Shown: positions 1 to 64,000, counted from the stretch's first letter. The stretch is 64,000 nt of DNA from Novosphingopyxis baekryungensis DSM 16222 (GCF_000420305.1 NZ_ATUR01000003.1:62001-126000); one strand, 5' to 3'. Notes: generated from the letters alone by a model not told the origin. A program made the numbers and translations.

Positions 1-508
<508 letters not shown>

Positions 509-560
509 TTAAGTGGGGCGACGCCGGTATGTCCAGCGCCGCATGGGCTTTATCCCCGGA

Positions 561-989
561 TTATTTGTCGAGCGGAACGGCATTGCCGCCCGCAGCGTCC
601 TGTCCGGGCGCGACATCGGTGGCACCGGGAGGCGCTGCAGCCGGAACGGGATCACCCGGAACCGTACCGACGCCCGGTCCGCCGCCGATCGGCAGCTCGC
701 CGCCTTCGGTCGGTACAGGTGCACGGCGCTGGAAGCTGGAGTCGATGTCCGCCGGTGCGCTCTGATCGGCGGCCACGACGGCCAGCGCGATCGAAAGGGA
801 AACGAAGGCGATCGCGAGGATGGTGGTGCCACGGGTCAGAAAATTCGCCGCGCCGCGGGCGGACATCAGGCCGGACGGACTGCCGCCCATGCCAAGGCCG
901 CCGCCCTCGCTCTGCTGCATGAGGATGATGCCGACAAGCGCCGCGCCGACAATGGCCTGAACGACGATGAGAAAATGGAAAAGCGTCAT
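561..989 (-). CDS. secG: Preprotein translocase subunit SecG
   Basis: SecG is the small inner-membrane subunit of the SecYEG channel and aids SecA-driven export. The 142-residue product starts with a membrane segment (residues 3-23). The typical cytoplasmic loop with QQSEGGGLGMGG and a second helix (about 53-72) follow. The C-terminal half beyond residue 75 is Pro/Ala/Gly-rich and probably disordered, as in many alphaproteobacterial SecG proteins. It lies between tpiA (102 bases upstream) and pyrG, a conserved order. Confidence 0.93.
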   Translation of the reverse strand: MTLFHFLIVVQAIVGAALVGIILMQQSEGGGLGMGGSPSGLMSARGAANFLTRGTTILAIAFVSLSIALAVVAADQSAPADIDSSFQRRAPVPTEGGELPIGGGPGVGTVPGDPVPAAAPPGATDVAPGQDAAGGNAVPLDK

Positions 990-1091
990 GAATGTTTCTG
1001 GTCCGTTGGAAGACGGCGCACATAGCGGTGCGGCGTGGCTTTCGCAAGCGCAGGCGGTTGGTCTACCCGCCAGTCGGCTGGCCGGTTGCCC

Positions 1092-1850
1092 TTAGCTCGC
1101 GCTGGCGGCAGCCTCGATGATGGGCACGAACTTGTCGGCGCTGAGACTGGCCCCGCCCACCAGGCCGCCATCGACATCGGAAACGGCCAGCAGTTCCGCG
1201 GCATTGCCGCCATTCATGGACCCGCCATATAATATGCGCATGGCATCTGCCTCTTCACCGATCAGATCGCGCAGTTTCACGCGGATCGCACCATGCATTT
1301 CCGCCACGTCACTGGTCTGGGGCACGCGGCCCGTGCCGATTGCCCAGATCGGCTCATAGGCAATGGTCAGCCAATCGGCAGAGGCATCGTCAGGCATGGA
1401 TTCGGCGATTTGCGCGGTGACGCGGGCGATCGCCTGACCGGCATCGCGCTGCGCTTCGGTTTCTCCGCAGCACAGGATGACGGAAAGGCCAGCGGCATGC
1501 GCTGCTTCGGCCTTGGCCTTGATGTCCGCATTGCTCTCCTGCTGGTCCTGTCGCCGTTCGCTATGGCCTACGATCGTCAGCCGCGCACCCACTTCGGCCA
1601 GCATGGCAGCCGACACGCATCCGGTATGCGCGCCATGTTCCGCCTGATGGCAATCCTGCGCGCCGATCGGCAGCGTCGGGGCGGCGTCTGCCGCGCGTGC
1701 GATCAGGGTGCTGGGAACACAGAGCGCCACGTCGACCGACTTCGAAGCGTCTGCTGCGGCTGCGATCAGCTGAAGTTCCGACAAGCTACCAGCCATGCCA
1801 TGCATTTTCCAATTGCCCGCGACGAATTTGCGCCTTGCGCCCATAGCCAT
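1092..1850 (-). CDS. tpiA: Triosephosphate isomerase
   Basis: Interconverts dihydroxyacetone phosphate and glyceraldehyde 3-phosphate in glycolysis. The 252-residue product fits the family length. Near the N terminus is GNWKMHG with the substrate-binding Asn and Lys. The catalytic His lies in VGHSERR, and the catalytic Glu in AYEPIWAIGTG, followed by the phosphate loop and YGGSMNGGNA. The reading frame stays open a further 57 codons upstream, but homology begins at MAMGARRKF, so the start is set at 1850 (1844 is an alternative). First gene of the minus-strand run tpiA-secG-pyrG. Confidence 0.96.
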   Translation of the reverse strand: MAMGARRKFVAGNWKMHGMAGSLSELQLIAAAADASKSVDVALCVPSTLIARAADAAPTLPIGAQDCHQAEHGAHTGCVSAAMLAEVGARLTIVGHSERRQDQQESNADIKAKAEAAHAAGLSVILCCGETEAQRDAGQAIARVTAQIAESMPDDASADWLTIAYEPIWAIGTGRVPQTSDVAEMHGAIRVKLRDLIGEEADAMRILYGGSMNGGNAAELLAVSDVDGGLVGGASLSADKFVPIIEAAASAS

Positions 1851-2033
1851 ATCCCCTGCTGTATCCCGTTGCCGCATGCGGCGTTGGTCGTGCCTTAGCG
1901 CGCGTGACCGTGTCATGCCAGAGGCCCCCGCATCGCCGTGCAATGCCTGGGTGGTTTCGCCCGCTTGCTCCCGAACGCCACCCCGCCTAAGGACGCGAAC
2001 TATGTCTTTTCCAACGGCCAAAGCGCTCCACTC

Positions 2034-3971
2034 ATGATCTCCACCATCCGCAAATTGTTCGAAAGCAAGCTGGGCGCGATCATCGCGATCATCTTCGTGG
2101 CCATCATCGGCCTGGCCTTTGCGCTGTCCGATGTGTCCGGCTCCCTGTCACCCGCCGGTGTCGGCGGCGGCACGGCGGCCAAGGTCGGCTCGGTAGAAAT
2201 CAGCGAAGCGGAACTGAACGAGGCCGTGAACACCGCCTTCAGCCAGGTCCAGCGGGAAAATCCGGGCCTCACCATGGCGGCCTTCGTGCAGCAGGGCGGA
2301 CTGGACGATGTGTTCGCCAGCCTGGTCGACCGCGTGACCGTGAGTGCCTATGCCCAGAAACATGGCATGGCGGTGAGCAAGGCCATGGTCGATGCCGAGA
2401 TTCGCGACATTCCCGCGTTCAAGGGTCTGGACGGCAGCTTCGATCAGCAGACCTTTCTCGGCGCGCTGCGCCAGAACAATCTGACCGAGGCGCAGTTCCG
2501 CGAGGATATCCGCCGCAGCCTGTATCTTGAACAGCTTTTGAGCCTGTCCGATGCCGGAACGAAGGCAGCCAGGAACATGGCCCTGCCCTACGCGTCCCTG
2601 ATTCTGGAAGAGCGCAAGGGGCAGCTGGGCGTCATTCCCTCGCAAGCGTTCGTGCCCAAGAACGATCCCAGCGATCAGGTGCTGAACACATTTTACAAGG
2701 CCAACCGCGCCAGGTTCACCGTGCCGGAGCGCCGCGCGATCCGATATGCCGTGTTCGATGCTGCAAGCATGGCGGGCAAGGTTCAGGTCTCCGACGCCGA
2801 AATCGCCAAATATTATCGCGACAACCAGACCCAATATGCCGCCAGCGAGGAGCGCACCATCAGCCAGCTGATCGTGCCGACCGAGGCGGCCGCGCAGGCC
2901 GTCGCCAAGCGTGCGGCGGGAGGCGAGAGCCTGTCCGCCATTGCAGACGATATCGGCGTGGCCGTGTCGCAGGCCGAGGGCGTGACCAAAAGCGGTTATG
3001 CTTCGCAGACGTCCGACGGGGTGGCGCAGGCGGCGTTCTCCACCGCCATCGGCAAAGTTGCCTCGCCTGCGCGTGGCAATCTCGGCTGGTATGTCGTGCG
3101 TCCGGACAGCAATCGCTCGATCGCCGCAAAACCGCTCGCCAGCGTGAGCGCGGCCATTCGCGAGACCCTGACCACGCAACGCACGCGTGAAATGCTCGAC
3201 GAACAGACCGGCGAGATCGAGGATCAGCTGGCCAAGGGCGCAACGGTGGCCGAAATCGCCAAAGCCGTCGGCGCCAAGGTTGAGACGACGCCCCCGCTGC
3301 TGCAGGCAGGCGGATCGCCCGGCAATCCCGATTTCAAGCTGCCCGAGGCGCTTGCTCCGATCCGTGCCGCCGCCTTCCAGATGGATGCCGGCGGTGATCC
3401 GCAGCTGATCCAGCTGGGTGATGATCAGCGCTTCGCCATCATCGGCATCGCCAAGGTGGACGCGGCCGCGCCGCCGCCGCTCGCCGATGTGAAGCAGGAC
3501 GTCATCAATGCCTGGAAACGTTCCGAAGCATCCAAGGCCGCCCGCGCCTTGGCAGCAAAGGTGCGCGACAGCGTGAACAAGAGCACCAGCCTGAAACAGG
3601 CGCTGGCCGCCAACGACGCGCCGATCGAGCAAATCCAGCCGATCTCCGGCACGCGCCAGCAGCTGACGCAGAATCAGGATCAGGTGCCGCCGCCGTTACA
3701 ACTGCTGTTCTCGATGACGCAGGGCAGCACCAAGCTGCTTCCGCTGCCGCAGGAACAGGGCTTCTACGTCGTGCATCTGGACGAACTGATCCGCAACAGC
3801 GCCAAGGATAATGCGCCGCTGCTCGAAGCCACCAGCCAGCAATTGTCGCGGGCCTTGTCGCAGGAGTTCTCCGCCGGCTTCGTCGCCGCCATGCGCGAAG
3901 AGCTTGGCGTCAAGCGCAACCAGTCGGTCATCGACCGTCTGCGCGCGCGCTTGTTGGGTAATGACAGCTGA
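2034..3971 (+). CDS. ppiD: Periplasmic PpiD/SurA-type peptidyl-prolyl isomerase foldase
   Basis: A membrane-anchored folding helper of the parvulin family. The 645-residue protein has an N-terminal membrane segment (about residues 12-32), an N-terminal chaperone domain like SurA_N, and a parvulin-like region in the middle (about 230-370). A long C-terminal chaperone part follows. The ATG at 2034 is preferred over the open frame upstream because it places MISTIRKLFESKLG directly before the membrane helix, as in PpiD relatives. The parvulin active-site residues look poorly conserved by eye, so isomerase activity is uncertain. Its stop overlaps the trpE start by 11 bases. Confidence 0.88.
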   Translation: MISTIRKLFESKLGAIIAIIFVAIIGLAFALSDVSGSLSPAGVGGGTAAKVGSVEISEAELNEAVNTAFSQVQRENPGLTMAAFVQQGGLDDVFASLVDRVTVSAYAQKHGMAVSKAMVDAEIRDIPAFKGLDGSFDQQTFLGALRQNNLTEAQFREDIRRSLYLEQLLSLSDAGTKAARNMALPYASLILEERKGQLGVIPSQAFVPKNDPSDQVLNTFYKANRARFTVPERRAIRYAVFDAASMAGKVQVSDAEIAKYYRDNQTQYAASEERTISQLIVPTEAAAQAVAKRAAGGESLSAIADDIGVAVSQAEGVTKSGYASQTSDGVAQAAFSTAIGKVASPARGNLGWYVVRPDSNRSIAAKPLASVSAAIRETLTTQRTREMLDEQTGEIEDQLAKGATVAEIAKAVGAKVETTPPLLQAGGSPGNPDFKLPEALAPIRAAAFQMDAGGDPQLIQLGDDQRFAIIGIAKVDAAAPPPLADVKQDVINAWKRSEASKAARALAAKVRDSVNKSTSLKQALAANDAPIEQIQPISGTRQQLTQNQDQVPPPLQLLFSMTQGSTKLLPLPQEQGFYVVHLDELIRNSAKDNAPLLEATSQQLSRALSQEFSAGFVAAMREELGVKRNQSVIDRLRARLLGNDS

Positions 3972-5523
3972 TCTTCTGAACGTGGTGAACCCGACCGCCG
4001 ATAGAGGCCATTCCGTTACCCGGAACCTGGCTGAAGCGCAGGCCGCGCTGTCCCAAGGCAAACCTGCGCTGCTCTGGCGCAAGCGCATCGCCGATACCGA
4101 AACGCCGGTTTCCGCCGCGCTGAAACTCTGCGTGGAAGGGCGCGGTGATTTTTTGCTGGAGTCGGTCGAAGGCGGCAATGTGCGGGGGCGGCACAGCCTG
4201 ATCGGGATCGATCCCGATCTCATCATCCGCGCGCACGGCACCAGCGCCGAGATCAATCGGCAATGGCGGCAAGACCGGGCATCATTCCAGCCGCTGGCGG
4301 GCGATCCGCTGACGGAGCTGCGCGCCCTGGTTGCCGAATGCGCGATGGATGTGCCGGACGCCCTGCCCCGCGCACTGTCCTGTCTGGTCGGCTATTTCGG
4401 TTATGAGACCGTCGGGCTGGTCGAAAAACTACCCCGCCCGCCGGAAAATCCGCTGGCGCTTCCGGATCTGCTGTTCGTTCGGCCCAGTCTGATCGTGATC
4501 TTCGACCGGCTCAGCGATGAGATGTTCCTGATTGCCCCGGTATGGCCATCGGAAGAGCTGGAATACGACGTGATACTGGACGGCGCCATCACCGCGCTCG
4601 ACGAAGGAGAGCGGACGCTTTCCGCATCGCTGCCCGCCAACGGCATGACCGGAGACGCGCCTGCCGAACCGGTGTTCGAACCGCAGCTTGCGCCGGGCCG
4701 CTATGGCGAGATGGTGGCCGCCGCGAAGGATTATATCGAGGCTGGCGATATCTTTCAGGTGGTGCTTGCGCAGCGCTTCACGGCTGAATTCGAGCTTCCT
4801 CCCTTCGCGCTCTACCGTGCCCTGCGGCGGGTAAACCCCTCCCCGTTTCTCTATTATCTCGATCTGCCCGATTTCGCCCTGATTGGCTCGTCCCCCGAAA
4901 TCCTCGTGCGTGCGCGCGATGGCGAGGTGACCATTCGCCCCATTGCCGGAACCCGCCCGCGCGGCAAAAACGATGCCGAAGATCAGGCGAACAAGGCCAG
5001 TCTGCTAAGCGATGGAAAGGAGCTGGCCGAACATCTGATGCTGCTCGATCTGGGCAGGAACGATGTGGGCCGGGTTGCCGCGCGTGGATCGGTGACAGTA
5101 ACCGATAGCCATTTCGTCGAATTTTACAGCCATGTCATGCATATTGTCTCGAACGTGACGGGCACGCTGGCGCAGGACAAGGACGCGCTCGATGCGCTGT
5201 TTGCCGGCTTCCCGGCGGGCACCGTATCCGGCGCGCCCAAAGTGCGCGCCTGCGAGATCATCGCGGAACTGGAGCCGGAAACACGCGGTGCCTATGCCGG
5301 CGGCGTCGGCTATTTTTCTCCCGACGGATCGATGGACAGCTGCATCGTGCTGCGCACCGCCGTGGTGAAGGATGGCAAGATGCATGTGCAGGCCGGTGCC
5401 GGGATCGTCGCCGATAGCGATCCGGCCTATGAGCAGCGCGAATGCGAGGCCAAAGCCAGCGCTCTGCTGTCCGCGGCGAAGGAAGCGGTCCGGATCGCAG
5501 GTGAGCCTAGCTTCGGCCAATGA
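3961..5523 (+). CDS. trpE: Anthranilate synthase component I
   Basis: Catalyses the chorismate-to-anthranilate step that opens tryptophan synthesis, using ammonia from TrpG. The 520-residue product has the N-terminal regulatory domain with LLESVEGG, the usual place of Trp binding. The chorismate-binding domain follows: AGDIFQVVLAQRF, IAGTRPRG, LDLGRNDVGRVA and the C-terminal QAGAGIVADSDP. The start ATG lies inside the 3' end of the ppiD gene (11-base overlap), suggesting coupled translation. Its stop forms an ATGA overlap with the next gene. TrpG is encoded separately from 6685. Confidence 0.97.
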   Translation: MTADLLNVVNPTADRGHSVTRNLAEAQAALSQGKPALLWRKRIADTETPVSAALKLCVEGRGDFLLESVEGGNVRGRHSLIGIDPDLIIRAHGTSAEINRQWRQDRASFQPLAGDPLTELRALVAECAMDVPDALPRALSCLVGYFGYETVGLVEKLPRPPENPLALPDLLFVRPSLIVIFDRLSDEMFLIAPVWPSEELEYDVILDGAITALDEGERTLSASLPANGMTGDAPAEPVFEPQLAPGRYGEMVAAAKDYIEAGDIFQVVLAQRFTAEFELPPFALYRALRRVNPSPFLYYLDLPDFALIGSSPEILVRARDGEVTIRPIAGTRPRGKNDAEDQANKASLLSDGKELAEHLMLLDLGRNDVGRVAARGSVTVTDSHFVEFYSHVMHIVSNVTGTLAQDKDALDALFAGFPAGTVSGAPKVRACEIIAELEPETRGAYAGGVGYFSPDGSMDSCIVLRTAVVKDGKMHVQAGAGIVADSDPAYEQRECEAKASALLSAAKEAVRIAGEPSFGQ

Positions 5524-6299
5524 CACGGCTTGCCGTTCTGGCGCTCGTGCTGCTGGCGGCTGGCTGCGGATCGGAAGACGGGCAGCAGCGCGCTGCCGAA
5601 CCGGCAGAGCTGGTCCGTCCGATCTGCGACAATGAAAGTTTTGAGGGCGATGATTTCACCGTCTGCACGGCCGACCCCAAGCAGGACCGCATCGCCATGT
5701 TTGACGCCGATCATGACGGCGTGCCCTATCGCAGCTTTCCGGAACTGGAACGCGCGCTAGCCTCCCGCACATCCAAGCTCCGCTTCGCCATGAATGCCGG
5801 TATGTTCGACGAATCCGGCCTGCCCATCGGATATTATGTGGAACATGGCGAGCGCCTGCAGACGCTGAACCGCGCCGCGGGGCCAGGAAATTTCCATCTG
5901 CTTCCCAATGGGGTGTTCTTTGGCCAAGGCGGGCGCTGGCGCATCCTGACCAGTGATGGCTTTGCGGAACAGGTAACCGCGCGGCCCGATTTTGCCACCC
6001 AGTCCGGCCCCATGCTGCTAATCGACGGCCAGTTGCATCCCAGAATAGCGCAGAACGGCACGTCGCTGCATGTGCGCAATGCCGTAGGGGTTAATCCGCG
6101 TGGCCAGGCGCTTTTCGTCATCAGCAACGGCCCGGTGTCGTTCGGACGTCTGGCCCGGCTGTTTCGCGACAAGCTGCAATGCCGCAATGCGCTATATCTC
6201 GATGGTTCGGTGTCCGGCCTGTGGTATCCGGAAGCGGGTCGGATGGATCGCCGCGCGCCGCTGGGGCCCATGGTCGCGGTGTTCGCGAAGGACCGCTGA
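5520..6299 (+). CDS. DUF2233 / phosphodiester glycosidase family lipoprotein
   Basis: A 259-residue probable lipoprotein: the signal segment ends in LLAAGC, a good lipobox with Cys16. The mature part resembles the DUF2233 / NAGPA-type phosphodiester glycosidase family. It shows FAMNAGMFDESGLPIGYYV, GPGNFHLLPNGVFF and a final LYLDGSVSGLWYPE, the blocks that carry the family's conserved Asn, Gly and Asp residues. Substrate is unknown. It is translationally coupled to trpE by ATGA, yet has no evident link to tryptophan synthesis. It ends four bases before the convergent gene at 6304-6636. Confidence 0.82.
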   Translation: MTRLAVLALVLLAAGCGSEDGQQRAAEPAELVRPICDNESFEGDDFTVCTADPKQDRIAMFDADHDGVPYRSFPELERALASRTSKLRFAMNAGMFDESGLPIGYYVEHGERLQTLNRAAGPGNFHLLPNGVFFGQGGRWRILTSDGFAEQVTARPDFATQSGPMLLIDGQLHPRIAQNGTSLHVRNAVGVNPRGQALFVISNGPVSFGRLARLFRDKLQCRNALYLDGSVSGLWYPEAGRMDRRAPLGPMVAVFAKDR

Positions 6300-6303
6300 A
6301 CTG

Positions 6304-6636
6304 CTATTTCAGCAGCTTGGGCCCCGAACGCTCCAGCTTTTCACGAATTTTTCCTGCAAACATGGCCAAAAGCGGCGGCAGCGTCAGTTCCACCGCAACA
6401 TGATCTTCCTGCACATCGCAGATCGCCGCAATCGACTGCCCCATGGCTTTGGCGGTGAAATGCAGGCGGTCACCTTCCCAATGATGCTCGGTCACATCGC
6501 CGCCGGGAATCATGTCGCCCAGCTTGCCGATGCCGCCTTCCAGCCGCTGTCTGGCGCCTGCTTTGCCGAGCTGGTGGGGAAGATTTGCGCGTACCGGTTC
6601 CATGGCGGACAGCCATAGCGGCATGAGGATCGGCAT
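6304..6636 (-). CDS. PHA-granule-region type (polyhydroxyalkanoic acid system) small protein
   Basis: A 110-residue soluble protein that fits the polyhydroxyalkanoic acid system family (PHA_gran_rgn): N-terminal LPHQLGKAGARQRLEGG, a central strand-rich part around GDRLHFTAKAMGQSI, and a closing LTLPPLLAMFAGKIREKLE. Its role is not established. The ATG at 6636 has AAAGG just upstream; an inner ATG at 6603 has no such site. The frame stays open upstream into trpG, but that part looks non-coding. It is the only minus-strand gene in the trp series and sits head to head with trpG. Confidence 0.72.
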   Translation of the reverse strand: MPILMPLWLSAMEPVRANLPHQLGKAGARQRLEGGIGKLGDMIPGGDVTEHHWEGDRLHFTAKAMGQSIAAICDVQEDHVAVELTLPPLLAMFAGKIREKLERSGPKLLK

Positions 6637-6684
6637 GCCAGCCTTTCGCTTGGCGTCGGACCATAGGCGCGGTACAGCGCAGCC

Positions 6685-7278
6685 ATGATCCTCGTCATCG
6701 ACAATTATGACAGCTTTACCTTCAACCTGGTCCATTATCTGATGGAGCTGGGCGCCGAAACGCGCGTGGTGCGCAACGATGCGCTCACCGTGTCGGAAGC
6801 CATGGCCAGCGGTGCCACGGCCATCCTGATATCCCCCGGCCCGAAAATGCCGGATCAGGCCGGGATCAGTCTGGACTTGGTGGCCGCCTGCGCGGATGCC
6901 GGCATGCCGCTACTTGGCGTGTGTCTGGGTCACCAGGCGATCGGCCAGCATTTCGGCGGCCAGGTGGTGCGCGGCGGGTTGATGCATGGCAAGACCTCCC
7001 CGATCACGCATGATGGCAGCGGGATCTTCGCCGGTCTGCCCGCCACATTTACGGCCACGCGCTATCATTCGCTGATCGTGCCCGAGGAAGGACTGCCCGA
7101 TAGCCTGCTGGTCAATGCGCGTGGACCGGACGGGACGGTCATGGGCTTTCGCCATCATGCGCTGCCGATTCACGGCGTGCAGTTCCATCCGGAAAGCGTG
7201 GCAACCGAGCATGGCCATGCGCTGCTGGCCAATTTCATGACCCTGGCCGGGCTGACCCCGGAGCGGCTGCCCGCATAG
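6685..7278 (+). CDS. trpG: Anthranilate synthase component II (glutamine amidotransferase)
   Basis: Hydrolyses glutamine and passes ammonia to TrpE. The 197-residue class-I glutaminase has the N-terminal [13 protein letters not shown], the nucleophile Cys in [13 protein letters not shown], and the His-Glu pair in [13 protein letters not shown]. It is separated from trpE by 1.2 kb holding two unrelated genes, and begins 48 bases from the divergent gene at 6304-6636, so it should have its own promoter. trpD follows 43 bases downstream. Confidence 0.97.
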
Positions 7279-7321
7279 CGCGCTGGATATTTCCGCCGCG
7301 CTGTGCTTTGCCCCTGTTCCG

Positions 7322-8311
7322 ATGACCCAGCTTCCAGACCCCGCCGTTCCGCTCTCGCAAGATCAGGCCAGCGCCGCCTTTGCCTCCATTCTGGATGGTG
7401 AACAGGATGAGGCCACGATCAGCGATTTTCTGATCGGCATGGCCGTGCGCGGCGAGACCGCCGATGAGATTGCCGGTGCCGCCCGGGAAATGCGCGCGCG
7501 CATGATCCCGGTGGCCGCGCCGCTTGGCGCCATCGACGTGTGCGGCACGGGCGGCGATGGATCGAACAGCCTGAACATCTCTACCGCGGTCGCCATCGTG
7601 GTGGCCGCTTGCGATGTGCCCGTGGCCAAGCATGGCAGCCGCGCCGCGACCAGCCAGACAGGCGCGGCGGATACGCTGGAAGAGCTTGGCGTCAATCTCG
7701 ATATATCCCCGGAAGATGCACAGCGTTCGCTGGAGGAGTTGAACCTCGCCTTCTTCTTTGCGCCGAACCACCATCCGGCGCTGGCGGCGATTGCGCTGAT
7801 CCGCCGCAAGCTGGGCCGCCGCACCATCTTCAACATGCTGGGGCCGCTCGCCAATCCTGCGCGTATCCGCCACCATCTGATCGGCGTGGCCAGCCCCAAT
7901 CTGGCCGAAACCTATGCCAACGCTGCCGCCCGGCTGGGATATGGCCATGCCATGATCGTATCCGGCGACGAAGGGCTGGACGAGCTCTCCATCTCCGGCA
8001 GCAGCACCATCTTTCATGTGCGCGGACGCGACATCGAAAAGGCCAGCATCCATCCGGAAGAGGTCGGCCTGCAGACCCACAAGCTGGAGGCGCTGAAAGG
8101 CGGCGATGCGCGCAACAATGCCGCCGCCCTGCGCCGTCTGCTGCAGGGCGATGGCGGGGCGTACCGCGATGCCGTGCTGCTCAACGGGGCCGCCGCCTTG
8201 TTGGTGGCGGGCGCGGTGGATAGCTGGGCCGATGGCGTGGAGGAGGCTGCCGAGGCGATCGACAAAGGGCTTGCCAACGCGCTGCTGGACTGCTGGATCG
8301 CACGGCAATGA
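7322..8311 (+). CDS. trpD: Anthranilate phosphoribosyltransferase
   Basis: Joins anthranilate to phosphoribosyl pyrophosphate, the second tryptophan step. The 329-residue product has the N-terminal helical domain and the PRPP loop [31 protein letters not shown] holds anthranilate-site residues, and [13 protein letters not shown] holds the metal/phosphate region. Length and motifs are typical of a stand-alone TrpD, not a TrpGD fusion. Its stop overlaps the trpC start as ATGA. Confidence 0.97.
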
Positions 8312-9096
8312 ACGACAAACTGGCCCAGATCATCGCGCACAAGCGCAACGAAGTCGCCGCCCGCAAGACCGTGAGGATCGCCCGCGAACTCGCCCTGATC
8401 GCGCGCGAAACGCCGGAGCCGCGCGGCTTTGCCAAGGCGCTGGATGCAGCGGCGGCGGACGGTTTCGCGCTGATCGCCGAAGTGAAGAAAGCCTCTCCTT
8501 CCAAAGGCGTGATCCGAGAGGATTTCCATCCGCGCGACGCGGCAATCGCCTATGCCGCTGGCGGGGCGGCCTGTCTGTCGGTTCTGACGGACGAGGAATT
8601 CTTCAAGGGCCATGACGACTATCTGCGCATTGCCCGGGGCGCGGTTTCCGTGCCGGCCTTGCGCAAGGATTTTACCATCGATCCCTGGCAGGTGGCCGAA
8701 GCGCGCGCCATTGGCGCCGACGCGGTGCTGCTGATTCTGGCGGCGGTGGATGACGACATGGCCAAGGCCATCGAAGCGGAGGCGATCGATTTCGGGCTCG
8801 ACCTGATCATCGAAGTCCATGACGAGGCCGAGATGGAGCGCGCACTGGAACTGCAGTCGCCACTGATCGGCATCAACAACCGCAATCTGAAGACCTTTGA
8901 AACCGATCTGGCGACCAGCGAACGGCTCGTTGCTATGATCCCGGATGATCGGGCGGCAATTGCGGAGAGCGGCATTAACACCCATGCCGATCTGGAGCGC
9001 CTGTCGGCGCATGGGATCCGCCGTTTTCTGGTCGGCGAATCGCTGATGCGGCAGCCCGATATCGAAGCGGCCACGCGCACCCTCCTGCATGGCTGA
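8308..9096 (+). CDS. trpC: Indole-3-glycerol phosphate synthase
   Basis: Closes the indole ring in tryptophan synthesis. The 262-residue TIM barrel shows [11 protein letters not shown] with two catalytic/binding lysines, [13 protein letters not shown] with the catalytic Lys, [15 protein letters not shown] and AESGINTH near the end. It is a stand-alone enzyme, not fused to TrpF. trpF, trpB and trpA are not in the window. It overlaps trpD by four bases and moaC by eight, so trpD-trpC-moaC-moeA look translationally coupled. Confidence 0.97.
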
Positions 9097-9559
9097 ACTC
9101 ACCCATCTGGACGACGCCGGGCGTGCGCGCATGGTCGACATATCGGCCAAACAGGAAACGGTGCGCGAGGCAACGGCAGAGGGGCATATCGTCATGAGCG
9201 CCGAGGCGCTGGAAACGGTGCGCGATGGCAAGGCGGCCAAGGGAGACGTGCTCGCCGTGGCGCGGATCGCCGGAATCATGGCGGCCAAGCGCACGTCGGA
9301 GATCATCCCGCTCTGCCACCCTCTGCAGCTGAGCGGATGCACCGTCGATTTCGAATATGGTGACCACGGCATCCGCGCTGCGGCGACGGTGCGGATCGGC
9401 GGCAAGACCGGCGTCGAGATGGAGGCGCTGACCGCAGTGAGCGCGGCGTTGCTGACCATCTACGACATGGTGAAAGCCATCGACAAGGGCATGACGATCG
9501 AGGGTGTGCGCCTTCTTGCCAAATCCGGCGGCCGATCGGGCGATTGGCGCGCCGCCTGA
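9089..9559 (+). CDS. moaC: Cyclic pyranopterin monophosphate synthase
   Basis: Works with MoaA to make cyclic pyranopterin monophosphate from GTP in molybdenum cofactor synthesis. The 156-residue product carries [25 protein letters not shown] with the active-site His, [11 protein letters not shown] and the closing [15 protein letters not shown] with catalytic Lys and Gly residues. It overlaps trpC by eight bases, and its TGA shares a base with the moeA ATG (TGATG). Confidence 0.97.
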
Positions 9560-10749
9560 TGCTGTCGGTTGCGCAGGCGCAGCGGCGCATTCTCGCGCTC
9601 GGCCATCCCCTGGGCAGTGAAACGCTGGAAGTTGCGCGGGCCGCCGGCCGCTATCTGGCCGCACCGCTTCATGCCCAGCGCGATCAGCCGCCCGCCGACA
9701 ATAGCGCGATGGACGGCTTTGCCATTCGTTTCGCAGACCTGCCCGGCCCGTGGACCGTCATTGGGGAATCGCGCGCTGGCCATCCCTTCGAGGGTCAGGT
9801 CGCGCCCGGACAGGCGACCAAGATTTCCACTGGCGCAATCTTGCCGGACGGGGCCGACACCGTGCTGGTGCGCGAAGATGCCGGGATGGACGATGACCGG
9901 CTCAGCCTGAGCGGCGATGGTCCCGCAGAAATCGGTCGTCATATCCGGCGGGCTGGCGGCGATTTCAGGCGCGGCGATCAATTGCTGGCTGCAGGACAAT
10001 TGCTGGGGCCTGGTGCGCTGGCGCTAGCCATCAGCTCCGGCCTCGGAACGGTCGACGTCGGGCGCCGGCCCAGCGTGACCATCCTTTCGACGGGCAATGA
10101 GCTGGCGGCTCCGGGCAGCCTTGCCGCCGCCAATCAGATTTATGACAGCAACGGTCCCATGTTGTCGGCCATGATGATGGGTCTGTGCGGCGATGTGCAG
10201 CATCTCAGCGGCGTGGAAGATGATGAGGCCTCAGTTCGCGCAGCCATAAGAAGCGCGGATAATGCCGACATTCTGGTCACCATCGGCGGCGCGTCGGTGG
10301 GCGATCACGACCATGTCAAACCGGCACTGGTCGCCGAGGACGCAGCGCTCGATTTCTGGAAGATCGCCATGAAGCCGGGCAAGCCGTTGCTGGCCGGCAC
10401 GCGCGGGCGACAAGTGGTCATCGGCCTGCCTGGCAATCCGGGCTCCGCGTTCGTCACCGCGACGCTGTTTCTTCTGCCCCTGCTGCGACATCTGGCCGGC
10501 GCGTCCGATCCGCTTCCGACCGTCGGATATGCACATTTGCGCACCGCTCTGCCCGCAGGCGGCAGCCGTACGGAATTTTTGCGCGCGCAGCTGGACAATG
10601 GCAGCATTGCCGTGCTCGGTGCGCAGTCCAGCGGCCTTCTTCATACCCTCGCAGCTGCCGATGCGCTCATCCAGCGTCCAGAACATGCGCCGCCAGTCGA
10701 AGCGGGCACCATCATCCCCTATATTGCCTTATATAAGGGTAATGCTTGA
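9559..10749 (+). CDS. moeA: Molybdopterin molybdenumtransferase
   Basis: Inserts molybdate into adenylylated molybdopterin. The 396-residue product has the MoeA marks: PADNSAMDGFAIR near the N terminus, TKISTGAILPDGAD, ILSTGNEL, TIGGASVGDHDHV and GLPGNPGSAFV. An upstream TTG at 9544 is in frame, but the ATG at 9559 overlaps the moaC stop as TGATG and starts at [11 protein letters not shown], so it is preferred. lexA follows after 58 bases that contain its operator. Confidence 0.96.
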   Translation: MLSVAQAQRRILALGHPLGSETLEVARAAGRYLAAPLHAQRDQPPADNSAMDGFAIRFADLPGPWTVIGESRAGHPFEGQVAPGQATKISTGAILPDGADTVLVREDAGMDDDRLSLSGDGPAEIGRHIRRAGGDFRRGDQLLAAGQLLGPGALALAISSGLGTVDVGRRPSVTILSTGNELAAPGSLAAANQIYDSNGPMLSAMMMGLCGDVQHLSGVEDDEASVRAAIRSADNADILVTIGGASVGDHDHVKPALVAEDAALDFWKIAMKPGKPLLAGTRGRQVVIGLPGNPGSAFVTATLFLLPLLRHLAGASDPLPTVGYAHLRTALPAGGSRTEFLRAQLDNGSIAVLGAQSSGLLHTLAAADALIQRPEHAPPVEAGTIIPYIALYKGNA

Positions 10750-10773
10750 CGTTCTCCCCAAGGTTGCCTAAAC

Positions 10774-10788
10774 GTTCCTTATATGTTC
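10774..10788 (+). promoter_or_regulatory. LexA operator upstream of lexA
   Basis: GTTCCTTATATGTTC is an exact match to the alphaproteobacterial SOS box GTTC-N7-GTTC. It lies 19 bases before the lexA ATG. A TTGACG at 10746-10751 could serve as -35, with a poor -10 (TAAACG) 17 bases further on, so the box would sit over the transcription start and let LexA repress its own gene. The box is seen in sequence; its function follows from the known family pattern. Confidence 0.85.
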
Positions 10789-10807
10789 GGCCACCGGAGA
10801 TCGATCC

Positions 10808-11494
10808 ATGCTTACCGCCAAACAGCATGAACTGCTGACCTTTATTCATCAACGTCTGGAAGATGGCGGCATTTCGCCGTCGTTCGAAGAGATGAAGGAA
10901 GCCCTCGATCTCAAGAGCAAATCGGGCGTGCATCGACTGATCAGCGCGCTGGAAGAACGTGGTTTCATCCGCCGCCTGCCGAACCGCGCGCGCGCGCTGG
11001 AGGTGCTGAAGATCCCGGAAAAGGGCAATGCCGCACCAATCAAGCTGAGCGGCGCGTCGCCCATGGCCCAGTCCGATCGACCGGCCGGAGCCATGCCGGT
11101 GGCGGCCAATGACGTGATCGAACTGCCCTTGCACGGCCGCATTGCCGCTGGTGTTCCGATCGAGGCGATGGAGGGACAGAGCTCGCTCTCCGTGCCCATG
11201 GCCCTGTTGGGAACGGGCGAGCATTATGCGCTTGAAGTGTCGGGAGACTCGATGATCGAAGCGGGCATTTTCGATGGCGACTATGCCCTGATCCAGCGCA
11301 CACAGATTGCGCGGGACGGAGATATTGTGGTGGCGCTTGTGCACAATGAAGACGCAACGCTCAAATATCTGCACCGTGAAAATGGCCGTATCCGGCTCGA
11401 TCCGGCCAATAGCAGCTATATGCCGCAATATTACGCCGCGGACGAGGTCGAGATTCAGGGCAAACTGGCTGGTCTTCTGCGCCGCTATCACTGA
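10808..11494 (+). CDS. lexA: SOS repressor LexA
   Basis: Represses DNA-damage genes and cleaves itself when stimulated by RecA. The 228-residue product has an N-terminal winged helix (residues 1-65) with the recognition part [18 protein letters not shown]. The scissile Ala-Gly lies in [11 protein letters not shown]. The catalytic Ser is in [15 protein letters not shown] and the Lys in [17 protein letters not shown]7-GTTC box precedes it. Its last seven bases overlap the 3' end of convergent comEC. Confidence 0.97.
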
Positions 11495-13710
11495 TGCCTT
11501 TTGGCATATGCGCTGCGCCGGGCGTGCGAAAGATTGCTTTGCGATCCAGCGGAGGCAGACTGGTCCGGCATTGAGCCCTGTCGTGCGTTATTGAGGGTCG
11601 ACCATGGCAGATGGCCGGTTTGAGCGGCGACAGTGCGCACCTTTTCGGCGGCAAGATCAATCGAAAGGCCGCCGGTTTGCTTCAGGCTCTGCCGATCGAT
11701 CTTGAGCCAGCGCGGACGGCAGCTTGCCGGCAGCCATCGATCGCTGATCATGATATCTGTGCGGCGGCAGAAGGCCGCCAGTTCGAGCGATGGCACATAA
11801 TATCCTGAGCGCGTCGCACCAATCGTCCAGACGCGTCCGCCCCTGTTCAACTGGACCATGCAGATATCCGCCGAGCAGCGGGCATTCCGGGCCTCGCTTA
11901 TGGCCGATGCGTCCTGTTCGGTTCCGGCATTTTCGCCCAGCATATCGCGGATATAATCGCCAGCGCTCCCGCGCAGTAACGCAATGCCGCCCTGCCCGTT
12001 CGAAAAAGCGACATGCCGGCCATCGCCGGTAATCAGGAGGTCCGGCATCGGCGTTGCGATGGCGGCCGCGCTGCCCATGGCCATCGGAAGCAAACCCAGC
12101 CAACGTATTTTGGTTTTCAGGAGGCAGATCATCAAGCCGCCTAGGACGGTCATGCCGAAAATGGCGGATGGCATGGACGGCAAGGTCGCCACCGCGCCCC
12201 GTTGGCTGGACGTGATATGCGCAATGTCGAGCAGTAGACCGATTGCATGTTCGCACAGGAACCAGAACGGCGCGCCCATGCCCACAATATCGAACAACAG
12301 CGCGAGGGCCTCCAGCGGCATGACGACGAACGTTGTGAGCGGGATGGCAAGCACATTGGCGAACGGGCCATAGAGACCGGCCTTGTGAAAATGATATATC
12401 GCGATCGGCATCAGGACCATTTCGACCACAAATCCAGTCAGGAACAAGGCCGCGATGAAACGCCAGCACCGCGACACGAAACCGCGGTCCTGCCGGGCGA
12501 CAAAAGCGCGCATCAGGGGCAGTTCGTGCAGCGCCACAATCGCCGTGACGGCCGCGAAACTCAGCTGGAAGCTGGGGCCAGAAAGGGACTGCGGCCAGAC
12601 GATGAGCACGATCAGCGCGCCGGTGGCAATCAGACGCAAGCTGATGGCCTGCCGTCCCAGTGCCATCGCGATCAGGACCAGCAACGTCGCAACGCAGGCG
12701 CGCACCGTCGGCACCTGCGCGCCCGTAAGCAGCGTGTATCCAATCGCACCGATCGCCGCGCCGCTGGCGGCCACCAGCGGCACCGGCACACGCAGAGCGA
12801 GCGGACCGATCAGCGCGACCAGGCGGCTGATCAGCAGATAGATCGCACCGACCACTGCGGTGACGTGGAGGCCGCTGATCGACAGCAAATGGGCCATGCC
12901 GCTGCGCCGCATCGCTTCGGCATCGGCCTCCGGAATGGCCCCGCGATCGCCGGTCGCCAAGGTGGCGCCCAACGCGCCGGCTGCCCCTGGCATGCTTGCC
13001 TGAACATGCCGGGACAAAGCCTTGCGCCATCGCTGCCATCGCGTCTGCGCGGATCCGGCGCGCAATATCTCGAAATCTCCGATCATCGAGCCGGTTGCGC
13101 CAAACTGATCGAACCAGGCGCGGGCGGCAAAATCATAGGCACCGGGAACAGCGGGTCCGGCGGGCGGCATCAATCGTGCTTTCATCCGAACGACGGCGCC
13201 CTCCCGCACGGCTTCGCTCCGGCTGTCAGCAGGGATATTGAGCCGAATGGTCGAGGGCAGACCTTCAGCCCCCATGGGTGCGATGGTCCAGCGCACCAGC
13301 TGCCGGGCTGGCAGTGCCGCGACATTGGTCACCTGCCCGGTCACCGCGACCACATAGGGCCTGGCCAACCTGTTCGGCGCGGACGTCGTGGCATGCCACG
13401 CGATATTGCCGGCGCCCAAAACCAGCATCAGGCCGGAAATAGCCAGAGCGGTGCCGAGCCGCCGATGCAGGCCCGTGGCAACGCCAAAACACATAGCGGC
13501 CAGCGCCACCAGCAACAGAACTGACAGGATCCTGTGGCCAAAGGTAAACCAGAGCGCGATCCCAGCGCCGAACATGACCACGGCCCACAGCGGCAGCTGT
13601 TCGCGCTCTGCGTCCAGCCATCGTTCGACGGCTGCCAAGACCGGCGGCCAGCGTTCTGAGCGGCCATCTCTGCGGGCCTCCAGAACCTCGTGATATGGCA
13701 CCGATTCCAT
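11488..13710 (-). CDS. comEC: ComEC/Rec2-type competence membrane protein
   Basis: Family members form the inner-membrane channel for DNA uptake. The 740-residue product has an N-terminal DUF4131-like region with membrane helices, then the competence domain with [13 protein letters not shown] and about ten membrane segments up to residue 520. The C-terminal part (from about 535) aligns in position with the metallo-beta-lactamase domain, but no HxHxDH metal motif is seen. Such degenerate tails are common in this family. The start at 13710 gives [16 protein letters not shown]; the frame is open further upstream. The 3' end overlaps lexA by seven bases. Confidence 0.88.
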
Positions 13711-13789
13711 CCGTTGCCGATAGCAGGAATTGCCAACCAGGGGCAGCCGCCAGCGTGCTTTGGAATTGTGCAGTGCAACGCCCTTGACC

Positions 13790-13808
13790 TGAGGGCTGCC
13801 AGCCCTCA
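13790..13808 (+). other. Perfect inverted repeat between comEC and gltA
   Basis: TGAGGGCT-GCC-AGCCCTCA forms an 8-bp perfect stem with a 3-base loop. It is followed on the plus strand by TTTCC, so it could be a weak terminator or attenuator in the gltA leader. It could also be a protein-binding palindrome in the divergent comEC/gltA region. The base pairing is seen; the role is open. Confidence 0.45.
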
Positions 13809-13883
13809 TTTCCGTGGCACGGAAAAACGCTTTTCGACGAGCAACCGCGCTTGATCGGAAACCGTTATCGTCCGCACCTTGAT

Positions 13884-13914
13884 CTGCAGGCAAGGCATCG
13901 CCTTGCGCCTGCAG
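13884..13914 (+). promoter_or_regulatory. Long hairpin in the gltA 5' leader
   Basis: The left arm CTGCAGGCAAGGC pairs with the right arm GCCTTGCGCCTGCAG around a 3-base loop, with one 2-base bulge (13 bp in total). It ends 43 bases before the gltA ATG and has no T-run behind it, so it is more likely a stabilising or regulatory leader structure than a terminator. Confidence 0.45.
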
Positions 13915-13957
13915 GCCTCGGGCTGCTGACCAATGGATTACTTATACGGAGAATAGC

Positions 13958-15241
13958 ATGAACGACATCGCCAAGCTGGACCTGAAGGGCGAGACCCATG
14001 AGTTTCCCGTGTTGCAGGGCACCGAAGGGCCAGACGTCTTCGATATCCGCTCGCTCTACGGCAAGTCGGACATGTTCACATTCGATCCGGGCTTCAAATC
14101 CACGGCGAGTTGCGAGTCCGGCCTGACGTTCATCGACGGCGACGAGGGCGTTCTTCTCCACCGCGGTTACCCGATCGGTCAGCTGGCGGAGCATTCCAGC
14201 TTCATGGAAGTCTGCTATCTCCTGCTGAACGGTGAACTGCCGGACGGCAAGGAACTCGAAAAGTTCAGCTGGACGATTTCGCGCCACACAATGCTGCACG
14301 AGCAGTTGCGGCAGCTGTTTTCCGGCTTCCGCCGCGATGCGCATCCCATGGCGGTCATGTGCGGCGTGGTCGGCGCACTCAGCGCCTTTTATCATGACAG
14401 CACCGATGTGAAGGATCCGACGCATCGGATGATTTCCAGCCATCGTCTGATCGCCAAGATGCCGACGATTGCCGCCTGGGCCTATAAATATTCGATCGGC
14501 CAGCCCTTCGTCTATCCCGACAACAGCCTGTCCTATACCGGCAACTTCCTGCGCATGACCTTCGGCGTGCCTGCAGAACCTTATGAGGTCGATCCGGTGA
14601 TCGAACGTGCGATGGACCGGATTTTCATTCTCCATGCTGATCATGAGCAGAATGCTTCGACGTCAACGGTGCGGCTCGCCGGTTCGTCCGGCGCCAATCC
14701 TTTTGCCTGCATCGCGGCGGGCATCGCCTGTCTGTGGGGCCCCGCCCATGGCGGCGCCAATGAGGCGGCGCTCAACATGCTCAAGGAAATCGGTACGCCG
14801 GACCGCATTCCGGAATTTATCGAGCGCGCGAAGGACAAGAACGACCCGTTCCGCTTGATGGGCTTCGGTCACCGCGTCTACAAGAACTACGATCCGCGTG
14901 CGACCGTGATGCAGAAGACCGTCCGCGAAGTCTTCCAGGCCATGAACGTCAAGGACCCGGTGTTCGATGTTGCTCTGCAGCTCGAGGAAATGGCGCTTAA
15001 CGACGACTATTTTCAGGAAAAGAAGCTTTTCCCGAACGTCGACTTCTATTCGGGCATCATCCTGTCAGCGATTGGCTTCCCGACGTCGATGTTCACCGCG
15101 CTGTTTGCCCTCGCGCGAACGGTCGGCTGGGTTGCGCAGTGGAACGAGATGATTTCCGATCCAGGCCAGACCATTGGTCGTCCGCGTCAGCTCTACACAG
15201 GGCCGAAGCAGCGTGACTATGTCGGGTTAGACAAACGCTAA
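13958..15241 (+). CDS. gltA: Citrate synthase
   Basis: Condenses oxaloacetate and acetyl-CoA at the entry of the TCA cycle. The 427-residue type-II (Gram-negative hexameric) enzyme carries [31 protein letters not shown] with a catalytic His, [14 protein letters not shown] with the second His, and DFYSGIIL with the catalytic Asp. CGGAGAA precedes the ATG by four bases. The 247-base leader region holds two hairpins. It converges on the kinase-like gene at 15279, with a shared hairpin terminator between them. Confidence 0.98.
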
Positions 15242-15267
15242 CTGCCCGTCGTCATATTCAAATTTGG

Positions 15268-15293
15268 CTCCTCCCGGTTCAGGCCGGGGGGAG
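15268..15293. terminator. Bidirectional hairpin terminator between gltA and the kinase-like gene
   Basis: CTCCTCCCGG-TTCAGG-CCGGGGGGAG makes a 10-bp GC-rich stem (one G-T pair) with a 6-base loop. The loop holds the stop codon of the minus-strand kinase-like gene, so that gene's last codons are part of the hairpin. On the minus strand it is followed by CAAATTTG. On the plus strand there is no T-run, so termination of gltA may be weaker. Confidence 0.6.
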
Positions 15294-16610
15294 TATCAAC
15301 ACAAAACGCGCCCCGACCTCCGATCCGTCGACCATCAGGTCGCCGCCCATGGCTCGGGCAAAACGACGCGAGATATAGAGGCCAAGGCCGCTTCCGCCAT
15401 CGGCTGAACGTCCCAACCGCTCGAACTTCTCGAAAACATGTTCGCGGTTTTCTTCGGCAATCCCGTCTCCCTGATCCTGCACAATGATGGCCGGGTTGCC
15501 GTCGATGATGGCGGCATCGACCGTCACGATTGTTCCATCGGGTGAATAATTGACTGCATTGCCAATCAGATTGACGACGATTTGAAGAACGCGTTTATAT
15601 TCGCCAGTCGCGGCCAGGCTATCGACCTCTCCCGGCGTCTGGATGGCGATGCCATGATCGGCCGCGCGAACAGCGAGCAGGCCGGCGGCGCGGCGGGCAA
15701 GCTCGCAACAATCGATCCGCTCCACGTCGAGCCTGAAACCGGGATGCTCGACAGTCTCCAGATCGCCGAAATCCTCGACCAGATCACGCAGATGTCGCGC
15801 GGCTGAAGCGATATCGCGCGCATAGGATGCGTAATTTTCACGCAAAGGCCCCCGCAAGCGCCCGTGAATGGTTTCGGCATTGGCGATGATGCGGCTGAGC
15901 GGCTGTTTCAGATTGGGGGTAACAAGCTGGGTCGGGGACGGCGGTGCTTCCGCCTGGCCCGGCGTGACGCTCGCCTCCGCTATCTGACAGAGATAGCCAC
16001 TGAATTCGCCTTTGCCCGAAAGCAGTGGCTGCCCGGCCAGCATCACGGCGCAGCCGTTCACCTTCGCAGCCTGGGCCTTGAACGCCTGCCGCTCCGCCAC
16101 GGCTTCCAGCAACGGAAAGCTGGCTGGCGGCGCAGTCTGAAGCTGCGCCCATTGGTTCAGCGCCTGTCCGATGTCCGGCTGGCCGATCCGCGTGTTCGGC
16201 AGCGCGCCGCTGATGGCCAGCACCCGCAACGCTGCATCCAGTTGCAGCTTCATTCCCGGCTGATGGTCAGACATGTCCAGGCGGAAACGCGGCGTCTCCA
16301 GCAGCGCATCGTCCCGCTCGCGTTCCTGCCACCCGGTGATCCGGATCGTTACCGATTCCTGATCGGGGGCCGTTTCCACGAGCAGCCGGTGGTCGCAACG
16401 CTCGTCGCTCACCTGAATCGTCCGGGCCAGTTTCATGCCCAGCGCCGCGCTGGATTCGCACAGGGCGCGCAGCGCGGGAAGCGCCAGGATTCCGCCGTCC
16501 TCGCCACCTGCCTGCCGGTGCAGTTCCAGCAAGGCGACATCCGCTTCCATCAGCAGACCGTCACTGGTGCACCGTCCGCAGATCGGTTCGCTCAACTGTT
16601 TTTCACGCAT
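15279..16610 (-). CDS. Histidine-kinase-like protein lacking the phosphoacceptor His
   Basis: A 443-residue soluble protein with a kinase-type C terminus. It has an N-terminal unknown region with CGRC, a PAS/GAF-like middle part (about 170-220), a DHp-like helix (about 230-285) and a HATPase_c domain. The ATP site looks intact: N box NLIGNAVNYSPDG, G1 DQGDGIAEE and G2 GGSGLGLYISRR. Where kinases have SHELRTPL this protein reads TPNLKQPL, with Pro (about residue 232) at the His position, so it should not autophosphorylate there. The ATG at 16610 overlaps the upstream gene by eight bases; a TTG at 16616 is also in frame. Last gene of a four-gene unit. Confidence 0.8.
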   Translation of the reverse strand: MREKQLSEPICGRCTSDGLLMEADVALLELHRQAGGEDGGILALPALRALCESSAALGMKLARTIQVSDERCDHRLLVETAPDQESVTIRITGWQERERDDALLETPRFRLDMSDHQPGMKLQLDAALRVLAISGALPNTRIGQPDIGQALNQWAQLQTAPPASFPLLEAVAERQAFKAQAAKVNGCAVMLAGQPLLSGKGEFSGYLCQIAEASVTPGQAEAPPSPTQLVTPNLKQPLSRIIANAETIHGRLRGPLRENYASYARDIASAARHLRDLVEDFGDLETVEHPGFRLDVERIDCCELARRAAGLLAVRAADHGIAIQTPGEVDSLAATGEYKRVLQIVVNLIGNAVNYSPDGTIVTVDAAIIDGNPAIIVQDQGDGIAEENREHVFEKFERLGRSADGGSGLGLYISRRFARAMGGDLMVDGSEVGARFVLILPPA

Positions 16611-17532
16611 CGCCAAAGCCCGATCCGGTTGCCGCGATCAACGCGCGAGCGGCTTTTTTCGACACTTCCTTATAATGGGTGAGATCCGGCACGCGGTCGG
16701 TCGGCGACAGCAGATCGGCGATGCCCTGCGCTTCCGATCGGCGAAAAGCGGCAGCGCGCAGCAACAGCATCAAACGCGCGCCGCCCTCGCCCAGCATCAG
16801 AACGACATCGTGCCAGGAGCAGCCCAGTTCCGAGGCAAGATAGCCTGCAAATAGGTCCAGACCTGCATGGACCGGATCCCTCAGTTCTTCGAAATTCTCA
16901 TCACGGGCCAGCTGTACGGCCAGCCGCGCGGACAAATAAGGAAGCCCCGCCGCTTCGTCATGCGCGGCCAGCAGCGTGGCGACGTCATGGGCGCGGTGCG
17001 GATCCGCCTTGTCACTACTGAGCAGTGCCGCGTCAATCTGCCGCACGAGATGCCGGAATATCGGCGCCGGCAGGTCATATCGACCGGACAGCCGTTCCTC
17101 GACCGTCCGGCTTCGCGCGGACAGCAGGGAAAAGATGCTCTCACTGAGCAACTCGTCATCATCGTCGATATGGCCGGAAAGCCAGACATTGGACCGCTGC
17201 CAGAGAGGCGCCGGCAATCGCTGGCCAAGCCGGAGCCAGGCCGCGTGCGCCATCAGGAATCTGAAGAGCGGCGGATGGTCGAGCAGCCGGCTGCGCTCGA
17301 TAATCGGCCAACTAAGACCGGGTTCTTCGCCCGTAAGATCGGCCTCTATCGCGTTGACCAGCGTAAACAGGATCGCGCGGGCGCTGGCCACGGTCGCGTC
17401 TTCCAACGCAATCTGGGACCGGGGAAACAGGCGCGCCGCGAGATCGGCCTGCAAAGCGGGCTGTTCACGCTCGATGCGCTCCGCTTCACGCAGCGGATGT
17501 TCCAATGGCCGTTGGCCGTCTGACACGATCAT
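16603..17532 (-). CDS. Unknown helical protein, weakly DUF2336-like
   Basis: I do not firmly recognise this 309-residue protein. It is predicted soluble, almost wholly helical and rich in Leu, Ala and Arg. Repeated segments such as LFRFLMAHAAWLRLGQRL and IFRHLVRQIDAALLSS recall the helical-repeat proteins grouped as DUF2336 in alphaproteobacteria; that match is tentative. It lies in one unit with the Hpt-like and membrane-protein genes upstream and the pseudo-kinase downstream (eight-base overlap). A TTAA-N7-TTAA box lies 40 bases before its ATG, so it may also have its own promoter. Confidence 0.7.
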   Translation of the reverse strand: MIVSDGQRPLEHPLREAERIEREQPALQADLAARLFPRSQIALEDATVASARAILFTLVNAIEADLTGEEPGLSWPIIERSRLLDHPPLFRFLMAHAAWLRLGQRLPAPLWQRSNVWLSGHIDDDDELLSESIFSLLSARSRTVEERLSGRYDLPAPIFRHLVRQIDAALLSSDKADPHRAHDVATLLAAHDEAAGLPYLSARLAVQLARDENFEELRDPVHAGLDLFAGYLASELGCSWHDVVLMLGEGGARLMLLLRAAAFRRSEAQGIADLLSPTDRVPDLTHYKEVSKKAARALIAATGSGFGDA

Positions 17533-17571
17533 TGCCCTGCTAGAAAGAAGCCCGGCTATAGGAAAGTGATG

Positions 17572-17586
17572 TTAATTTGGCTTTAA
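17572..17586. promoter_or_regulatory. Exact CtrA-type box (TTAA-N7-TTAA)
   Basis: TTAATTTGGCTTTAA matches the full CtrA consensus TTAA-N7-TTAA of alphaproteobacteria. It overlaps the stop codon of the membrane-protein gene and lies 40 bases before the ATG of the gene at 16603-17532, where an internal promoter could be. Such AT-only half-sites are rare in this GC-rich sequence. Binding is inferred. Confidence 0.5.
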
Positions 17587-18717
17587 GGCTGTGCGCTTGC
17601 GGCGATGCGAAACCCATCGTTCAGTAACGAGCGCCGCCAGACAGGCAAGGCTGGTAACGCCGATCGCCATCGGTCCCGCCAGGAGGCTGGCGATCATCAG
17701 GATCAGGGCCACCACCGGCAAGATCGGCACGATCATGTCCCAACGCCCGTCGAACCGGCGATCGGCACATAAGGCCGCCGACAGAACCAGAACGGCGCAT
17801 GCGATGATGGATATATCCGCGCGGCGCGACAGAAGAAGAACGGCCGCTGCCACCAAGCCAAGGCCGGCCGCGCTTCGCCAAGGCACGCCGCGATGATCCC
17901 GGCGATCCGGATCGATGCGTTCCAGCGCGCGATCCCCCGCAAGGGCCATGATCGCGGCCAGCGCCCCCCATGTGATCGACCCCATAGCCCCGCCCACGGC
18001 AGCCAGAAGCGCTGCTGCCAGCGGCAGATGCAGCAACGGCCATCGGGCAGCCGGTTTGCGCCGCATCAGGAGCAGCACGCCGCGCGCGATGGGCGCGGTG
18101 ACGAGCCGGTCGAACCAATGCGCCGACGGACTGCCGCCCACGGCTGCACGTTCGATCTGTCGCGCACCCTCCTCATTCGAAACGCGCACGGGCATGGGGT
18201 GCGACGATGCCTGTTCGCTGTCGATCCCGCGTGCCCCATCCTGCGTGAGCTGACGCAGCAGCGTGGATGCGACATCCCAGCTTTCCGGCAGATCGGCCCC
18301 ATCCGATACAGCGCGTCTGCCGAATGTGGCCACCCCGCCCCAGAAATGATCCCGGTCGAGCCGTTCCCATCCGCTATGTTCGGTCACCAGAACGGCTTTG
18401 TCGAATTGTTGAACAAATGCGAGCGTCTCCGCGCTGATCCATGCATCAGCTGCCACCAGCACAAGCCGTGCCTCCACCGGCAAGACGGCGTCCAGTTCTG
18501 CCAGCGTGCGGTGGTAGGACGCGCCTAGCCCTCTGCTCTTGATCAGATCGACCAGACGCGCAGCATCCGTCGCCGGCAGATCGCCGACCAACAGAAAACG
18601 GCGTACGCCGCTGCGCTCCAGCCCGGTGACCAGATGCTCCACCAGTGAACGTCCAAGAATCGATGGCTGCGCCGACGCTTGTCCAGTTACAAGCGCCAGG
18701 ATTGCAAACTTTTCCAA
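17572..18717 (-). CDS. Unknown fusion: Rossmann-like N domain plus multi-pass membrane domain
   Basis: A 381-residue protein of unknown function. Residues 1-110 alternate strands and helices (FAILALVTG, RRFLLVGDLPAT, RLVLVAADAW) and look like a sugar-nucleotidyltransferase-type or Rossmann fold, but without a clear nucleotide motif. Residues 205-375 hold about five membrane helices after DRLVTAPIARG. The layout recalls fusions of a nucleotidyltransferase to a CDP-alcohol phosphatidyltransferase, but the motif DxxDGxxAR of that enzyme is not seen (ALAGDRALERIDPD instead). TTG at 18717 follows GGAGG by five bases; a GTG at 18753 is in frame without such a site. Confidence 0.65.
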   Translation of the reverse strand: MEKFAILALVTGQASAQPSILGRSLVEHLVTGLERSGVRRFLLVGDLPATDAARLVDLIKSRGLGASYHRTLAELDAVLPVEARLVLVAADAWISAETLAFVQQFDKAVLVTEHSGWERLDRDHFWGGVATFGRRAVSDGADLPESWDVASTLLRQLTQDGARGIDSEQASSHPMPVRVSNEEGARQIERAAVGGSPSAHWFDRLVTAPIARGVLLLMRRKPAARWPLLHLPLAAALLAAVGGAMGSITWGALAAIMALAGDRALERIDPDRRDHRGVPWRSAAGLGLVAAAVLLLSRRADISIIACAVLVLSAALCADRRFDGRWDMIVPILPVVALILMIASLLAGPMAIGVTSLACLAALVTERWVSHRRKRTALKPN

Positions 18718-18776
18718 ACCGGCCTCCGCCCGCTCCCCTAAAGCGCAGAGCACGGGCTTGCAATCGCGGTGCGCCC

Positions 18777-19082
18777 TCAGGCCGGATCGACCGCGCTGTT
18801 TACGGCTATGGTCAGCTCCCGAAGAACCACTGGATCACCAGGAGCGCCATCGGCTGCCTCTTCGGCAAGCGCCTGAATTTGCGAAGCGCCGAAGCTTGCG
18901 GCAATGCCTTTCAGGCGCAGCGCCGCGTAAAGCCAGTTGGCGTCGCAGCGCGCGCGTTGCATCAGATCGATCTGACGCCGTGCGCTGTCGCCAAATGCTT
19001 CGCGCAGCTGCGCGACCAGATCCTCATCCTGGCCGACAGCTTGGGCCAGCGCGCTCTCCAAAGCTCCATGGTCATAAGACAT
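18777..19082 (-). CDS. Hpt-like domain protein lacking the phosphorylated His
   Basis: A 101-residue, all-helical single-domain protein with the shape of a histidine phosphotransfer (Hpt) domain. The diagnostic helix reads YAALRLKGIAASFGA, against the usual AHRLKGSxxxLGA, so Leu55 replaces the phosphorylated His while the following L-K-G and the G-A are kept. It therefore cannot act as a normal phosphorelay carrier at that site. It is the first gene of the minus-strand unit ending at 15279 and is divergent from the TipN-like gene, 88 bases apart. Confidence 0.75.
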   Translation of the reverse strand: MSYDHGALESALAQAVGQDEDLVAQLREAFGDSARRQIDLMQRARCDANWLYAALRLKGIAASFGASQIQALAEEAADGAPGDPVVLRELTIAVNSAVDPA

Positions 19083-19107
19083 GGAAGCGTCTCTACATCA
19101 TGCAGGC

Positions 19108-19144
19108 TTAACTTTGCGTTTCGATCCCTCCGGGTTATGGTTAA
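19108..19144. promoter_or_regulatory. Divergent promoter region with CtrA-like half-sites
   Basis: Between the Hpt-like gene and the TipN-like gene (19083-19170) two TTAA half-sites stand out: TTAACTTT from 19108, and ATGGTTAA at 19137-19144, which reads TTAACCAT on the minus strand, a known strong CtrA half-site form. Neither makes a full TTAA-N7-TTAA box (the first is followed seven bases later by TTTC). Weak evidence, strengthened only by the full box at 17572. Confidence 0.3.
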
Positions 19145-19170
19145 CCCCAGTTCTTGAGGGGGTCGCGGGC

Positions 19171-21408
19171 ATGGCCATCAGCGCAAATGAAGATGTTTAC
19201 GACGCGGATCCGGCCGCCGAATCGCCTGTGATGGGCGACCATGCAGTCGAGTCGGCTGCGGAATGGATTGAGGACGAGCCCGAGCCGGCATCGATGATCT
19301 TGCCGATCGTGCTCATCGGCCTGGCAGCCGCCTGGACCGCCTTCTTCATCTTTGCCCAGTTCGAAAATCTGCAGGCCCGCCCCGGCGCCAGTCAATCCGC
19401 GGACCTGATCGTGCAATGGGCGGTTCCGCTCCTGCTGATCGGCATGATCTGGCTGCTGGCCATGCGCACCAGCCACCGCGAGGCCCGGCGTTTTGCCGAT
19501 GTTTCCGGGCGCATGCAGGACGCAGGCGCCGCGCTGCAACATCGAATGCAGGCGGTCAATAACGAGATCAGCCTGGCGCGCGAATTTCTTGCCGAACAGG
19601 CCCGCGAACTCGACATGCTGGGGCGGACGCGCGCCCGCGATATCCGCGAGGCGGCGCAGAGCATCGAACATGCTTTTGCGGAAAGCCAGCGCCAGGCCGC
19701 CAAGCTCGACGAGGTGAGCCAGGCCGCGAACGGCAATCTGGAGCGGCTGCGCAATCATCTGCCGGTGGTCACCAGCACGGCCAAGGACGTTACCAACCAG
19801 ATCGCCACCGCAGGCGAAGGCGCGCGGATTCAGCTGGACGCACTTGTAAGCGGGGCGGCCGCGATCGAAGAAGCGACGGAACGGCTGGGGGCTGCATCGG
19901 ACCGTTTGCATGAACGGTCATCCAACGTCTCCGAAGCGATCGACGAAAACAGCGCTGCAAGCGAGCGGCGGCTCGCTGATTTCCTGCAGGATGCCGAAGG
20001 GGCGGCGGCGCAATTGTCCAGACATCTTCAGGCAAGCATTGCGGACCTCCTCGCAAGCCTGGACGACAGCGCAGAGCGGCAGCGCCGTCTTGCGATGGAA
20101 TCGGCCAGTACCTTGCAGGCGCGGCTGTCAGAGCTCGATAACCGGATCAACGATGTGGCCGAGCGGGGCGGCGAACAAGGCGAACGGATCGTGCGTCTGT
20201 CGCGCGAGATCGAGGAAAGCGCCGAGCGCGCTCGGGCGCGTATCCATGAGCTGGACGAACGGGGAAGCGAAGCCACCGCGCGCATTGCTTTTGCGATCAA
20301 GGCGGCGCTGGACAACAGCGATGCGCTGAGCGCGAAGATCGAGCATAATGACGATGGCCTTGCCGCGCTTCAGAACCGCCTCGCTGCGGCGCACGAGCTG
20401 ATGGCCGCGATCGAACAGCTGGGTGATGACCGGCTGTTGCCCAGTGTCGAACGGGTGTTGGGCAAGATCGACGAGACCAACGACCGCGGTACCGATCTCA
20501 GGACGCTCATCGAGCTGATCGATGTCAACAGCCATGGCGTACAGGATCGGGCGGTCGCCTTCGGGGATGTACTGTCGCAGCAGCGCGAACTCATCGACGG
20601 GCTGAACGAGGATAGCGCGGCCGCCTTTACCGAACGGCGTGAAGACAGCGCAGCACTCGAACAGGCTTTGATGGAGGCGCGCGGCGCTTTGCAGCGGCTG
20701 GCCGAAGACGTCGAGGCGCGGCTTTCCGCCAGCGTGGAGCAGGTGCGCGATCGTTCCATCGAAGCCGCCGATCACGCACGCAGCGCGCTGGACGGCGTGG
20801 TCGAGACCACTGCCGACAATCTGCGCCAGCGGACCACGGAAACGCTGGAACATGCCGTGACCGAGCAGATGGAGGCTGGTGGAGAGCGCTGGAACGCCAT
20901 GGTTGCCGCAGCACTTCACCAGTCCGATGAAACCACGAAATTGCTGGAAGAGCGCCTGGCCAAGCTGGACCAGATGACCAGCAACCTAGAGGTCCGTCTG
21001 GAACGGGCGCATGAGCAATTCGAAGGGACGGACGACGATGCCTTTGCACGGCGTGTGCTGATGCTGACCGAATCCCTGAATTCAACCTCGATCGACGTGG
21101 CGAAACTGCTGTCCAACGACGTGACGGATCCGGCCTGGGCGGCCTATCTGAAAGGCGATCGCGGCGTCTTTACGCGGCGTGCGGTGCGGCTTCTGGATGC
21201 CGGCGAGGTCCGCATCATTGCGCAGCATTACGAGGAAGATCGCGAGTTCCGAAACCAGGTGAACCGCTATATCCACGATTTCGAGAGCATCATGCGCAAC
21301 CTGATGAGCACGCGGGACGGCAGCGCGATCAGCGTCACCCTGCTCTCTTCCGATGTCGGCAAGCTATATGTCGCGCTGGCGCAGGCAATTGAGCGGCTCA
21401 GGGCCTGA
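19171..21408 (+). CDS. TipN-like polarity protein (two membrane helices plus long coiled coil)
   Basis: A 745-residue protein with an acidic N-terminal tail, two membrane helices (about 42-62 and 78-97) and a long coiled-coil stretch (about 100-640) rich in Glu, Arg, Ala and Leu. The compact C-terminal domain contains AYLKGDRGVFTRRAVRLL, NRYIHDFESIMRNLMSTRD and LLSSDVGKLYVALAQAIE. This order matches Caulobacter TipN, the new-pole marker that positions flagella and division proteins; the family call rests on layout and my memory of the C-terminal domain. ATG at 19171 follows GAGGGGG; the frame is open further upstream. Confidence 0.75.
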   Translation: MAISANEDVYDADPAAESPVMGDHAVESAAEWIEDEPEPASMILPIVLIGLAAAWTAFFIFAQFENLQARPGASQSADLIVQWAVPLLLIGMIWLLAMRTSHREARRFADVSGRMQDAGAALQHRMQAVNNEISLAREFLAEQARELDMLGRTRARDIREAAQSIEHAFAESQRQAAKLDEVSQAANGNLERLRNHLPVVTSTAKDVTNQIATAGEGARIQLDALVSGAAAIEEATERLGAASDRLHERSSNVSEAIDENSAASERRLADFLQDAEGAAAQLSRHLQASIADLLASLDDSAERQRRLAMESASTLQARLSELDNRINDVAERGGEQGERIVRLSREIEESAERARARIHELDERGSEATARIAFAIKAALDNSDALSAKIEHNDDGLAALQNRLAAAHELMAAIEQLGDDRLLPSVERVLGKIDETNDRGTDLRTLIELIDVNSHGVQDRAVAFGDVLSQQRELIDGLNEDSAAAFTERREDSAALEQALMEARGALQRLAEDVEARLSASVEQVRDRSIEAADHARSALDGVVETTADNLRQRTTETLEHAVTEQMEAGGERWNAMVAAALHQSDETTKLLEERLAKLDQMTSNLEVRLERAHEQFEGTDDDAFARRVLMLTESLNSTSIDVAKLLSNDVTDPAWAAYLKGDRGVFTRRAVRLLDAGEVRIIAQHYEEDREFRNQVNRYIHDFESIMRNLMSTRDGSAISVTLLSSDVGKLYVALAQAIERLRA

Positions 21409-21419
21409 AGATGGCCCTG
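21399..21419 (+). terminator. Possible hairpin terminator after the TipN-like gene
   Basis: CAGGGCC-TGAAGAT-GGCCCTG is a perfect 7-bp stem whose loop holds the stop codon of the TipN-like gene. There is no T-run behind it, so intrinsic termination is uncertain. It lies between convergent genes and could serve both strands. Confidence 0.35.
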
Positions 21420-21435
21420 CAGCGCGCTCGGCAGG

Positions 21436-21708
21436 TTACTGGTCGAATGACTGGAAGAAGTTGAAGTCTTCCGCCGTGATCCATTCGAACCGATAGTTCA
21501 GATAGAACAGGCCGAACAGGATCGCGGAAACCACCGTCGTGCGTAATATGATCCTGCCGGCAGAAAAATTGCCGGGCGCGCTATCGGCCTGGCCCGACAC
21601 CATGTCGATACCTAGCTCCTCATGCGTCCGCACGCCAAAGGGCAGGACGGCAAACAAGGTCAGCGCCCAGAACAGCACATAGATGGCGATCATCGATGCC
21701 GGTTGCAT
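21436..21708 (-). CDS. DUF1467 family small membrane protein
   Basis: A 90-residue inner-membrane protein with two helices (about 4-24 and 57-76). The segment LFAVLPFGVRTHEELG is the DUF1467 hallmark. Function is unknown. It ends the minus-strand series nuo-birA-coaX-rnj. The start ATG at 21708 follows GGAAGG, nine bases after the end of the RNase J gene; an inner ATG at 21693 is possible. Confidence 0.85.
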   Translation of the reverse strand: MQPASMIAIYVLFWALTLFAVLPFGVRTHEELGIDMVSGQADSAPGNFSAGRIILRTTVVSAILFGLFYLNYRFEWITAEDFNFFQSFDQ

Positions 21709-21716
21709 GAAGCTGG

Positions 21717-23354
21717 TCAGCCTTCCACGATAAGCACGTCGACCACCGGCTTCTTGCCGGTCCATTCCCGCGCGGTACGGCGAACGGCCAAGCGCACATC
21801 TTCGCGCAACTTGGCAATATCGCCGCTGAATTTGCGCGTGGCTTTCTTGGCCGCGTCCACCGCTTCGTCCAGAAATTCATCGCGCTCGTCCTCGATCGGT
21901 ACGCCCTGCGTCTGCAGCACCGGATCGCCGGACAGCTTGCCGCGCGCATCGATCGCAAGGGCCACCGAGATCTGACCATTCTGGGAAATCTTGCGACGCT
22001 CATTCATGGTCGCGCCGTCCGCCGCGATGATGATGTCCCCGTCCACGATCAGACGGCCGGAACGCTCGCGCCCGACAATCTTCGGCTCGCCCGGCGCAAG
22101 CCGAACGACGTCACCATTCTTCTGCACCACCGCCTTGGGAATGCCCTGCTCAAGCCCGAGCCGAGCATGCTCTTTCATATGGCGCATCTCGCCATGGACC
22201 GGCAGCAGGATTTTCGGCCGGATCCACTCATACATGGACTTCAGCTCAGGCCTGCCGGGATGGCCGGACACATGGATGTCGGCCTGCCGTTCGGTGATCA
22301 TCTTGACGTTCATTTCGGCGAGCCGATTCTGAATGATCCCGATGGCAATTTCATTGCCGGGAATCTGTTTGGATGAGAACAGCACGACATCGCCGTCTTC
22401 CAGCGACAATTTGTGATTGCCCTGCGCCACGCGGCCAAGCGCCGCGCGTGGTTCACCCTGCCCGCCGGTGGCCACGATCATCACCTTGTTGCGCGGCAGC
22501 TGCATGGCCTCTTCGAAGCGCACGATATCCGGGAAGGCCTTGAGATAGCCGGTCGCCTTGGCATTTTCGATCATACGGTCGAGCGAACGCCCCGCGACGC
22601 ACAACTGGCGGCCCGTCGCCTTGGCGACTTCCCCCAGCGTCTGCAACCGGGCAAGGTTGGACGCAAAGGTGGTGACCATGATCCGGGTCTTGATGCCCTT
22701 GCAAGCCTCAAGCAACGATTCCCGTACCATCTCCTCGGAACCCGAGGCATTGTCGTTGAACACATTGGTGGAATCGCAGACCAGCGCAAGAACGCCTTCA
22801 TCGCCGATCGCGGTCAGCTCTTCCGCCGTGCTTGGCGTGCCGATCTGCGGTTTGTCGTCGAGCTTCCAGTCGCCTGTGTGGAAAATATTGCCATAAGGCG
22901 TTTCGATCAGCAGGCCATTGCCTTCCGCGATGCTGTGCGCCAGCGGAATGTAACGAATGCCGAAATCGCCCAGGCGGAAATGCCCGTCATCCTCGATAAT
23001 ATTGAGTTTGATGTCTTTTTCCAGCCCATGCTCACGCAGCTTGTAGCGGATCAAACCGGCGGTGAACTTGGTGGCATATAATGGCACGCCAAGCTCTTCG
23101 GCGAGCCAGGGAATGGCACCGATATGGTCCTCATGCCCATGGGTCAGAACGATGCCGAGCAGATCCTTGGCATTGCGCTCGATAAATTCCAGATCGGGCA
23201 GCACCAGATCGGTGCCAGGATAATGGGGGTCAGAGAAGCTGATACCCAGATCGACCATGATCCATTTGCCGTTACAGCCGTACAGGTTCACGTTCATGCC
23301 GATTTCGCCCGAGCCGCCAAGGGCCAGGAAAAGAAGTTCGTTTTTCGGTTTCAT
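21717..23354 (-). CDS. rnj: Ribonuclease J
   Basis: A metallo-beta-lactamase/beta-CASP ribonuclease with 5'-3' exonuclease and endonuclease activity in RNA decay and maturation. The 545-residue product has the metal site [23 protein letters not shown] with a metal Asp, CDSTNVF, and the beta-CASP and C-terminal parts with SGHPGRPE and PVHGEMRH. The ATG overlaps the coaX stop by four bases. Its presence fits alphaproteobacteria, which often use RNase J beside RNase E. Confidence 0.95.
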
Positions 23355-24133
23355 GTTGTGCTTTCAACACGGGCGGCAATGATTGCCAGCCCGTTAAGGG
23401 TTAGGTCCGGTTCGACCGCATCGAACAGGTCGGTATGTTTATCGAAGAGCTGGGCCAGTCCGCCGGTCGCCACCACCTTGGTCGGGCGTCCGATTTCGGC
23501 GCGCATCCGCTGAACGATGCCTTCCATCATGGAAACATAGCCCCAGTAGACGCCGATGTGCATTTGCTCTTCGGTGTTGCGCCCGATGACGCTGTTCGTC
23601 GCGGGCGCTTCAATTGCAATATTGGGTAGCTTGGCCGCCGCCGCAACTAGGGCATCGAGCGAAAGATTGATGCCGGGCGCTATGATCCCGCCTTTATAGG
23701 CGCCGGTATAATCGACATGATCGAGCGTAGTCGCCGTACCAAAATCGATCACCACCAGATCGCCATCATATTTGGCATGCGCCGCCACGGCATTCACCGC
23801 CCGGTCCGCGCCGAGCGAACCCGGCTCATCGACGTCGATCACCAAGCCGTAATCGCCCTCACCGCGCCCCGCGACAATCGGATCGCAATCGAGATATTTC
23901 TGCGCCAGCAGGGTTAGGTTATGCAGGGCACGCGGCACCACGGTCGAAATAATAACGCTCTTGATGGCGGCGGGGTCGATCTGCGCCAATTGCATCAGTT
24001 GGCGCAGCCAGACCGCATATTCATCGGCCGTCCGCCGCGCATCGGTTGCGATCCGCCAACGCGCAGATACTTCGCCATTCTGCATGACGGCAAAGACGAT
24101 ATTGGTGTTTCCGGCATCGATGGCGAGCAACAT
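23351..24133 (-). CDS. coaX: Type III pantothenate kinase
   Basis: Phosphorylates pantothenate in the first step of coenzyme A synthesis. The 260-residue product starts with [15 protein letters not shown], the DxGNT phosphate loop of the type III (CoaX) family, followed by [12 protein letters not shown] and [17 protein letters not shown] at 24133 gives MLLAIDAG; an upstream in-frame ATG at 24166 would add eleven unrelated residues and run into birA. It lies between birA and rnj, with an ATGA overlap to the latter. Confidence 0.96.
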
Positions 24134-24137
24134 GACG

Positions 24138-24863
24138 TCAAATCCGTTCCCTGATAATGTCCACATCGGCCGCGTGCACCTGCCGGCGCGTTCCGTCTGT
24201 CATCCGCAGGAACAGCGCCCCGTCCGATGCCAAACCGTCATAATGCCCTTCCAGCTTCTCGTCCGCACTTAGCGATACGGACAGAGGCGTGCCGATAGCA
24301 TGAGCGCGCGATTCCCAGTCAGCCAATGTTCTCTGCAATGGCTCGGCGCGCCAACGCGCGAGCTTTTCGGCAAAATTCCTAGCCAGATCGACCAGTAACG
24401 CCGCAGGATCGAAAGGCGCAGCCGATCCGTCGTGGAAGCTGGCCGTCAGCCGGCCGGCAATTTCCGGAGCGGACGCCAGATTCACTCCAATCCCAAGAAC
24501 GACGCCATCTTTCTCCCGCTCCAGCAGCATGCCTGCGCACTTGGCGCCGTTCAACAAAAGGTCGTTGGGCCATTTCAGCTTAAGCTCATGCGGTCCGCCA
24601 AGTGGTGCCAAGGTCACATGGGCGGCAATGCCGATCACGAACGCCAGACTTGCGGCTGATGGATCCTCCGCCCGCAATCGCACAAGCGTGCTGGCATAAA
24701 GATTGCCGACGGGGCTCTGCCACTGCCGCCCCTGCCTGCCGCGACCGCCGCTCTGCACATCGGCACGAAGCCAATATCCTTCGGACGCCCCTGCCCTTGC
24801 AAGAGCCATGACGTCGTCGTTGGTCGACGCTGTGAGCGCGACGCTATCGATGCGCGGGATCAG
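24138..24863 (-). CDS. birA: Biotin--[acetyl-CoA carboxylase] ligase, probable CTG start
   Basis: Attaches biotin to the carboxyl carrier protein. It is the short form without a DNA-binding domain. [11 protein letters not shown] is the biotinyl-AMP loop, LKWPNDLL holds the catalytic Lys region, and GIGVNL follows. The first ATG (24809) would cut off the conserved STN substrate motif: the codons just before it read [13 protein letters not shown]. Between the upstream in-frame stop and that ATG there is no ATG, GTG or TTG. A CTG at 24863-24861 overlaps the nuoN stop as CTGA, exactly like the ATGA overlaps used elsewhere here, and gives a 241-residue protein. Confidence 0.85.
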
Positions 24864-26293
24864 AAGAGCGCCGAGGCGGCGTTATTGGCGAAGCCGCCGA
24901 GCAAGGGAATGGAGAAATAGCCAAGCGGTGACACTAGCAGCGCCATGATCGCACCGATCCACGCCAGCGCCTTGCCGTCTCCGGTCTGCAGCACGGTGCG
25001 GCTCTCATCGAAATACATCAGCTTGACGATTTTGATATAATAGAATGCGCCGATCACGGACGCCGCAATACCGATGACGGCCAGCGGCAACAGTCCAGCA
25101 CCGATCGCGGCATCGAATACAACCACCTTGCCCCAGAAACCGAACAACGGCGGGATACCAGCAAGCGAGAACATGAAGATCGCCATGGCGAGCGCCAGAC
25201 CCTTGTTGGTCTGGGAAAGCCCGGCAATATCGCTCAGTTCTTCACGCGGTTCGCCGTCGGGCCCGCGAAGCTGCATGATGCAGGCAAAGCTGCCCAAGGT
25301 CATCGCGACATAGATGCTGAGATACACAAGAACGGCAGATATGCCCTCCTGCGTTCCAGCAGCGAGGCCGATCAGCAAAAATCCGATATTGTTGATCGAG
25401 CTATATGCGAGCAGTCGCTTCAGATTGGTCTGGCCGATCGCCGCCACGCCGCCAAGAATGATGGAAGCCAATGCGATGAAAATGATGATCTGCTGCCACG
25501 CGAGTGTCTGCGTGCCAAACGCATCGACCGCCACACGGACCGTCAGTGCCGTAGCGGCCACCTTGGGCGCGCTGGCGAAAAACGCGGTAACGGGAGTCGG
25601 TGCGCCCTCATACACGTCCGGCGTCCACATGTGGAACGGCACGGCGCTGATCTTGAAGGCCAGGCCCGCCAGCACGAAAACGATGCCAAACAACGCGCCA
25701 GTCTCCATGCCACCGCCGAGCGATCCAAGCACCGCGACGAAGCTCGTCGAGCCGGTAAAGCCATACACCAGCGACATACCGAACAGCAGAATACCGCTGG
25801 CCAATGCGCCCAGCACGAAATATTTCAGCCCGGCCTCGGCGGAGCGTTCGTCGGTGCGCAGGAAACTGGCCAGCACGTATGCCGCCAGACTGTTCAGCTC
25901 CAGGCCGATATACAAGGTCAGGAAGTCGGTTGCCGATACCATCATGCCCATGCCCACACAGGCATAGAGGATGAGGATGGGATATTCCGCCCGTGCAAGG
26001 CCGGCTCGCTGGAAAAACCGCGGTGCGATCATCAACGATATGGCCGCTGCGATATAGATGAGCACATGACCGAAATCGCTGAACTGGTCTCCGCTATAGA
26101 GGGCACCAAACGCATCGCCGGTATAGCACAGCGTGGCCACGCCTGCGGCAACGAGCAGCGCCACCGCGGAGATACTCACCGCGCGCGTCGCCTTGGCCCC
26201 GGACCATGCGGCCACCAACAGCAGGACAAGTCCACCAATGCTGAGAATGATCTCAGGCAGGGTTATCAGGAGCGATTGACCGTAATCCATCAA
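24860..26293 (-). CDS. nuoN: NADH-quinone oxidoreductase subunit N
   Basis: Antiporter-like proton-pumping subunit in the membrane arm of complex I. The 477-residue product has about 14 membrane helices. It carries the conserved KYFVLGALASGILLFGMSL and the discontinuous-helix part LLAYSSINNIGFLLIG. It is the last nuo gene; its start overlaps the nuoM stop by four bases, and its stop probably overlaps the birA start. Confidence 0.97.
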   Translation of the reverse strand: MMDYGQSLLITLPEIILSIGGLVLLLVAAWSGAKATRAVSISAVALLVAAGVATLCYTGDAFGALYSGDQFSDFGHVLIYIAAAISLMIAPRFFQRAGLARAEYPILILYACVGMGMMVSATDFLTLYIGLELNSLAAYVLASFLRTDERSAEAGLKYFVLGALASGILLFGMSLVYGFTGSTSFVAVLGSLGGGMETGALFGIVFVLAGLAFKISAVPFHMWTPDVYEGAPTPVTAFFASAPKVAATALTVRVAVDAFGTQTLAWQQIIIFIALASIILGGVAAIGQTNLKRLLAYSSINNIGFLLIGLAAGTQEGISAVLVYLSIYVAMTLGSFACIMQLRGPDGEPREELSDIAGLSQTNKGLALAMAIFMFSLAGIPPLFGFWGKVVVFDAAIGAGLLPLAVIGIAASVIGAFYYIKIVKLMYFDESRTVLQTGDGKALAWIGAIMALLVSPLGYFSIPLLGGFANNAASALF

Positions 26294-27855
26294 TGCGCCC
26301 CCCCGGCGGCGGTATTTTCATGATGTTCTTCACGAACCGTGCGGAAACGCTCGGTCCAACCCACATTCTCGACAAGCTGGGAATCGCTTGCCGGCTTGGC
26401 GCGATCGATCCGCTCGACGATCATCGAAACGTCCCTGCGAATAGGCTGCAGAAAGCTTTCCGGATAGATGCCCATCCAGAGCGCCGCGCCCGCCAAGGGC
26501 GCCAGCAGCCAAAGCTCCCGCATGCTCAGATCGCTCATTGCGGCAGCGTCGACATTCTTCTGCTCGCCAAAGGCAACGCGACGATAGAGATAAAGCGAGT
26601 AAGCCGCACCCAGAATGATGCCTGTCGTGCAGATCAGCGCAGCCCAGGTCGATGCCTGATAGGTGCCCGCCAGCGCCAGAAATTCGCCGACGAAACCACT
26701 GGTGCCTGGCAATCCGATCGACGCCATGGTGAACAGCAGAAAGAACACGGCATAAGTCGGCATGTTGATCGACAGGCCGCCATAACGGCTGATCTCGCGC
26801 GTATGCAGCCGATCATAGACCACACCGACGCACAGGAACAGCGCGCCCGATACCAGACCGTGGCTCAGCATCAATATGATCGAGCCTTCGAGGCCCTGCT
26901 GATTGAAGGCAAACAAACCGACCGTCACGATCGCCATATGGGCAACCGAACTGTAGGCGATCAGCTTCTTCATATCCTGCTGCACCAGCGCCACCAGCGA
27001 GGTGTAGACCACTGCGACCATCGACAGTCCGAAGATGAGCCACATGAACTGCGCAGACGCTTCCGGGAACATTGGCAGCGAGAAGCGGAGCATGCCGTAA
27101 CCGCCAAGTTTCAGCAGCACACCTGCCAGAATGACGGAGCCAGCGGTTGGCGCCTGAACATGGGCGTCCGGCAGCCAGGTATGAACGGGCCACATTGGCA
27201 TCTTCACCGCGAAGCTGGCGAAGAATGCAAGCCAGAGCCACGTCTGAGCCTGCGGTGCGAAATCATACACCATCAACTCGGGAATCGCGGCCGTACCGGC
27301 GGCCCGTACCATCCACAGGATGGCGATGAGCATCAGCACCGAACCCAGCAATGTATAGAGGAAAAACTTATAGGCTGCGTAGATGCGGTCCTGCCCACCC
27401 CAGATGCCGATGATCAGATACATCGGGATCAGGCCGGCCTCGAAGAATATGTAGAACAGGAAGATATCCTGCGCCGCGAAGACACCGATTACCAACGTCT
27501 CCATGAACAGGAACGCGGACATATATTCCGGTACCCGCTTGGCAATCGCGTTCCAGCTCGCACCAATGCAGATCGGCATCAGAAACACCGTCAGCATGAT
27601 CAGCATGAGCGCGATACCATCGATGCCGAGCGCGTAGGAAAACGGCCCGAAAATATCCGCGCGTTCGACAAACTGCCACTGCGCACCGGCTGGATCATAG
27701 CTCGCCCACAGCACGATCCCGATAACGAAATTGATCAGGGTTGCCAGAAGCGCGACGAGGCGCGCAGCGCTGGCACCGACGAACAGACAGACTGCGGCGC
27801 CAACAAGCGGGACAGCCAGCAACAGCGATAGAATGGGGAAACCGATATCGCTCAT
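26290..27855 (-). CDS. nuoM: NADH-quinone oxidoreductase subunit M
   Basis: Antiporter-like proton-pumping subunit of complex I. The 521-residue product has about 14 membrane helices. The conserved Glu lies in FFEAGLIPMYLIIGIWGG and the conserved Lys in KMPMWPVHTWLPDAHV. LIAYSSVAHMAIV follows. ATG at 27855 gives MSDIGFPILS; an open stretch upstream overlaps nuoL and is not used. The start lies one base after the nuoL stop. Confidence 0.97.
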   Translation of the reverse strand: MSDIGFPILSLLLAVPLVGAAVCLFVGASAARLVALLATLINFVIGIVLWASYDPAGAQWQFVERADIFGPFSYALGIDGIALMLIMLTVFLMPICIGASWNAIAKRVPEYMSAFLFMETLVIGVFAAQDIFLFYIFFEAGLIPMYLIIGIWGGQDRIYAAYKFFLYTLLGSVLMLIAILWMVRAAGTAAIPELMVYDFAPQAQTWLWLAFFASFAVKMPMWPVHTWLPDAHVQAPTAGSVILAGVLLKLGGYGMLRFSLPMFPEASAQFMWLIFGLSMVAVVYTSLVALVQQDMKKLIAYSSVAHMAIVTVGLFAFNQQGLEGSIILMLSHGLVSGALFLCVGVVYDRLHTREISRYGGLSINMPTYAVFFLLFTMASIGLPGTSGFVGEFLALAGTYQASTWAALICTTGIILGAAYSLYLYRRVAFGEQKNVDAAAMSDLSMRELWLLAPLAGAALWMGIYPESFLQPIRRDVSMIVERIDRAKPASDSQLVENVGWTERFRTVREEHHENTAAGGAH

Positions 27856-27856
27856 G

Positions 27857-29953
27857 TCAGCGCACCATGACCCAAGTGACGAGCCCGACCAGGCCAAGCA
27901 GCATCACAAGCGCGTAAGAATAAAGATAGCCGGACTGGAAGCGCACAGCGAGGCCAGAGCTCGACCGCACGACATTGGCAACGCCGTCCGGGCCGAAGCG
28001 ATCGATCACGCCCTTGTCGCCTCCCTTCCAGAATATACGACCGAACCAGAAGGCCGGGCGCACAAAGATGAGGGTGTACAGCTCATCGAAATACCATTTA
28101 TTGAGCAGGAATTTGTAAAGCGGGCTCAGGTTTTCCGCCACCTGCCGCGGTGCATCGGTCTCACGCAGATACATGAGCGCTGCCACGAGAAGGCCGAGCA
28201 ACATCGCCGCCGTGGACGACCATTTCACCCAAGTCGGCACTTCGTGCATGGCGTGCATCAGCGGTTCGTTGAACGCCAGGCTACCCTGCCAGAAGGCACC
28301 GGCCGTTTCCGGCTCGACGAAGAAATTGTGGAAGACAAAGCCCGCAAAAACAGCGCCAACGGACAGAACGATCAGCGGTATCAGCATGCTGAGCGGACTT
28401 TCATGCGGATGATAGCCACCCGTGCCGTCCGGCAACTGTTCTGCATCGGCTGCATGAGCATGTGGCGCGCTGCCAGCATCTTCCTGCGCCGGAGGGTTAT
28501 CGGCAGCAGCTTCTTCATGGGCATGCGTCGCATGATCCACATCATTATGATGGCCGTGGATAGCGTGCTGAATATGTTCGCTATCGGCCCAGCGCGGCTT
28601 GCCCCAGAAGGTCAGGAACATCAGCCTCCAGCTATAGAAACTGGTCAGCAGGGCCGCGGAAACGCCCATGAACCAGGCATAGCCGGCATAAGGCGCGTCG
28701 GCTGCAAAGGCGACTTCGATGATCGCGTCCTTGGAATAGAAACCGGCGAAACCGCCCAGCCCCACGATTCCCACGCCGGTGATCGCCAAGGTGCCAGCCA
28801 TCATGCCCCAGAAGGTGACCGGGATCTGTTTGCGCAGGCCGCCGTAGAACCGCATATCCTGCTCATGGTGCATGGCGTGGATGACCGAGCCAGCCCCAAG
28901 GAACAGCAGCGCCTTGAAGAAAGCGTGCGTGAACAGATGGAACATCGCCGCACCATAGGCACCAACGCCCGCGGCAAAGAACATATAGCCAAGCTGCGAA
29001 CAGGTGGAATAGGCGATGACCCGCTTGATATCCGTCTGCACCAGACCGATCGTTGCAGCGAAAATGGCCGTGGTGGCCCCGACGATGGTGACGAAATTCA
29101 GCGCAAACTGGCTGGTTTCGAACAAGGGCGAGAGCCGGCAGACCATAAACACACCGGCGGTTACCATTGTGGCGGCATGGATCAGCGCGGAAACGGGCGT
29201 CGGCCCCTCCATCGCATCCGGCAACCATGTGTGAAGACCCAACTGGGCCGATTTGCCCATCGCTCCGATGAACAGCAGGATGCACAGCAGGCTCATCGTA
29301 TCCACCCGCAGGCCGAGGAAGCCGATGCTCGACCCCGCCTGATCCGGCGCTGCGACCAGAATCTCCGGGATCGAAACCGTCCCGAACACCAGAAACACGC
29401 CGAAAATCCCGAGCATGAAGCCCAGATCGCCAACCCGGTTGACGACAAAGGCCTTGATCGCCGCAGCGCTTGCGCTGGGCTTGCGGAACCAGAAACCGAT
29501 CAGAAGATAGGATGCCAGGCCGACGCCTTCCCATCCGAAGAACATCTGGACCAGATTGTCCGCCGTAACCAGCATCAGCATGGCAAAGGTGAACAGCGAG
29601 AGATAGGCGAAAAACCGCGGTTGATCCGGGTCCTCGTCCATATAGCCCCAGCTGTAGAGATGCACGAGCGCAGAGACGCTGGTGATCACGACCAGCATGA
29701 CCGCGGTCAATGTATCGACGCGCAGCGCCCAGTCGAAATCGAAACCGCCGGAGCGCACCCACGTCATGACCGGTTGCACATAGGCGCTTTCATTGCCGGA
29801 CATGAAAGCCAGGAAAATGGGCCAGCTCAGCGCGCAGGACACAAATAGCGCCCCCGTCGTCAACACCTTGGCGGGTACATTGCCGATGGATCGGTTGGCC
29901 AGTCCGGCCACAATCGCCGCGAGCAGCGGCAGAAATACGATGATCTGAATCAC
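27857..29953 (-). CDS. nuoL: NADH-quinone oxidoreductase subunit L, with His-rich loop
   Basis: The distal antiporter-like proton pump of complex I, with the long lateral helix at its C terminus. The 698-residue product shows the conserved [16 protein letters not shown] and [20 protein letters not shown]. Unusually, the loop encoded at about 28400-28590 has around twelve His in some 62 residues, mixed with Asp and Glu, between two membrane helices; this is far more polar than the usual loop. The start codon is GTG at 29953, eight bases after nuoK. Confidence 0.97.
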
Positions 29954-29961
29954 GGCGCGCG

Positions 29962-30267
29962 TCAGCCCTTCATCCGGTTGACGTCATCGACCGCGATGGT
30001 GCCACGGCCACGGAAATAGATGACGAGAATGGCCAGGCCGATGGCTGCTTCGCCCGCCGCAACGGTCAGCACGAACATGGCGAAAATCTGCCCGGTCAGA
30101 TCCTGCAACGCGCTGGAAAAGGCCACCAAGTTGATATTCACCGCCAGGAGAATGAGCTCGATTGCCATCAGGATGATGATCACATTTTTGCGATTCAGAA
30201 AAATGCCGAGCACACCCATCACGAACAGGATCGAGCTGACCACGAGATAATGTTCGATGCCGATCAT
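29962..30267 (-). CDS. nuoK: NADH-quinone oxidoreductase subunit K
   Basis: Small membrane-arm subunit with three helices. The 101-residue product carries conserved membrane Glu residues in [20 protein letters not shown] and [16 protein letters not shown], which belong to the proton path. It overlaps nuoJ by four bases and precedes nuoL by eight. Confidence 0.97.
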
Positions 30268-30878
30268 AGGTCGACCCCCTGCCCGATTTCCGGCGTCAGA
30301 TTTCGCACCGCATCTTGCGGACGACGGCGGACTTGCTTGGCCACATTCTGCGGCCGCGTGCCGCTACGCTTGCGATGGGTCAGCACGATCGCACCGATCA
30401 TGGCCACGAGCAATATGAGCCCGGCAGCTTCGAACAGGAAAACATATTTGGTGTAGAGGAGCGCGCCGATCGCCTCGAGATTGGGCACCGCCGCATCCAC
30501 GGGCGCGCTCGTCGCCGTGCCGAGCTTGATCGCTCCGGCACGAAACGCCTCGAGGCCCAGAACCAGTTCGATGGCGAGGAAGACCGCCAGCACAATGCCA
30601 AAGAAAAGATAGCGGGCAAAGCCAGCGCGCAGCTCGGCAAAGTCGATGTCGAGCATCATGACCACGAACAGGAACAGCACCGCGACCGCGCCGACATATA
30701 CAATGACGAGCAGCATCGCGATGAACTCGGCCCCCGCAAGCACCATCAACCCCGCGGCGTTGAAAAACGCGAGAATGAGCCACAGCACGCTGTGCACCGG
30801 GTTCTTCGCGAAGATCGTGAACGCGCCCGAAAGCAACACGATGGTGGCGAACAGATAAAAGGCAAAGGTCTGGATCAA
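30264..30878 (-). CDS. nuoJ: NADH-quinone oxidoreductase subunit J
   Basis: Membrane-arm subunit with five helices. The 204-residue product has the conserved [18 protein letters not shown], which holds the pi-bulge helix of this subunit. The start is TTG at 30878, with AGGGA just upstream; no ATG fits the frame. The start overlaps the stop of a 19-residue upstream mini-reading-frame as TTGA. The C terminus (from about 165) is basic and variable. Confidence 0.95.
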
Positions 30879-31016
30879 CGTCCCTGCATATCCCTTTTGA
30901 GCCCCATAGACGCTGCCAGCATCGGCACCGCCATCTCGTTACGAAATGCCCGTCATCATATTCGGGGCTCGGGGATTCACATTATTGTTTGTCGTTTGAA
31001 TCGGTCTGGCGGCGGC

Positions 31017-31502
31017 TTAGCGATAGGGCGCATCGGCGGCAAGGTTCGCGGCGATGGCGCGCTCCCATTTATCGCCATTCTCCAGCAATTTTCCCTTATC
31101 GTAGATCAATTCCTCGCGGGTTTCCGTCGAATATTCGAAATTCGGCCCCTCAACAATTGCATCGACCGGGCAGGCTTCCTGACAGAAACCGCAATAGATG
31201 CACTTGGTCATGTCGATATCATAGCGCGTCGTGCGCCGCGAACCGTCATCGCGTGGCTCGGCTTCGATCGTGATCGCCTGGGCCGGGCACACCGCCTCAC
31301 ACAGCTTGCAGGCAATACACCGCTCTTCGCCATTGGGATAGCGCCGCAGAGCGTGCTCGCCGCGAAAGCGCGGGCTCAGCGCGTTTTTCTCATAGGGATA
31401 GTTGATCGTCGCCTTCGGCTTGAAGAAATATTGCAGCGTCAGCCAGTGCGCCTTCAAAAATTCCCAAAGCGTATAGGCTTTGACGGTCTGTGCGAAGCTC
31501 AT
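31017..31502 (-). CDS. nuoI: NADH-quinone oxidoreductase subunit I
   Basis: Peripheral-arm ferredoxin-like subunit that carries iron-sulfur clusters N6a and N6b. The 161-residue product has two 4Fe-4S motifs, [12 protein letters not shown] and [15 protein letters not shown] at 31502 gives [15 protein letters not shown] and overlaps the nuoH stop by four bases. It is followed by a 138-base non-coding gap before nuoJ, the only real gap in the nuo operon. Confidence 0.97.
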
Positions 31503-32548
31503 GAGAGCGCTCCATAACGGGTGATCATCAAATAGCCGGACACCAGGAATACCCAGAACAGGCTGATCGGGAGAAATATCTTCCAGCCCAGACGCATCAG
31601 CTGATCGTAGCGATAGCGCGGGACAGTCGCCTTGACCCAGCTGAACATGAAAAAGCAGATGCCGATTTTCAGGAAGAACCAGATGATGCCGGGCACATAG
31701 TAAAGCGGTGCCCAGTCGACCGGCGGCAGCCATCCACCCCAGAAAAGCAGCGCATTGAGCGCGCACATCAGGATAACATTGGCATATTCGCCCAGCCAGA
31801 ACAGCGCGAACGCCATTGAGCTATATTCAGTCTGATACCCGGCGACGAGCTCCGATTCCGCCTCGGTCAGATCGAATGGGGCGCGGGCAGTTTCTGCAAG
31901 CGACGAAATGAAGAAAAGCACCGCAATCGGGAAGAGCAGCGGGTTCAGCGCATTGGCGTTGAATATGCCGAGAATGGTACCGCGCTGGGCATCGATAATG
32001 CCGCCCAGATTAGACGTTCCCGCCCACAGGATCACGCTGATCAGGATAAAGCCGATCGAGACTTCATAGCTGATCATCTGCGCTGCGGCGCGCATCGCCG
32101 AGAAGAAGGGATATTTGGAATTGGAGGCCCAACCGGAGATCACCACGCCGTACACGCCGAGCGAACTGATCGCGAGCACATAGAGCAGGCCGACATTGAT
32201 ATCCGCCAGCACCATGCCCGGCCCGAACGGGATTACTGCCCAGGCAAGCAGCGCCACCGTAAAGGTGATGATCGGCGCCATCAGGAAAAGGCCGCGATTG
32301 GATGCGGAGGGAATGATCGTTTCCTGCAGGAAAACCTTCAGACCATCGGCAAAGCTCTGCAGCAGACCGAAAGGACCGACGACATTGGGCCCCTTGCGTA
32401 GCGCGATTGCCGCCCAGATCTTGCGATCGGCATAGATAATCATCGCCACTGCCAGCATCAGCGGCAGCGCGATAAGCAGGATCAGGATCAGGTTCGCGAC
32501 GAACCAGCCAAAGCCGGCGCCGAGATGGGTCTGGAAAAACTCGGTCAT
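31499..32548 (-). CDS. nuoH: NADH-quinone oxidoreductase subunit H
   Basis: Membrane subunit at the joint of the two arms; it forms much of the quinone chamber. The 349-residue product has about eight helices and the conserved loops ERK-region [20 protein letters not shown] and [20 protein letters not shown]. It overlaps nuoG by four bases and nuoI by four. Confidence 0.97.
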
Positions 32549-34551
32549 TCCGCAGCCTCCAGCATATCGACGCCATGGACCAGTTCGGCCGAGCAGCGAT
32601 TCATCGTCTCGCTGGCGCGGCAGATGGCGTTGGTCAAATAATAGTCACGAATGGGATAGCTCGGGACCCCGCTGGGGCTGTCGGCCAGCTTCGGCGGTGC
32701 CCAATCATACGGCACCAGGCCTTCATCCGCGAGCGCAGGCACATCCGCAAACATCGCCGCGCGAAGGCCATCGAAATCGTCAAACGGCAAGCGATGACCC
32801 AATATGTCCGACAAAGCGCGGAAAATTGCCCAATCTTCGCGCGCATCGCCCGGTGCGAACACCGCCTTGGCGCTGCGCTGAACCCGGCCTTCGATATTGA
32901 CGTACGTACCCGCTTTTTCGGGATAGGCCGCAGCCGGCAAAATGACGTCCGCCGCATGCGCGCCAGCATCGCCATGATGGCCGACATACACCTTGAAGCT
33001 GCTGTCGAACTGGCTGAAATCCACCTCGTCCGCGCCAAGGAAAAAGGCCAGCTTTGGCTTGCCACGCACGATATCGGCAATTCCGCCCGCCTGCGCATAG
33101 CCAAGCATCAGTCCGCCCATGCGCGCGGCCGAGGTGTGCAGCAGGTTGAAGCCATTCCAGCCTTCGCGCACCATCTTGAATTGATCGGCCAGCTTCAACG
33201 CGGCGCCATGCGCTCCATCGATGGTCAACGCGCCTGGACCAAGAATGAGGGCCGGTCGCTCGGCACCCTCCAATGCATCAGCCAGGGCCTGCGGCAGGCT
33301 GGACAGCCCGGCAAGATCATCTCCCAGCCACTGAACCTTGTAGGTCAGATCGGTTTCGGCGCCGAAAGCAAATATCTTGGCGCCGCGCTTGATCGCCTTG
33401 CGGATGCGGGTGTTTACCAGCGGCGCCTCATGGCGCGGATTGCTGCCGATCAGCAACACCACATCGGCATGCTCCAGATCGGCGAGCGGCGTGTTGAAAC
33501 GCACGGCATCGAGACTGGTGACGTCATAGGACATGCCGGTCTGCCGACCTTCCAACTGGTCCGATCCCATCGATTTCAACAGCGCCTTGGCGGCGTACAT
33601 CGTTTCGCAATCCACCTGATCGCCGGCAATGGCCGCAACGGACGAACCGGCGTTCACATCGGCGATGGCCTGAAACGCATCCTGCCAGCTGACAGGCTGA
33701 AGCGTGCCATCGCGGCGGACATAGGGCTTGTCGAGGCGGCGGCGCATCAGCCCGTCGATGGCGTAACGCGCCTTGTCGGTCGCCCATTCCTCGTTCACAT
33801 CGTCATTCACACGCGGCAGCACGCGCAGCACTTCGCGGCCACGCGCGCCGAACTGGATGTTGGTGCCGACGGCGTCCATCACGTCGATGCCGAGCGTCTT
33901 CTTCAATTCCCAGGGCCGCGCTTCGAACGCATAGGGCTTGCTGGTCAGCGCGCCGACCGGGCACAGATCCACCACATTGCCCGAAAGCTCGGACTGCACG
34001 GCATGTTCGAGGTAGGAGGTGATCTGCATATTCTCACCACGCCCGATCGCGCCGATATCCTCGACACCGGCCACTTCCTCGGCAAAGCGCACGCAGCGGG
34101 TGCAGTGAATGCAGCGGGTCATGATCGTCTTCACGATCGGCCCCATATATTTCTCGGTCACCGCGCGCTTGTTCAGCTCATAGCGGCTGCGACCCTTGCC
34201 ATAGGCCATGGCCTGATCCTGCAGATCGCACTCTCCGCCCTGATCGCAGATCGGGCAATCAAGTGGATGATTGATCAGCAAAAACTCCATCACGCCTTCG
34301 CGGGCGTGCTTGACCATCTCGCTATCGGTGCGGATTTCCTGGCCGTCGGCGGCAGGCAAGGCGCAACTCGCCTGCGGCTTGGGCGGCCCAGGCTTCACTT
34401 CGACCAGGCACATCCGGCAATTGCCGGCGATGCTCAGCCGCTCATGATAGCAGAAGCGCGGGATTTCCTTGCCCGCCAGTTCGCACGCCTGCAGCACGGT
34501 GGCGCCAGCGGGAACTTCGATTTCCTGTCCGTCTACGGTGACTTTAGGCAT
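32545..34551 (-). CDS. nuoG: NADH-quinone oxidoreductase subunit G
   Basis: Largest peripheral-arm subunit, carrying several iron-sulfur clusters. The 668-residue product has the N-terminal 2Fe-2S domain ([19 protein letters not shown]), a His-Cys3 site in [17 protein letters not shown], and [17 protein letters not shown] molybdopterin-oxidoreductase-like domain without cofactor residues completes it. Length fits the alphaproteobacterial/mitochondrial form rather than the longer enterobacterial one. Its ATG shares a base with the nuoF stop (TAATG). Confidence 0.97.
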
Positions 34552-35861
34552 TATTCCGCTGCTTCCATCATCGGCGTATCGCCATTGCGTTCATGAATCC
34601 GCCGCTCGATTTCGGGACGGAAATGCTTGATCAGCCCCTGGATCGGCCAGGCCGCCGCATCGCCGAGTGCGCAGATGGTGTGGCCTTCGATCTGTTTGGT
34701 GACCTGATGCAGCATGTCGATGTCGGAAATCTCGGCATCGCCAGTGCGCAGCTTTTCCATCACGCGCCACATCCAGCCCGTGCCTTCGCGGCACGGTGTG
34801 CACTGACCGCAGCTCTCATGCTTGTAGAAATAGCTGATGCGGCTGATGGCCTGCACGATGTCGGTCGAACGATCCATGACGATGACCGCCGCCGTGCCAA
34901 GACCGGAACCGACCGCTTTCAGACCGTCGAAATCCATCGGCGCGTCCATGATCTGCTCGGCGGGCACCAGTGGAACCGATGAGCCGCCGGGAATGACGGC
35001 CAGCAGATTGTCCCAACCGCCGCGAATACCGCCGCAATGCTTTTCGATCAGATCGCGGAACGGAATGCTCATTGCCTCTTCGACGACGCAAGGCCGTTCG
35101 ACATGGCCGCTGATCTGATAGAGCTTGGTGCCGTGATTGTTCTCACGGCCGAAGCTCGAGAACCAGGCCGCTCCGCGGCGCAGGATCGTCGGCACCACCG
35201 CAATGCTCTCGACATTGTTCACCGTGGTCGGGCAGCCATAAAGACCGGCACCGGCAGGGAATGGTGGCTTGAGGCGCGGTTGACCCTTTTTGCCTTCAAG
35301 GCTCTCGATCATCGCGGTTTCTTCACCGCAGATATAGGCGCCGGCACCGCGGTGCAGATAGACGTCGAAATCATAGCCGGACTTCGATGCGTTCTTGCCG
35401 ATCAAGCCTGCATCATAGGCCTGCGCAATCGCAGCCTCCATGACCTCTGCCTCGCGAATATATTCACCGCGGACGTAGATATAGGCGGCGCGCGCGCGCA
35501 TCGCGAAACCGGCGATCAGCGCACCCTCGATCAGCTTGTGCGGATCGTGGCGCAGAATCTCGCGGTCCTTGCAGCTGCCCGGCTCGGACTCGTCGGCATT
35601 GATGACGAGAAAGCTGGGGCGACCGTCCTTCGATTCCTTGGGCATGAACGACCATTTGAGACCAGTCGGAAATCCTGCCCCGCCGCGGCCGCGCAGGCCC
35701 GACGCCTTCATCTCCTCGATGATCTTGTCCTGCCCGCGCTCGATCAGCGCCTTGGTATCATCCCAATCACCGCGCGCTTCCGCCGCCTTCAGGCCCCAAT
35801 CCTGGAAGCCGTAGACATTGGTGAAAATCCGATCCTTGTCGGCGAGAAAGTCAAAACTCAT
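34551..35861 (-). CDS. nuoF: NADH-quinone oxidoreductase subunit F
   Basis: NADH-binding subunit with FMN and one 4Fe-4S cluster. The 436-residue product has [17 protein letters not shown] for [23 protein letters not shown] for FMN, and the cluster ligands [15 protein letters not shown] plus a later Cys in [17 protein letters not shown] at 35861 overlaps the stop of the 48-residue membrane peptide as ATGA. Confidence 0.97.
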
Positions 35862-36004
35862 GCCCCGCCTCCCATGGCGAAATAGATGCCCACGGCTAGC
35901 GCGATGGCGATGATGATCCCGAATGTCTTCACGACGCCTGTCAGCAGCTTGAGCGCGATAAAAAGGACGATAAGGCCGATGATGATCGGAAGAACAAGCT
36001 CCAT
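35858..36004 (-). CDS. 48-residue membrane peptide encoded between nuoE and nuoF
   Basis: A short reading frame that exactly fills the space between nuoE and nuoF. Its ATG shares a base with the nuoE stop (TGATG), and its stop overlaps the nuoF start (ATGA). The product begins [20 protein letters not shown] and has a second hydrophobic stretch ([19 protein letters not shown]), so it is a hydrophobic peptide of one or two helices. This coupling on both sides argues that it is truly translated. It may be an accessory or assembly factor for complex I; I know no named family. Confidence 0.75.
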
Positions 36005-36690
36005 CACCATTCGCCCCGATAATCATGATTGGCGTCGACCATGGCGGTCAACGTGGTCGGGCCTCCCACCGGTTCGGACGTATGGCGGCCTTCGATCTGC
36101 GTTCCGGCCTTGGGGCTTTCGCCATTGGCCAGAGCATCGAGCACCTTCATGGTCTTGTCGTAATCCAGATCTTCGAAATTGTCGTCATTGATCTGAACCA
36201 TCGGCGCGGTGGCACAATTGCCCATGCACTCGACCTCGGTCAGCGTGAACATGCCGTCTGGCGTGGTTTTGCCCTTCACCATGCCCTTGTTCTTGCAGGC
36301 GGCCATGACATCGTCAGAGCCGCGCAGAAGGCACGGCGTGGTGCCACACACCTGCACATGATAGCGGCCGACCGGCTCAAGATTGTACATGGTGTAAAAG
36401 GTCGCGACCTCATAGGCGCGGATATAGGGCATATCGAGCTGCGCGGCGACATATTCGATCACCGGCACCGGCAGCCAGCCTTGCGTCTGCGTGTCCGCAC
36501 CGATCTGCCGCTGGGCCAAATCGAGCAACGGCATCACCGCTGAGCGCTGCCGCCCCTCCGGATAGCGCGCGATATACATTTTGGCTTTTTCGGCATTCTC
36601 GGCCGTCCATGCGAAGTCGGCATAGGGACGCTCGTCGGCCGCCAAGGGATCAGCAATCTGCTTTTCATTGGCGTAGGTTGGACCGCTCAT
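36004..36690 (-). CDS. nuoE: NADH-quinone oxidoreductase subunit E
   Basis: Thioredoxin-like 2Fe-2S subunit of the NADH module. The 228-residue product has the four cluster Cys in [11 protein letters not shown] and [16 protein letters not shown]. The C-terminal 55 residues beyond the core are polar and probably flexible, which makes it longer than the enterobacterial form (about 166). Its ATG overlaps the nuoD stop by four bases, and its stop shares a base with the small-peptide start. Confidence 0.96.
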
Positions 36691-37922
36691 CGATCACTCT
36701 CCCCGAACACCACATCGATCGCGCCCAGGATGGCGGTCGCGTCCGGCAGCATATGGCCCTTGGTCATATAATCCATTGCCTGCAGATGACTGAATGCGGT
36801 CGGGCGGATCTTGCACCGATAGGGTTTGTTCGATCCGTCCGAGACGAGATACACGCCGAACTCGCCCTTGGGGCTTTCTGTGGCGACGTAAACCTCACCC
36901 TCGGGCACGTGGAAGCCCTCGGTGTAGAGTTTGAAATGGTGGATCAACGCTTCCATCGACTGCTTCATCTCGGCGCGCTTGGGCGGCACGATCTTGCGGT
37001 CGTCGCTGGCAATCGGCCCTTCCGGCATCTCGGCCAGACATTGTTTCATGATACGTGCGGACTGCCGACATTCCTCGACGCGCACCATCATCCGGTCATA
37101 GCAATCGCCATTGGTGCCGACCGGCACGTCGAAATCCATGCGATCATAGACATCATAGGGCTGCGACTTGCGCAGATCCCATGGAATGCCCGATCCGCGG
37201 ATCATGGGTCCGGAAAAACCGCGCGCAATCGCTTCGTCACGCGGCACCACGGCAATGTCCACATTGCGCTGCTTGAAAATGCGGTTGTCGGCCACCAGGC
37301 TGATCGCGTCCTCGAACAGCTTGGGGAATTTGGTATCGAGCCAATCACCGATATCGGTGAGCAGCTTCAACGGTACGTCCTGATGCACGCCGCCGGGCCG
37401 GAAATAGGCCATATGCATGCGCGCGCCCGAAGCACGCTCGAAAAAGCCCATGCAGTCTTCGCGGATCTCGAACAACCACAGGTTCGGCGTCATCGCGCCC
37501 ACATCCATGACATGGCTGCCGAGGTTGAGCAGATGATTGGAGATGCGGGTCAGTTCGGCAAAGAACACGCGCAGATATTGCGCGCGGATCGGCACTTCGA
37601 GATCGAGCAGCTTCTCGATGGCCAGCACATAGCTATGCTCCATGCACAGCGGCGAGCAGTAATCGAGCCGGTCGAAATAAGGCAGCGCTTGAAGATAGGT
37701 CTTATACTCGATCAGCTTCTCAGTGCCGCGATGCAGCAATCCCACATGCGGATCGACACGCTCGACGATCTCGCCATCCAACTCCATGACCATGCGCAGC
37801 ACGCCATGGGCCGCAGGATGCTGCGGACCGAAATTGATCGTATAATTCTGGATGTCGGTGTCACCCAGCGTCGGGTCGGCGCCGTCAGTCTCATGCCGCA
37901 TCTCTTCGAGATAGTCCGCCAT
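36687..37922 (-). CDS. nuoD: NADH-quinone oxidoreductase subunit D
   Basis: 49-kDa-type subunit that forms the quinone-binding site with NuoB. The 411-residue product has [19 protein letters not shown] with the quinone-site His, [12 protein letters not shown], and [16 protein letters not shown]. It is separate from NuoC, unlike the fused enterobacterial NuoCD. Its ATG shares a base with the nuoC stop. Confidence 0.97.
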
Positions 37923-38761
37923 CAGTCCTTGTCCTTCCCGTCACCATCGACGGTTTTTTCGGGTTCATGCTGCTTGGCATGGCCACCCTTTGTCTGGTCC
38001 GGCGCATCAAGGTCCTTCGCGCCGCTGTCTTTCACAGCCGGACTGCCTTCGGAGACGGTCTTGGACGCCTCTTTCTCGGCAGCCTTGCCGGCGCCGGTAT
38101 CGGCGGGCTTGTCGGTCTTCTTCGGCTTGTCGACGCCGTCACCGGTTGTCGATTTCTCGTCGCCGGGCAGGACATAATCGGCGCCTTCCCACGGACTCAT
38201 GAAATCGAAACTGCGGAAGTCCTGTGCCAGCTCGACCGGCTCGTACACCACGCGCTGCTGCTCTTCGGAATAGCGCATCTCGACATAGCCGGTCAGCGGG
38301 AAATCCTTGCGGAAAGGATGGCCGCGAAAGCCATAATCGGTGAGGATACGGCGAAGATCGGGATGTCCCGAGAACAGCACACCGTACATGTCGAACACTT
38401 CCCGCTCCAGCCAGTCGGCATTCGGCCAGACGACGGTTGCGGTCGGCACCGGGGTGTCTTCATCCGTGGCAACCTTCACGCGAATACGGTGATTCCTGGT
38501 CAGGCTGAGCAGATGGTAGCACACCTCGAACCGTTCCGGACGGTCAGGATAATCGACGCCAGCGATCTCGGCCAGCATCTGATAGGCATGATCGTCGCGC
38601 AGCAGGCGCAGCGCATCGGCAATGCTGTCGCGCACCACGGTGATGCTGATCTCGCCATGGCTGTCCTTGCCCTCGACGAACATGTCGCCGAGCGCGGCGG
38701 ACAATGTGTCGAGCACACCCTCATTCGAGGCATATTTCGGTGCGGAATGCAGCACGGCCAT
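37922..38761 (-). CDS. nuoC: NADH-quinone oxidoreductase subunit C with long charged tail
   Basis: 30-kDa-type peripheral subunit. The core ends at about residue 202 with the family marks [40 protein letters not shown] and [10 protein letters not shown] further 77 residues, rich in Lys, Asp, Glu, Thr and Pro, form a disordered tail that the usual NuoC lacks. The frame of the tail is uninterrupted and ends on nuoD by one shared base, so it is not a frameshift artefact. Confidence 0.96.
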
Positions 38762-38777
38762 CGTCAGTTCCCGCCCC

Positions 38778-39353
38778 TCAACGCTCGATCGTGCCGATGC
38801 GGCGGATCTTCCGCTGCAACTGCATCACGCCATATAGCAAGGCTTCCGCCGTGGGCGGGCAACCTGGCACGTAGATATCGACCGGCACGATCCGGTCGCA
38901 ACCACGAACAACCGAATAGCTGTAGTGATAATAGCCGCCGCCATTGGCGCAACTGCCCATCGAAATCACATATTTCGGATCGGACATCTGGTCATAGACC
39001 GTGCGCAGCGCGGGTGCCATCTTGTTGCACAGCGTTCCAGCCACGATCATCACGTCGCTCTGACGCGGGGATGCGCGCGGCGCTGCGCCGAAGCGCTCCA
39101 TGTCATACCGCGGCATGTTGACGTGGATCATCTCGACAGCGCAGCAGGCAAGACCGAAGGTCATCCACCACAGCGAACCCGTGCGGGCCCACTGAAAAAG
39201 ATCTTCGGTGCTGGTAACAAGGAAACCCTTGTCCTGCACTTCGCTGTTCAGCTCATTATAAAACCCTGCGTCGGGCGGCGTAACCTCACCCTGCCCGCGC
39301 GGCCCCCAGTTCTGGCCGGGCGTGTTCTGCTCGGTATCGGCGATCATTCCCAT
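38778..39353 (-). CDS. nuoB: NADH-quinone oxidoreductase subunit B
   Basis: Carries cluster N2, which passes electrons to quinone. The 191-residue product has the tandem Cys pair and neighbours in [20 protein letters not shown], a Cys in [17 protein letters not shown], and the final [13 protein letters not shown]. It starts inside the 3' end of nuoA (ten-base overlap) and precedes nuoC by 16 bases. Confidence 0.97.
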
Positions 39354-39718
39354 TCCAGCGCTCCCACTTTCCAGGCGTAGATGAAGCCGATGATCAGCTC
39401 AAACAGGAACACCATCATCGTGGCCCAGCCAGCAATACCGATCTCTTCCAGGCTAACTGCCCAGGGAAAAAGGAACGCAGCTTCCAGATCGAAGATGATG
39501 AACAGGATCGCCACCAGATAAAAGCGCACATCGAACTGGCTGCGCGAATCCTCGAACGCGGGAAAACCGCATTCATATTCGGCCAGCTTCGCCGCTGTCG
39601 GCTTGTGCGCGCCGGTCAGCCGCGCAACGCCCATAGGCAGAAACACGAAGATTGACGAGATGGCGATGGCAACGCCCAGAAACAGCAAGATGGGCAGATA
39701 TTGAGAGAGGTCGACCAC
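39344..39718 (-). CDS. nuoA: NADH-quinone oxidoreductase subunit A
   Basis: Small membrane subunit with three helices. The 124-residue product has the conserved loop [20 protein letters not shown] and the acidic helix residues in [16 protein letters not shown]. It is the first gene of the complex I operon nuoABCDE-x-FGHIJKLMN. The 117 bases upstream to the inositol monophosphatase gene should hold the operon promoter, though I see no clear -35/-10 pair there. Confidence 0.97.
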
Positions 39719-39835
39719 GAAGGTTCATCCATTGTTGGTTTGGCCATGCTTCTAGGCAGCTAAACCGCCGCCCGCAAGGGCGCGGCAGCGGAAAACATCG
39801 TGACGAAAGCGCAACCAGATTGGCGCGCCGCCGGC

Positions 39836-40672
39836 TCAGGCAGCTGCCTCACGCTGCTTCTTGAGCGCCTGTGCCAGCAGTTTGTGCAGCTTGCTGTGCA
39901 AGGCGTCGTTGCCGGCCAGCACCTGGCGATCGGCAATCGCGGGGCTGCGTCCGCGAAAGTCGGTCACGAAACCACCGGCTTCCCGCACCATCAGACAGCC
40001 TGCCGCGGTATCCCAAGGGGAAAGATCGCTCTCCCAGAACCCGTCATAGCGGCCCGCCGCCAGCCAAGCGAGATCGAGCGAAGCGGCGCCGAAACGCCGG
40101 ATGCCAGCCACCTGCGGGCGAATGGCACCGAAGATCGCATGCCATTCATCCATATTGCCATGGCCCTTATAGGGCACGCCCGTTGCGATCAGGGACTCGC
40201 TCAGGTCGCGGCGCGCAGAAACGCGCAGACGGCGATCGCCCAGCCAGGCACCGCGATTGCGCTCCGCCCAATAGCTCTCATCCGTCAACGGCTGATAAAT
40301 GAGGCAGGCGAACACATCGCCCCAGCTTCCATCGGGATTGCACTCCTGCGCCGCAATCGAGATCGCGAAATGCGGGATGGAGTGCAGGAAGTTGCTGGTG
40401 CCATCCAGCGGATCGATCACGAAGCGCGGCTCGCCCGGCTCCCCTTCGATCGTGCCGCCCTCTTCCAGTTCGAAGCCCCAGCCGGGGCGCGCCTTCAAAA
40501 GCTCGTCATAGAGCGTGCGCTCCGACTTCTGATCGGCTTTCGACACGAAATCCGCCGGGCCCTTTTTGGAGACCTGCAGATGCTCGACTTCGCTGAAGTC
40601 ACGGCGGAGGCGCGTGCCGGCCTTGCGGGCGGCACGTTCCATAACCGTGATGAGACCGGTTTTGGCTGGCAT
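39836..40672 (-). CDS. suhB: Inositol monophosphatase family protein
   Basis: A magnesium-dependent phosphatase of the inositol monophosphatase fold; in bacteria SuhB-type members act on inositol phosphates and may bind RNA polymerase. The 278-residue product has FVSKADQKSE, the metal site FVIDPLDGTSNFLHSIPHF and the C-terminal SPWDTAAGCLMVREAGG. ATG at 40672 gives [11 protein letters not shown] and overlaps the stop of the upstream gene. Specificity between inositol, fructose bisphosphate and other substrates cannot be told from the sequence. Confidence 0.9.
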   Translation of the reverse strand: MPAKTGLITVMERAARKAGTRLRRDFSEVEHLQVSKKGPADFVSKADQKSERTLYDELLKARPGWGFELEEGGTIEGEPGEPRFVIDPLDGTSNFLHSIPHFAISIAAQECNPDGSWGDVFACLIYQPLTDESYWAERNRGAWLGDRRLRVSARRDLSESLIATGVPYKGHGNMDEWHAIFGAIRPQVAGIRRFGAASLDLAWLAAGRYDGFWESDLSPWDTAAGCLMVREAGGFVTDFRGRSPAIADRQVLAGNDALHSKLHKLLAQALKKQREAAA

Positions 40673-41079
40673 CAGCGGCTTTCTGGCGTTGGCGTTGCGG
40701 GTGCGGACTGCTCTGCCGCGGCAGCCTTGCCATTCTGACGCGCACCGCAAACGGTCGCCGCGACAGCGTAGATGACGCCCGGCTTCGTGGCGTCCAGCTC
40801 AGGATTGACCCCGAGGATGCGACCCGTTTCGGCGCTGATGGTTTTCAGTGAATTTTCGTACATGCAGCCAACCAGCGCGTTCTTCTCTTCCGCAGCAATA
40901 TCCTCGCTACGCACAGCCTGGCTGAACATGCCGAAAATCACGCCGGCGCGGTCCATGGTGACCTGAGCATCCTCGTCCGGGGCTGCCGGAGCAGCCGCAT
41001 CGGTCTGCGCCGATACGGCGCCGGGCAGCATCGTCGACAGGATTGCAGCAGCAAAAATGGGGAGATTGCGCATATTCAT
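40672..41079 (-). CDS. Exported hypothetical protein
   Basis: A 135-residue protein of unknown function with a signal peptide (cleavage likely after PGAVSA, about residue 24). The mature part begins Ala/Pro-rich, has two Cys (CMYENS and TVCGARQ) that could form a disulfide, and ends in a Pro/Ala-rich tail. It is coupled by four-base overlap to efp upstream and by overlap to the phosphatase gene downstream, so the three form one unit. A second ATG at 41073 is an alternative start. Confidence 0.75.
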
Positions 41080-41639
41080 TCTGCTTTCTTCACATATTCC
41101 TTGGCGTACACATCGACCACGATGCGCGTGCCGGCGGAGATGTGCGGAGGCACCATCACACGCACGCCATTATCGAGCACGGCAGGCTTGTAGCTGGAAG
41201 AAGCTGTCTGTCCCTTGACCACGGCATCCGCCTCGACGATTTCCGCTTCCACGGTATCGGGCAGCTGCACCGAAATCGGGCGTTCGTCGTAAAGCTCCAG
41301 GGTCACATCCATGCCGTCCGAGAGGAACGGCGCTTCGTCGCCCAGCATCTCTGCGTTCAGGTTGATCTGTTCGTAGGTGTCCTTGTCCATGAACACCAGA
41401 TGCTCGCCATCGGCGAACAGATACTGGAATTCCTTGGTGTCGAGACGCACCTTTTCCACCGTATCGGCCGAGCGGAAACGCACATTGGTCTTCCGCCCGT
41501 CGATCAAGTTCTTCATCTCCACCTGCATATAGGCGCCGCCCTTGCCCGGCTGGGTATGCTGGATCTTGGCGACCTTCCAGAGGCCTTTGTCATATTCCAG
41601 AATATTGCCGGGACGGATATCTACGCCGCTGATCTTCAT
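41076..41639 (-). CDS. efp: Elongation factor P
   Basis: Rescues ribosomes stalled at polyproline runs. The 187-residue product has the KOW-like N domain, with the loop [13 protein letters not shown] whose Lys is the modifiable tip residue. Two OB domains follow, ending in the usual [21 protein letters not shown] at 41639 ([11 protein letters not shown]) is preferred to the in-frame ATG four codons upstream. No epmA or epmB lies nearby. Confidence 0.97.
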
Positions 41640-41796
41640 GGGAGAGCGCACCTTGTTTCGCAGTGGAAAGAGCAGGCAGGAGCGATGGCTCCTTCCGCGA
41701 GTTGGCGGGCTTTAACGGCCTCCGCCGCGAAGAGCAATGGCTGTGGATCGATCCGTGGCGCCGGGTGGCCGGATCAATGCACAGCCAGGATGGTCC

Positions 41797-42498
41797 TCAT
41801 CTGGCCAGCAAGGGATAGGGGTTCACCGGCTCGCCCTCGCTCCAATTATCGGATGGTTGGGCATTCAGCACCGCGAAATGAAGATGCGGACCGAAGGGGT
41901 TTGCATTGCCGGTTGCACCCACGGTCGCGATGGGCTCACCTGTCCGTACATTATCGCCTTCCCGCAGATTGTCGCGATAGGCATCCAGATGGGCGTAATA
42001 AAACATCCGCCGTCCGTCCGGCGAACGGATATAGATCGTGTTGCCGCCAAGATCGCTCCAGAAGAGTTTTTCGACCGTACCGGGCGCCGCGGCGTATACC
42101 GGGGTTCCGATGCGCGCCATGATGTCGATGGCCTCATGCGTCCGCTCGCCATTCCCGCGGGCATCGAGATATGTATCGACCAGATCGCTCTTACGAACGC
42201 CCTCGACCGGTATGGCCAGCGCGACTCCGGCATAGCTACCGCCGTTGGGCTTTAAGGCCACGCGCTTGCCTTGCCCGGCCGGCATGCGGTCTGGCGATGG
42301 CCTTCCGGCTGATGCGCCAGTCATGCCAACCGCATCAGCCGCTGGGATCTCCTGCCTATCGCCCGGCGCACCCGACCCTAAAGCCAGGGGAGCAATGGGC
42401 ATGCGATTCCCGAACAGAAAGAACAGCACCAGCCAGATGGCCGATGTGATGAGCACCGTCTGCGCGACGAGCCTGATATCTCTCCACCGGTTCTTCAT
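41797..42498 (-). CDS. M23 family metallopeptidase (membrane-anchored)
   Basis: A 233-residue protein with an N-terminal membrane anchor (about 9-29), a Pro/Gly/Ala-rich linker and a LytM/M23 endopeptidase domain. The zinc ligands are visible: THEAIDIM (His and Asp) and GPHLHFAV (HxH). Such enzymes cut peptide cross-links in peptidoglycan; here the complete metal set suggests activity. It follows the L,D-transpeptidase gene by 16 bases on the same strand, so both may act on the cell wall together. A 157-base stretch without a gene separates it from efp. Confidence 0.9.
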   Translation of the reverse strand: MKNRWRDIRLVAQTVLITSAIWLVLFFLFGNRMPIAPLALGSGAPGDRQEIPAADAVGMTGASAGRPSPDRMPAGQGKRVALKPNGGSYAGVALAIPVEGVRKSDLVDTYLDARGNGERTHEAIDIMARIGTPVYAAAPGTVEKLFWSDLGGNTIYIRSPDGRRMFYYAHLDAYRDNLREGDNVRTGEPIATVGATGNANPFGPHLHFAVLNAQPSDNWSEGEPVNPYPLLAR

Positions 42499-42514
42499 TT
42501 GCGCTGCGTCTCGT

Positions 42515-43720
42515 TCAGGCCTGGAAATGCGCCTTGGTGCCGCTGTGTACCATCTGCGCCAGTCGCGCGGCGTCCCAGTTGGTCAGGCGGATACAACCGT
42601 GGCTCTGCGCCGTGCCGATGGTTTCCGGAGCGGACGTGCCGTGGATACCGTAATGTTCCTTGCTGAGATCGATCCAGACGACTCCCACCGGACCGTTCGG
42701 GCCGGGCGGCAGTTGCAGCTTGTCCTTGCTGTCGCTCACGTCCCAGAACAGCTCCGGATTATAGCTGAACGGCGGGTTATAAGCCGTGCCCAGGATCTTC
42801 CAGTCGCCCAGCGGCAGCGGATCATGCTCGGACCCCATCGTGGCCGTAAATTGTGCCACCAGTTTGCCGCTCCCATCATAAGCGCGCAGTACGCCATCCG
42901 ATTTGTCGACGACGATCTTGTCCACCTTCGGCTGCTCGCTGCCCACGCCCAGGCTCTGCAGGGTCTGCTGCCAACCGGCATCGTCGACAGCGCCTTTCTT
43001 CAGCGCATCCGAGCCGACATTGGGCACCGTGATCTGCTCACCAGCGGCAAATTGCTGCTTCGCGCCGTTCAGCGCGGCCAGAACCTCGGCAGTGGTATGA
43101 AACCGTTCGGCCAGCTTTTCAGCCATGTCGTTATAGCCCAGACGCTCCATCTTGGCTTGCGCTTCCGCGTCGTCCGGCACCTTCTTGAAGCTGATCTGCG
43201 ACCAGTTGGCAGGGATCGTCACCTGGCGGGTTGGGGCGATATTGTCATAAGGCGCCAGTTTCCGGCGCGTGGCCTCGTCCAGCGTGCCGGACGGCGTCAG
43301 GTCATTGGCTTCCTGATATCCCGTGATCGCATTCTTGGTGCTGGCGCCGTTTTTGCCGTCGACCACGCCGGGCGAAAAGCCCATTCGATCGAGCACGACC
43401 TGCGCCTTCATCATGGGAAATTGCGGCGCGGAGGAGCTGGTCGCCGTGCTGTTGGCGGGTGCGCTATTGCCTCCAGCCTGGCTGGTGCCGGAGGCTGCAG
43501 GCGCTGCCGATACCGGCGTATCAGTGAACATGGCGTCCGGGCCGGCATCGGCTGCGGGGGCAGGATCGCGCGATGCCATGCTATCGGCCAAATTATCATC
43601 CGGCGCGGGCGCAGCCTTCTGGGCGGTATCATTGTCCGCCGCCGCGCTGCCCTCCCCGCTGTCGGCAAAATTGCAGCCCATAAGGGCCAAGGTGGCTATT
43701 GCCGTGAACGCTACTCGCAT
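42515..43720 (-). CDS. L,D-transpeptidase lipoprotein with peptidoglycan-binding domain
   Basis: A 401-residue envelope enzyme that makes 3-3 cross-links or attaches proteins to peptidoglycan. The signal segment ends in LALMGC, a lipobox. An Ala/Ser-rich linker (20-105) follows. Then come a peptidoglycan-binding repeat (VVLDRMGFSPGVVDGKNGAS), a LysM-like part near AAGEQITVPNVG, and the YkuD catalytic domain with HYGIHGTSAPE and SHGCIRLTNWDA (catalytic His and Cys). ATG at 43720 is set by the signal peptide. Confidence 0.92.
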   Translation of the reverse strand: MRVAFTAIATLALMGCNFADSGEGSAAADNDTAQKAAPAPDDNLADSMASRDPAPAADAGPDAMFTDTPVSAAPAASGTSQAGGNSAPANSTATSSSAPQFPMMKAQVVLDRMGFSPGVVDGKNGASTKNAITGYQEANDLTPSGTLDEATRRKLAPYDNIAPTRQVTIPANWSQISFKKVPDDAEAQAKMERLGYNDMAEKLAERFHTTAEVLAALNGAKQQFAAGEQITVPNVGSDALKKGAVDDAGWQQTLQSLGVGSEQPKVDKIVVDKSDGVLRAYDGSGKLVAQFTATMGSEHDPLPLGDWKILGTAYNPPFSYNPELFWDVSDSKDKLQLPPGPNGPVGVVWIDLSKEHYGIHGTSAPETIGTAQSHGCIRLTNWDAARLAQMVHSGTKAHFQA

Positions 43721-43809
43721 GTCTTCACTCCTGTACGCGGCCACATCGGCCTGGATCATGTCGCTTGAGTAACGAGCTTTCTGTCAATTGGCTCCGTAAG
43801 GCGCGCCAA

Positions 43810-44442
43810 TCACGCCCGCTCCTGCAACAATTCGGCGAAGGCGGCGACAGCGGCAGCCGGGCCATCAGCGTGATTCCAGACAGCGCCACTCACCGCCAGA
43901 AAATCGGCCCCCGCGTCGATCAGCGGCGCCGCATTGTCAGGCGTGATCCCGCCGATGGCGACGCAGGGTATTTCCATGATCGGCGCCCACCAATGCAGCA
44001 CGTCCAGCTCGGCACGGTGGGTCACGTCCTTCGTCCCGCTGTCGTAAAACGCGCCGAAGGCAACATAATCGGCCCCCTTTTCGCCCGCTTCCATCGCCAG
44101 ATGGCGGCTGCCGTGGCAGGTCACACCGATCTGCGCATCGGGGCCGAGCTCTTCCCGGGCCTCCCGCGGATCGCCATCATCCTGCCCGAGATGGACGCCA
44201 TCGGCCTTCAGCCGCTTGGCCATGGGCACATCGTCATTGACGATGAACGCCACCTCATGGGCGCGGCAGATATCGAGCAGCGGCTGGGCGAGCGCGGCCA
44301 GTTCATGGCTCTGCTTGTCTTTCACACGCAGCTGGAAAGCGGCCACGGGACCTGCGGACAGAGCAGCCTCAAGCCGTTGCGGAAAGTCGCCACCAACATC
44401 ATTGGGGGAGATCAGGTAAAGCTGGCAGCCGGTCATATTCAT
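43810..44442 (-). CDS. thiE: Thiamine-phosphate synthase
   Basis: Joins the pyrimidine and thiazole halves of thiamine. The 210-residue TIM barrel has FQLRVKDKQ, FIVNDDVPMAKRLKADGVHL with the Mg/pyrophosphate Asp residues, and AIGGITPDNAAPLIDAGADF. The loop GAFYDSGTKDVT is the phosphate-binding stretch. No TPP riboswitch is visible in the 85 bases before the start. Other thi genes are absent from the window. Confidence 0.93.
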   Translation of the reverse strand: MNMTGCQLYLISPNDVGGDFPQRLEAALSAGPVAAFQLRVKDKQSHELAALAQPLLDICRAHEVAFIVNDDVPMAKRLKADGVHLGQDDGDPREAREELGPDAQIGVTCHGSRHLAMEAGEKGADYVAFGAFYDSGTKDVTHRAELDVLHWWAPIMEIPCVAIGGITPDNAAPLIDAGADFLAVSGAVWNHADGPAAAVAAFAELLQERA

Positions 44443-44527
44443 CCTTCATGCAGTCTGCGGGCGCAATCGTCGGCCACGGTGAGCGGCAAGCGATGCCCGC
44501 AATTGCCCATCATTGAAAGGACAAGCC

Positions 44528-44917
44528 ATGTCGAAGTTTCTTGCCGCCCTCGCCCTGGTGACGCTGAGCGCCTGCGCGTCCACCACGGCAGACACGGCCT
44601 TCGCTCCTGCCTCCGCCGGTATGCAGGCGAGCGCGGCTCTTCAGCAGACAGCGCTGCTTGGCCACGTCGCCCTCACCCCCACCGCGCTGATCGAGGACAG
44701 CCGCTGCCCGGTGAATGCGCGCTGCGTGTGGGAAGGCCGTCTCGTCCTTGCGCTCAGCGCGCGACATGATGGCTCCAGTGAGCCGATCCAGGCGACGCTG
44801 GGGGAGCCGTTCACAGCGGGCGGCCAACAGTTCATGCTGGTGGCCGCCAGCCCCGAGAAGACCGCCGGCGCCGAAACCGCGCCGGAGGCCTATCGCTTTA
44901 CGTTCGAGGCGCGCTGA
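44528..44917 (+). CDS. Small lipoprotein of unknown function
   Basis: A 129-residue protein starting MSKFLAALALVTLSACAS, a clear lipoprotein signal with Cys16. The mature part holds DSRCPVNARCVWEGRLVLAL, two Cys with a CVWEG segment found in a set of small periplasmic proteins of unknown role. AAAGGA lies ahead of the ATG. It is alone on the plus strand between thiE and the aldolase gene, with which it converges at four bases. Confidence 0.75.
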   Translation: MSKFLAALALVTLSACASTTADTAFAPASAGMQASAALQQTALLGHVALTPTALIEDSRCPVNARCVWEGRLVLALSARHDGSSEPIQATLGEPFTAGGQQFMLVAASPEKTAGAETAPEAYRFTFEAR

Positions 44918-44921
44918 CGCC

Positions 44922-45839
44922 TCAGGCTTCCTCGCCCTTGTAGATCGCGACCAATTTGGCGAGCATTTCCAGCGCGTCTTCACGACTGCGCTGGAAGCTG
45001 TTGCGGCCGATGATCGAGCCATTGCCCCCGCCATCGCGGATGTCGCGTGCGTCCTGAAACACCTGATCGGCGCCCTTTTTGGAACCGCCGGAGAACACCA
45101 CGATGCGGCGGCCGTTGAAGCAGCTTTTCACCACATGGTTCACCCGGTCCGACTGGGCCGAGAAGTCCATGCCTTCATAGCTCTTCTTCGCGTCTTCCTG
45201 CTCGATATGGTCGCTCGGCAGCTTCACCTTGATGATATGCGCGCCGGCCAGCGCGGCCATATGCGCGGCATAAGCACCGACATCGAGCGCCAGCTCACCC
45301 GATTTGGGCAGATTGCCGCCACGCGGATAGGACCAGAGAACCGTCGGAATGCCGACCGACGCCGCTTCGGCGCGCAGCTCGCGGATTTCCTCGATCATGC
45401 CGAAACAATCGTCGGAGCCGGGATAGATGGTGAATCCGATGGCCGCGCAACCAAGGCGCAGCGCATCATCGACGCTGCCGGTAATGGCGCTGTCCTGCGC
45501 GCTCGCCCAGCTGTTGGCGCTGTTGCACTTCAGGATGGTCGGGATCTGCCCGGCAAATGTATCCGCTCCGGCTTCCAGCGCACCCAGCGGCGCGGCATAA
45601 GCGTTCAGCCCGGCATCGATCGCCAGCTGATAGTGGTAATGCGGGTCATAGCCTTCCGGATTGGGCGCGAAGCTGCGTGCCGGGCCATGTTCGAAGCCCT
45701 GGTCAACCGGCAGGATGATCATCTTGCCCGTGCCGCCAAGTTCGCCCTGCATCAGGATGCGGTAGAGATTGGCTTTTACGCCCGGACTGTCGGACTCATA
45801 CTGATCCAGGATTTTTTTGACTTCAGGTGTAATCGACAT
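44922..45839 (-). CDS. fbaB: Class I fructose-bisphosphate aldolase (DhnA/FbaB type)
   Basis: Cleaves fructose 1,6-bisphosphate via a Schiff base. The 305-residue product has ILPVDQGFEHGPARSF at the N terminus, the probable Schiff-base Lys in HIIKVKLPSDH, and the phosphate loops VVFSGGSKKG and NGSIIGRNSFQR. This is the archaeal/bacterial class I form, not the class II zinc enzyme. GGAGGAAAAACG lies directly before the ATG. It is the last gene of the tkt-gap-pgk-fba series, after a 284-base gap. Confidence 0.93.
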   Translation of the reverse strand: MSITPEVKKILDQYESDSPGVKANLYRILMQGELGGTGKMIILPVDQGFEHGPARSFAPNPEGYDPHYHYQLAIDAGLNAYAAPLGALEAGADTFAGQIPTILKCNSANSWASAQDSAITGSVDDALRLGCAAIGFTIYPGSDDCFGMIEEIRELRAEAASVGIPTVLWSYPRGGNLPKSGELALDVGAYAAHMAALAGAHIIKVKLPSDHIEQEDAKKSYEGMDFSAQSDRVNHVVKSCFNGRRIVVFSGGSKKGADQVFQDARDIRDGGGNGSIIGRNSFQRSREDALEMLAKLVAIYKGEEA

Positions 45840-46123
45840 CGTTTTTCCTCCGGACGTTTCTGCATTCCTGTGCGGCTGCCTTAGGCAAGCATCTGCCCGG
45901 GCGCAATTCGGCTAAGCATGCTTACGGTTCACGGCAGATTGAAAGTTCGCACTGGTCATACCCCGTATCGCCAGAATTCCGTCCAGCCGTTGTTTTCTGT
46001 CGACCAATGGAGCCCGCGTCTGTGCATCAATCACTGCTGGGATTGTGCAATAGGTCATGCAGACGCTTGTACCTCGATGAGGGCCTGTAGGACAGAAACA
46101 AGCACGACAGCGCCTGAGCCTGC
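45840..46123 (-). other. Non-coding gap between pgk and the aldolase gene
   Basis: A 284-base stretch with no convincing gene. It holds a 12-base perfect palindrome, TAAGCATGCTTA at 45913-45924, about 75 bases before the aldolase ATG, and a strong ribosome site next to that ATG. A 48-codon open frame beginning at an in-gap ATG lacks a ribosome site and recognisable features. The length suggests that the aldolase gene has its own promoter here. Confidence 0.5.
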
Positions 46124-47320
46124 TTAGCCGCGCAGGGCGGCGACGCCGGGCAGATCCTTGCCTTTCATCCATTCGAGGAATGCGCCCCCAGCTGTTGAAA
46201 TATAGGAGAAATCCTTCGTGACCCCGGCATGGGCCAACGCTGCGACGGTATCTCCGCCTCCCGCAACCGAAGTGAGCGAGCCATCCTGCGTCAGGGCGGC
46301 AGCGGTCTTTGCCAGTGCGACCGTGGCCTCATCAAAAGGCGGCGTTTCGAACGCGCCCAGCGGGCCGTTCCACACCAACGTGCGGCAATTTTTCAGAACA
46401 TCGCCCAGCGATTCGGCAGCGGCAGAGCCGAGATCGAGGATCATGTCGTCAGCTTCGACCTCATGCACATTGACCGTGCGCGATGGCGTGTTTGCCTTGA
46501 ATTCCTTGGCCACCACGACGTCATAGGGCAGATGCACGGTGCAACCGCTCTCGTCGGCCTTGTCCATGATGGCCTCTGCCGTACCGGTCAGATCATGCTC
46601 GCACAGCGATTTGCCGACATCCACGCCGCGCGCGGCGAGAAAGGTGTTGGCCATGCCGCCGCCGATGATCAGATGATCCACCTTGGTGACGAGATGCTGC
46701 AGCACGTCCAGCTTGGATGACACCTTGGCCCCGCCCACCACGGCGGCCACCGGATGGACCGGGTTGTCGAGTGCAATCGAGAGCGCCTTCAGCTCCGCCT
46801 CCATCGCCCGCCCGGCATAGGCCGGCAGCAGATGCGCCAGTCCTTCGGTGGTGGCATGGGCGCGGTGCGCGGCAGAAAAGGCGTCATTGACGTAAAGGTC
46901 ACCATTGGCGGCAATCGCCTTGGCAAAATCCACGTCATTGGCTTCCTCGCCGGGCCAGAAGCGGCTGTTTTCGAGGATACCCACTTCGCCATCGCGCATG
47001 ATGCCGAGCGACTGGCTCACAATGTCTCCGGCGATTTCCGGAATGAACATGACCTCCCGGCCCAGAACCTCTTCCACCTCGCCGGTCACCATGGACAGCG
47101 ACATGGTCGAGTTCTTTTCTCCTTTGGGACGGCCAAAATGCCCCAGAAGCAGCACCTTGGCGCCCTTGCTTGAGAGTTCGTCTACGGTCGGCTTGAACGC
47201 CCGAATGCGGGTATCATCGGTCACGTCGCCATCGCTCATCGGTACGTTGAGATCGACACGGACCAGCGCCACCTTGCCGGTGAGATCGCCGAGATCGTCG
47301 AGGGTCTTGAAGGCGGTCAT
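46124..47320 (-). CDS. pgk: Phosphoglycerate kinase
   Basis: Makes ATP from 1,3-bisphosphoglycerate in lower glycolysis. The 398-residue product has [12 protein letters not shown] at the N terminus, [23 protein letters not shown], the hinge [15 protein letters not shown] and [16 protein letters not shown] of the nucleotide site. It lies 138 bases after gap on the same strand. Confidence 0.97.
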
Positions 47321-47458
47321 GATATTCTCCGGTAAGGCGCTGCTTCTGATGATCCGTCCGCACCGGCGATATCATGGTCGGCTGTCCGTCTGGCGATAAA
47401 CCAGACGGACAGCCGCCTCAACGTCGCGCGGTACGAACGGTTGGTACGTGGTGAACTC

Positions 47459-48466
<1,008 letters not shown>

Positions 48467-48527
48467 GGTGATAATCTCCTGATGAATGATAGGCCGCTGA
48501 GCGCGGCCAATGGTTTAGGCCAATATC

Positions 48528-50507
48528 TTAAGGCTGCACCGCATTGAGAATCTGCGGCGTGATCGCGTCGGCGGTCAGGCCGAATTTCTCGAACAAGGCA
48601 GGTGCCGGGGCGGACGCACCGAAACGGTCGATCCCGAAATTCAGGCCGTTCGCCATGGTATAGCGTTCCCAACCAAAGGTGGTGCCCGCCTCGATCGAAA
48701 CGCGCAGAATTTCATCCGGCTGCACATTGGGCAGAATATCCTCGCGATAGGCGGTGTCCTGCGCATCGAACAGCTCAGTGCAGGGCATGGAGACGACATC
48801 CGCGCCCACGCCTTCAGCCTCCAACTTGTCCGCGATCTCCATCGCCAGGCTGACTTCCGATCCGGTGGCAATCAGGATCACACGGCGCGGTGCTTCGGCT
48901 GCCTTCAGGCGATAGCCGCCGCGCGCGCAGCCCTCTTCGGAGGCTTCGGTGCCGATCTGCGGCAGGTTCTGACGGCTGAGCGCCAGCAGCGACGGCGTGT
49001 TCTTGCTCTTGAGCGCAATCTGCCAGCACCATGCCGTCTCGATCGAATCGGCGGGCCGGAAGACCTGCAGGTTCGGCACGGTGCGCAGGCTCTGCACCTG
49101 CTCGATCGGCTGGTGCGTCGGCCCGTCCTCGCCCAGCCCGATGCTGTCATGCGTCATCACATGCACCACCCGCGCCTGCTGCAGCGCGCCGAGGCGGATG
49201 GCCGGGCGGCTATAATCGGAGAAGATCAGGAAGGTGCCGCCATAGGGAATGACGCCGCCATGCAGCGTCATGCCGTTCATTGCAGCCGCCATGCCGAATT
49301 CGCGGATACCGTAATAGACGTAGCGATTACCGTAATCGGCCGGCGTCAGCGCATCGATATCCTTGGTCTTGGTGTTGTTCGATCCGGTCAGATCCGCGCT
49401 GCCGCCGATGGTTTCGGGCAGCTGCGGATTGAGCGCGGCGAGCGCGATTTCGGAGGCTTTGCGCGTGGCGATCGTCTGCGGCTTGTCCATCAGCGACTGG
49501 ACATGCGCCTTCATCGAGAAATCCTGCGGCAGATCGCCAGCCATGCGGCGTTCGAACTCGGCGCGGTCGACATGGTCGGCCAGACGCGTCGCCCAGCTCT
49601 TGCGCAACTCGCTGCCGCGACGGCCAATATCTTCCCATGCAGATTTGATCTCGGCGGGAATGTCGAAGGGGCCATGCTCCCAGCCAAGTTCCTTGCGGGT
49701 AAGCGCAATTTCCTCATCGCCCAGCGGTGCGCCATGGGTGGCCGACGTGCCCTGCTTGTTGGGCGAACCGAAACCGATCGTGGTGCGGCAGGCAATCAGG
49801 CTGGGGCGCGGATCGTCCTTCGCCTCGGCCAGGGCGCGGTGGACATCGTCATGGTCATGGCCATCGCAGGACACGACATGCCAGCCGGAGGCACGGTAGC
49901 GGGCGGGGATATCTTCCGAAGTGGACAGATCGGTCGATCCATCGATGGTGATGCGGTTGTCGTCCCACAGAACATTGAGACGACCAAGCTTCCAGTGACC
50001 GGCCAGCCCCACCGCTTCGTGGTTCACGCCTTCCATCAGGCAACCATCTCCGGCAATCACCCAGGTACGGTGATCGACCAGATCGTCGCCGAACACGGCG
50101 TTCAGATGACGTTCGGCAAAGGCCATGCCGACGGACATAGCAAGGCCCTGCCCCAGCGGACCGGTGGTGCATTCCACGCCGTCCAGCAGGAAATTCTCCG
50201 GGTGACCGGCGCAGGGGCTGCCCAATTGGCGGAAGTTGCGGATGTCCTCAAGCGTGGGCTTCGCGTAGCCGGTAAGGTGCAGCAGCGAATAGATCAGCAT
50301 CGATCCATGGCCGGCGGATAGAATGAACCGGTCGCGGTCCGCCCAATGGGGATCGGACGCATCGAACTTCAGGAAATCCTTGAACAACACGGTCGCGGCA
50401 TCGGCCATGCCCATCGGCATGCCGGGGTGGCCGCTATTGGCGGCCTGCACGGCGTCCATGGAAAGCGCCCTGATGGCATTGGCCAGCGTGCGATTGGAAA
50501 CGGCCAT
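48528..50507 (-). CDS. tkt: Transketolase
   Basis: Thiamine-diphosphate enzyme that moves two-carbon units in the pentose phosphate pathway. The 659-residue product has AANSGHPGMPMGMADAAT, the thiamine motif GDGCLMEGVNHEA followed later by LNVLWDDN, and the acceptor-site segment VMTHDSIGLGEDGPTHQP. ATG at 50507 gives MAVSNRTLANAIRAL; open codons upstream lack homology. First gene of tkt-gap-pgk-fba. Confidence 0.97.
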   Translation of the reverse strand: MAVSNRTLANAIRALSMDAVQAANSGHPGMPMGMADAATVLFKDFLKFDASDPHWADRDRFILSAGHGSMLIYSLLHLTGYAKPTLEDIRNFRQLGSPCAGHPENFLLDGVECTTGPLGQGLAMSVGMAFAERHLNAVFGDDLVDHRTWVIAGDGCLMEGVNHEAVGLAGHWKLGRLNVLWDDNRITIDGSTDLSTSEDIPARYRASGWHVVSCDGHDHDDVHRALAEAKDDPRPSLIACRTTIGFGSPNKQGTSATHGAPLGDEEIALTRKELGWEHGPFDIPAEIKSAWEDIGRRGSELRKSWATRLADHVDRAEFERRMAGDLPQDFSMKAHVQSLMDKPQTIATRKASEIALAALNPQLPETIGGSADLTGSNNTKTKDIDALTPADYGNRYVYYGIREFGMAAAMNGMTLHGGVIPYGGTFLIFSDYSRPAIRLGALQQARVVHVMTHDSIGLGEDGPTHQPIEQVQSLRTVPNLQVFRPADSIETAWCWQIALKSKNTPSLLALSRQNLPQIGTEASEEGCARGGYRLKAAEAPRRVILIATGSEVSLAMEIADKLEAEGVGADVVSMPCTELFDAQDTAYREDILPNVQPDEILRVSIEAGTTFGWERYTMANGLNFGIDRFGASAPAPALFEKFGLTADAITPQILNAVQP

Positions 50508-50730
50508 AGTTACTCCGATTGGGTTCCGCAGACCTGCCCGCAGCGGACGAGTCGCTCTGTGCCGCCATCCTTTGGGAATTCGCGCGGCCAGCGTCAACCC
50601 GCGCCCCCGAAGACAGCGCCCCTAAGACAGCCTCGCTTAGACGGGATGCATATGGGCACTTGCTGGTTCAGCTTGCCGATCGCCGCAGGCTCCCCTGCGG
50701 TCACGCAATAGGGCAGCGCCTTGCCAATGG

Positions 50731-50758
50731 TTGACAGCCAGCCCCGCTGCGCTAGCAA
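50731..50758 (+). promoter_or_regulatory. Candidate promoter for the zapA operon
   Basis: TTGACA (50731-50736), an exact -35, is followed after 16 bases by TAGCAA (50753-50758), a weak -10. Transcription would begin around 50765, only a few bases before the first possible ATG (50767). The rest of the 259-base tkt/zapA divergent region shows no other clear signal. Confidence 0.35.
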
Positions 50759-50766
50759 ATATCCAC

Positions 50767-50982
50767 ATGACCCAGGAGCGCATCATCATGGCGATCGGCC
50801 GCATCGAACGGGCGTTGGCTCGGATCGAGCGCGCGGCGCTGGATAACGACCGGGCCGGCTCTGCCGATCTGGCACGCCGCCACGATGCGCTGAAAAACGA
50901 AGCGCGCCGCGCGGTCAGCGATATGGACGATCTGCTGGGTACGCTCGCGCCGAACGGCAATGGCACAGGCGGGGACAACTGA
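50767..50982 (+). CDS. Small coiled-coil protein upstream of zapA
   Basis: A 71-residue soluble, helical protein whose first half (RIERALARIERAALDN) is an amphipathic, coiled-coil-like helix. Function unknown; its place directly before zapA (one-base overlap of TGA and ATG) suggests a role in the ZapA/FtsZ ring context. Start choice is open: the ATG at 50767 keeps the N-terminal TQERI but has no ribosome site, whereas the ATG at 50788 has AGGAG nine bases ahead and would give 64 residues. Confidence 0.7.
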   Translation: MTQERIIMAIGRIERALARIERAALDNDRAGSADLARRHDALKNEARRAVSDMDDLLGTLAPNGNGTGGDN

Positions 50983-51290
50983 TGCCACAGGTGAAGCTCA
51001 ACATCGCCGGGCGCGAATATCAGGTGAACTGCGCCGATGGCGAGGAACAGCGGCTGGAAGCGCTTGGCGGCCTGATCGACGACAAATTGCGCGAAGGCGC
51101 CGAACCCAGCGCGCTGAGCGAAACGCGCGCGCTGCTGTACGCCGCGCTGTTTCTGGCGGACGAAGTCCATGATCTGCGCCGTCAGCCGGCCCATCGCGAT
51201 GACGAGCGTTCGGCCGTGGCGCTGGAAAATCTGGCCGGGCAGATCGAAGGTCTTGCATCGCGCCTTGAGAACGCGGCGCCGGACGCCTAA
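50982..51290 (+). CDS. zapA: Cell division protein ZapA
   Basis: Stabilises FtsZ polymers at mid-cell. The 102-residue product starts PQVKLNIAGREYQVNCADGE, the typical ZapA beta-hairpin, followed by RLEALGGLIDDKL and a C-terminal helix for dimer coiled coils. It is followed directly by the 6S RNA gene and fau, the order zapA-ssrS-fau found widely in proteobacteria. Confidence 0.92.
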   Translation: MPQVKLNIAGREYQVNCADGEEQRLEALGGLIDDKLREGAEPSALSETRALLYAALFLADEVHDLRRQPAHRDDERSAVALENLAGQIEGLASRLENAAPDA

Positions 51291-51296
51291 ATAGGT

Positions 51297-51463
51297 TATT
51301 GGCGGAACTGCCCGGTACGAGCTCGAGAGAACATCCCTGAGGCGATATAACAACGAAGGGAGCCGTCCCTGGCGAGACCCTGGTCTTGCACATATGGCGC
51401 CCACCTGATGCTACTGGCGTCAGAGGATATTCCAGCAACCGACCCATGGTGGTTCCGCTACCT
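51297..51463 (+). ncRNA. ssrS: 6S RNA
   Basis: Located between zapA and fau, the standard place of 6S RNA, which binds RNA polymerase holoenzyme by mimicking an open promoter. The ends pair: GCGGAAC at 51302-51308 with GTTCCGC at 51452-51458. The inner parts GCCCGGTACGAGCTCGAGAG and AACATCCCTGAGGCGAT look like the alphaproteobacterial form. About 167 bases fits the expected size. Exact ends are estimated. Confidence 0.8.
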
Positions 51464-51487
51464 CCATCGCCATGCCATGACGGCATC

Positions 51488-52066
51488 ATGATGATGAACA
51501 AGACCAGCTTGCGGCGGCATCTGCGCGATGTCCGCCGCGACTATGTTGCCCGGATGTCCGCTACGGACCGGGCCCGCACCTTCAGCATCCTGCCCAGCCC
51601 CATCAAGCCCCTGTTCGCACATCGGCCCGTGGTGGCCGGCTATGCGGCCGTGGCGGGCGAATGCAACGTCATGACGCTGCTTGGCCAGATCGATGCGCTG
51701 GGATGCCCTGTCGCCCTGCCCTGGTTCGCCAATCGCAGCGCGCCGATGCAGTTCAAGCTCTGGATGCCCGGCACCGCCCTGTCGCCTGCTCCCTTTGGCG
51801 GCGGGCAGCCCGAAGATGCGGCGCAAACCGTGGACCCGGCGGTACTGCTGATGCCCCTGATCGGCTTCGACAGGGCCGGAAACCGGCTGGGCCAGGGCGG
51901 TGGCCACTACGACCGGCTGCTGGCGCAGCACGCGGATGCTGTGGCGGTGGGCGTGGGCTGGTCGGTACAGGAAGTCACCGAGATCCCCACCGACCCCTGG
52001 GACATCCCTCTCGACCATATATTGACCGAACGCGAATGGATCACTCCGATGAAAGTAAGCACATGA
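51488..52066 (+). CDS. fau: 5-formyltetrahydrofolate cyclo-ligase
   Basis: Converts 5-formyl-THF to methenyl-THF with ATP. The 192-residue product has LRRHLRDVRRDYV near the N terminus, FKLWMPGTAL, and the signature LMPLIGFDRAGNRLGQGGGH ending the Mg-ATP site. Three ATG codons follow each other (51488, 51491, 51494) without a clear ribosome site. It follows 6S RNA and ends as ATGA on the next gene. Confidence 0.93.
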   Translation: MMMNKTSLRRHLRDVRRDYVARMSATDRARTFSILPSPIKPLFAHRPVVAGYAAVAGECNVMTLLGQIDALGCPVALPWFANRSAPMQFKLWMPGTALSPAPFGGGQPEDAAQTVDPAVLLMPLIGFDRAGNRLGQGGGHYDRLLAQHADAVAVGVGWSVQEVTEIPTDPWDIPLDHILTEREWITPMKVST

Positions 52067-52272
52067 CCCCAGAGCAGCGGCCCAGCTGGCGCAAGCCCGT
52101 CGGCATCTTTGCCATCCTGATCTTCATCGGACTATGGGCCGCGCTGGTCCTGTCGCAGGTCGACCGGATATCCGCCCTGCCCTGGTATGTGCAGACGGTG
52201 ATCTATCTCGTGATGGGGGTCATCTGGATCCTGCCGCTCGGCCCCCTCCTTCGATGGATGGAAACCGGAAAA

Positions 52273-52284
<12 letters not shown>
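52063..52284 (+). CDS. DUF2842 family membrane protein; 3' end overlaps tRNA-Asp
   Basis: A 73-residue protein with two membrane helices (about 14-31 and 43-60) separated by a short loop, matching the small alphaproteobacterial DUF2842 family; function unknown. Its ATG overlaps the fau stop (ATGA). The last codons (Trp-Arg-Glu-stop) lie inside the convergent tRNA-Asp gene: bases 52273-52284 are at once the CDS end and the tRNA acceptor end with encoded CCA. Confidence 0.82.
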
Positions 52285-52349
<65 letters not shown>

Positions 52350-52504
52350 TTATGCGGTGGAGCAGCGCAACTAGGCAAGGCGCGTTTGGGTGTCAACTGA
52401 AAGCCGACAGAAAAATGCCAAGAAGCGAAATTTAATTCGATCGGCCCGTCGAAAGCGGTCTGGTTTACCATATCTTATCGCTTCCGCGGCATCACCCGGC
52501 CACG

Positions 52505-52996
52505 ATGCCTATTGCCGATCATATGCGCTCCAGCGCTTCGCCCAGCGCCGCCCTGATGCGGCTTGCGATCCTTTTTGCGGTCATGGCGATTCCGGCCATG
52601 GCCCGCGCCGAAAGCGCGGTGCCCAGCGATGTCTATGTCGAGCGGCAGGAACATCGTGCGGACGGCAGCCGTCAGATTCGGCTGGAGCCTGCCGCGCAGG
52701 TGCGCAGCGGCGACACCCTGGTCTTTCGCCTGCGCTATCAGCCCGGCAATCAGGGCAGTAACAGCCGCAAATTGCTCACCAGCGCCGTTCCAGAGGGCGT
52801 GCGCTTCACCGGCGGCGGAGACATTGTATCGGTGGATGGCGGCGCCAGCTGGGGCCGCCTGGATGATCTGGTTCTGCGGGGCCGCGATGGCCGCACACGG
52901 CGCGCCACGCCCGAAGACGTGACCCATGTCCGCTGGACCGTCGATGGCGCGGCCACGAGGCGTGCCGGCCTGCTGTTCAGAGGCCAGGCACGCTAA
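52505..52996 (+). CDS. Exported hypothetical protein
   Basis: A 163-residue protein with a signal peptide around LAILFAVMAIPAMARA (cleavage near residue 35). The mature part is strand-rich with RSGDTLVFRLRYQPGN, resembling the conserved-repeat (DUF11-like) beta domains of secreted proteins; this match is loose. Function unknown. Alternative starts are the ATGs at 52523 and 52556; none has a clear ribosome site. It converges on the E2 gene, 12 bases apart. Confidence 0.7.
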   Translation: MPIADHMRSSASPSAALMRLAILFAVMAIPAMARAESAVPSDVYVERQEHRADGSRQIRLEPAAQVRSGDTLVFRLRYQPGNQGSNSRKLLTSAVPEGVRFTGGGDIVSVDGGASWGRLDDLVLRGRDGRTRRATPEDVTHVRWTVDGAATRRAGLLFRGQAR

Positions 52997-53008
52997 GCAG
53001 GCCGCATA

Positions 53009-54385
53009 TCAGTCTGCAAACAGCAGCACCGGTGTTTCCACCAGCTTTTTGAGCGCCTGAACGAAGCTGGCGGCATCCCAGCCATCGACCACGCGGTGAT
53101 CGCAGCTGATCGATAGGTTCATCAGCTTGCGCGCTTCCAGCACGCCATCGACAAAGGCCGGGCGTTCGACGATCTTGTTGGGGCCGATGATGGCCACCTC
53201 CGGCTTGTTGATCACCGGCGTGGTGGCAATGCCACCGAGCGGCCCGAGCGAGGTCAGCGTCAGCGTGGCCCCCTGCAGCTCATCGGCCTTGATGCTTCCA
53301 TCGCGCGCGGCATTGGCCAGGCGGTCGATCTCGCTCGCCAGCTGCCAGACATTTCGGTCCTGCGCATTGCGAATCACCGGAACGGTCAGGCCCTTGTCGG
53401 TCTGCGCGGCCATGCCGAGGTGGATGGCGCCATGGCGCGTCACCACGCCGCCCTCGTCATCGTAGCGCGCGTTGATCATCGGAAAATCCGGGATGGTCTT
53501 TGCGATCGCGACGATCAGCAGCGGCAGCACGGTCAGCTTGGGCTTCGCACCGCGCGTCTTGTTGAGATCGGCGCGCAGATCTTCCAGCGCGGTAACGTCC
53601 AGTTCTTCGACATAGGTGAAGTGCGGGATCGCGCGCTTGGACGCAGCCATGTTCTGCGCGATCTTACGGCGCATGCCGATGACCTTGATGGCCTCGTCTT
53701 CGCGCTTGGCGGAGGCGCCTGCGGGCCGATAGCCCTGCGCGCCGCCATAATTCAAATAGGCATCCAGATCGCCATGCCGGACATGCTCGCCTTGATGTTT
53801 CACATCGGCCAAGTCGACGCCCAGCTCCTCGGCACGCTTCCGCACGGCAGGCGATGCCAGAATCCGCTCGGCCGGCTTGGCGGAATCGGAAGGCGTGTGT
53901 CTGTCGTCGCCGCCCTTTGCCGGGGCACCGTCAGCCTCTTTAGCCGGAATGCTGGCCCCATCCTTGGGCGAAACCTCGGTGCGCGGGGTATCGACCTGAT
54001 TGTCCTGCACACCGGGATCTTCCGCCGCGACGGTCGCCACGTCCATGCCCGGGCCGGCATCCGCCGCTTCGGCCACGCCTTCACGGTCTGCCGGCTGATC
54101 GTCCACGCGTTCGGCCGAGCCATGGCCGTCATCCTCGACCTCGCCTTCCGTCTCGATCACTACGAGCATGGACCCGATCGACACGGTATCGCCCGCCTCG
54201 CCGGCCATTTCCACGATCTTGCCGGTGGCCGGGGCTTCCATTTCGACGGTGGCCTTGTCGGTCATCATGTCGGCGATCTGCTGGTCTTCCTCGACCATAT
54301 CGCCGAGTTTCACATGCCATTCGACGATTTCCGCCTCGGCAATGCCCTCGCCGATGTCCGGCAGGTTGAAGGTGTAACGTCCCAT
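53009..54385 (-). CDS. bkdB: Branched-chain 2-oxoacid dehydrogenase E2 (dihydrolipoyl acyltransferase)
   Basis: Core acyltransferase of the branched-chain 2-oxoacid dehydrogenase complex. The 458-residue product has an N-terminal lipoyl domain with the lipoylated Lys in MTDKATVEMEAP, a long acidic linker (about 85-165), an E3-binding domain (ASPAVRKRAEELGVDL) and a catalytic domain ending in ISCDHRVVDGWDAASFVQAL with His and Asp. It follows the E1beta gene by four bases. The E3 gene (lpd) is not in the window. Confidence 0.92.
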   Translation of the reverse strand: MGRYTFNLPDIGEGIAEAEIVEWHVKLGDMVEEDQQIADMMTDKATVEMEAPATGKIVEMAGEAGDTVSIGSMLVVIETEGEVEDDGHGSAERVDDQPADREGVAEAADAGPGMDVATVAAEDPGVQDNQVDTPRTEVSPKDGASIPAKEADGAPAKGGDDRHTPSDSAKPAERILASPAVRKRAEELGVDLADVKHQGEHVRHGDLDAYLNYGGAQGYRPAGASAKREDEAIKVIGMRRKIAQNMAASKRAIPHFTYVEELDVTALEDLRADLNKTRGAKPKLTVLPLLIVAIAKTIPDFPMINARYDDEGGVVTRHGAIHLGMAAQTDKGLTVPVIRNAQDRNVWQLASEIDRLANAARDGSIKADELQGATLTLTSLGPLGGIATTPVINKPEVAIIGPNKIVERPAFVDGVLEARKLMNLSISCDHRVVDGWDAASFVQALKKLVETPVLLFAD

Positions 54386-54389
54386 CGAA

Positions 54390-55403
54390 TTAATCCTTCA
54401 TGATCCGGTCGAGCGCGTTGCCGATACGGACCGGCCCCGGGAAATAGCCCCATTCCAGCGAGTGCGGATAGGGCGTGTCGAAGCCCGTCACGCGCTCGAT
54501 CGGCGCTTCGAGATGATAAAAACAGCGCTCCTGAACGAGGGCGCTGAGCTCTGCGCCAAAGCCTGCGGTGCGCGTGGCTTCATGGATGATCATGCAGCGC
54601 CCGGTCTTCTTCACCGAGGCTTCGATCGTCTCGATATCAACCGGAACGATAGACCGCAGATCGATCACTTCGGCGTCCACCCCATGCTCGGCCACCACGC
54701 CAAGGGCGACATGCACCATGGTGCCATAGGCCAGGATCGTCAGATCATTGCCTTCGCGCACCACGTTCGCCTTGCCCAGCGGGATACGATAGGCCTCTTC
54801 CGGCACTTCGGACGCCGGGTGCTTGGCCCAGGGCTTCACCGGGCGATCATAATAGCCGTCGAACGGACCATTATAGATACGCTTGGGCTCGAAAAAGACG
54901 ACCGGGTCGTTATCCTCGATCGCCGAAATCAGCAGGCCCTTGGCGTCATAGGGCGTGGACGGGATGATCGTTTTCAACCCCGACACATGGGCGAAGATCG
55001 CTTCCGGGCTCTGGCTGTGCGTCTGTCCGCCGAAGATACCGCCGCCGAAGGGCGAGCGGATCGTCATCGAGCTGGTGAACTCGCTGGCCGAGCGATAGCG
55101 CATGCGCGCCGCCTCGCTGATGATCTGGTCGAGCCCGGGATAGATATAGTCCGCAAACTGGATTTCCGGCACGGGCCGCATGCCATAGGCCGCCATGCCC
55201 ACGGCCACGCCGATGATACCGCATTCGGAAATGGGGGTATCGAAACAACGCGTCTTGCCGTGCTTTTCCTGCAGGCCGGCGGTCGCGCGGAACACGCCGC
55301 CGAAAAAGCCCACATCCTCGCCCATGATGACGACATCGGGATCGGCGGTCATCGCGCAATCGAGCGCGCTGTTGATCGCCTGGATCATGTTCATGCGTGC
55401 CAT
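54390..55403 (-). CDS. bkdA2: 2-oxoisovalerate dehydrogenase E1 component, beta subunit
   Basis: Forms the thiamine-dependent E1 with the alpha subunit. The 337-residue transketolase-type protein starts MARMNMIQAINSALDCAM and has MGEDVGFFGGVFRATAGL, PISECGIIGVAVGMAAYG and RSPFGGGIFGGQTHSQSPE, typical of branched-chain E1beta. It overlaps the E1alpha stop by one base. Confidence 0.94.
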   Translation of the reverse strand: MARMNMIQAINSALDCAMTADPDVVIMGEDVGFFGGVFRATAGLQEKHGKTRCFDTPISECGIIGVAVGMAAYGMRPVPEIQFADYIYPGLDQIISEAARMRYRSASEFTSSMTIRSPFGGGIFGGQTHSQSPEAIFAHVSGLKTIIPSTPYDAKGLLISAIEDNDPVVFFEPKRIYNGPFDGYYDRPVKPWAKHPASEVPEEAYRIPLGKANVVREGNDLTILAYGTMVHVALGVVAEHGVDAEVIDLRSIVPVDIETIEASVKKTGRCMIIHEATRTAGFGAELSALVQERCFYHLEAPIERVTGFDTPYPHSLEWGYFPGPVRIGNALDRIMKD

Positions 55404-56695
55404 TATTCGTTCCCCCGCGGCAGGCCCTTGGGAAATTTTTCCTTGCGCTCCGACACCGCCATTTCAGCCTGCTCCTTCAGATGCCAGGGCATTTCCTCGA
55501 ACACATCCTCGAACATGGTGCGGAAGGGCTGATGCATGCCATGGCCCAGCACACCGAGCTTCTCGGCTTCCTTGCCGGTGACGCGCACCAGCTCGGCCAG
55601 CTCCTTGTCCTGCGCGGAATGGCGCTCCTCGTCCCAGATGCCCCGGGCGATGCAATGTTGCTTCAGCCGGTTGATCGGATCCCCGAGCGGCCATTCATCC
55701 TGTTCCTGCGCGCTGCGATAGCCCGAAGGATCGTCCGACGTGCTGTGCGCTTCGGAGCGGTAGGTGAAATATTCGATGATGGTCGGGCCGTTGTTGGTGC
55801 GCGCCCGGTTGGCGGCCCATTGCGTGGCGGCATAGACCGCCAGCGCGTCATTCCCGTCCACCCGCAGGCCGGCAATGCCATAGCCCACGGCGCGGGCGGC
55901 AAAGGTGGTGCGCTCGCCCCCCGCAAAGCCTGAGAAGCTGCTGATAGCCCACTGATTGTTCACGATATTCAGGATCACCGGCGCGTTGTAAACAGCGGCA
56001 AAAGTAGCCGCCGAATGAAAATCGCCCTCGGCTGTCGAACCCTCGCCCGTCCAGGCGGCAGCAATGCGCGTATCGCCCTTGGCGGCGCTCGCCATCGCCC
56101 AGCCCACCGCCTGCGGATATTGCGTCGCCAGATTGCCGGACACGGTAAAGAAGCCATCCTCGCGGGAGCAATACATGATCGGCAGCTGACGGCCTTTAAG
56201 TTTATCGCCGCTGTTCGAGAAGATCTGGTTCATCATCTCGATCATCGGATAGCCGCGCGCGAACAGGATGCCCTGCTGGCGATAGCTCGGGAAGCACATA
56301 TCCTCCCGGTCCAGCGCGAAGGCGGCGGCCACGGAGGTCGCCTCCTCGCCGGTGCATTTCATGTAAAAGCTGGTCTTGCCCTGCCGCTGCGCGCGGAACA
56401 TGCGCTCGTCGAACGCGCGGGTCAGCGCCATGGTACGCAGCATTTCGAGCAGCTGATCGTTGCTCAGGCGTGGATCCCATGGCCCGCCCGCCTGATGCTC
56501 CTCATCCAGCACGCGAACCAGGCCATAGGCCAGTTCGCGCATATCATCAGGAGCGGAGGATTCATCGGGCCGCGGAGTCTCGCCCACGGCAGGGATCGGA
56601 ATGCCACTGAAATCGGCCTTGTCGCCGGGGCGAAATTTGGGCTCTGGCACATGCAGCTGGAGCGGCGGAAGATTGGACTTTTCAGATGCGGCCAT
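55403..56695 (-). CDS. bkdA1: 2-oxoisovalerate dehydrogenase E1 component, alpha subunit
   Basis: Decarboxylates branched-chain 2-oxoacids from valine, leucine and isoleucine breakdown. The 430-residue product carries YMKCTGEEATSVAAAFAL, the thiamine motif GEGSTAEGDFHSAATFAAVY ending about 26 residues on at NNQWAIS, and the phosphorylation-loop-like YRSEAHSTSDDPSGYR. The N-terminal 50 residues are the extension seen in branched-chain, not pyruvate, E1alpha. First gene of bkdA1-bkdA2-bkdB; the 120-base gap to thyA holds an AT-rich stretch that may carry its promoter. Confidence 0.94.
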   Translation of the reverse strand: MAASEKSNLPPLQLHVPEPKFRPGDKADFSGIPIPAVGETPRPDESSAPDDMRELAYGLVRVLDEEHQAGGPWDPRLSNDQLLEMLRTMALTRAFDERMFRAQRQGKTSFYMKCTGEEATSVAAAFALDREDMCFPSYRQQGILFARGYPMIEMMNQIFSNSGDKLKGRQLPIMYCSREDGFFTVSGNLATQYPQAVGWAMASAAKGDTRIAAAWTGEGSTAEGDFHSAATFAAVYNAPVILNIVNNQWAISSFSGFAGGERTTFAARAVGYGIAGLRVDGNDALAVYAATQWAANRARTNNGPTIIEYFTYRSEAHSTSDDPSGYRSAQEQDEWPLGDPINRLKQHCIARGIWDEERHSAQDKELAELVRVTGKEAEKLGVLGHGMHQPFRTMFEDVFEEMPWHLKEQAEMAVSERKEKFPKGLPRGNE

Positions 56696-56815
56696 CTCGT
56701 TCGAAGCTCTCTCCTGTGCGTCGGGCTTTTGCCCTCCGCTGCAATTGCAATATTACTGCGCCTTATAATTATGTTACCGCTTGCGCAAGACGTGGCAGGC
56801 GGCATTCCGCTACGC

Positions 56816-57742
56816 TCAAACAGCGACGGGCGCGCGGATATGTTCCTGCGGCGCATAGTCCGTCACTGAAAAATCCTCGATGGCATAATCATAGATACTG
56901 CCGGGCGTCCGCGCGATATGGAGGCGCGGTGCGCCCGCTGGTGTGCGGGACAATTGCTCCTCCACCAGATCGGCATGATTGAGATAAAGATGCACATCGC
57001 CGCCATTCCAGACGATCTCGCCTGGCGCCAACCCCGTCTGCTGCGCAAGCATCCGCGTAAACAGCGCCAGCGAAAAGATGTTGAAGGCAAAGCCGAGGCC
57101 CAGATCACAGCTGCGTTGATATAACAGGCCGGATAATTTTCCATCGGCCACGTAGAATTGATAGGTCTTGTGGCAAGGCGGCAGCGCCATGGCGCCAAGC
57201 TCCGCCACGTTCCAGCCCTCTATGATATGTCGCCGCGAGCCTGGGTTCGTCTGCAGGCTATGGACCAGCTCAGCGACCTGATCATGGCCCCGCGCACGTC
57301 GCCGGAACAGCCCCTCGCCAGCCTCTTCATAGACCGGCCAGTCGGTCCACTGCTTGCCATAGACCGGCCCCAGATCGCCCCAACGCTCGGCAAATGCCGG
57401 GTCCGCCACGATGCGGGCCTCGAACTCGTCCTGCGCAATCGCCTCCCCCGTTTCGCGCCGATAGCGATCGAGCGGCCAATCGGTCCATATGCGCACCTTC
57501 TGCTCCAGCAGCGGCCGGATGTTCGTGCCCCCGGACAGGAACCACAGAAACTCCCGCGCCGCTGTTTTCCAGAACACCCGCTTGGTGGTCAGCAGCGGCA
57601 CTGCATTATCGGCGAGCGAAAACCGCATGTCGGCCCCGAACACCGCGCGGGTGCCCACACCGGTCCGGTCCGATCGCTCGTCTCCCTCGGTCCAGATGCG
57701 GCGCATCAGATCGAGATATTGCTGCTCATAATGCTGTGCCAT
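56816..57742 (-). CDS. thyA: Thymidylate synthase
   Basis: Methylates dUMP to dTMP with methylene-THF. The 308-residue product has DRTGVGTRAVFG at the N terminus, SGGTNIRPLLEQKVRIWTDW, the catalytic Cys in LPPCHKTYQFYV and RSCDLGLGFAFNIFSLALF. It contains an insert between these blocks (about 105-150) that makes it longer than the 264-residue enterobacterial form; such inserts are common. ATG at 57742 is used; a TTG at 57778 is in frame. Confidence 0.96.
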   Translation of the reverse strand: MAQHYEQQYLDLMRRIWTEGDERSDRTGVGTRAVFGADMRFSLADNAVPLLTTKRVFWKTAAREFLWFLSGGTNIRPLLEQKVRIWTDWPLDRYRRETGEAIAQDEFEARIVADPAFAERWGDLGPVYGKQWTDWPVYEEAGEGLFRRRARGHDQVAELVHSLQTNPGSRRHIIEGWNVAELGAMALPPCHKTYQFYVADGKLSGLLYQRSCDLGLGFAFNIFSLALFTRMLAQQTGLAPGEIVWNGGDVHLYLNHADLVEEQLSRTPAGAPRLHIARTPGSIYDYAIEDFSVTDYAPQEHIRAPVAV

Positions 57743-57874
57743 GACGGCGACGCTAGGCGGTTGAGCCGGTGCGCTCAAGTGGTCTCCGGCAGCTTAGAAT
57801 TATGGTTGCAGCCCCCGCGCGCCCTGACTATAGCGCACGCCTTGCCTCGCGCCGGAGCCCGTCTCCGGCTCGGT

Positions 57875-57951
57875 CGGGGAGTAGCTCAGCCTGGTAGAGC
57901 ACTGTCTTCGGGAGGCAGGGGCCGGAGGTTCGAATCCTCTCTCCCCGACCA
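57875..57951 (+). tRNA. tRNA-Pro (CGG)
   Basis: Acceptor CGGGGAG pairs with CTCCCCG; D arm GCTCAGCCTGGTAGAGC; anticodon arm CTGTC-TTCGGGA-GGCAG with anticodon CGG; T arm GGAGG-TTCGAAT-CCTCT; discriminator A and encoded CCA. 77 bases. Confidence 0.97.
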
Positions 57952-58073
57952 ATTTCAACAGCTCATCCCTCGCAGCAAGCTCAATCCTCCGTGGAGCAGC
58001 CTGGCGTCCAACGAAGCCGTTTTGCATCGGCCAGCGCGGCGCGTCGTAGTGCCACGCCGCGACATCAGCTCCG

Positions 58074-59741
58074 TTAGAAATAGCGAGTCATGGCAAAACG
58101 GATGCGGGGGTCCTGATTATCCGTGTCGTAGCGATCGCCTGACAGGGGAACGGCAATCTCCAGACCTGCGTCGGTGCGGCTATTGACGTCTGCGCGAATG
58201 CCGCCACCGGTCGAAAATAGCGTGCCGCTACCGAAGCCGCCTTCCAGGTTCATGGCCTTGCCGCCATCGGCGAACGCATAGAATTCAAGTCCCCTGACCA
58301 CGCCAAGGTCATGTTTCCAATCATAATTCAGTTCGAAATAGCCGGTGACCGATTGATCACCGGAACGCTCGCTATAATCATAGCCGCGCACGAAACTGGC
58401 GCCGCCGATGCCCATCTCCTCCGAAACCAACAGCGGCTGGCTGGCAAGCTGGGAACGGACGGCGATGTTCGTGCCGAAGTTGCTGACGATTTCTTTTTTC
58501 CAGTCGGCGAAAAAAGTGATCGTGGTGAAGGTGCCGTCCGCATCGTCCCGAGATGAAAGCGGGTTGGAGCCCTTGGTTGCTCCAAAAAGGTCCAGACCCT
58601 GTGCAAGCGATGTGTTGATGCGAAGGCGCCCTCCGGCTAGATCGGTATAGCCATAGAGGCCCAAGCGCGCGACCGTCAGCCGGTCCTTTCGCGCCAGAAT
58701 ATCCGTGCGGCGCTGCGCTATTTCGCGATAGGACAGGGATGCATCCAGCCACAGACTGGTCTGGCGGGAACGTTTCAGCGGATGAAGTGCGCCGATGGCT
58801 GCAAACCAGCTTTCGCCCTCAATATCGAACGCCTCAAGATATGCGCCGGGCGCGTTGCGTGAGTATGATCCGGTCAACGAGATTTCCGTCCCGCCCGGGC
58901 TGACCCTCTTGCCATATCGCAGGCGTGCAAACGACAGTTCGCTGAGCTGCGGCACCGTGTTGAGCGCAAATATCTGCAAGCTGTCGTCAGCGGCAAGAAC
59001 GCCATTGAACCGAGCGGTGCCGAACAACTCCAGCGGGCCAAGCGGTTTGCTGCTGTCATTATCGAAGGTGATCTGCGCCCGGAAAGCGTCATGCCCCACT
59101 TTGACCAGCAGGATCGTCTTGCCGTCCTGTCGCTCTATGCGTGTTTCCCCCAAGGAAATTCCGTCGATGTCGCCAGCGATCAGCAGTCGCCGTTCAAGTT
59201 GTGCGGTTGTAACAGGCTGCCCGCTCGCAAGCGGCTGCAGAGCAGCCATCACCGCCGAATTTTGCACGCCGTCCAATCTGATCTCGTCGATCAGTCCTTC
59301 GTCGATGCGAACCCTCAGAACGCCCGCTCGCAACGCTTGAGGTTCGATTGCCGCGCTCGCCATGGGGTATTGCTGGCGTGCACGACGTGCGATCTGATCG
59401 GTCAGGGAAGCAAGGTCGTCCGAAGTGAGTGATCGACCGATAAAGCTTCCGACAATATCGGAAAACGCGCTTCTGGACATGCCCTGCAGGCCCACGATAT
59501 CGATCGCGCCCACATCATAACTAAGATCGGGTTGCGCAGCAGCGACCTCGGTCCGGCCGCCATTTTCGGTAAAGATTTCTTCTTCGACTACAAGCTGCGG
59601 GACGTTGTCCGTTTCTTCGGAGATCTTCTCGAGCGATTGATCCTCCAGACGCGCGGGGTTCACCCTGTCCAGGTTCTGCTGGCTATGTGCAGGGCTGGAG
59701 GCAGCGATGAATACAATCGCCAAGAGAAATCGATAACGCAC
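58074..59741 (-). CDS. ShlB/FhaC/HecB-type (TpsB-like) outer-membrane transporter
   Basis: An Omp85-superfamily pore of the two-partner secretion type. The 555-residue product has a signal peptide ending PAHS, a linker, a POTRA-like region (about 85-210, with GVLRVRIDEGLIDEIRLDGV) and a 16-strand-type barrel. The region GIGGASFVRGYDYSERSGD holds the conserved RGY barrel-lid motif, and the protein ends on an aromatic residue (RYF). No TpsA exoprotein gene is adjacent. GTG at 59741, five bases after GAGG, is preferred; TTG at 59768 is in frame. Divergent from the FecR-domain gene. Confidence 0.87.
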   Translation of the reverse strand: MRYRFLLAIVFIAASSPAHSQQNLDRVNPARLEDQSLEKISEETDNVPQLVVEEEIFTENGGRTEVAAAQPDLSYDVGAIDIVGLQGMSRSAFSDIVGSFIGRSLTSDDLASLTDQIARRARQQYPMASAAIEPQALRAGVLRVRIDEGLIDEIRLDGVQNSAVMAALQPLASGQPVTTAQLERRLLIAGDIDGISLGETRIERQDGKTILLVKVGHDAFRAQITFDNDSSKPLGPLELFGTARFNGVLAADDSLQIFALNTVPQLSELSFARLRYGKRVSPGGTEISLTGSYSRNAPGAYLEAFDIEGESWFAAIGALHPLKRSRQTSLWLDASLSYREIAQRRTDILARKDRLTVARLGLYGYTDLAGGRLRINTSLAQGLDLFGATKGSNPLSSRDDADGTFTTITFFADWKKEIVSNFGTNIAVRSQLASQPLLVSEEMGIGGASFVRGYDYSERSGDQSVTGYFELNYDWKHDLGVVRGLEFYAFADGGKAMNLEGGFGSGTLFSTGGGIRADVNSRTDAGLEIAVPLSGDRYDTDNQDPRIRFAMTRYF

Positions 59742-59890
59742 GCCGACCTCGAAGAGTAACGGTTTCAAAGCCCTTCATCTATCGCGAAGATCTTTAAAAA
59801 ACGTCAAAGTGAAGGACTTTGCTAACCACTTCCGGAAAGCGACGATGAACACCTGACGAGCTATTGGATTATGCAAGGGAGCGTAATTCC

Positions 59891-61519
59891 ATGTTCAAGT
59901 TCACACGTCGTCTGGCTGCTACCGCCTTTTTGTTAGGTGCCAGTACGCAGGCTATCGCCGGTTCCGAAGGCTGGAGCGTGAGCGAAGCCAGCGGCAGCGT
60001 GTTTCTGCAGCATGATGGCAAACGGGTTATCGCCAAGCGCGGCGCCAGTGTCCAAGCTGGAGATAGCATCGTCACCGGCCAGGGTGGCCGCGCGGTGCTA
60101 GTGAAGGGACAGGACTTTGTAACGGTTGCTTCCAACAGCCGGATAAGCATCCCGCAGGAACAGGCGGGCTCCGCGTTCACGCGTTTCGTTCAGGACCTTG
60201 GCAACGCCATTTTCCGCGTGGAAAAACGCGCGTCACCCCATTTTTCCGTCGATACCCCCTATCTGGCCGCCGTCGTCAAAGGCACGACGTTCTCCGTGAC
60301 AGTTGGCCGTGACGATACTTCTCTCCAGGTGATCGAGGGTGTCGTGGAAGTCGCCACCGTGGATGGCGGCGCACGCGAGCTTGTGCGCCCGGGATCGGTG
60401 GCGATGATCGCCGCATCCGATCGCTATCGCCTTTCCATCAATGGTGACCAGGCACGCGTCGTGGATTCGCCGCTACGACCGGACAGCACAGTGACGGTGC
60501 CGGAACCGCAGTCCGGCGCAACGGATATGTCGGTGCCGGTCGCGCCGGCTCCGGCCGTACCAGAGAGCAACGCGGCTCCGGGCAGTTTGCTGATGAAGGA
60601 CATGGCGAGCGCTGTGCAACCCTCCGCAAACGCTTCTGGCGCGAGGTTCATCGAAGCCGCCATAACCAGCAAACCCGTCGATATGGGCAAAGCGACCGAC
60701 GGCATGGTAACGGGCAATGTGCCGACCATCATTGCGTCGAGCCTGGTCAGTCCGGCCACGAACCCGACATTTGCCAAACCTGCCGAAAAGTCTCCGTCGG
60801 ACACCGCTTCCGAATCCAAAGCTGGTCAAGATGACGGCAGCATTGAACCGGCAACGGATCCCGGCAAGGCGGATGACAAGGGTGATCAGTCCGACAAGGA
60901 TGACGGCGAGGACAAGGGCGGCAAGTCCGACAAGGACGACGGCGAGGACAAAGGCGGCAAATCCGACAAGGATGACGGCGAGGACAAAGGCGGAAAGTCC
61001 GATAAGGACGACGACAAGGACAAGGGCGGCAAGTCCGATAAGGATGACGGCGAGGACAAGGGCGGCAAGTCCGACAAGGACGACGACAAGGACAAAGGCG
61101 GTAAGTCCGATAAGGATGACGGCGAGGACAAGGGCGGCAAGTCCGATAAGGACGACGCCGAAGACAAGAGCGGCAAGCCCGACAAGGACGACGCCGAAGA
61201 CAAGAGCGGCAAGCCCGACAAGGACGACGCCGAAGACAAGGGTGGCAAACCGGACAAGGACAACCCCGAAGACAAGGGCGGCAAACCCGACAAGGACGAC
61301 GCCGAAGACAAGGGCGGCAAGCCCGACAAGGATGATGGCAAGGATAAGGGCGGCAAGGCCAGTGCAGCGAACGGCGACACGCCAGTCAAAGACGTGGACG
61401 ACGTTACGATTGCCAAGCCAGGCAAGGATTCGAATGTTGGGAACGACAGCAAAGCCGACAAGGGCAGCAAGCAGCGTGGTATCCAGAAACTACAGTTTGA
61501 CGTCATGAACAAATTGTAA
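59891..61519 (+). CDS. Exported FecR-domain protein with Asp/Lys/Gly repeat tail
   Basis: A 542-residue exported protein: signal peptide ending ASTQAIA, then a FecR domain (about 28-175, with AGDSIVTGQGGRAVLVKG and HFSVDTPYLAAVVKGTTFSV). A Pro/Ser/Ala linker follows. From residue 329 there are thirteen 12-residue repeats of the type DKGGKSDKDDGE. The free FecR domain here is not tied to a sigma factor or TonB receptor. The tail ends QRGIQKLQFDVMNKL. GGGAG precedes the ATG. It is 50 bases before the CHASE2-EAL gene and divergent from the TpsB-like gene, so it might be that pore's cargo or a periplasmic partner; this is inference. Confidence 0.82.
   Translation: MFKFTRRLAATAFLLGASTQAIAGSEGWSVSEASGSVFLQHDGKRVIAKRGASVQAGDSIVTGQGGRAVLVKGQDFVTVASNSRISIPQEQAGSAFTRFVQDLGNAIFRVEKRASPHFSVDTPYLAAVVKGTTFSVTVGRDDTSLQVIEGVVEVATVDGGARELVRPGSVAMIAASDRYRLSINGDQARVVDSPLRPDSTVTVPEPQSGATDMSVPVAPAPAVPESNAAPGSLLMKDMASAVQPSANASGARFIEAAITSKPVDMGKATDGMVTGNVPTIIASSLVSPATNPTFAKPAEKSPSDTASESKAGQDDGSIEPATDPGKADDKGDQSDKDDGEDKGGKSDKDDGEDKGGKSDKDDGEDKGGKSDKDDDKDKGGKSDKDDGEDKGGKSDKDDDKDKGGKSDKDDGEDKGGKSDKDDAEDKSGKPDKDDAEDKSGKPDKDDAEDKGGKPDKDNPEDKGGKPDKDDAEDKGGKPDKDDGKDKGGKASAANGDTPVKDVDDVTIAKPGKDSNVGNDSKADKGSKQRGIQKLQFDVMNKL
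60875..61342 (+). repeat. 36-bp tandem repeat array, 13 units
   Basis: Thirteen in-frame 36-base units encode variants of DKGGKSDKDDGE: units 1-8 carry SDKDD with GE, DK or AE endings, and units 9-13 carry PDKD with AE, PE or GK endings. The two halves form sub-families, as expected from stepwise duplication. Length changes by whole units would keep the frame. Confidence 0.93.
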
Positions 61520-61569
61520 AGCTGTCCCAGTGTATCGTCGGGCTTCCGATAGGCGCACCCAATGGTCGC

Positions 61570-63867
61570 TTGGTTGTACGGGCGAGCGGAATTTTGATCC
61601 ACCTACGCGTTCCACTACTCATCGCACTGATCATGGCGTTGCTCGGAGTCACGGCTTCGGCCACCGGTGCGACGGACGAGATTGAAAACGCGTTTCGAGC
61701 CCCGTTTTTTGCAGCGCAATCCCACCCTGCAAGCGGGCAATTGCACATCGTTGAGATGGACGCGGCGAGCCTGGCCAAAATCAAGCGCTGGCCATGGTCC
61801 CGAGATCACTATGCCAGGGTCGTGGACCGTCTGAACGCGGCGGGCGTCCGCTCGATCACGTTCGATGTAGACTTCTCCAGCCCCTCCGAACCGGTGGCTG
61901 ATTCAAGGCTGGCCGCTTCCCTGGCCAAGAGCAGAGCGGTGATAACGCTGCCGACCTTTGGGCAAGTCGCCGGATCCAGCGATATGCGGACCCTCGATGC
62001 CTTGCCCATAGCCGTGCTCCGCAAACATGCCGTCATCGCGTCGGTGGCGGTTCTGCCCGATCGAGATGGTCTGGTGCGACGCATGCCGCTCGGTACCATG
62101 ACCGATGGCGTTCCACGGCCGTCGCTAGCGGCGCAGATTGCTGGACGGGGCGGCACCGTCGGGCACCCCTTCCCCATTGATAGTGCCATCGAACCGGAAT
62201 CGATACCGCGCCACAGCTTTGTCGCTATCGAGAACGGGAATTTTGATCCGTCACGGCTTGTGGGCAAGGATGTCCTGATCGGCGCTACAGCCATCGAAAT
62301 GGGCGATCGCTATGCCACGTCCCGTCACGGCGTTCTTCCCGGCGTCGTGATCCAGGCCATGGCGGCTGAGACCCTGTACTCCGGCACGCCCGTCGAGGCC
62401 GGGAGCGCATTTCTTTTGCTCGCCGCGACCCTGCTCACCATCTGGATATTGCTGGCTGCGTCGCGCAAGACCGGACTGGTAAGAGGGGCCGCTTCGCTGT
62501 TCCTTCTTGCCATGCTCCACTGGCTCGGCTGGTCGGCGGCGAGAATGCTGTTCGACATTGTTCCAGCCTTTGCGATGATCCTCGGCGCCACCATGATCAT
62601 GCTGGTGCAGCAATTCCAGGCGGATCAACGGCATCGGCGGATGCATGACACAAGAACGGGATTGCCGAACCGGTTTGCCTTCGACAGCAGGATGGGTGAC
62701 CCGGCCATCTTCACGATCGCGGCGACCATCGGCGGCTATGAGCGGCTGGAGACGGTGCTGGGGGATACAAAGGCAGATCAGCTGATTTGCCGGATCACCG
62801 AGCGCCTGACCATGGGAAATGGCGGCGAAAGCGTGTTCCGGGTCGAGGACCGCGCCCTCGCCTGGATATTCAATGGCGAGCAGGACGAGCTGAAATCGAC
62901 GCTGTCAGGGCTTGCCGCCCTGATGCGCTCCCCGCTGGAAATTGGCGGGCGCATGGTCGATGTGCAGATGGGCTTCGGCATTGGGCAGGGCCGGGCGCTG
63001 TCCGAGGCAGTCCATGCGGCCAGCCAGGCGCTGCAAAAAGGTGAACCCTGGAGCTATCATGTCGCCGCGGAGGAGGCCGCGCTCGAACGCGAGATATCGC
63101 TGATGGGTGAGCTCGACGCGGCCATCGCCGATAACCAGCTGGAGGTTCTTTATCAGCCCAAATTGGCGCTGGCAGATGATCGCATCACCAGTGTCGAAGC
63201 GCTCGTCCGCTGGAACCACCCGGAGAGAGGCTTTTTACGGCCCGATCTTTTCATTCCGATGGCCGAAGAGACCGACCGTATCAACAGCCTGACCTTGTTC
63301 GTTCTGCAAAGGACGATCGACGACAATCTTTCGTGGCGCGCAAAAGGTTTGCAGGTCAGGTCCGCCGTCAACATTTCTGCGCGCCTCGTCGTTTCTGCCG
63401 CGTTTCTTTCGGCCGCCGAAGCGATGCTGTCGCGATCGACGATCCCGCCGGAAAACCTGATATTCGAGGTCACTGAGTCCGCCGCTATTGCAGATCCGAA
63501 GGCTGCAGCCGCCGCATTGACCCGGTTTCGCGACATGGGCGTATCGATTTCCATGGATGATTACGGCACCGGCCAGGCAAGCCTCACCTATCTAAAGAAC
63601 CTCCCTCTGTCGGAGCTCAAGATCGACCGCAGCTTCGTGCAGTTCGCCCATCGCGATTCCGGCGACGCCATGCTCGTACGCTCCACGGTCGGCCTTGCCC
63701 ATGAACTTGGTCTATCGGTCGTTGCAGAGGGCGTGGAAGATGAAGAATGCCTCGAATTCCTGCGCACGGTAGGCTGCGATTATGCCCAAGGCTATCTGAT
63801 CGGGAAGCCGATGCCAGCGGAGGCATTGTTCGCTTTGGCGCGCGAGGCCAGACGCGCTGCAGCCTGA
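61570..63867 (+). CDS. CHASE2 - degenerate GGDEF - EAL c-di-GMP phosphodiesterase
   Basis: A 765-residue inner-membrane signalling protein: N-terminal helix, periplasmic CHASE2 sensor (about 40-275), three membrane helices (about 280-350), a GGDEF-like domain, then EAL. The GGDEF site reads VFRVEDRALAW, so cyclase activity is lost. The EAL domain keeps EALVRW, NISARL, a Glu in FEVTESAA, MDDYGTG, LKIDRSF, AEGVEDEE and QGYLIGKPM, so c-di-GMP hydrolysis is likely. TTG at 61570 is the longest start; it has no clear ribosome site and a TTG eight codons later is possible. Confidence 0.9.
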   Translation: MVVRASGILIHLRVPLLIALIMALLGVTASATGATDEIENAFRAPFFAAQSHPASGQLHIVEMDAASLAKIKRWPWSRDHYARVVDRLNAAGVRSITFDVDFSSPSEPVADSRLAASLAKSRAVITLPTFGQVAGSSDMRTLDALPIAVLRKHAVIASVAVLPDRDGLVRRMPLGTMTDGVPRPSLAAQIAGRGGTVGHPFPIDSAIEPESIPRHSFVAIENGNFDPSRLVGKDVLIGATAIEMGDRYATSRHGVLPGVVIQAMAAETLYSGTPVEAGSAFLLLAATLLTIWILLAASRKTGLVRGAASLFLLAMLHWLGWSAARMLFDIVPAFAMILGATMIMLVQQFQADQRHRRMHDTRTGLPNRFAFDSRMGDPAIFTIAATIGGYERLETVLGDTKADQLICRITERLTMGNGGESVFRVEDRALAWIFNGEQDELKSTLSGLAALMRSPLEIGGRMVDVQMGFGIGQGRALSEAVHAASQALQKGEPWSYHVAAEEAALEREISLMGELDAAIADNQLEVLYQPKLALADDRITSVEALVRWNHPERGFLRPDLFIPMAEETDRINSLTLFVLQRTIDDNLSWRAKGLQVRSAVNISARLVVSAAFLSAAEAMLSRSTIPPENLIFEVTESAAIADPKAAAAALTRFRDMGVSISMDDYGTGQASLTYLKNLPLSELKIDRSFVQFAHRDSGDAMLVRSTVGLAHELGLSVVAEGVEDEECLEFLRTVGCDYAQGYLIGKPMPAEALFALAREARRAAA

Positions 63868-63915
63868 AATCTTGCGGTCGCTTGAGGGCAAAAAAGCTTT
63901 CCGTTGGATCGCGCT

Positions 63916-64000
63916 ATGTTAGTCCGCTTCCACCATCTAAACAGACCGGTGCTGATGCTCCCGGTCGTCGCTATGATCCTTGGCGCGCTTGCAGGCAGGG
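63916..64000 (+). CDS. Start of an open reading frame cut by the window edge
   Basis: From the ATG at 63916 the frame is open to the last base: MLVRFHHLNRPVLMLPVVAM and a further hydrophobic stretch, which could be a signal anchor or first membrane helix. Only 28 codons are visible, no ribosome site is clear, and no family can be named. Confidence 0.3.
   Translation, partial: MLVRFHHLNRPVLMLPVVAMILGALAGR

Follow-up and report, generated by a model that had tools for sequence, protein, structure and literature searches.

Five open reading frames (ORFs) are present at positions 15279 to 21408 of the window, the whole 64-kb stretch of DNA that was analyzed. The original prediction described four minus-strand genes as one tight unit divergent from a TipN-like gene, and the ORFs, internal gaps of 22 and 39 nt, and an overlap at the kinase-like gene K bear out this arrangement. 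The genes and the features discussed below are as follows.

15279..16616, minus strand: K, kinase-like, 445 aa from TTG; an ATG two codons on is the likelier start
15378..15572, minus strand: N-box, G1, and G2 ATP-site motifs of K, conserved in core orthologs
15915..15917, minus strand: Pro234 codon of K, the site of the phospho-acceptor His, as aligned with His-bearing kinases
16603..17532, minus strand: helical DUF2336-like gene, 309 aa, overlapping K by a few nt
17572..17586, plus strand: CtrA-type box TTAATTTGGCTTTAA, the sole TTAA-N7-TTAA in the window
17572..18753, minus strand: R, 393 aa
18777..19082, minus strand: hpt, 101 aa
18918..18920, minus strand: Leu55 codon of hpt (AALRLKG), the site of the Hpt phospho-acceptor His
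19081..21408, plus strand: tip, longest ORF 775 aa; 745 aa from the ATG at 19171, a possible start
20989..21405, plus strand: C-terminal domain of tip, common to GPR/RgsE-size and TipN-size proteins (hhalign)

The CtrA-type box lies ~40 to 54 nt upstream of the start codon of the DUF2336-like gene, and 0.07 occurrences of TTAA-N7-TTAA are expected in a 64-kb window. A search of 68 loci recovered a box within 200 nt upstream of the DUF2336-like gene in 4, all near relatives (background, 0.002 per 200 nt), and none beyond them. A full box inside the unit had been predicted; it is present in the window, but its placement is kept in near relatives only and is not a family-wide feature.

Gene order around tip is conserved in relatives, the commonest family order being comEC(-), gltA(+), K(-), DUF2336(-), R(-), hpt(-), tip(+), DUF1467(-), and rnj(-). 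Among 99 family loci, tip is adjoined by K in 73, by R in 83, and by hpt in 73; K and R occur together at tip in 69, and K, the DUF2336-like gene, R, and hpt are all there in 55. This adjacency is retained across most of ~80 genera, and since it recurs in most family genomes, the arrangement exceeds chance. We infer that the sampled family is that of the sphingomonads, as the scaffold C-terminal end of Sphingopyxis locus L241 nearly matches those of family members L042 and L049. The block is split in several g2 and g6 genomes, where K and R, together with the DUF2336-like gene if one was detected, lie away from hpt-tip, mostly at gltA, and hpt-tip is still at rnj; one g2 genome (G039, locus L201) has the whole block in one place. 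Of the 99 family loci, 26 yielded no hpt; K and R are retained in many of these. The prediction of a single polar unit of five genes thus agrees with their adjacency in most family loci but not with the separable K-DUF2336-R block, and given both the splits and the loci in which hpt was not found, the five proteins need not form one complex. Because K-DUF2336-R can part from hpt-tip, hpt-tip is tied to the pole on firmer grounds.

A citrate synthase gene at window positions 13958 to 15241 adjoins K, and gltA occurs in 71 of the 99 family neighborhoods. A genetic selection in Caulobacter that started from a tipN cpdR background yielded citA (PMC7083601); the parallel with gltA beside K may be chance.

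The tip product has two hydrophobic N-terminal transmembrane (TM) segments (residues 73 to 91 and 109 to 127), a long coiled coil, and a conserved C-terminal domain. A match to the apolipoprotein-like helical repeats of PF01442 (E = 2.7e-5) is under the Pfam cutoff. The C-terminal domain was recovered in 98 of 100 family genomes and in 95 of the 95 good ones; its predicted fold (AF2 pLDDT, 67) had no Foldseek match. In profile-profile comparison (hhalign), it matched Rhizobiales proteins of GPR/RgsE size (A2 versus A9; probability, 99.8; E = 2.8e-29) and Caulobacteraceae proteins of TipN size (A2 versus A10; probability, 96.1; E = 3.5e-9), the GPR/RgsE and TipN identities being assigned by size, topology, copy number, and order rather than from named sequences. 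The Rhizobiales proteins are ~1,700 to 2,340 aa long with two TM segments; the Caulobacteraceae proteins, found in 23 of 30 genomes (E < 1e-4) whose Caulobacteraceae label rests on a DivJ model, are ~820 to 1,200 aa long with one or more predicted TM segments. Two N-terminal TM segments were seen in most of the Rhizobiales and Caulobacteraceae members that we looked at. The predicted similarity of the 745-residue protein to TipN therefore has a counterpart in the Caulobacteraceae proteins of TipN size and topology, but by profile the window scaffold is nearer to the GPR/RgsE-size proteins. Similarity between GPR and TipN has been stated previously (PMC8546619), and published work places both GPR/RgsE and TipN at the pole (PMC8262873, PMC7327166, PMC4460556).

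Beyond the family sample, a ShpA-type Hpt gene adjoins the scaffold gene in 60 of 100 loci (L179 to L187 and L208 to L287 among them, with a few genomes included twice) and is divergent from it in all 60. A regular expression found the acceptor His in 51 of these 60, one of which (L280) is a false match, and six more keep it by eye, with an altered lysine in Hoeflea and Chelativorans. The His is lost in two Rhizobiales-type loci, L270 (1675 to 2151; VVQTLRG) and L283 (1866 to 2246; VVRTLYG), so loss may have occurred more than once. No Hpt gene was found beside the scaffold gene in 20 Caulobacteraceae loci. Judging from gene order, the divergent ShpA-type Hpt is probably an old genetic partner of the scaffold across Alphaproteobacteria; we found no paper in the open-access literature naming this pair.

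The window Hpt matches PF01627 at 4e-4, with Leu55 in place of the phosphorylated His. Its fold is kept, as predicted: the AF2 model has a pLDDT of 93.7, and the nearest PDB folds are Hpt proteins, with weak Foldseek E values. The family profile matched 2ooc, which carries the name ShpA in its PDB title, at 1e-18 (next structure, 3e-7). Loss of the His, likewise predicted, extends to 67 of 72 family sequences, which have L, M, W, Q, and others instead; the five that retain it are L129, which belongs to the core, and L134, L139, L160, and L162.

K carries a HATPase_c domain (PF02518, 2e-21) and a weakly matched HisKA domain (PF00512, 1e-5) and has no TM segment. Its H-box reads VTPNLKQPL, with Pro234 where the His belongs, and its N-box, G1, and G2 (GSGLGL) lie at residues 349, 381, and 408, so that it lacks the acceptor and retains the ATP-binding boxes as originally described. 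Among 71 core orthologs, none is counted as having the acceptor His (column: P in 50, A in 7, R in 4, others in the rest); the K of L133 does show a His there but in RIDHSFKPSI, without the motif, and by judgement we scored it as a loss. All 71 core proteins carry the G1 Asp, the GxGLGL residues, and the second N-box N; 70 have the first N, and 68 have the F-box Phe. The H-box Pro is kept in 70 of the 71, and the H-box Glu is replaced by V or A in 65. Acceptor His in 0/71 alongside ATP residues in 70 to 71/71 means that selection holds the ATP pocket past the loss of the acceptor, and this combination has the pattern expected of a putative nucleotide-binding pseudokinase.

His275 in DHp helix 2 (70/71) was considered as a substitute acceptor and set aside, because His-bearing kinases conserve it too. 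The sequence following the H-box prompted the suspicion that K is specially related to DivJ/PleC/PdhS, but this was unproven, as best NCBIfam matches differ: DivJ for the window K and one basal kinase, TorS for another basal kinase. A kinase at the position of K in g6 loci L042, L043, and L049, and also in L119, was rejected as a His-bearing K ortholog; it is a different protein whose ATPase domain is degenerate, and those g6 genomes have their true K at another place. The 432-aa neighbor in the same g6 loci, a candidate for R, is a TPR protein. The second kinase-like protein near hpt-tip (L042, 2239 to 3897, minus strand; L043; L049; L119) keeps its His (HELRSPLNAI) and has lost its ATPase motifs, the reverse of the situation in K.

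K and the DUF2336-like gene overlap, with a median gap of -4 nt in 67 loci. The product of the latter, called an unknown helical protein in the original prediction, has no Pfam match of its own, and profile searches with it or with R alone gave nothing useful. Basal orthologs gave the names. Those of the helical protein, tied to it by position and an iterated family profile, match DUF2336 (PF10098) at 2e-52 and 5e-63; the protein remains helical but can now be read as a diverged DUF2336 relative. A basal R ortholog matches PF01066 (1e-8), the IPCT-DIPPS model NF041135 (1e-10), and PDB 4o6m (6e-8). The CDP-alcohol motif D..DG..AR, present in R at five mostly basal loci (L126, L134, L137, L140, and L167), is lost in window R and in the family core. 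What was described as a Rossmann/membrane fusion is a fusion, more specifically a predicted decayed nucleotidyltransferase-like and CDP-alcohol phosphotransferase membrane fusion. R and the DUF2336-like protein both diverge fast. In basal genomes, an intact second CDP-alcohol phosphotransferase gene is divergent to R (L134, 7326 to 8150; L126, L137, L140, and L167), which suggests an inositol-lipid type cluster.

Rooted trees place the His losses of K and Hpt both near the family base. The tip C-terminal domain tree (105 rows) needs a minimum of one change for the K His and two for the Hpt His, and joint K/Hpt states are absent/absent in 57, His/His in 3, and absent/His in 1; a concatenated tree of 99 loci gave the same change counts. 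Several deep forks are poorly supported, so the exact branch of the losses is approximate. Basal genomes G331 and G265 have a full SHELRTPL kinase with a His-bearing Hpt, and a His-bearing kinase was found in basal G305 and G053 and a His-bearing Hpt in basal G309. The losses extend to nearly all family orthologs, as anticipated, but basal lineages keep both His residues and the core L129 Hpt has its own. L126 retains the R motif with a dead kinase, showing that the losses were not all simultaneous. Because the losses lie near the family base and core orthologs are conserved, K and Hpt are best described as old, retained pseudo-enzymes rather than products of decay, a description drawn from alignments and trees.

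Basal loci also differ in what surrounds these genes. In L202, genes that read by sequence, not by profile, as an inositol-phosphate synthase and a nucleotidyltransferase lie between DUF2336 and R, and in L203 a receiver-Hpt protein and flgK/flgL-like genes lie between hpt and DUF2336. Family-search flgK matches were obtained in L203 and near tip or K of G305, G309, and G053; the flgK-like gene of the window genome sits elsewhere and scores under the model cutoff.

The reading that we prefer, at roughly even confidence, is a polar scaffold of the TipN/GPR(RgsE) type, anchored in the membrane, with phosphate-blind, ATP-gated docking partners. In the family core, Hpt, the neighboring PAS-type histidine kinase K, and the CDP-alcohol phosphotransferase R were stripped of catalytic residues early and retained. 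K would bind ATP without forming phospho-His and, as a dimer gated by nucleotide, could serve as the platform on which its translationally coupled DUF2336 partner docks; receiver domains or the scaffold would dock on the pseudo-Hpt, whose surface would be phosphate-blind; R would anchor to the membrane; and the whole assembly would act at the cell pole with tip. The original idea of a polar scaffold using dead phosphorelay modules thus keeps its homologies, His losses, and ATP pocket but not a single five-protein complex, as the block is separable.

That separability feeds the strongest alternative, which we consider possible but somewhat doubtful: hpt-tip is a polarity pair, and K-DUF2336-R is an independent gltA-side operon, for example in envelope-lipid or metabolic sensing, with an inherited, nonfunctional adjacency. 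In several g2 and g6 genomes, K-DUF2336-R is coherent, mostly with gltA, yet distant from hpt-tip; many genomes with K and R have no hpt found; and R derives from an inositol-lipid type enzyme, with basal L202 seeming to carry inositol-phosphate genes. However, adjacency persists in most of the ~80 genera, and the K and Hpt losses fall near one stem, as expected of partners. A less probable alternative is that K is not catalytically dead, its ATPase domain passing phosphate in trans to another protein, either the His of a partner kinase or a receiver, much as Rhodobacter CheA4 phosphorylates CheA3 in trans. Retention of the N-box, G1, F-box, and GxGLGL residues in 68 to 71 of the 71 core proteins would suit such a role, but the H-box Glu is also gone, the co-encoded Hpt lacks its His, and His275 is no evident substitute, being equally present in His-bearing kinases. 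Functionless drift of relics from a lost flagellar or lipid locus, to which the flgK/flgL-like or inositol-lipid-like genes at the same place in basal loci and the fast divergence of R and the DUF2336-like protein might point, is very improbable given frames open in most genomes, the core ATP pocket (70 to 71/71) and H-box Pro (70/71), and the recovery of strong K orthologs from 33 of 36 family genomes.

Returning to the docking scaffold, the early His losses and the almost invariant ATP pocket suggest that sphingomonads converted relay proteins into ATP-binding docking parts. More tentatively, TipN/GPR landmarks across much of Alphaproteobacteria may have a dedicated ShpA-type partner that reads or controls the pole, and sphingomonads would have turned this phosphorelay into a scaffold-bound docking module that is blind to phosphate and gated by ATP. 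Flagella and growth zones are positioned by pole markers, TipN and GPR among them, and the class-wide Hpt-scaffold pairing names a concrete candidate partner, through which signaling may reach them, to examine in Agrobacterium or Sinorhizobium. With phosphate chemistry removed and the proteins kept, the locus in sphingomonads amounts to a natural experiment that makes docking separable from phosphotransfer.

Several known systems share parts of this locus. Plant AHP6 is a pseudo-Hpt and, like the window Hpt, has the Hpt fold without the His; kinship is limited to the fold, and here the protein is bacterial and encoded beside a scaffold gene. DivL and other His-less kinases share with K a kinase fold without the acceptor His and a cell-cycle or polarity setting, but K has Pro (or Ala) rather than Tyr at the acceptor and no TM segment and is nearer to HK853, the nearest solved kinase (1e-20), than to DivL 4q20 (2e-12). 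Basal R proteins resemble IPCT-DIPPS/AF2299 CDP-alcohol phosphotransferases in fusion architecture and in the D..DG..AR motif, whereas that motif is gone from window R and the family core. In the Caulobacter ShkA-ShpA-TacA relay, ShpA is the best solved relative of the Hpt family and shares its fold, but the window Hpt lacks the acceptor His and the locus lacks ShkA and TacA. Caulobacter TipN, at 882 aa (PMC13170164), resembles tip in size and in its two TM segments; it is more distant than GPR, with a weakly similar C-terminal domain as seen in Caulobacteraceae proteins chosen by size rather than in C. vibrioides TipN itself and with no Hpt found alongside in the 20 loci. Compared with Agrobacterium GPR and Sinorhizobium RgsE, the sphingomonad protein is ~745 to 900 aa rather than ~2,100 and its Hpt lacks the His, but tip shares with them two N-terminal TM segments, a long, possibly apolipoprotein/SMC-like coiled coil, a C-terminal domain (37% identical to that of GPR/RgsE-size Rhizobiales proteins), and, in many Rhizobiales loci, a divergent Hpt gene likewise adjoining.
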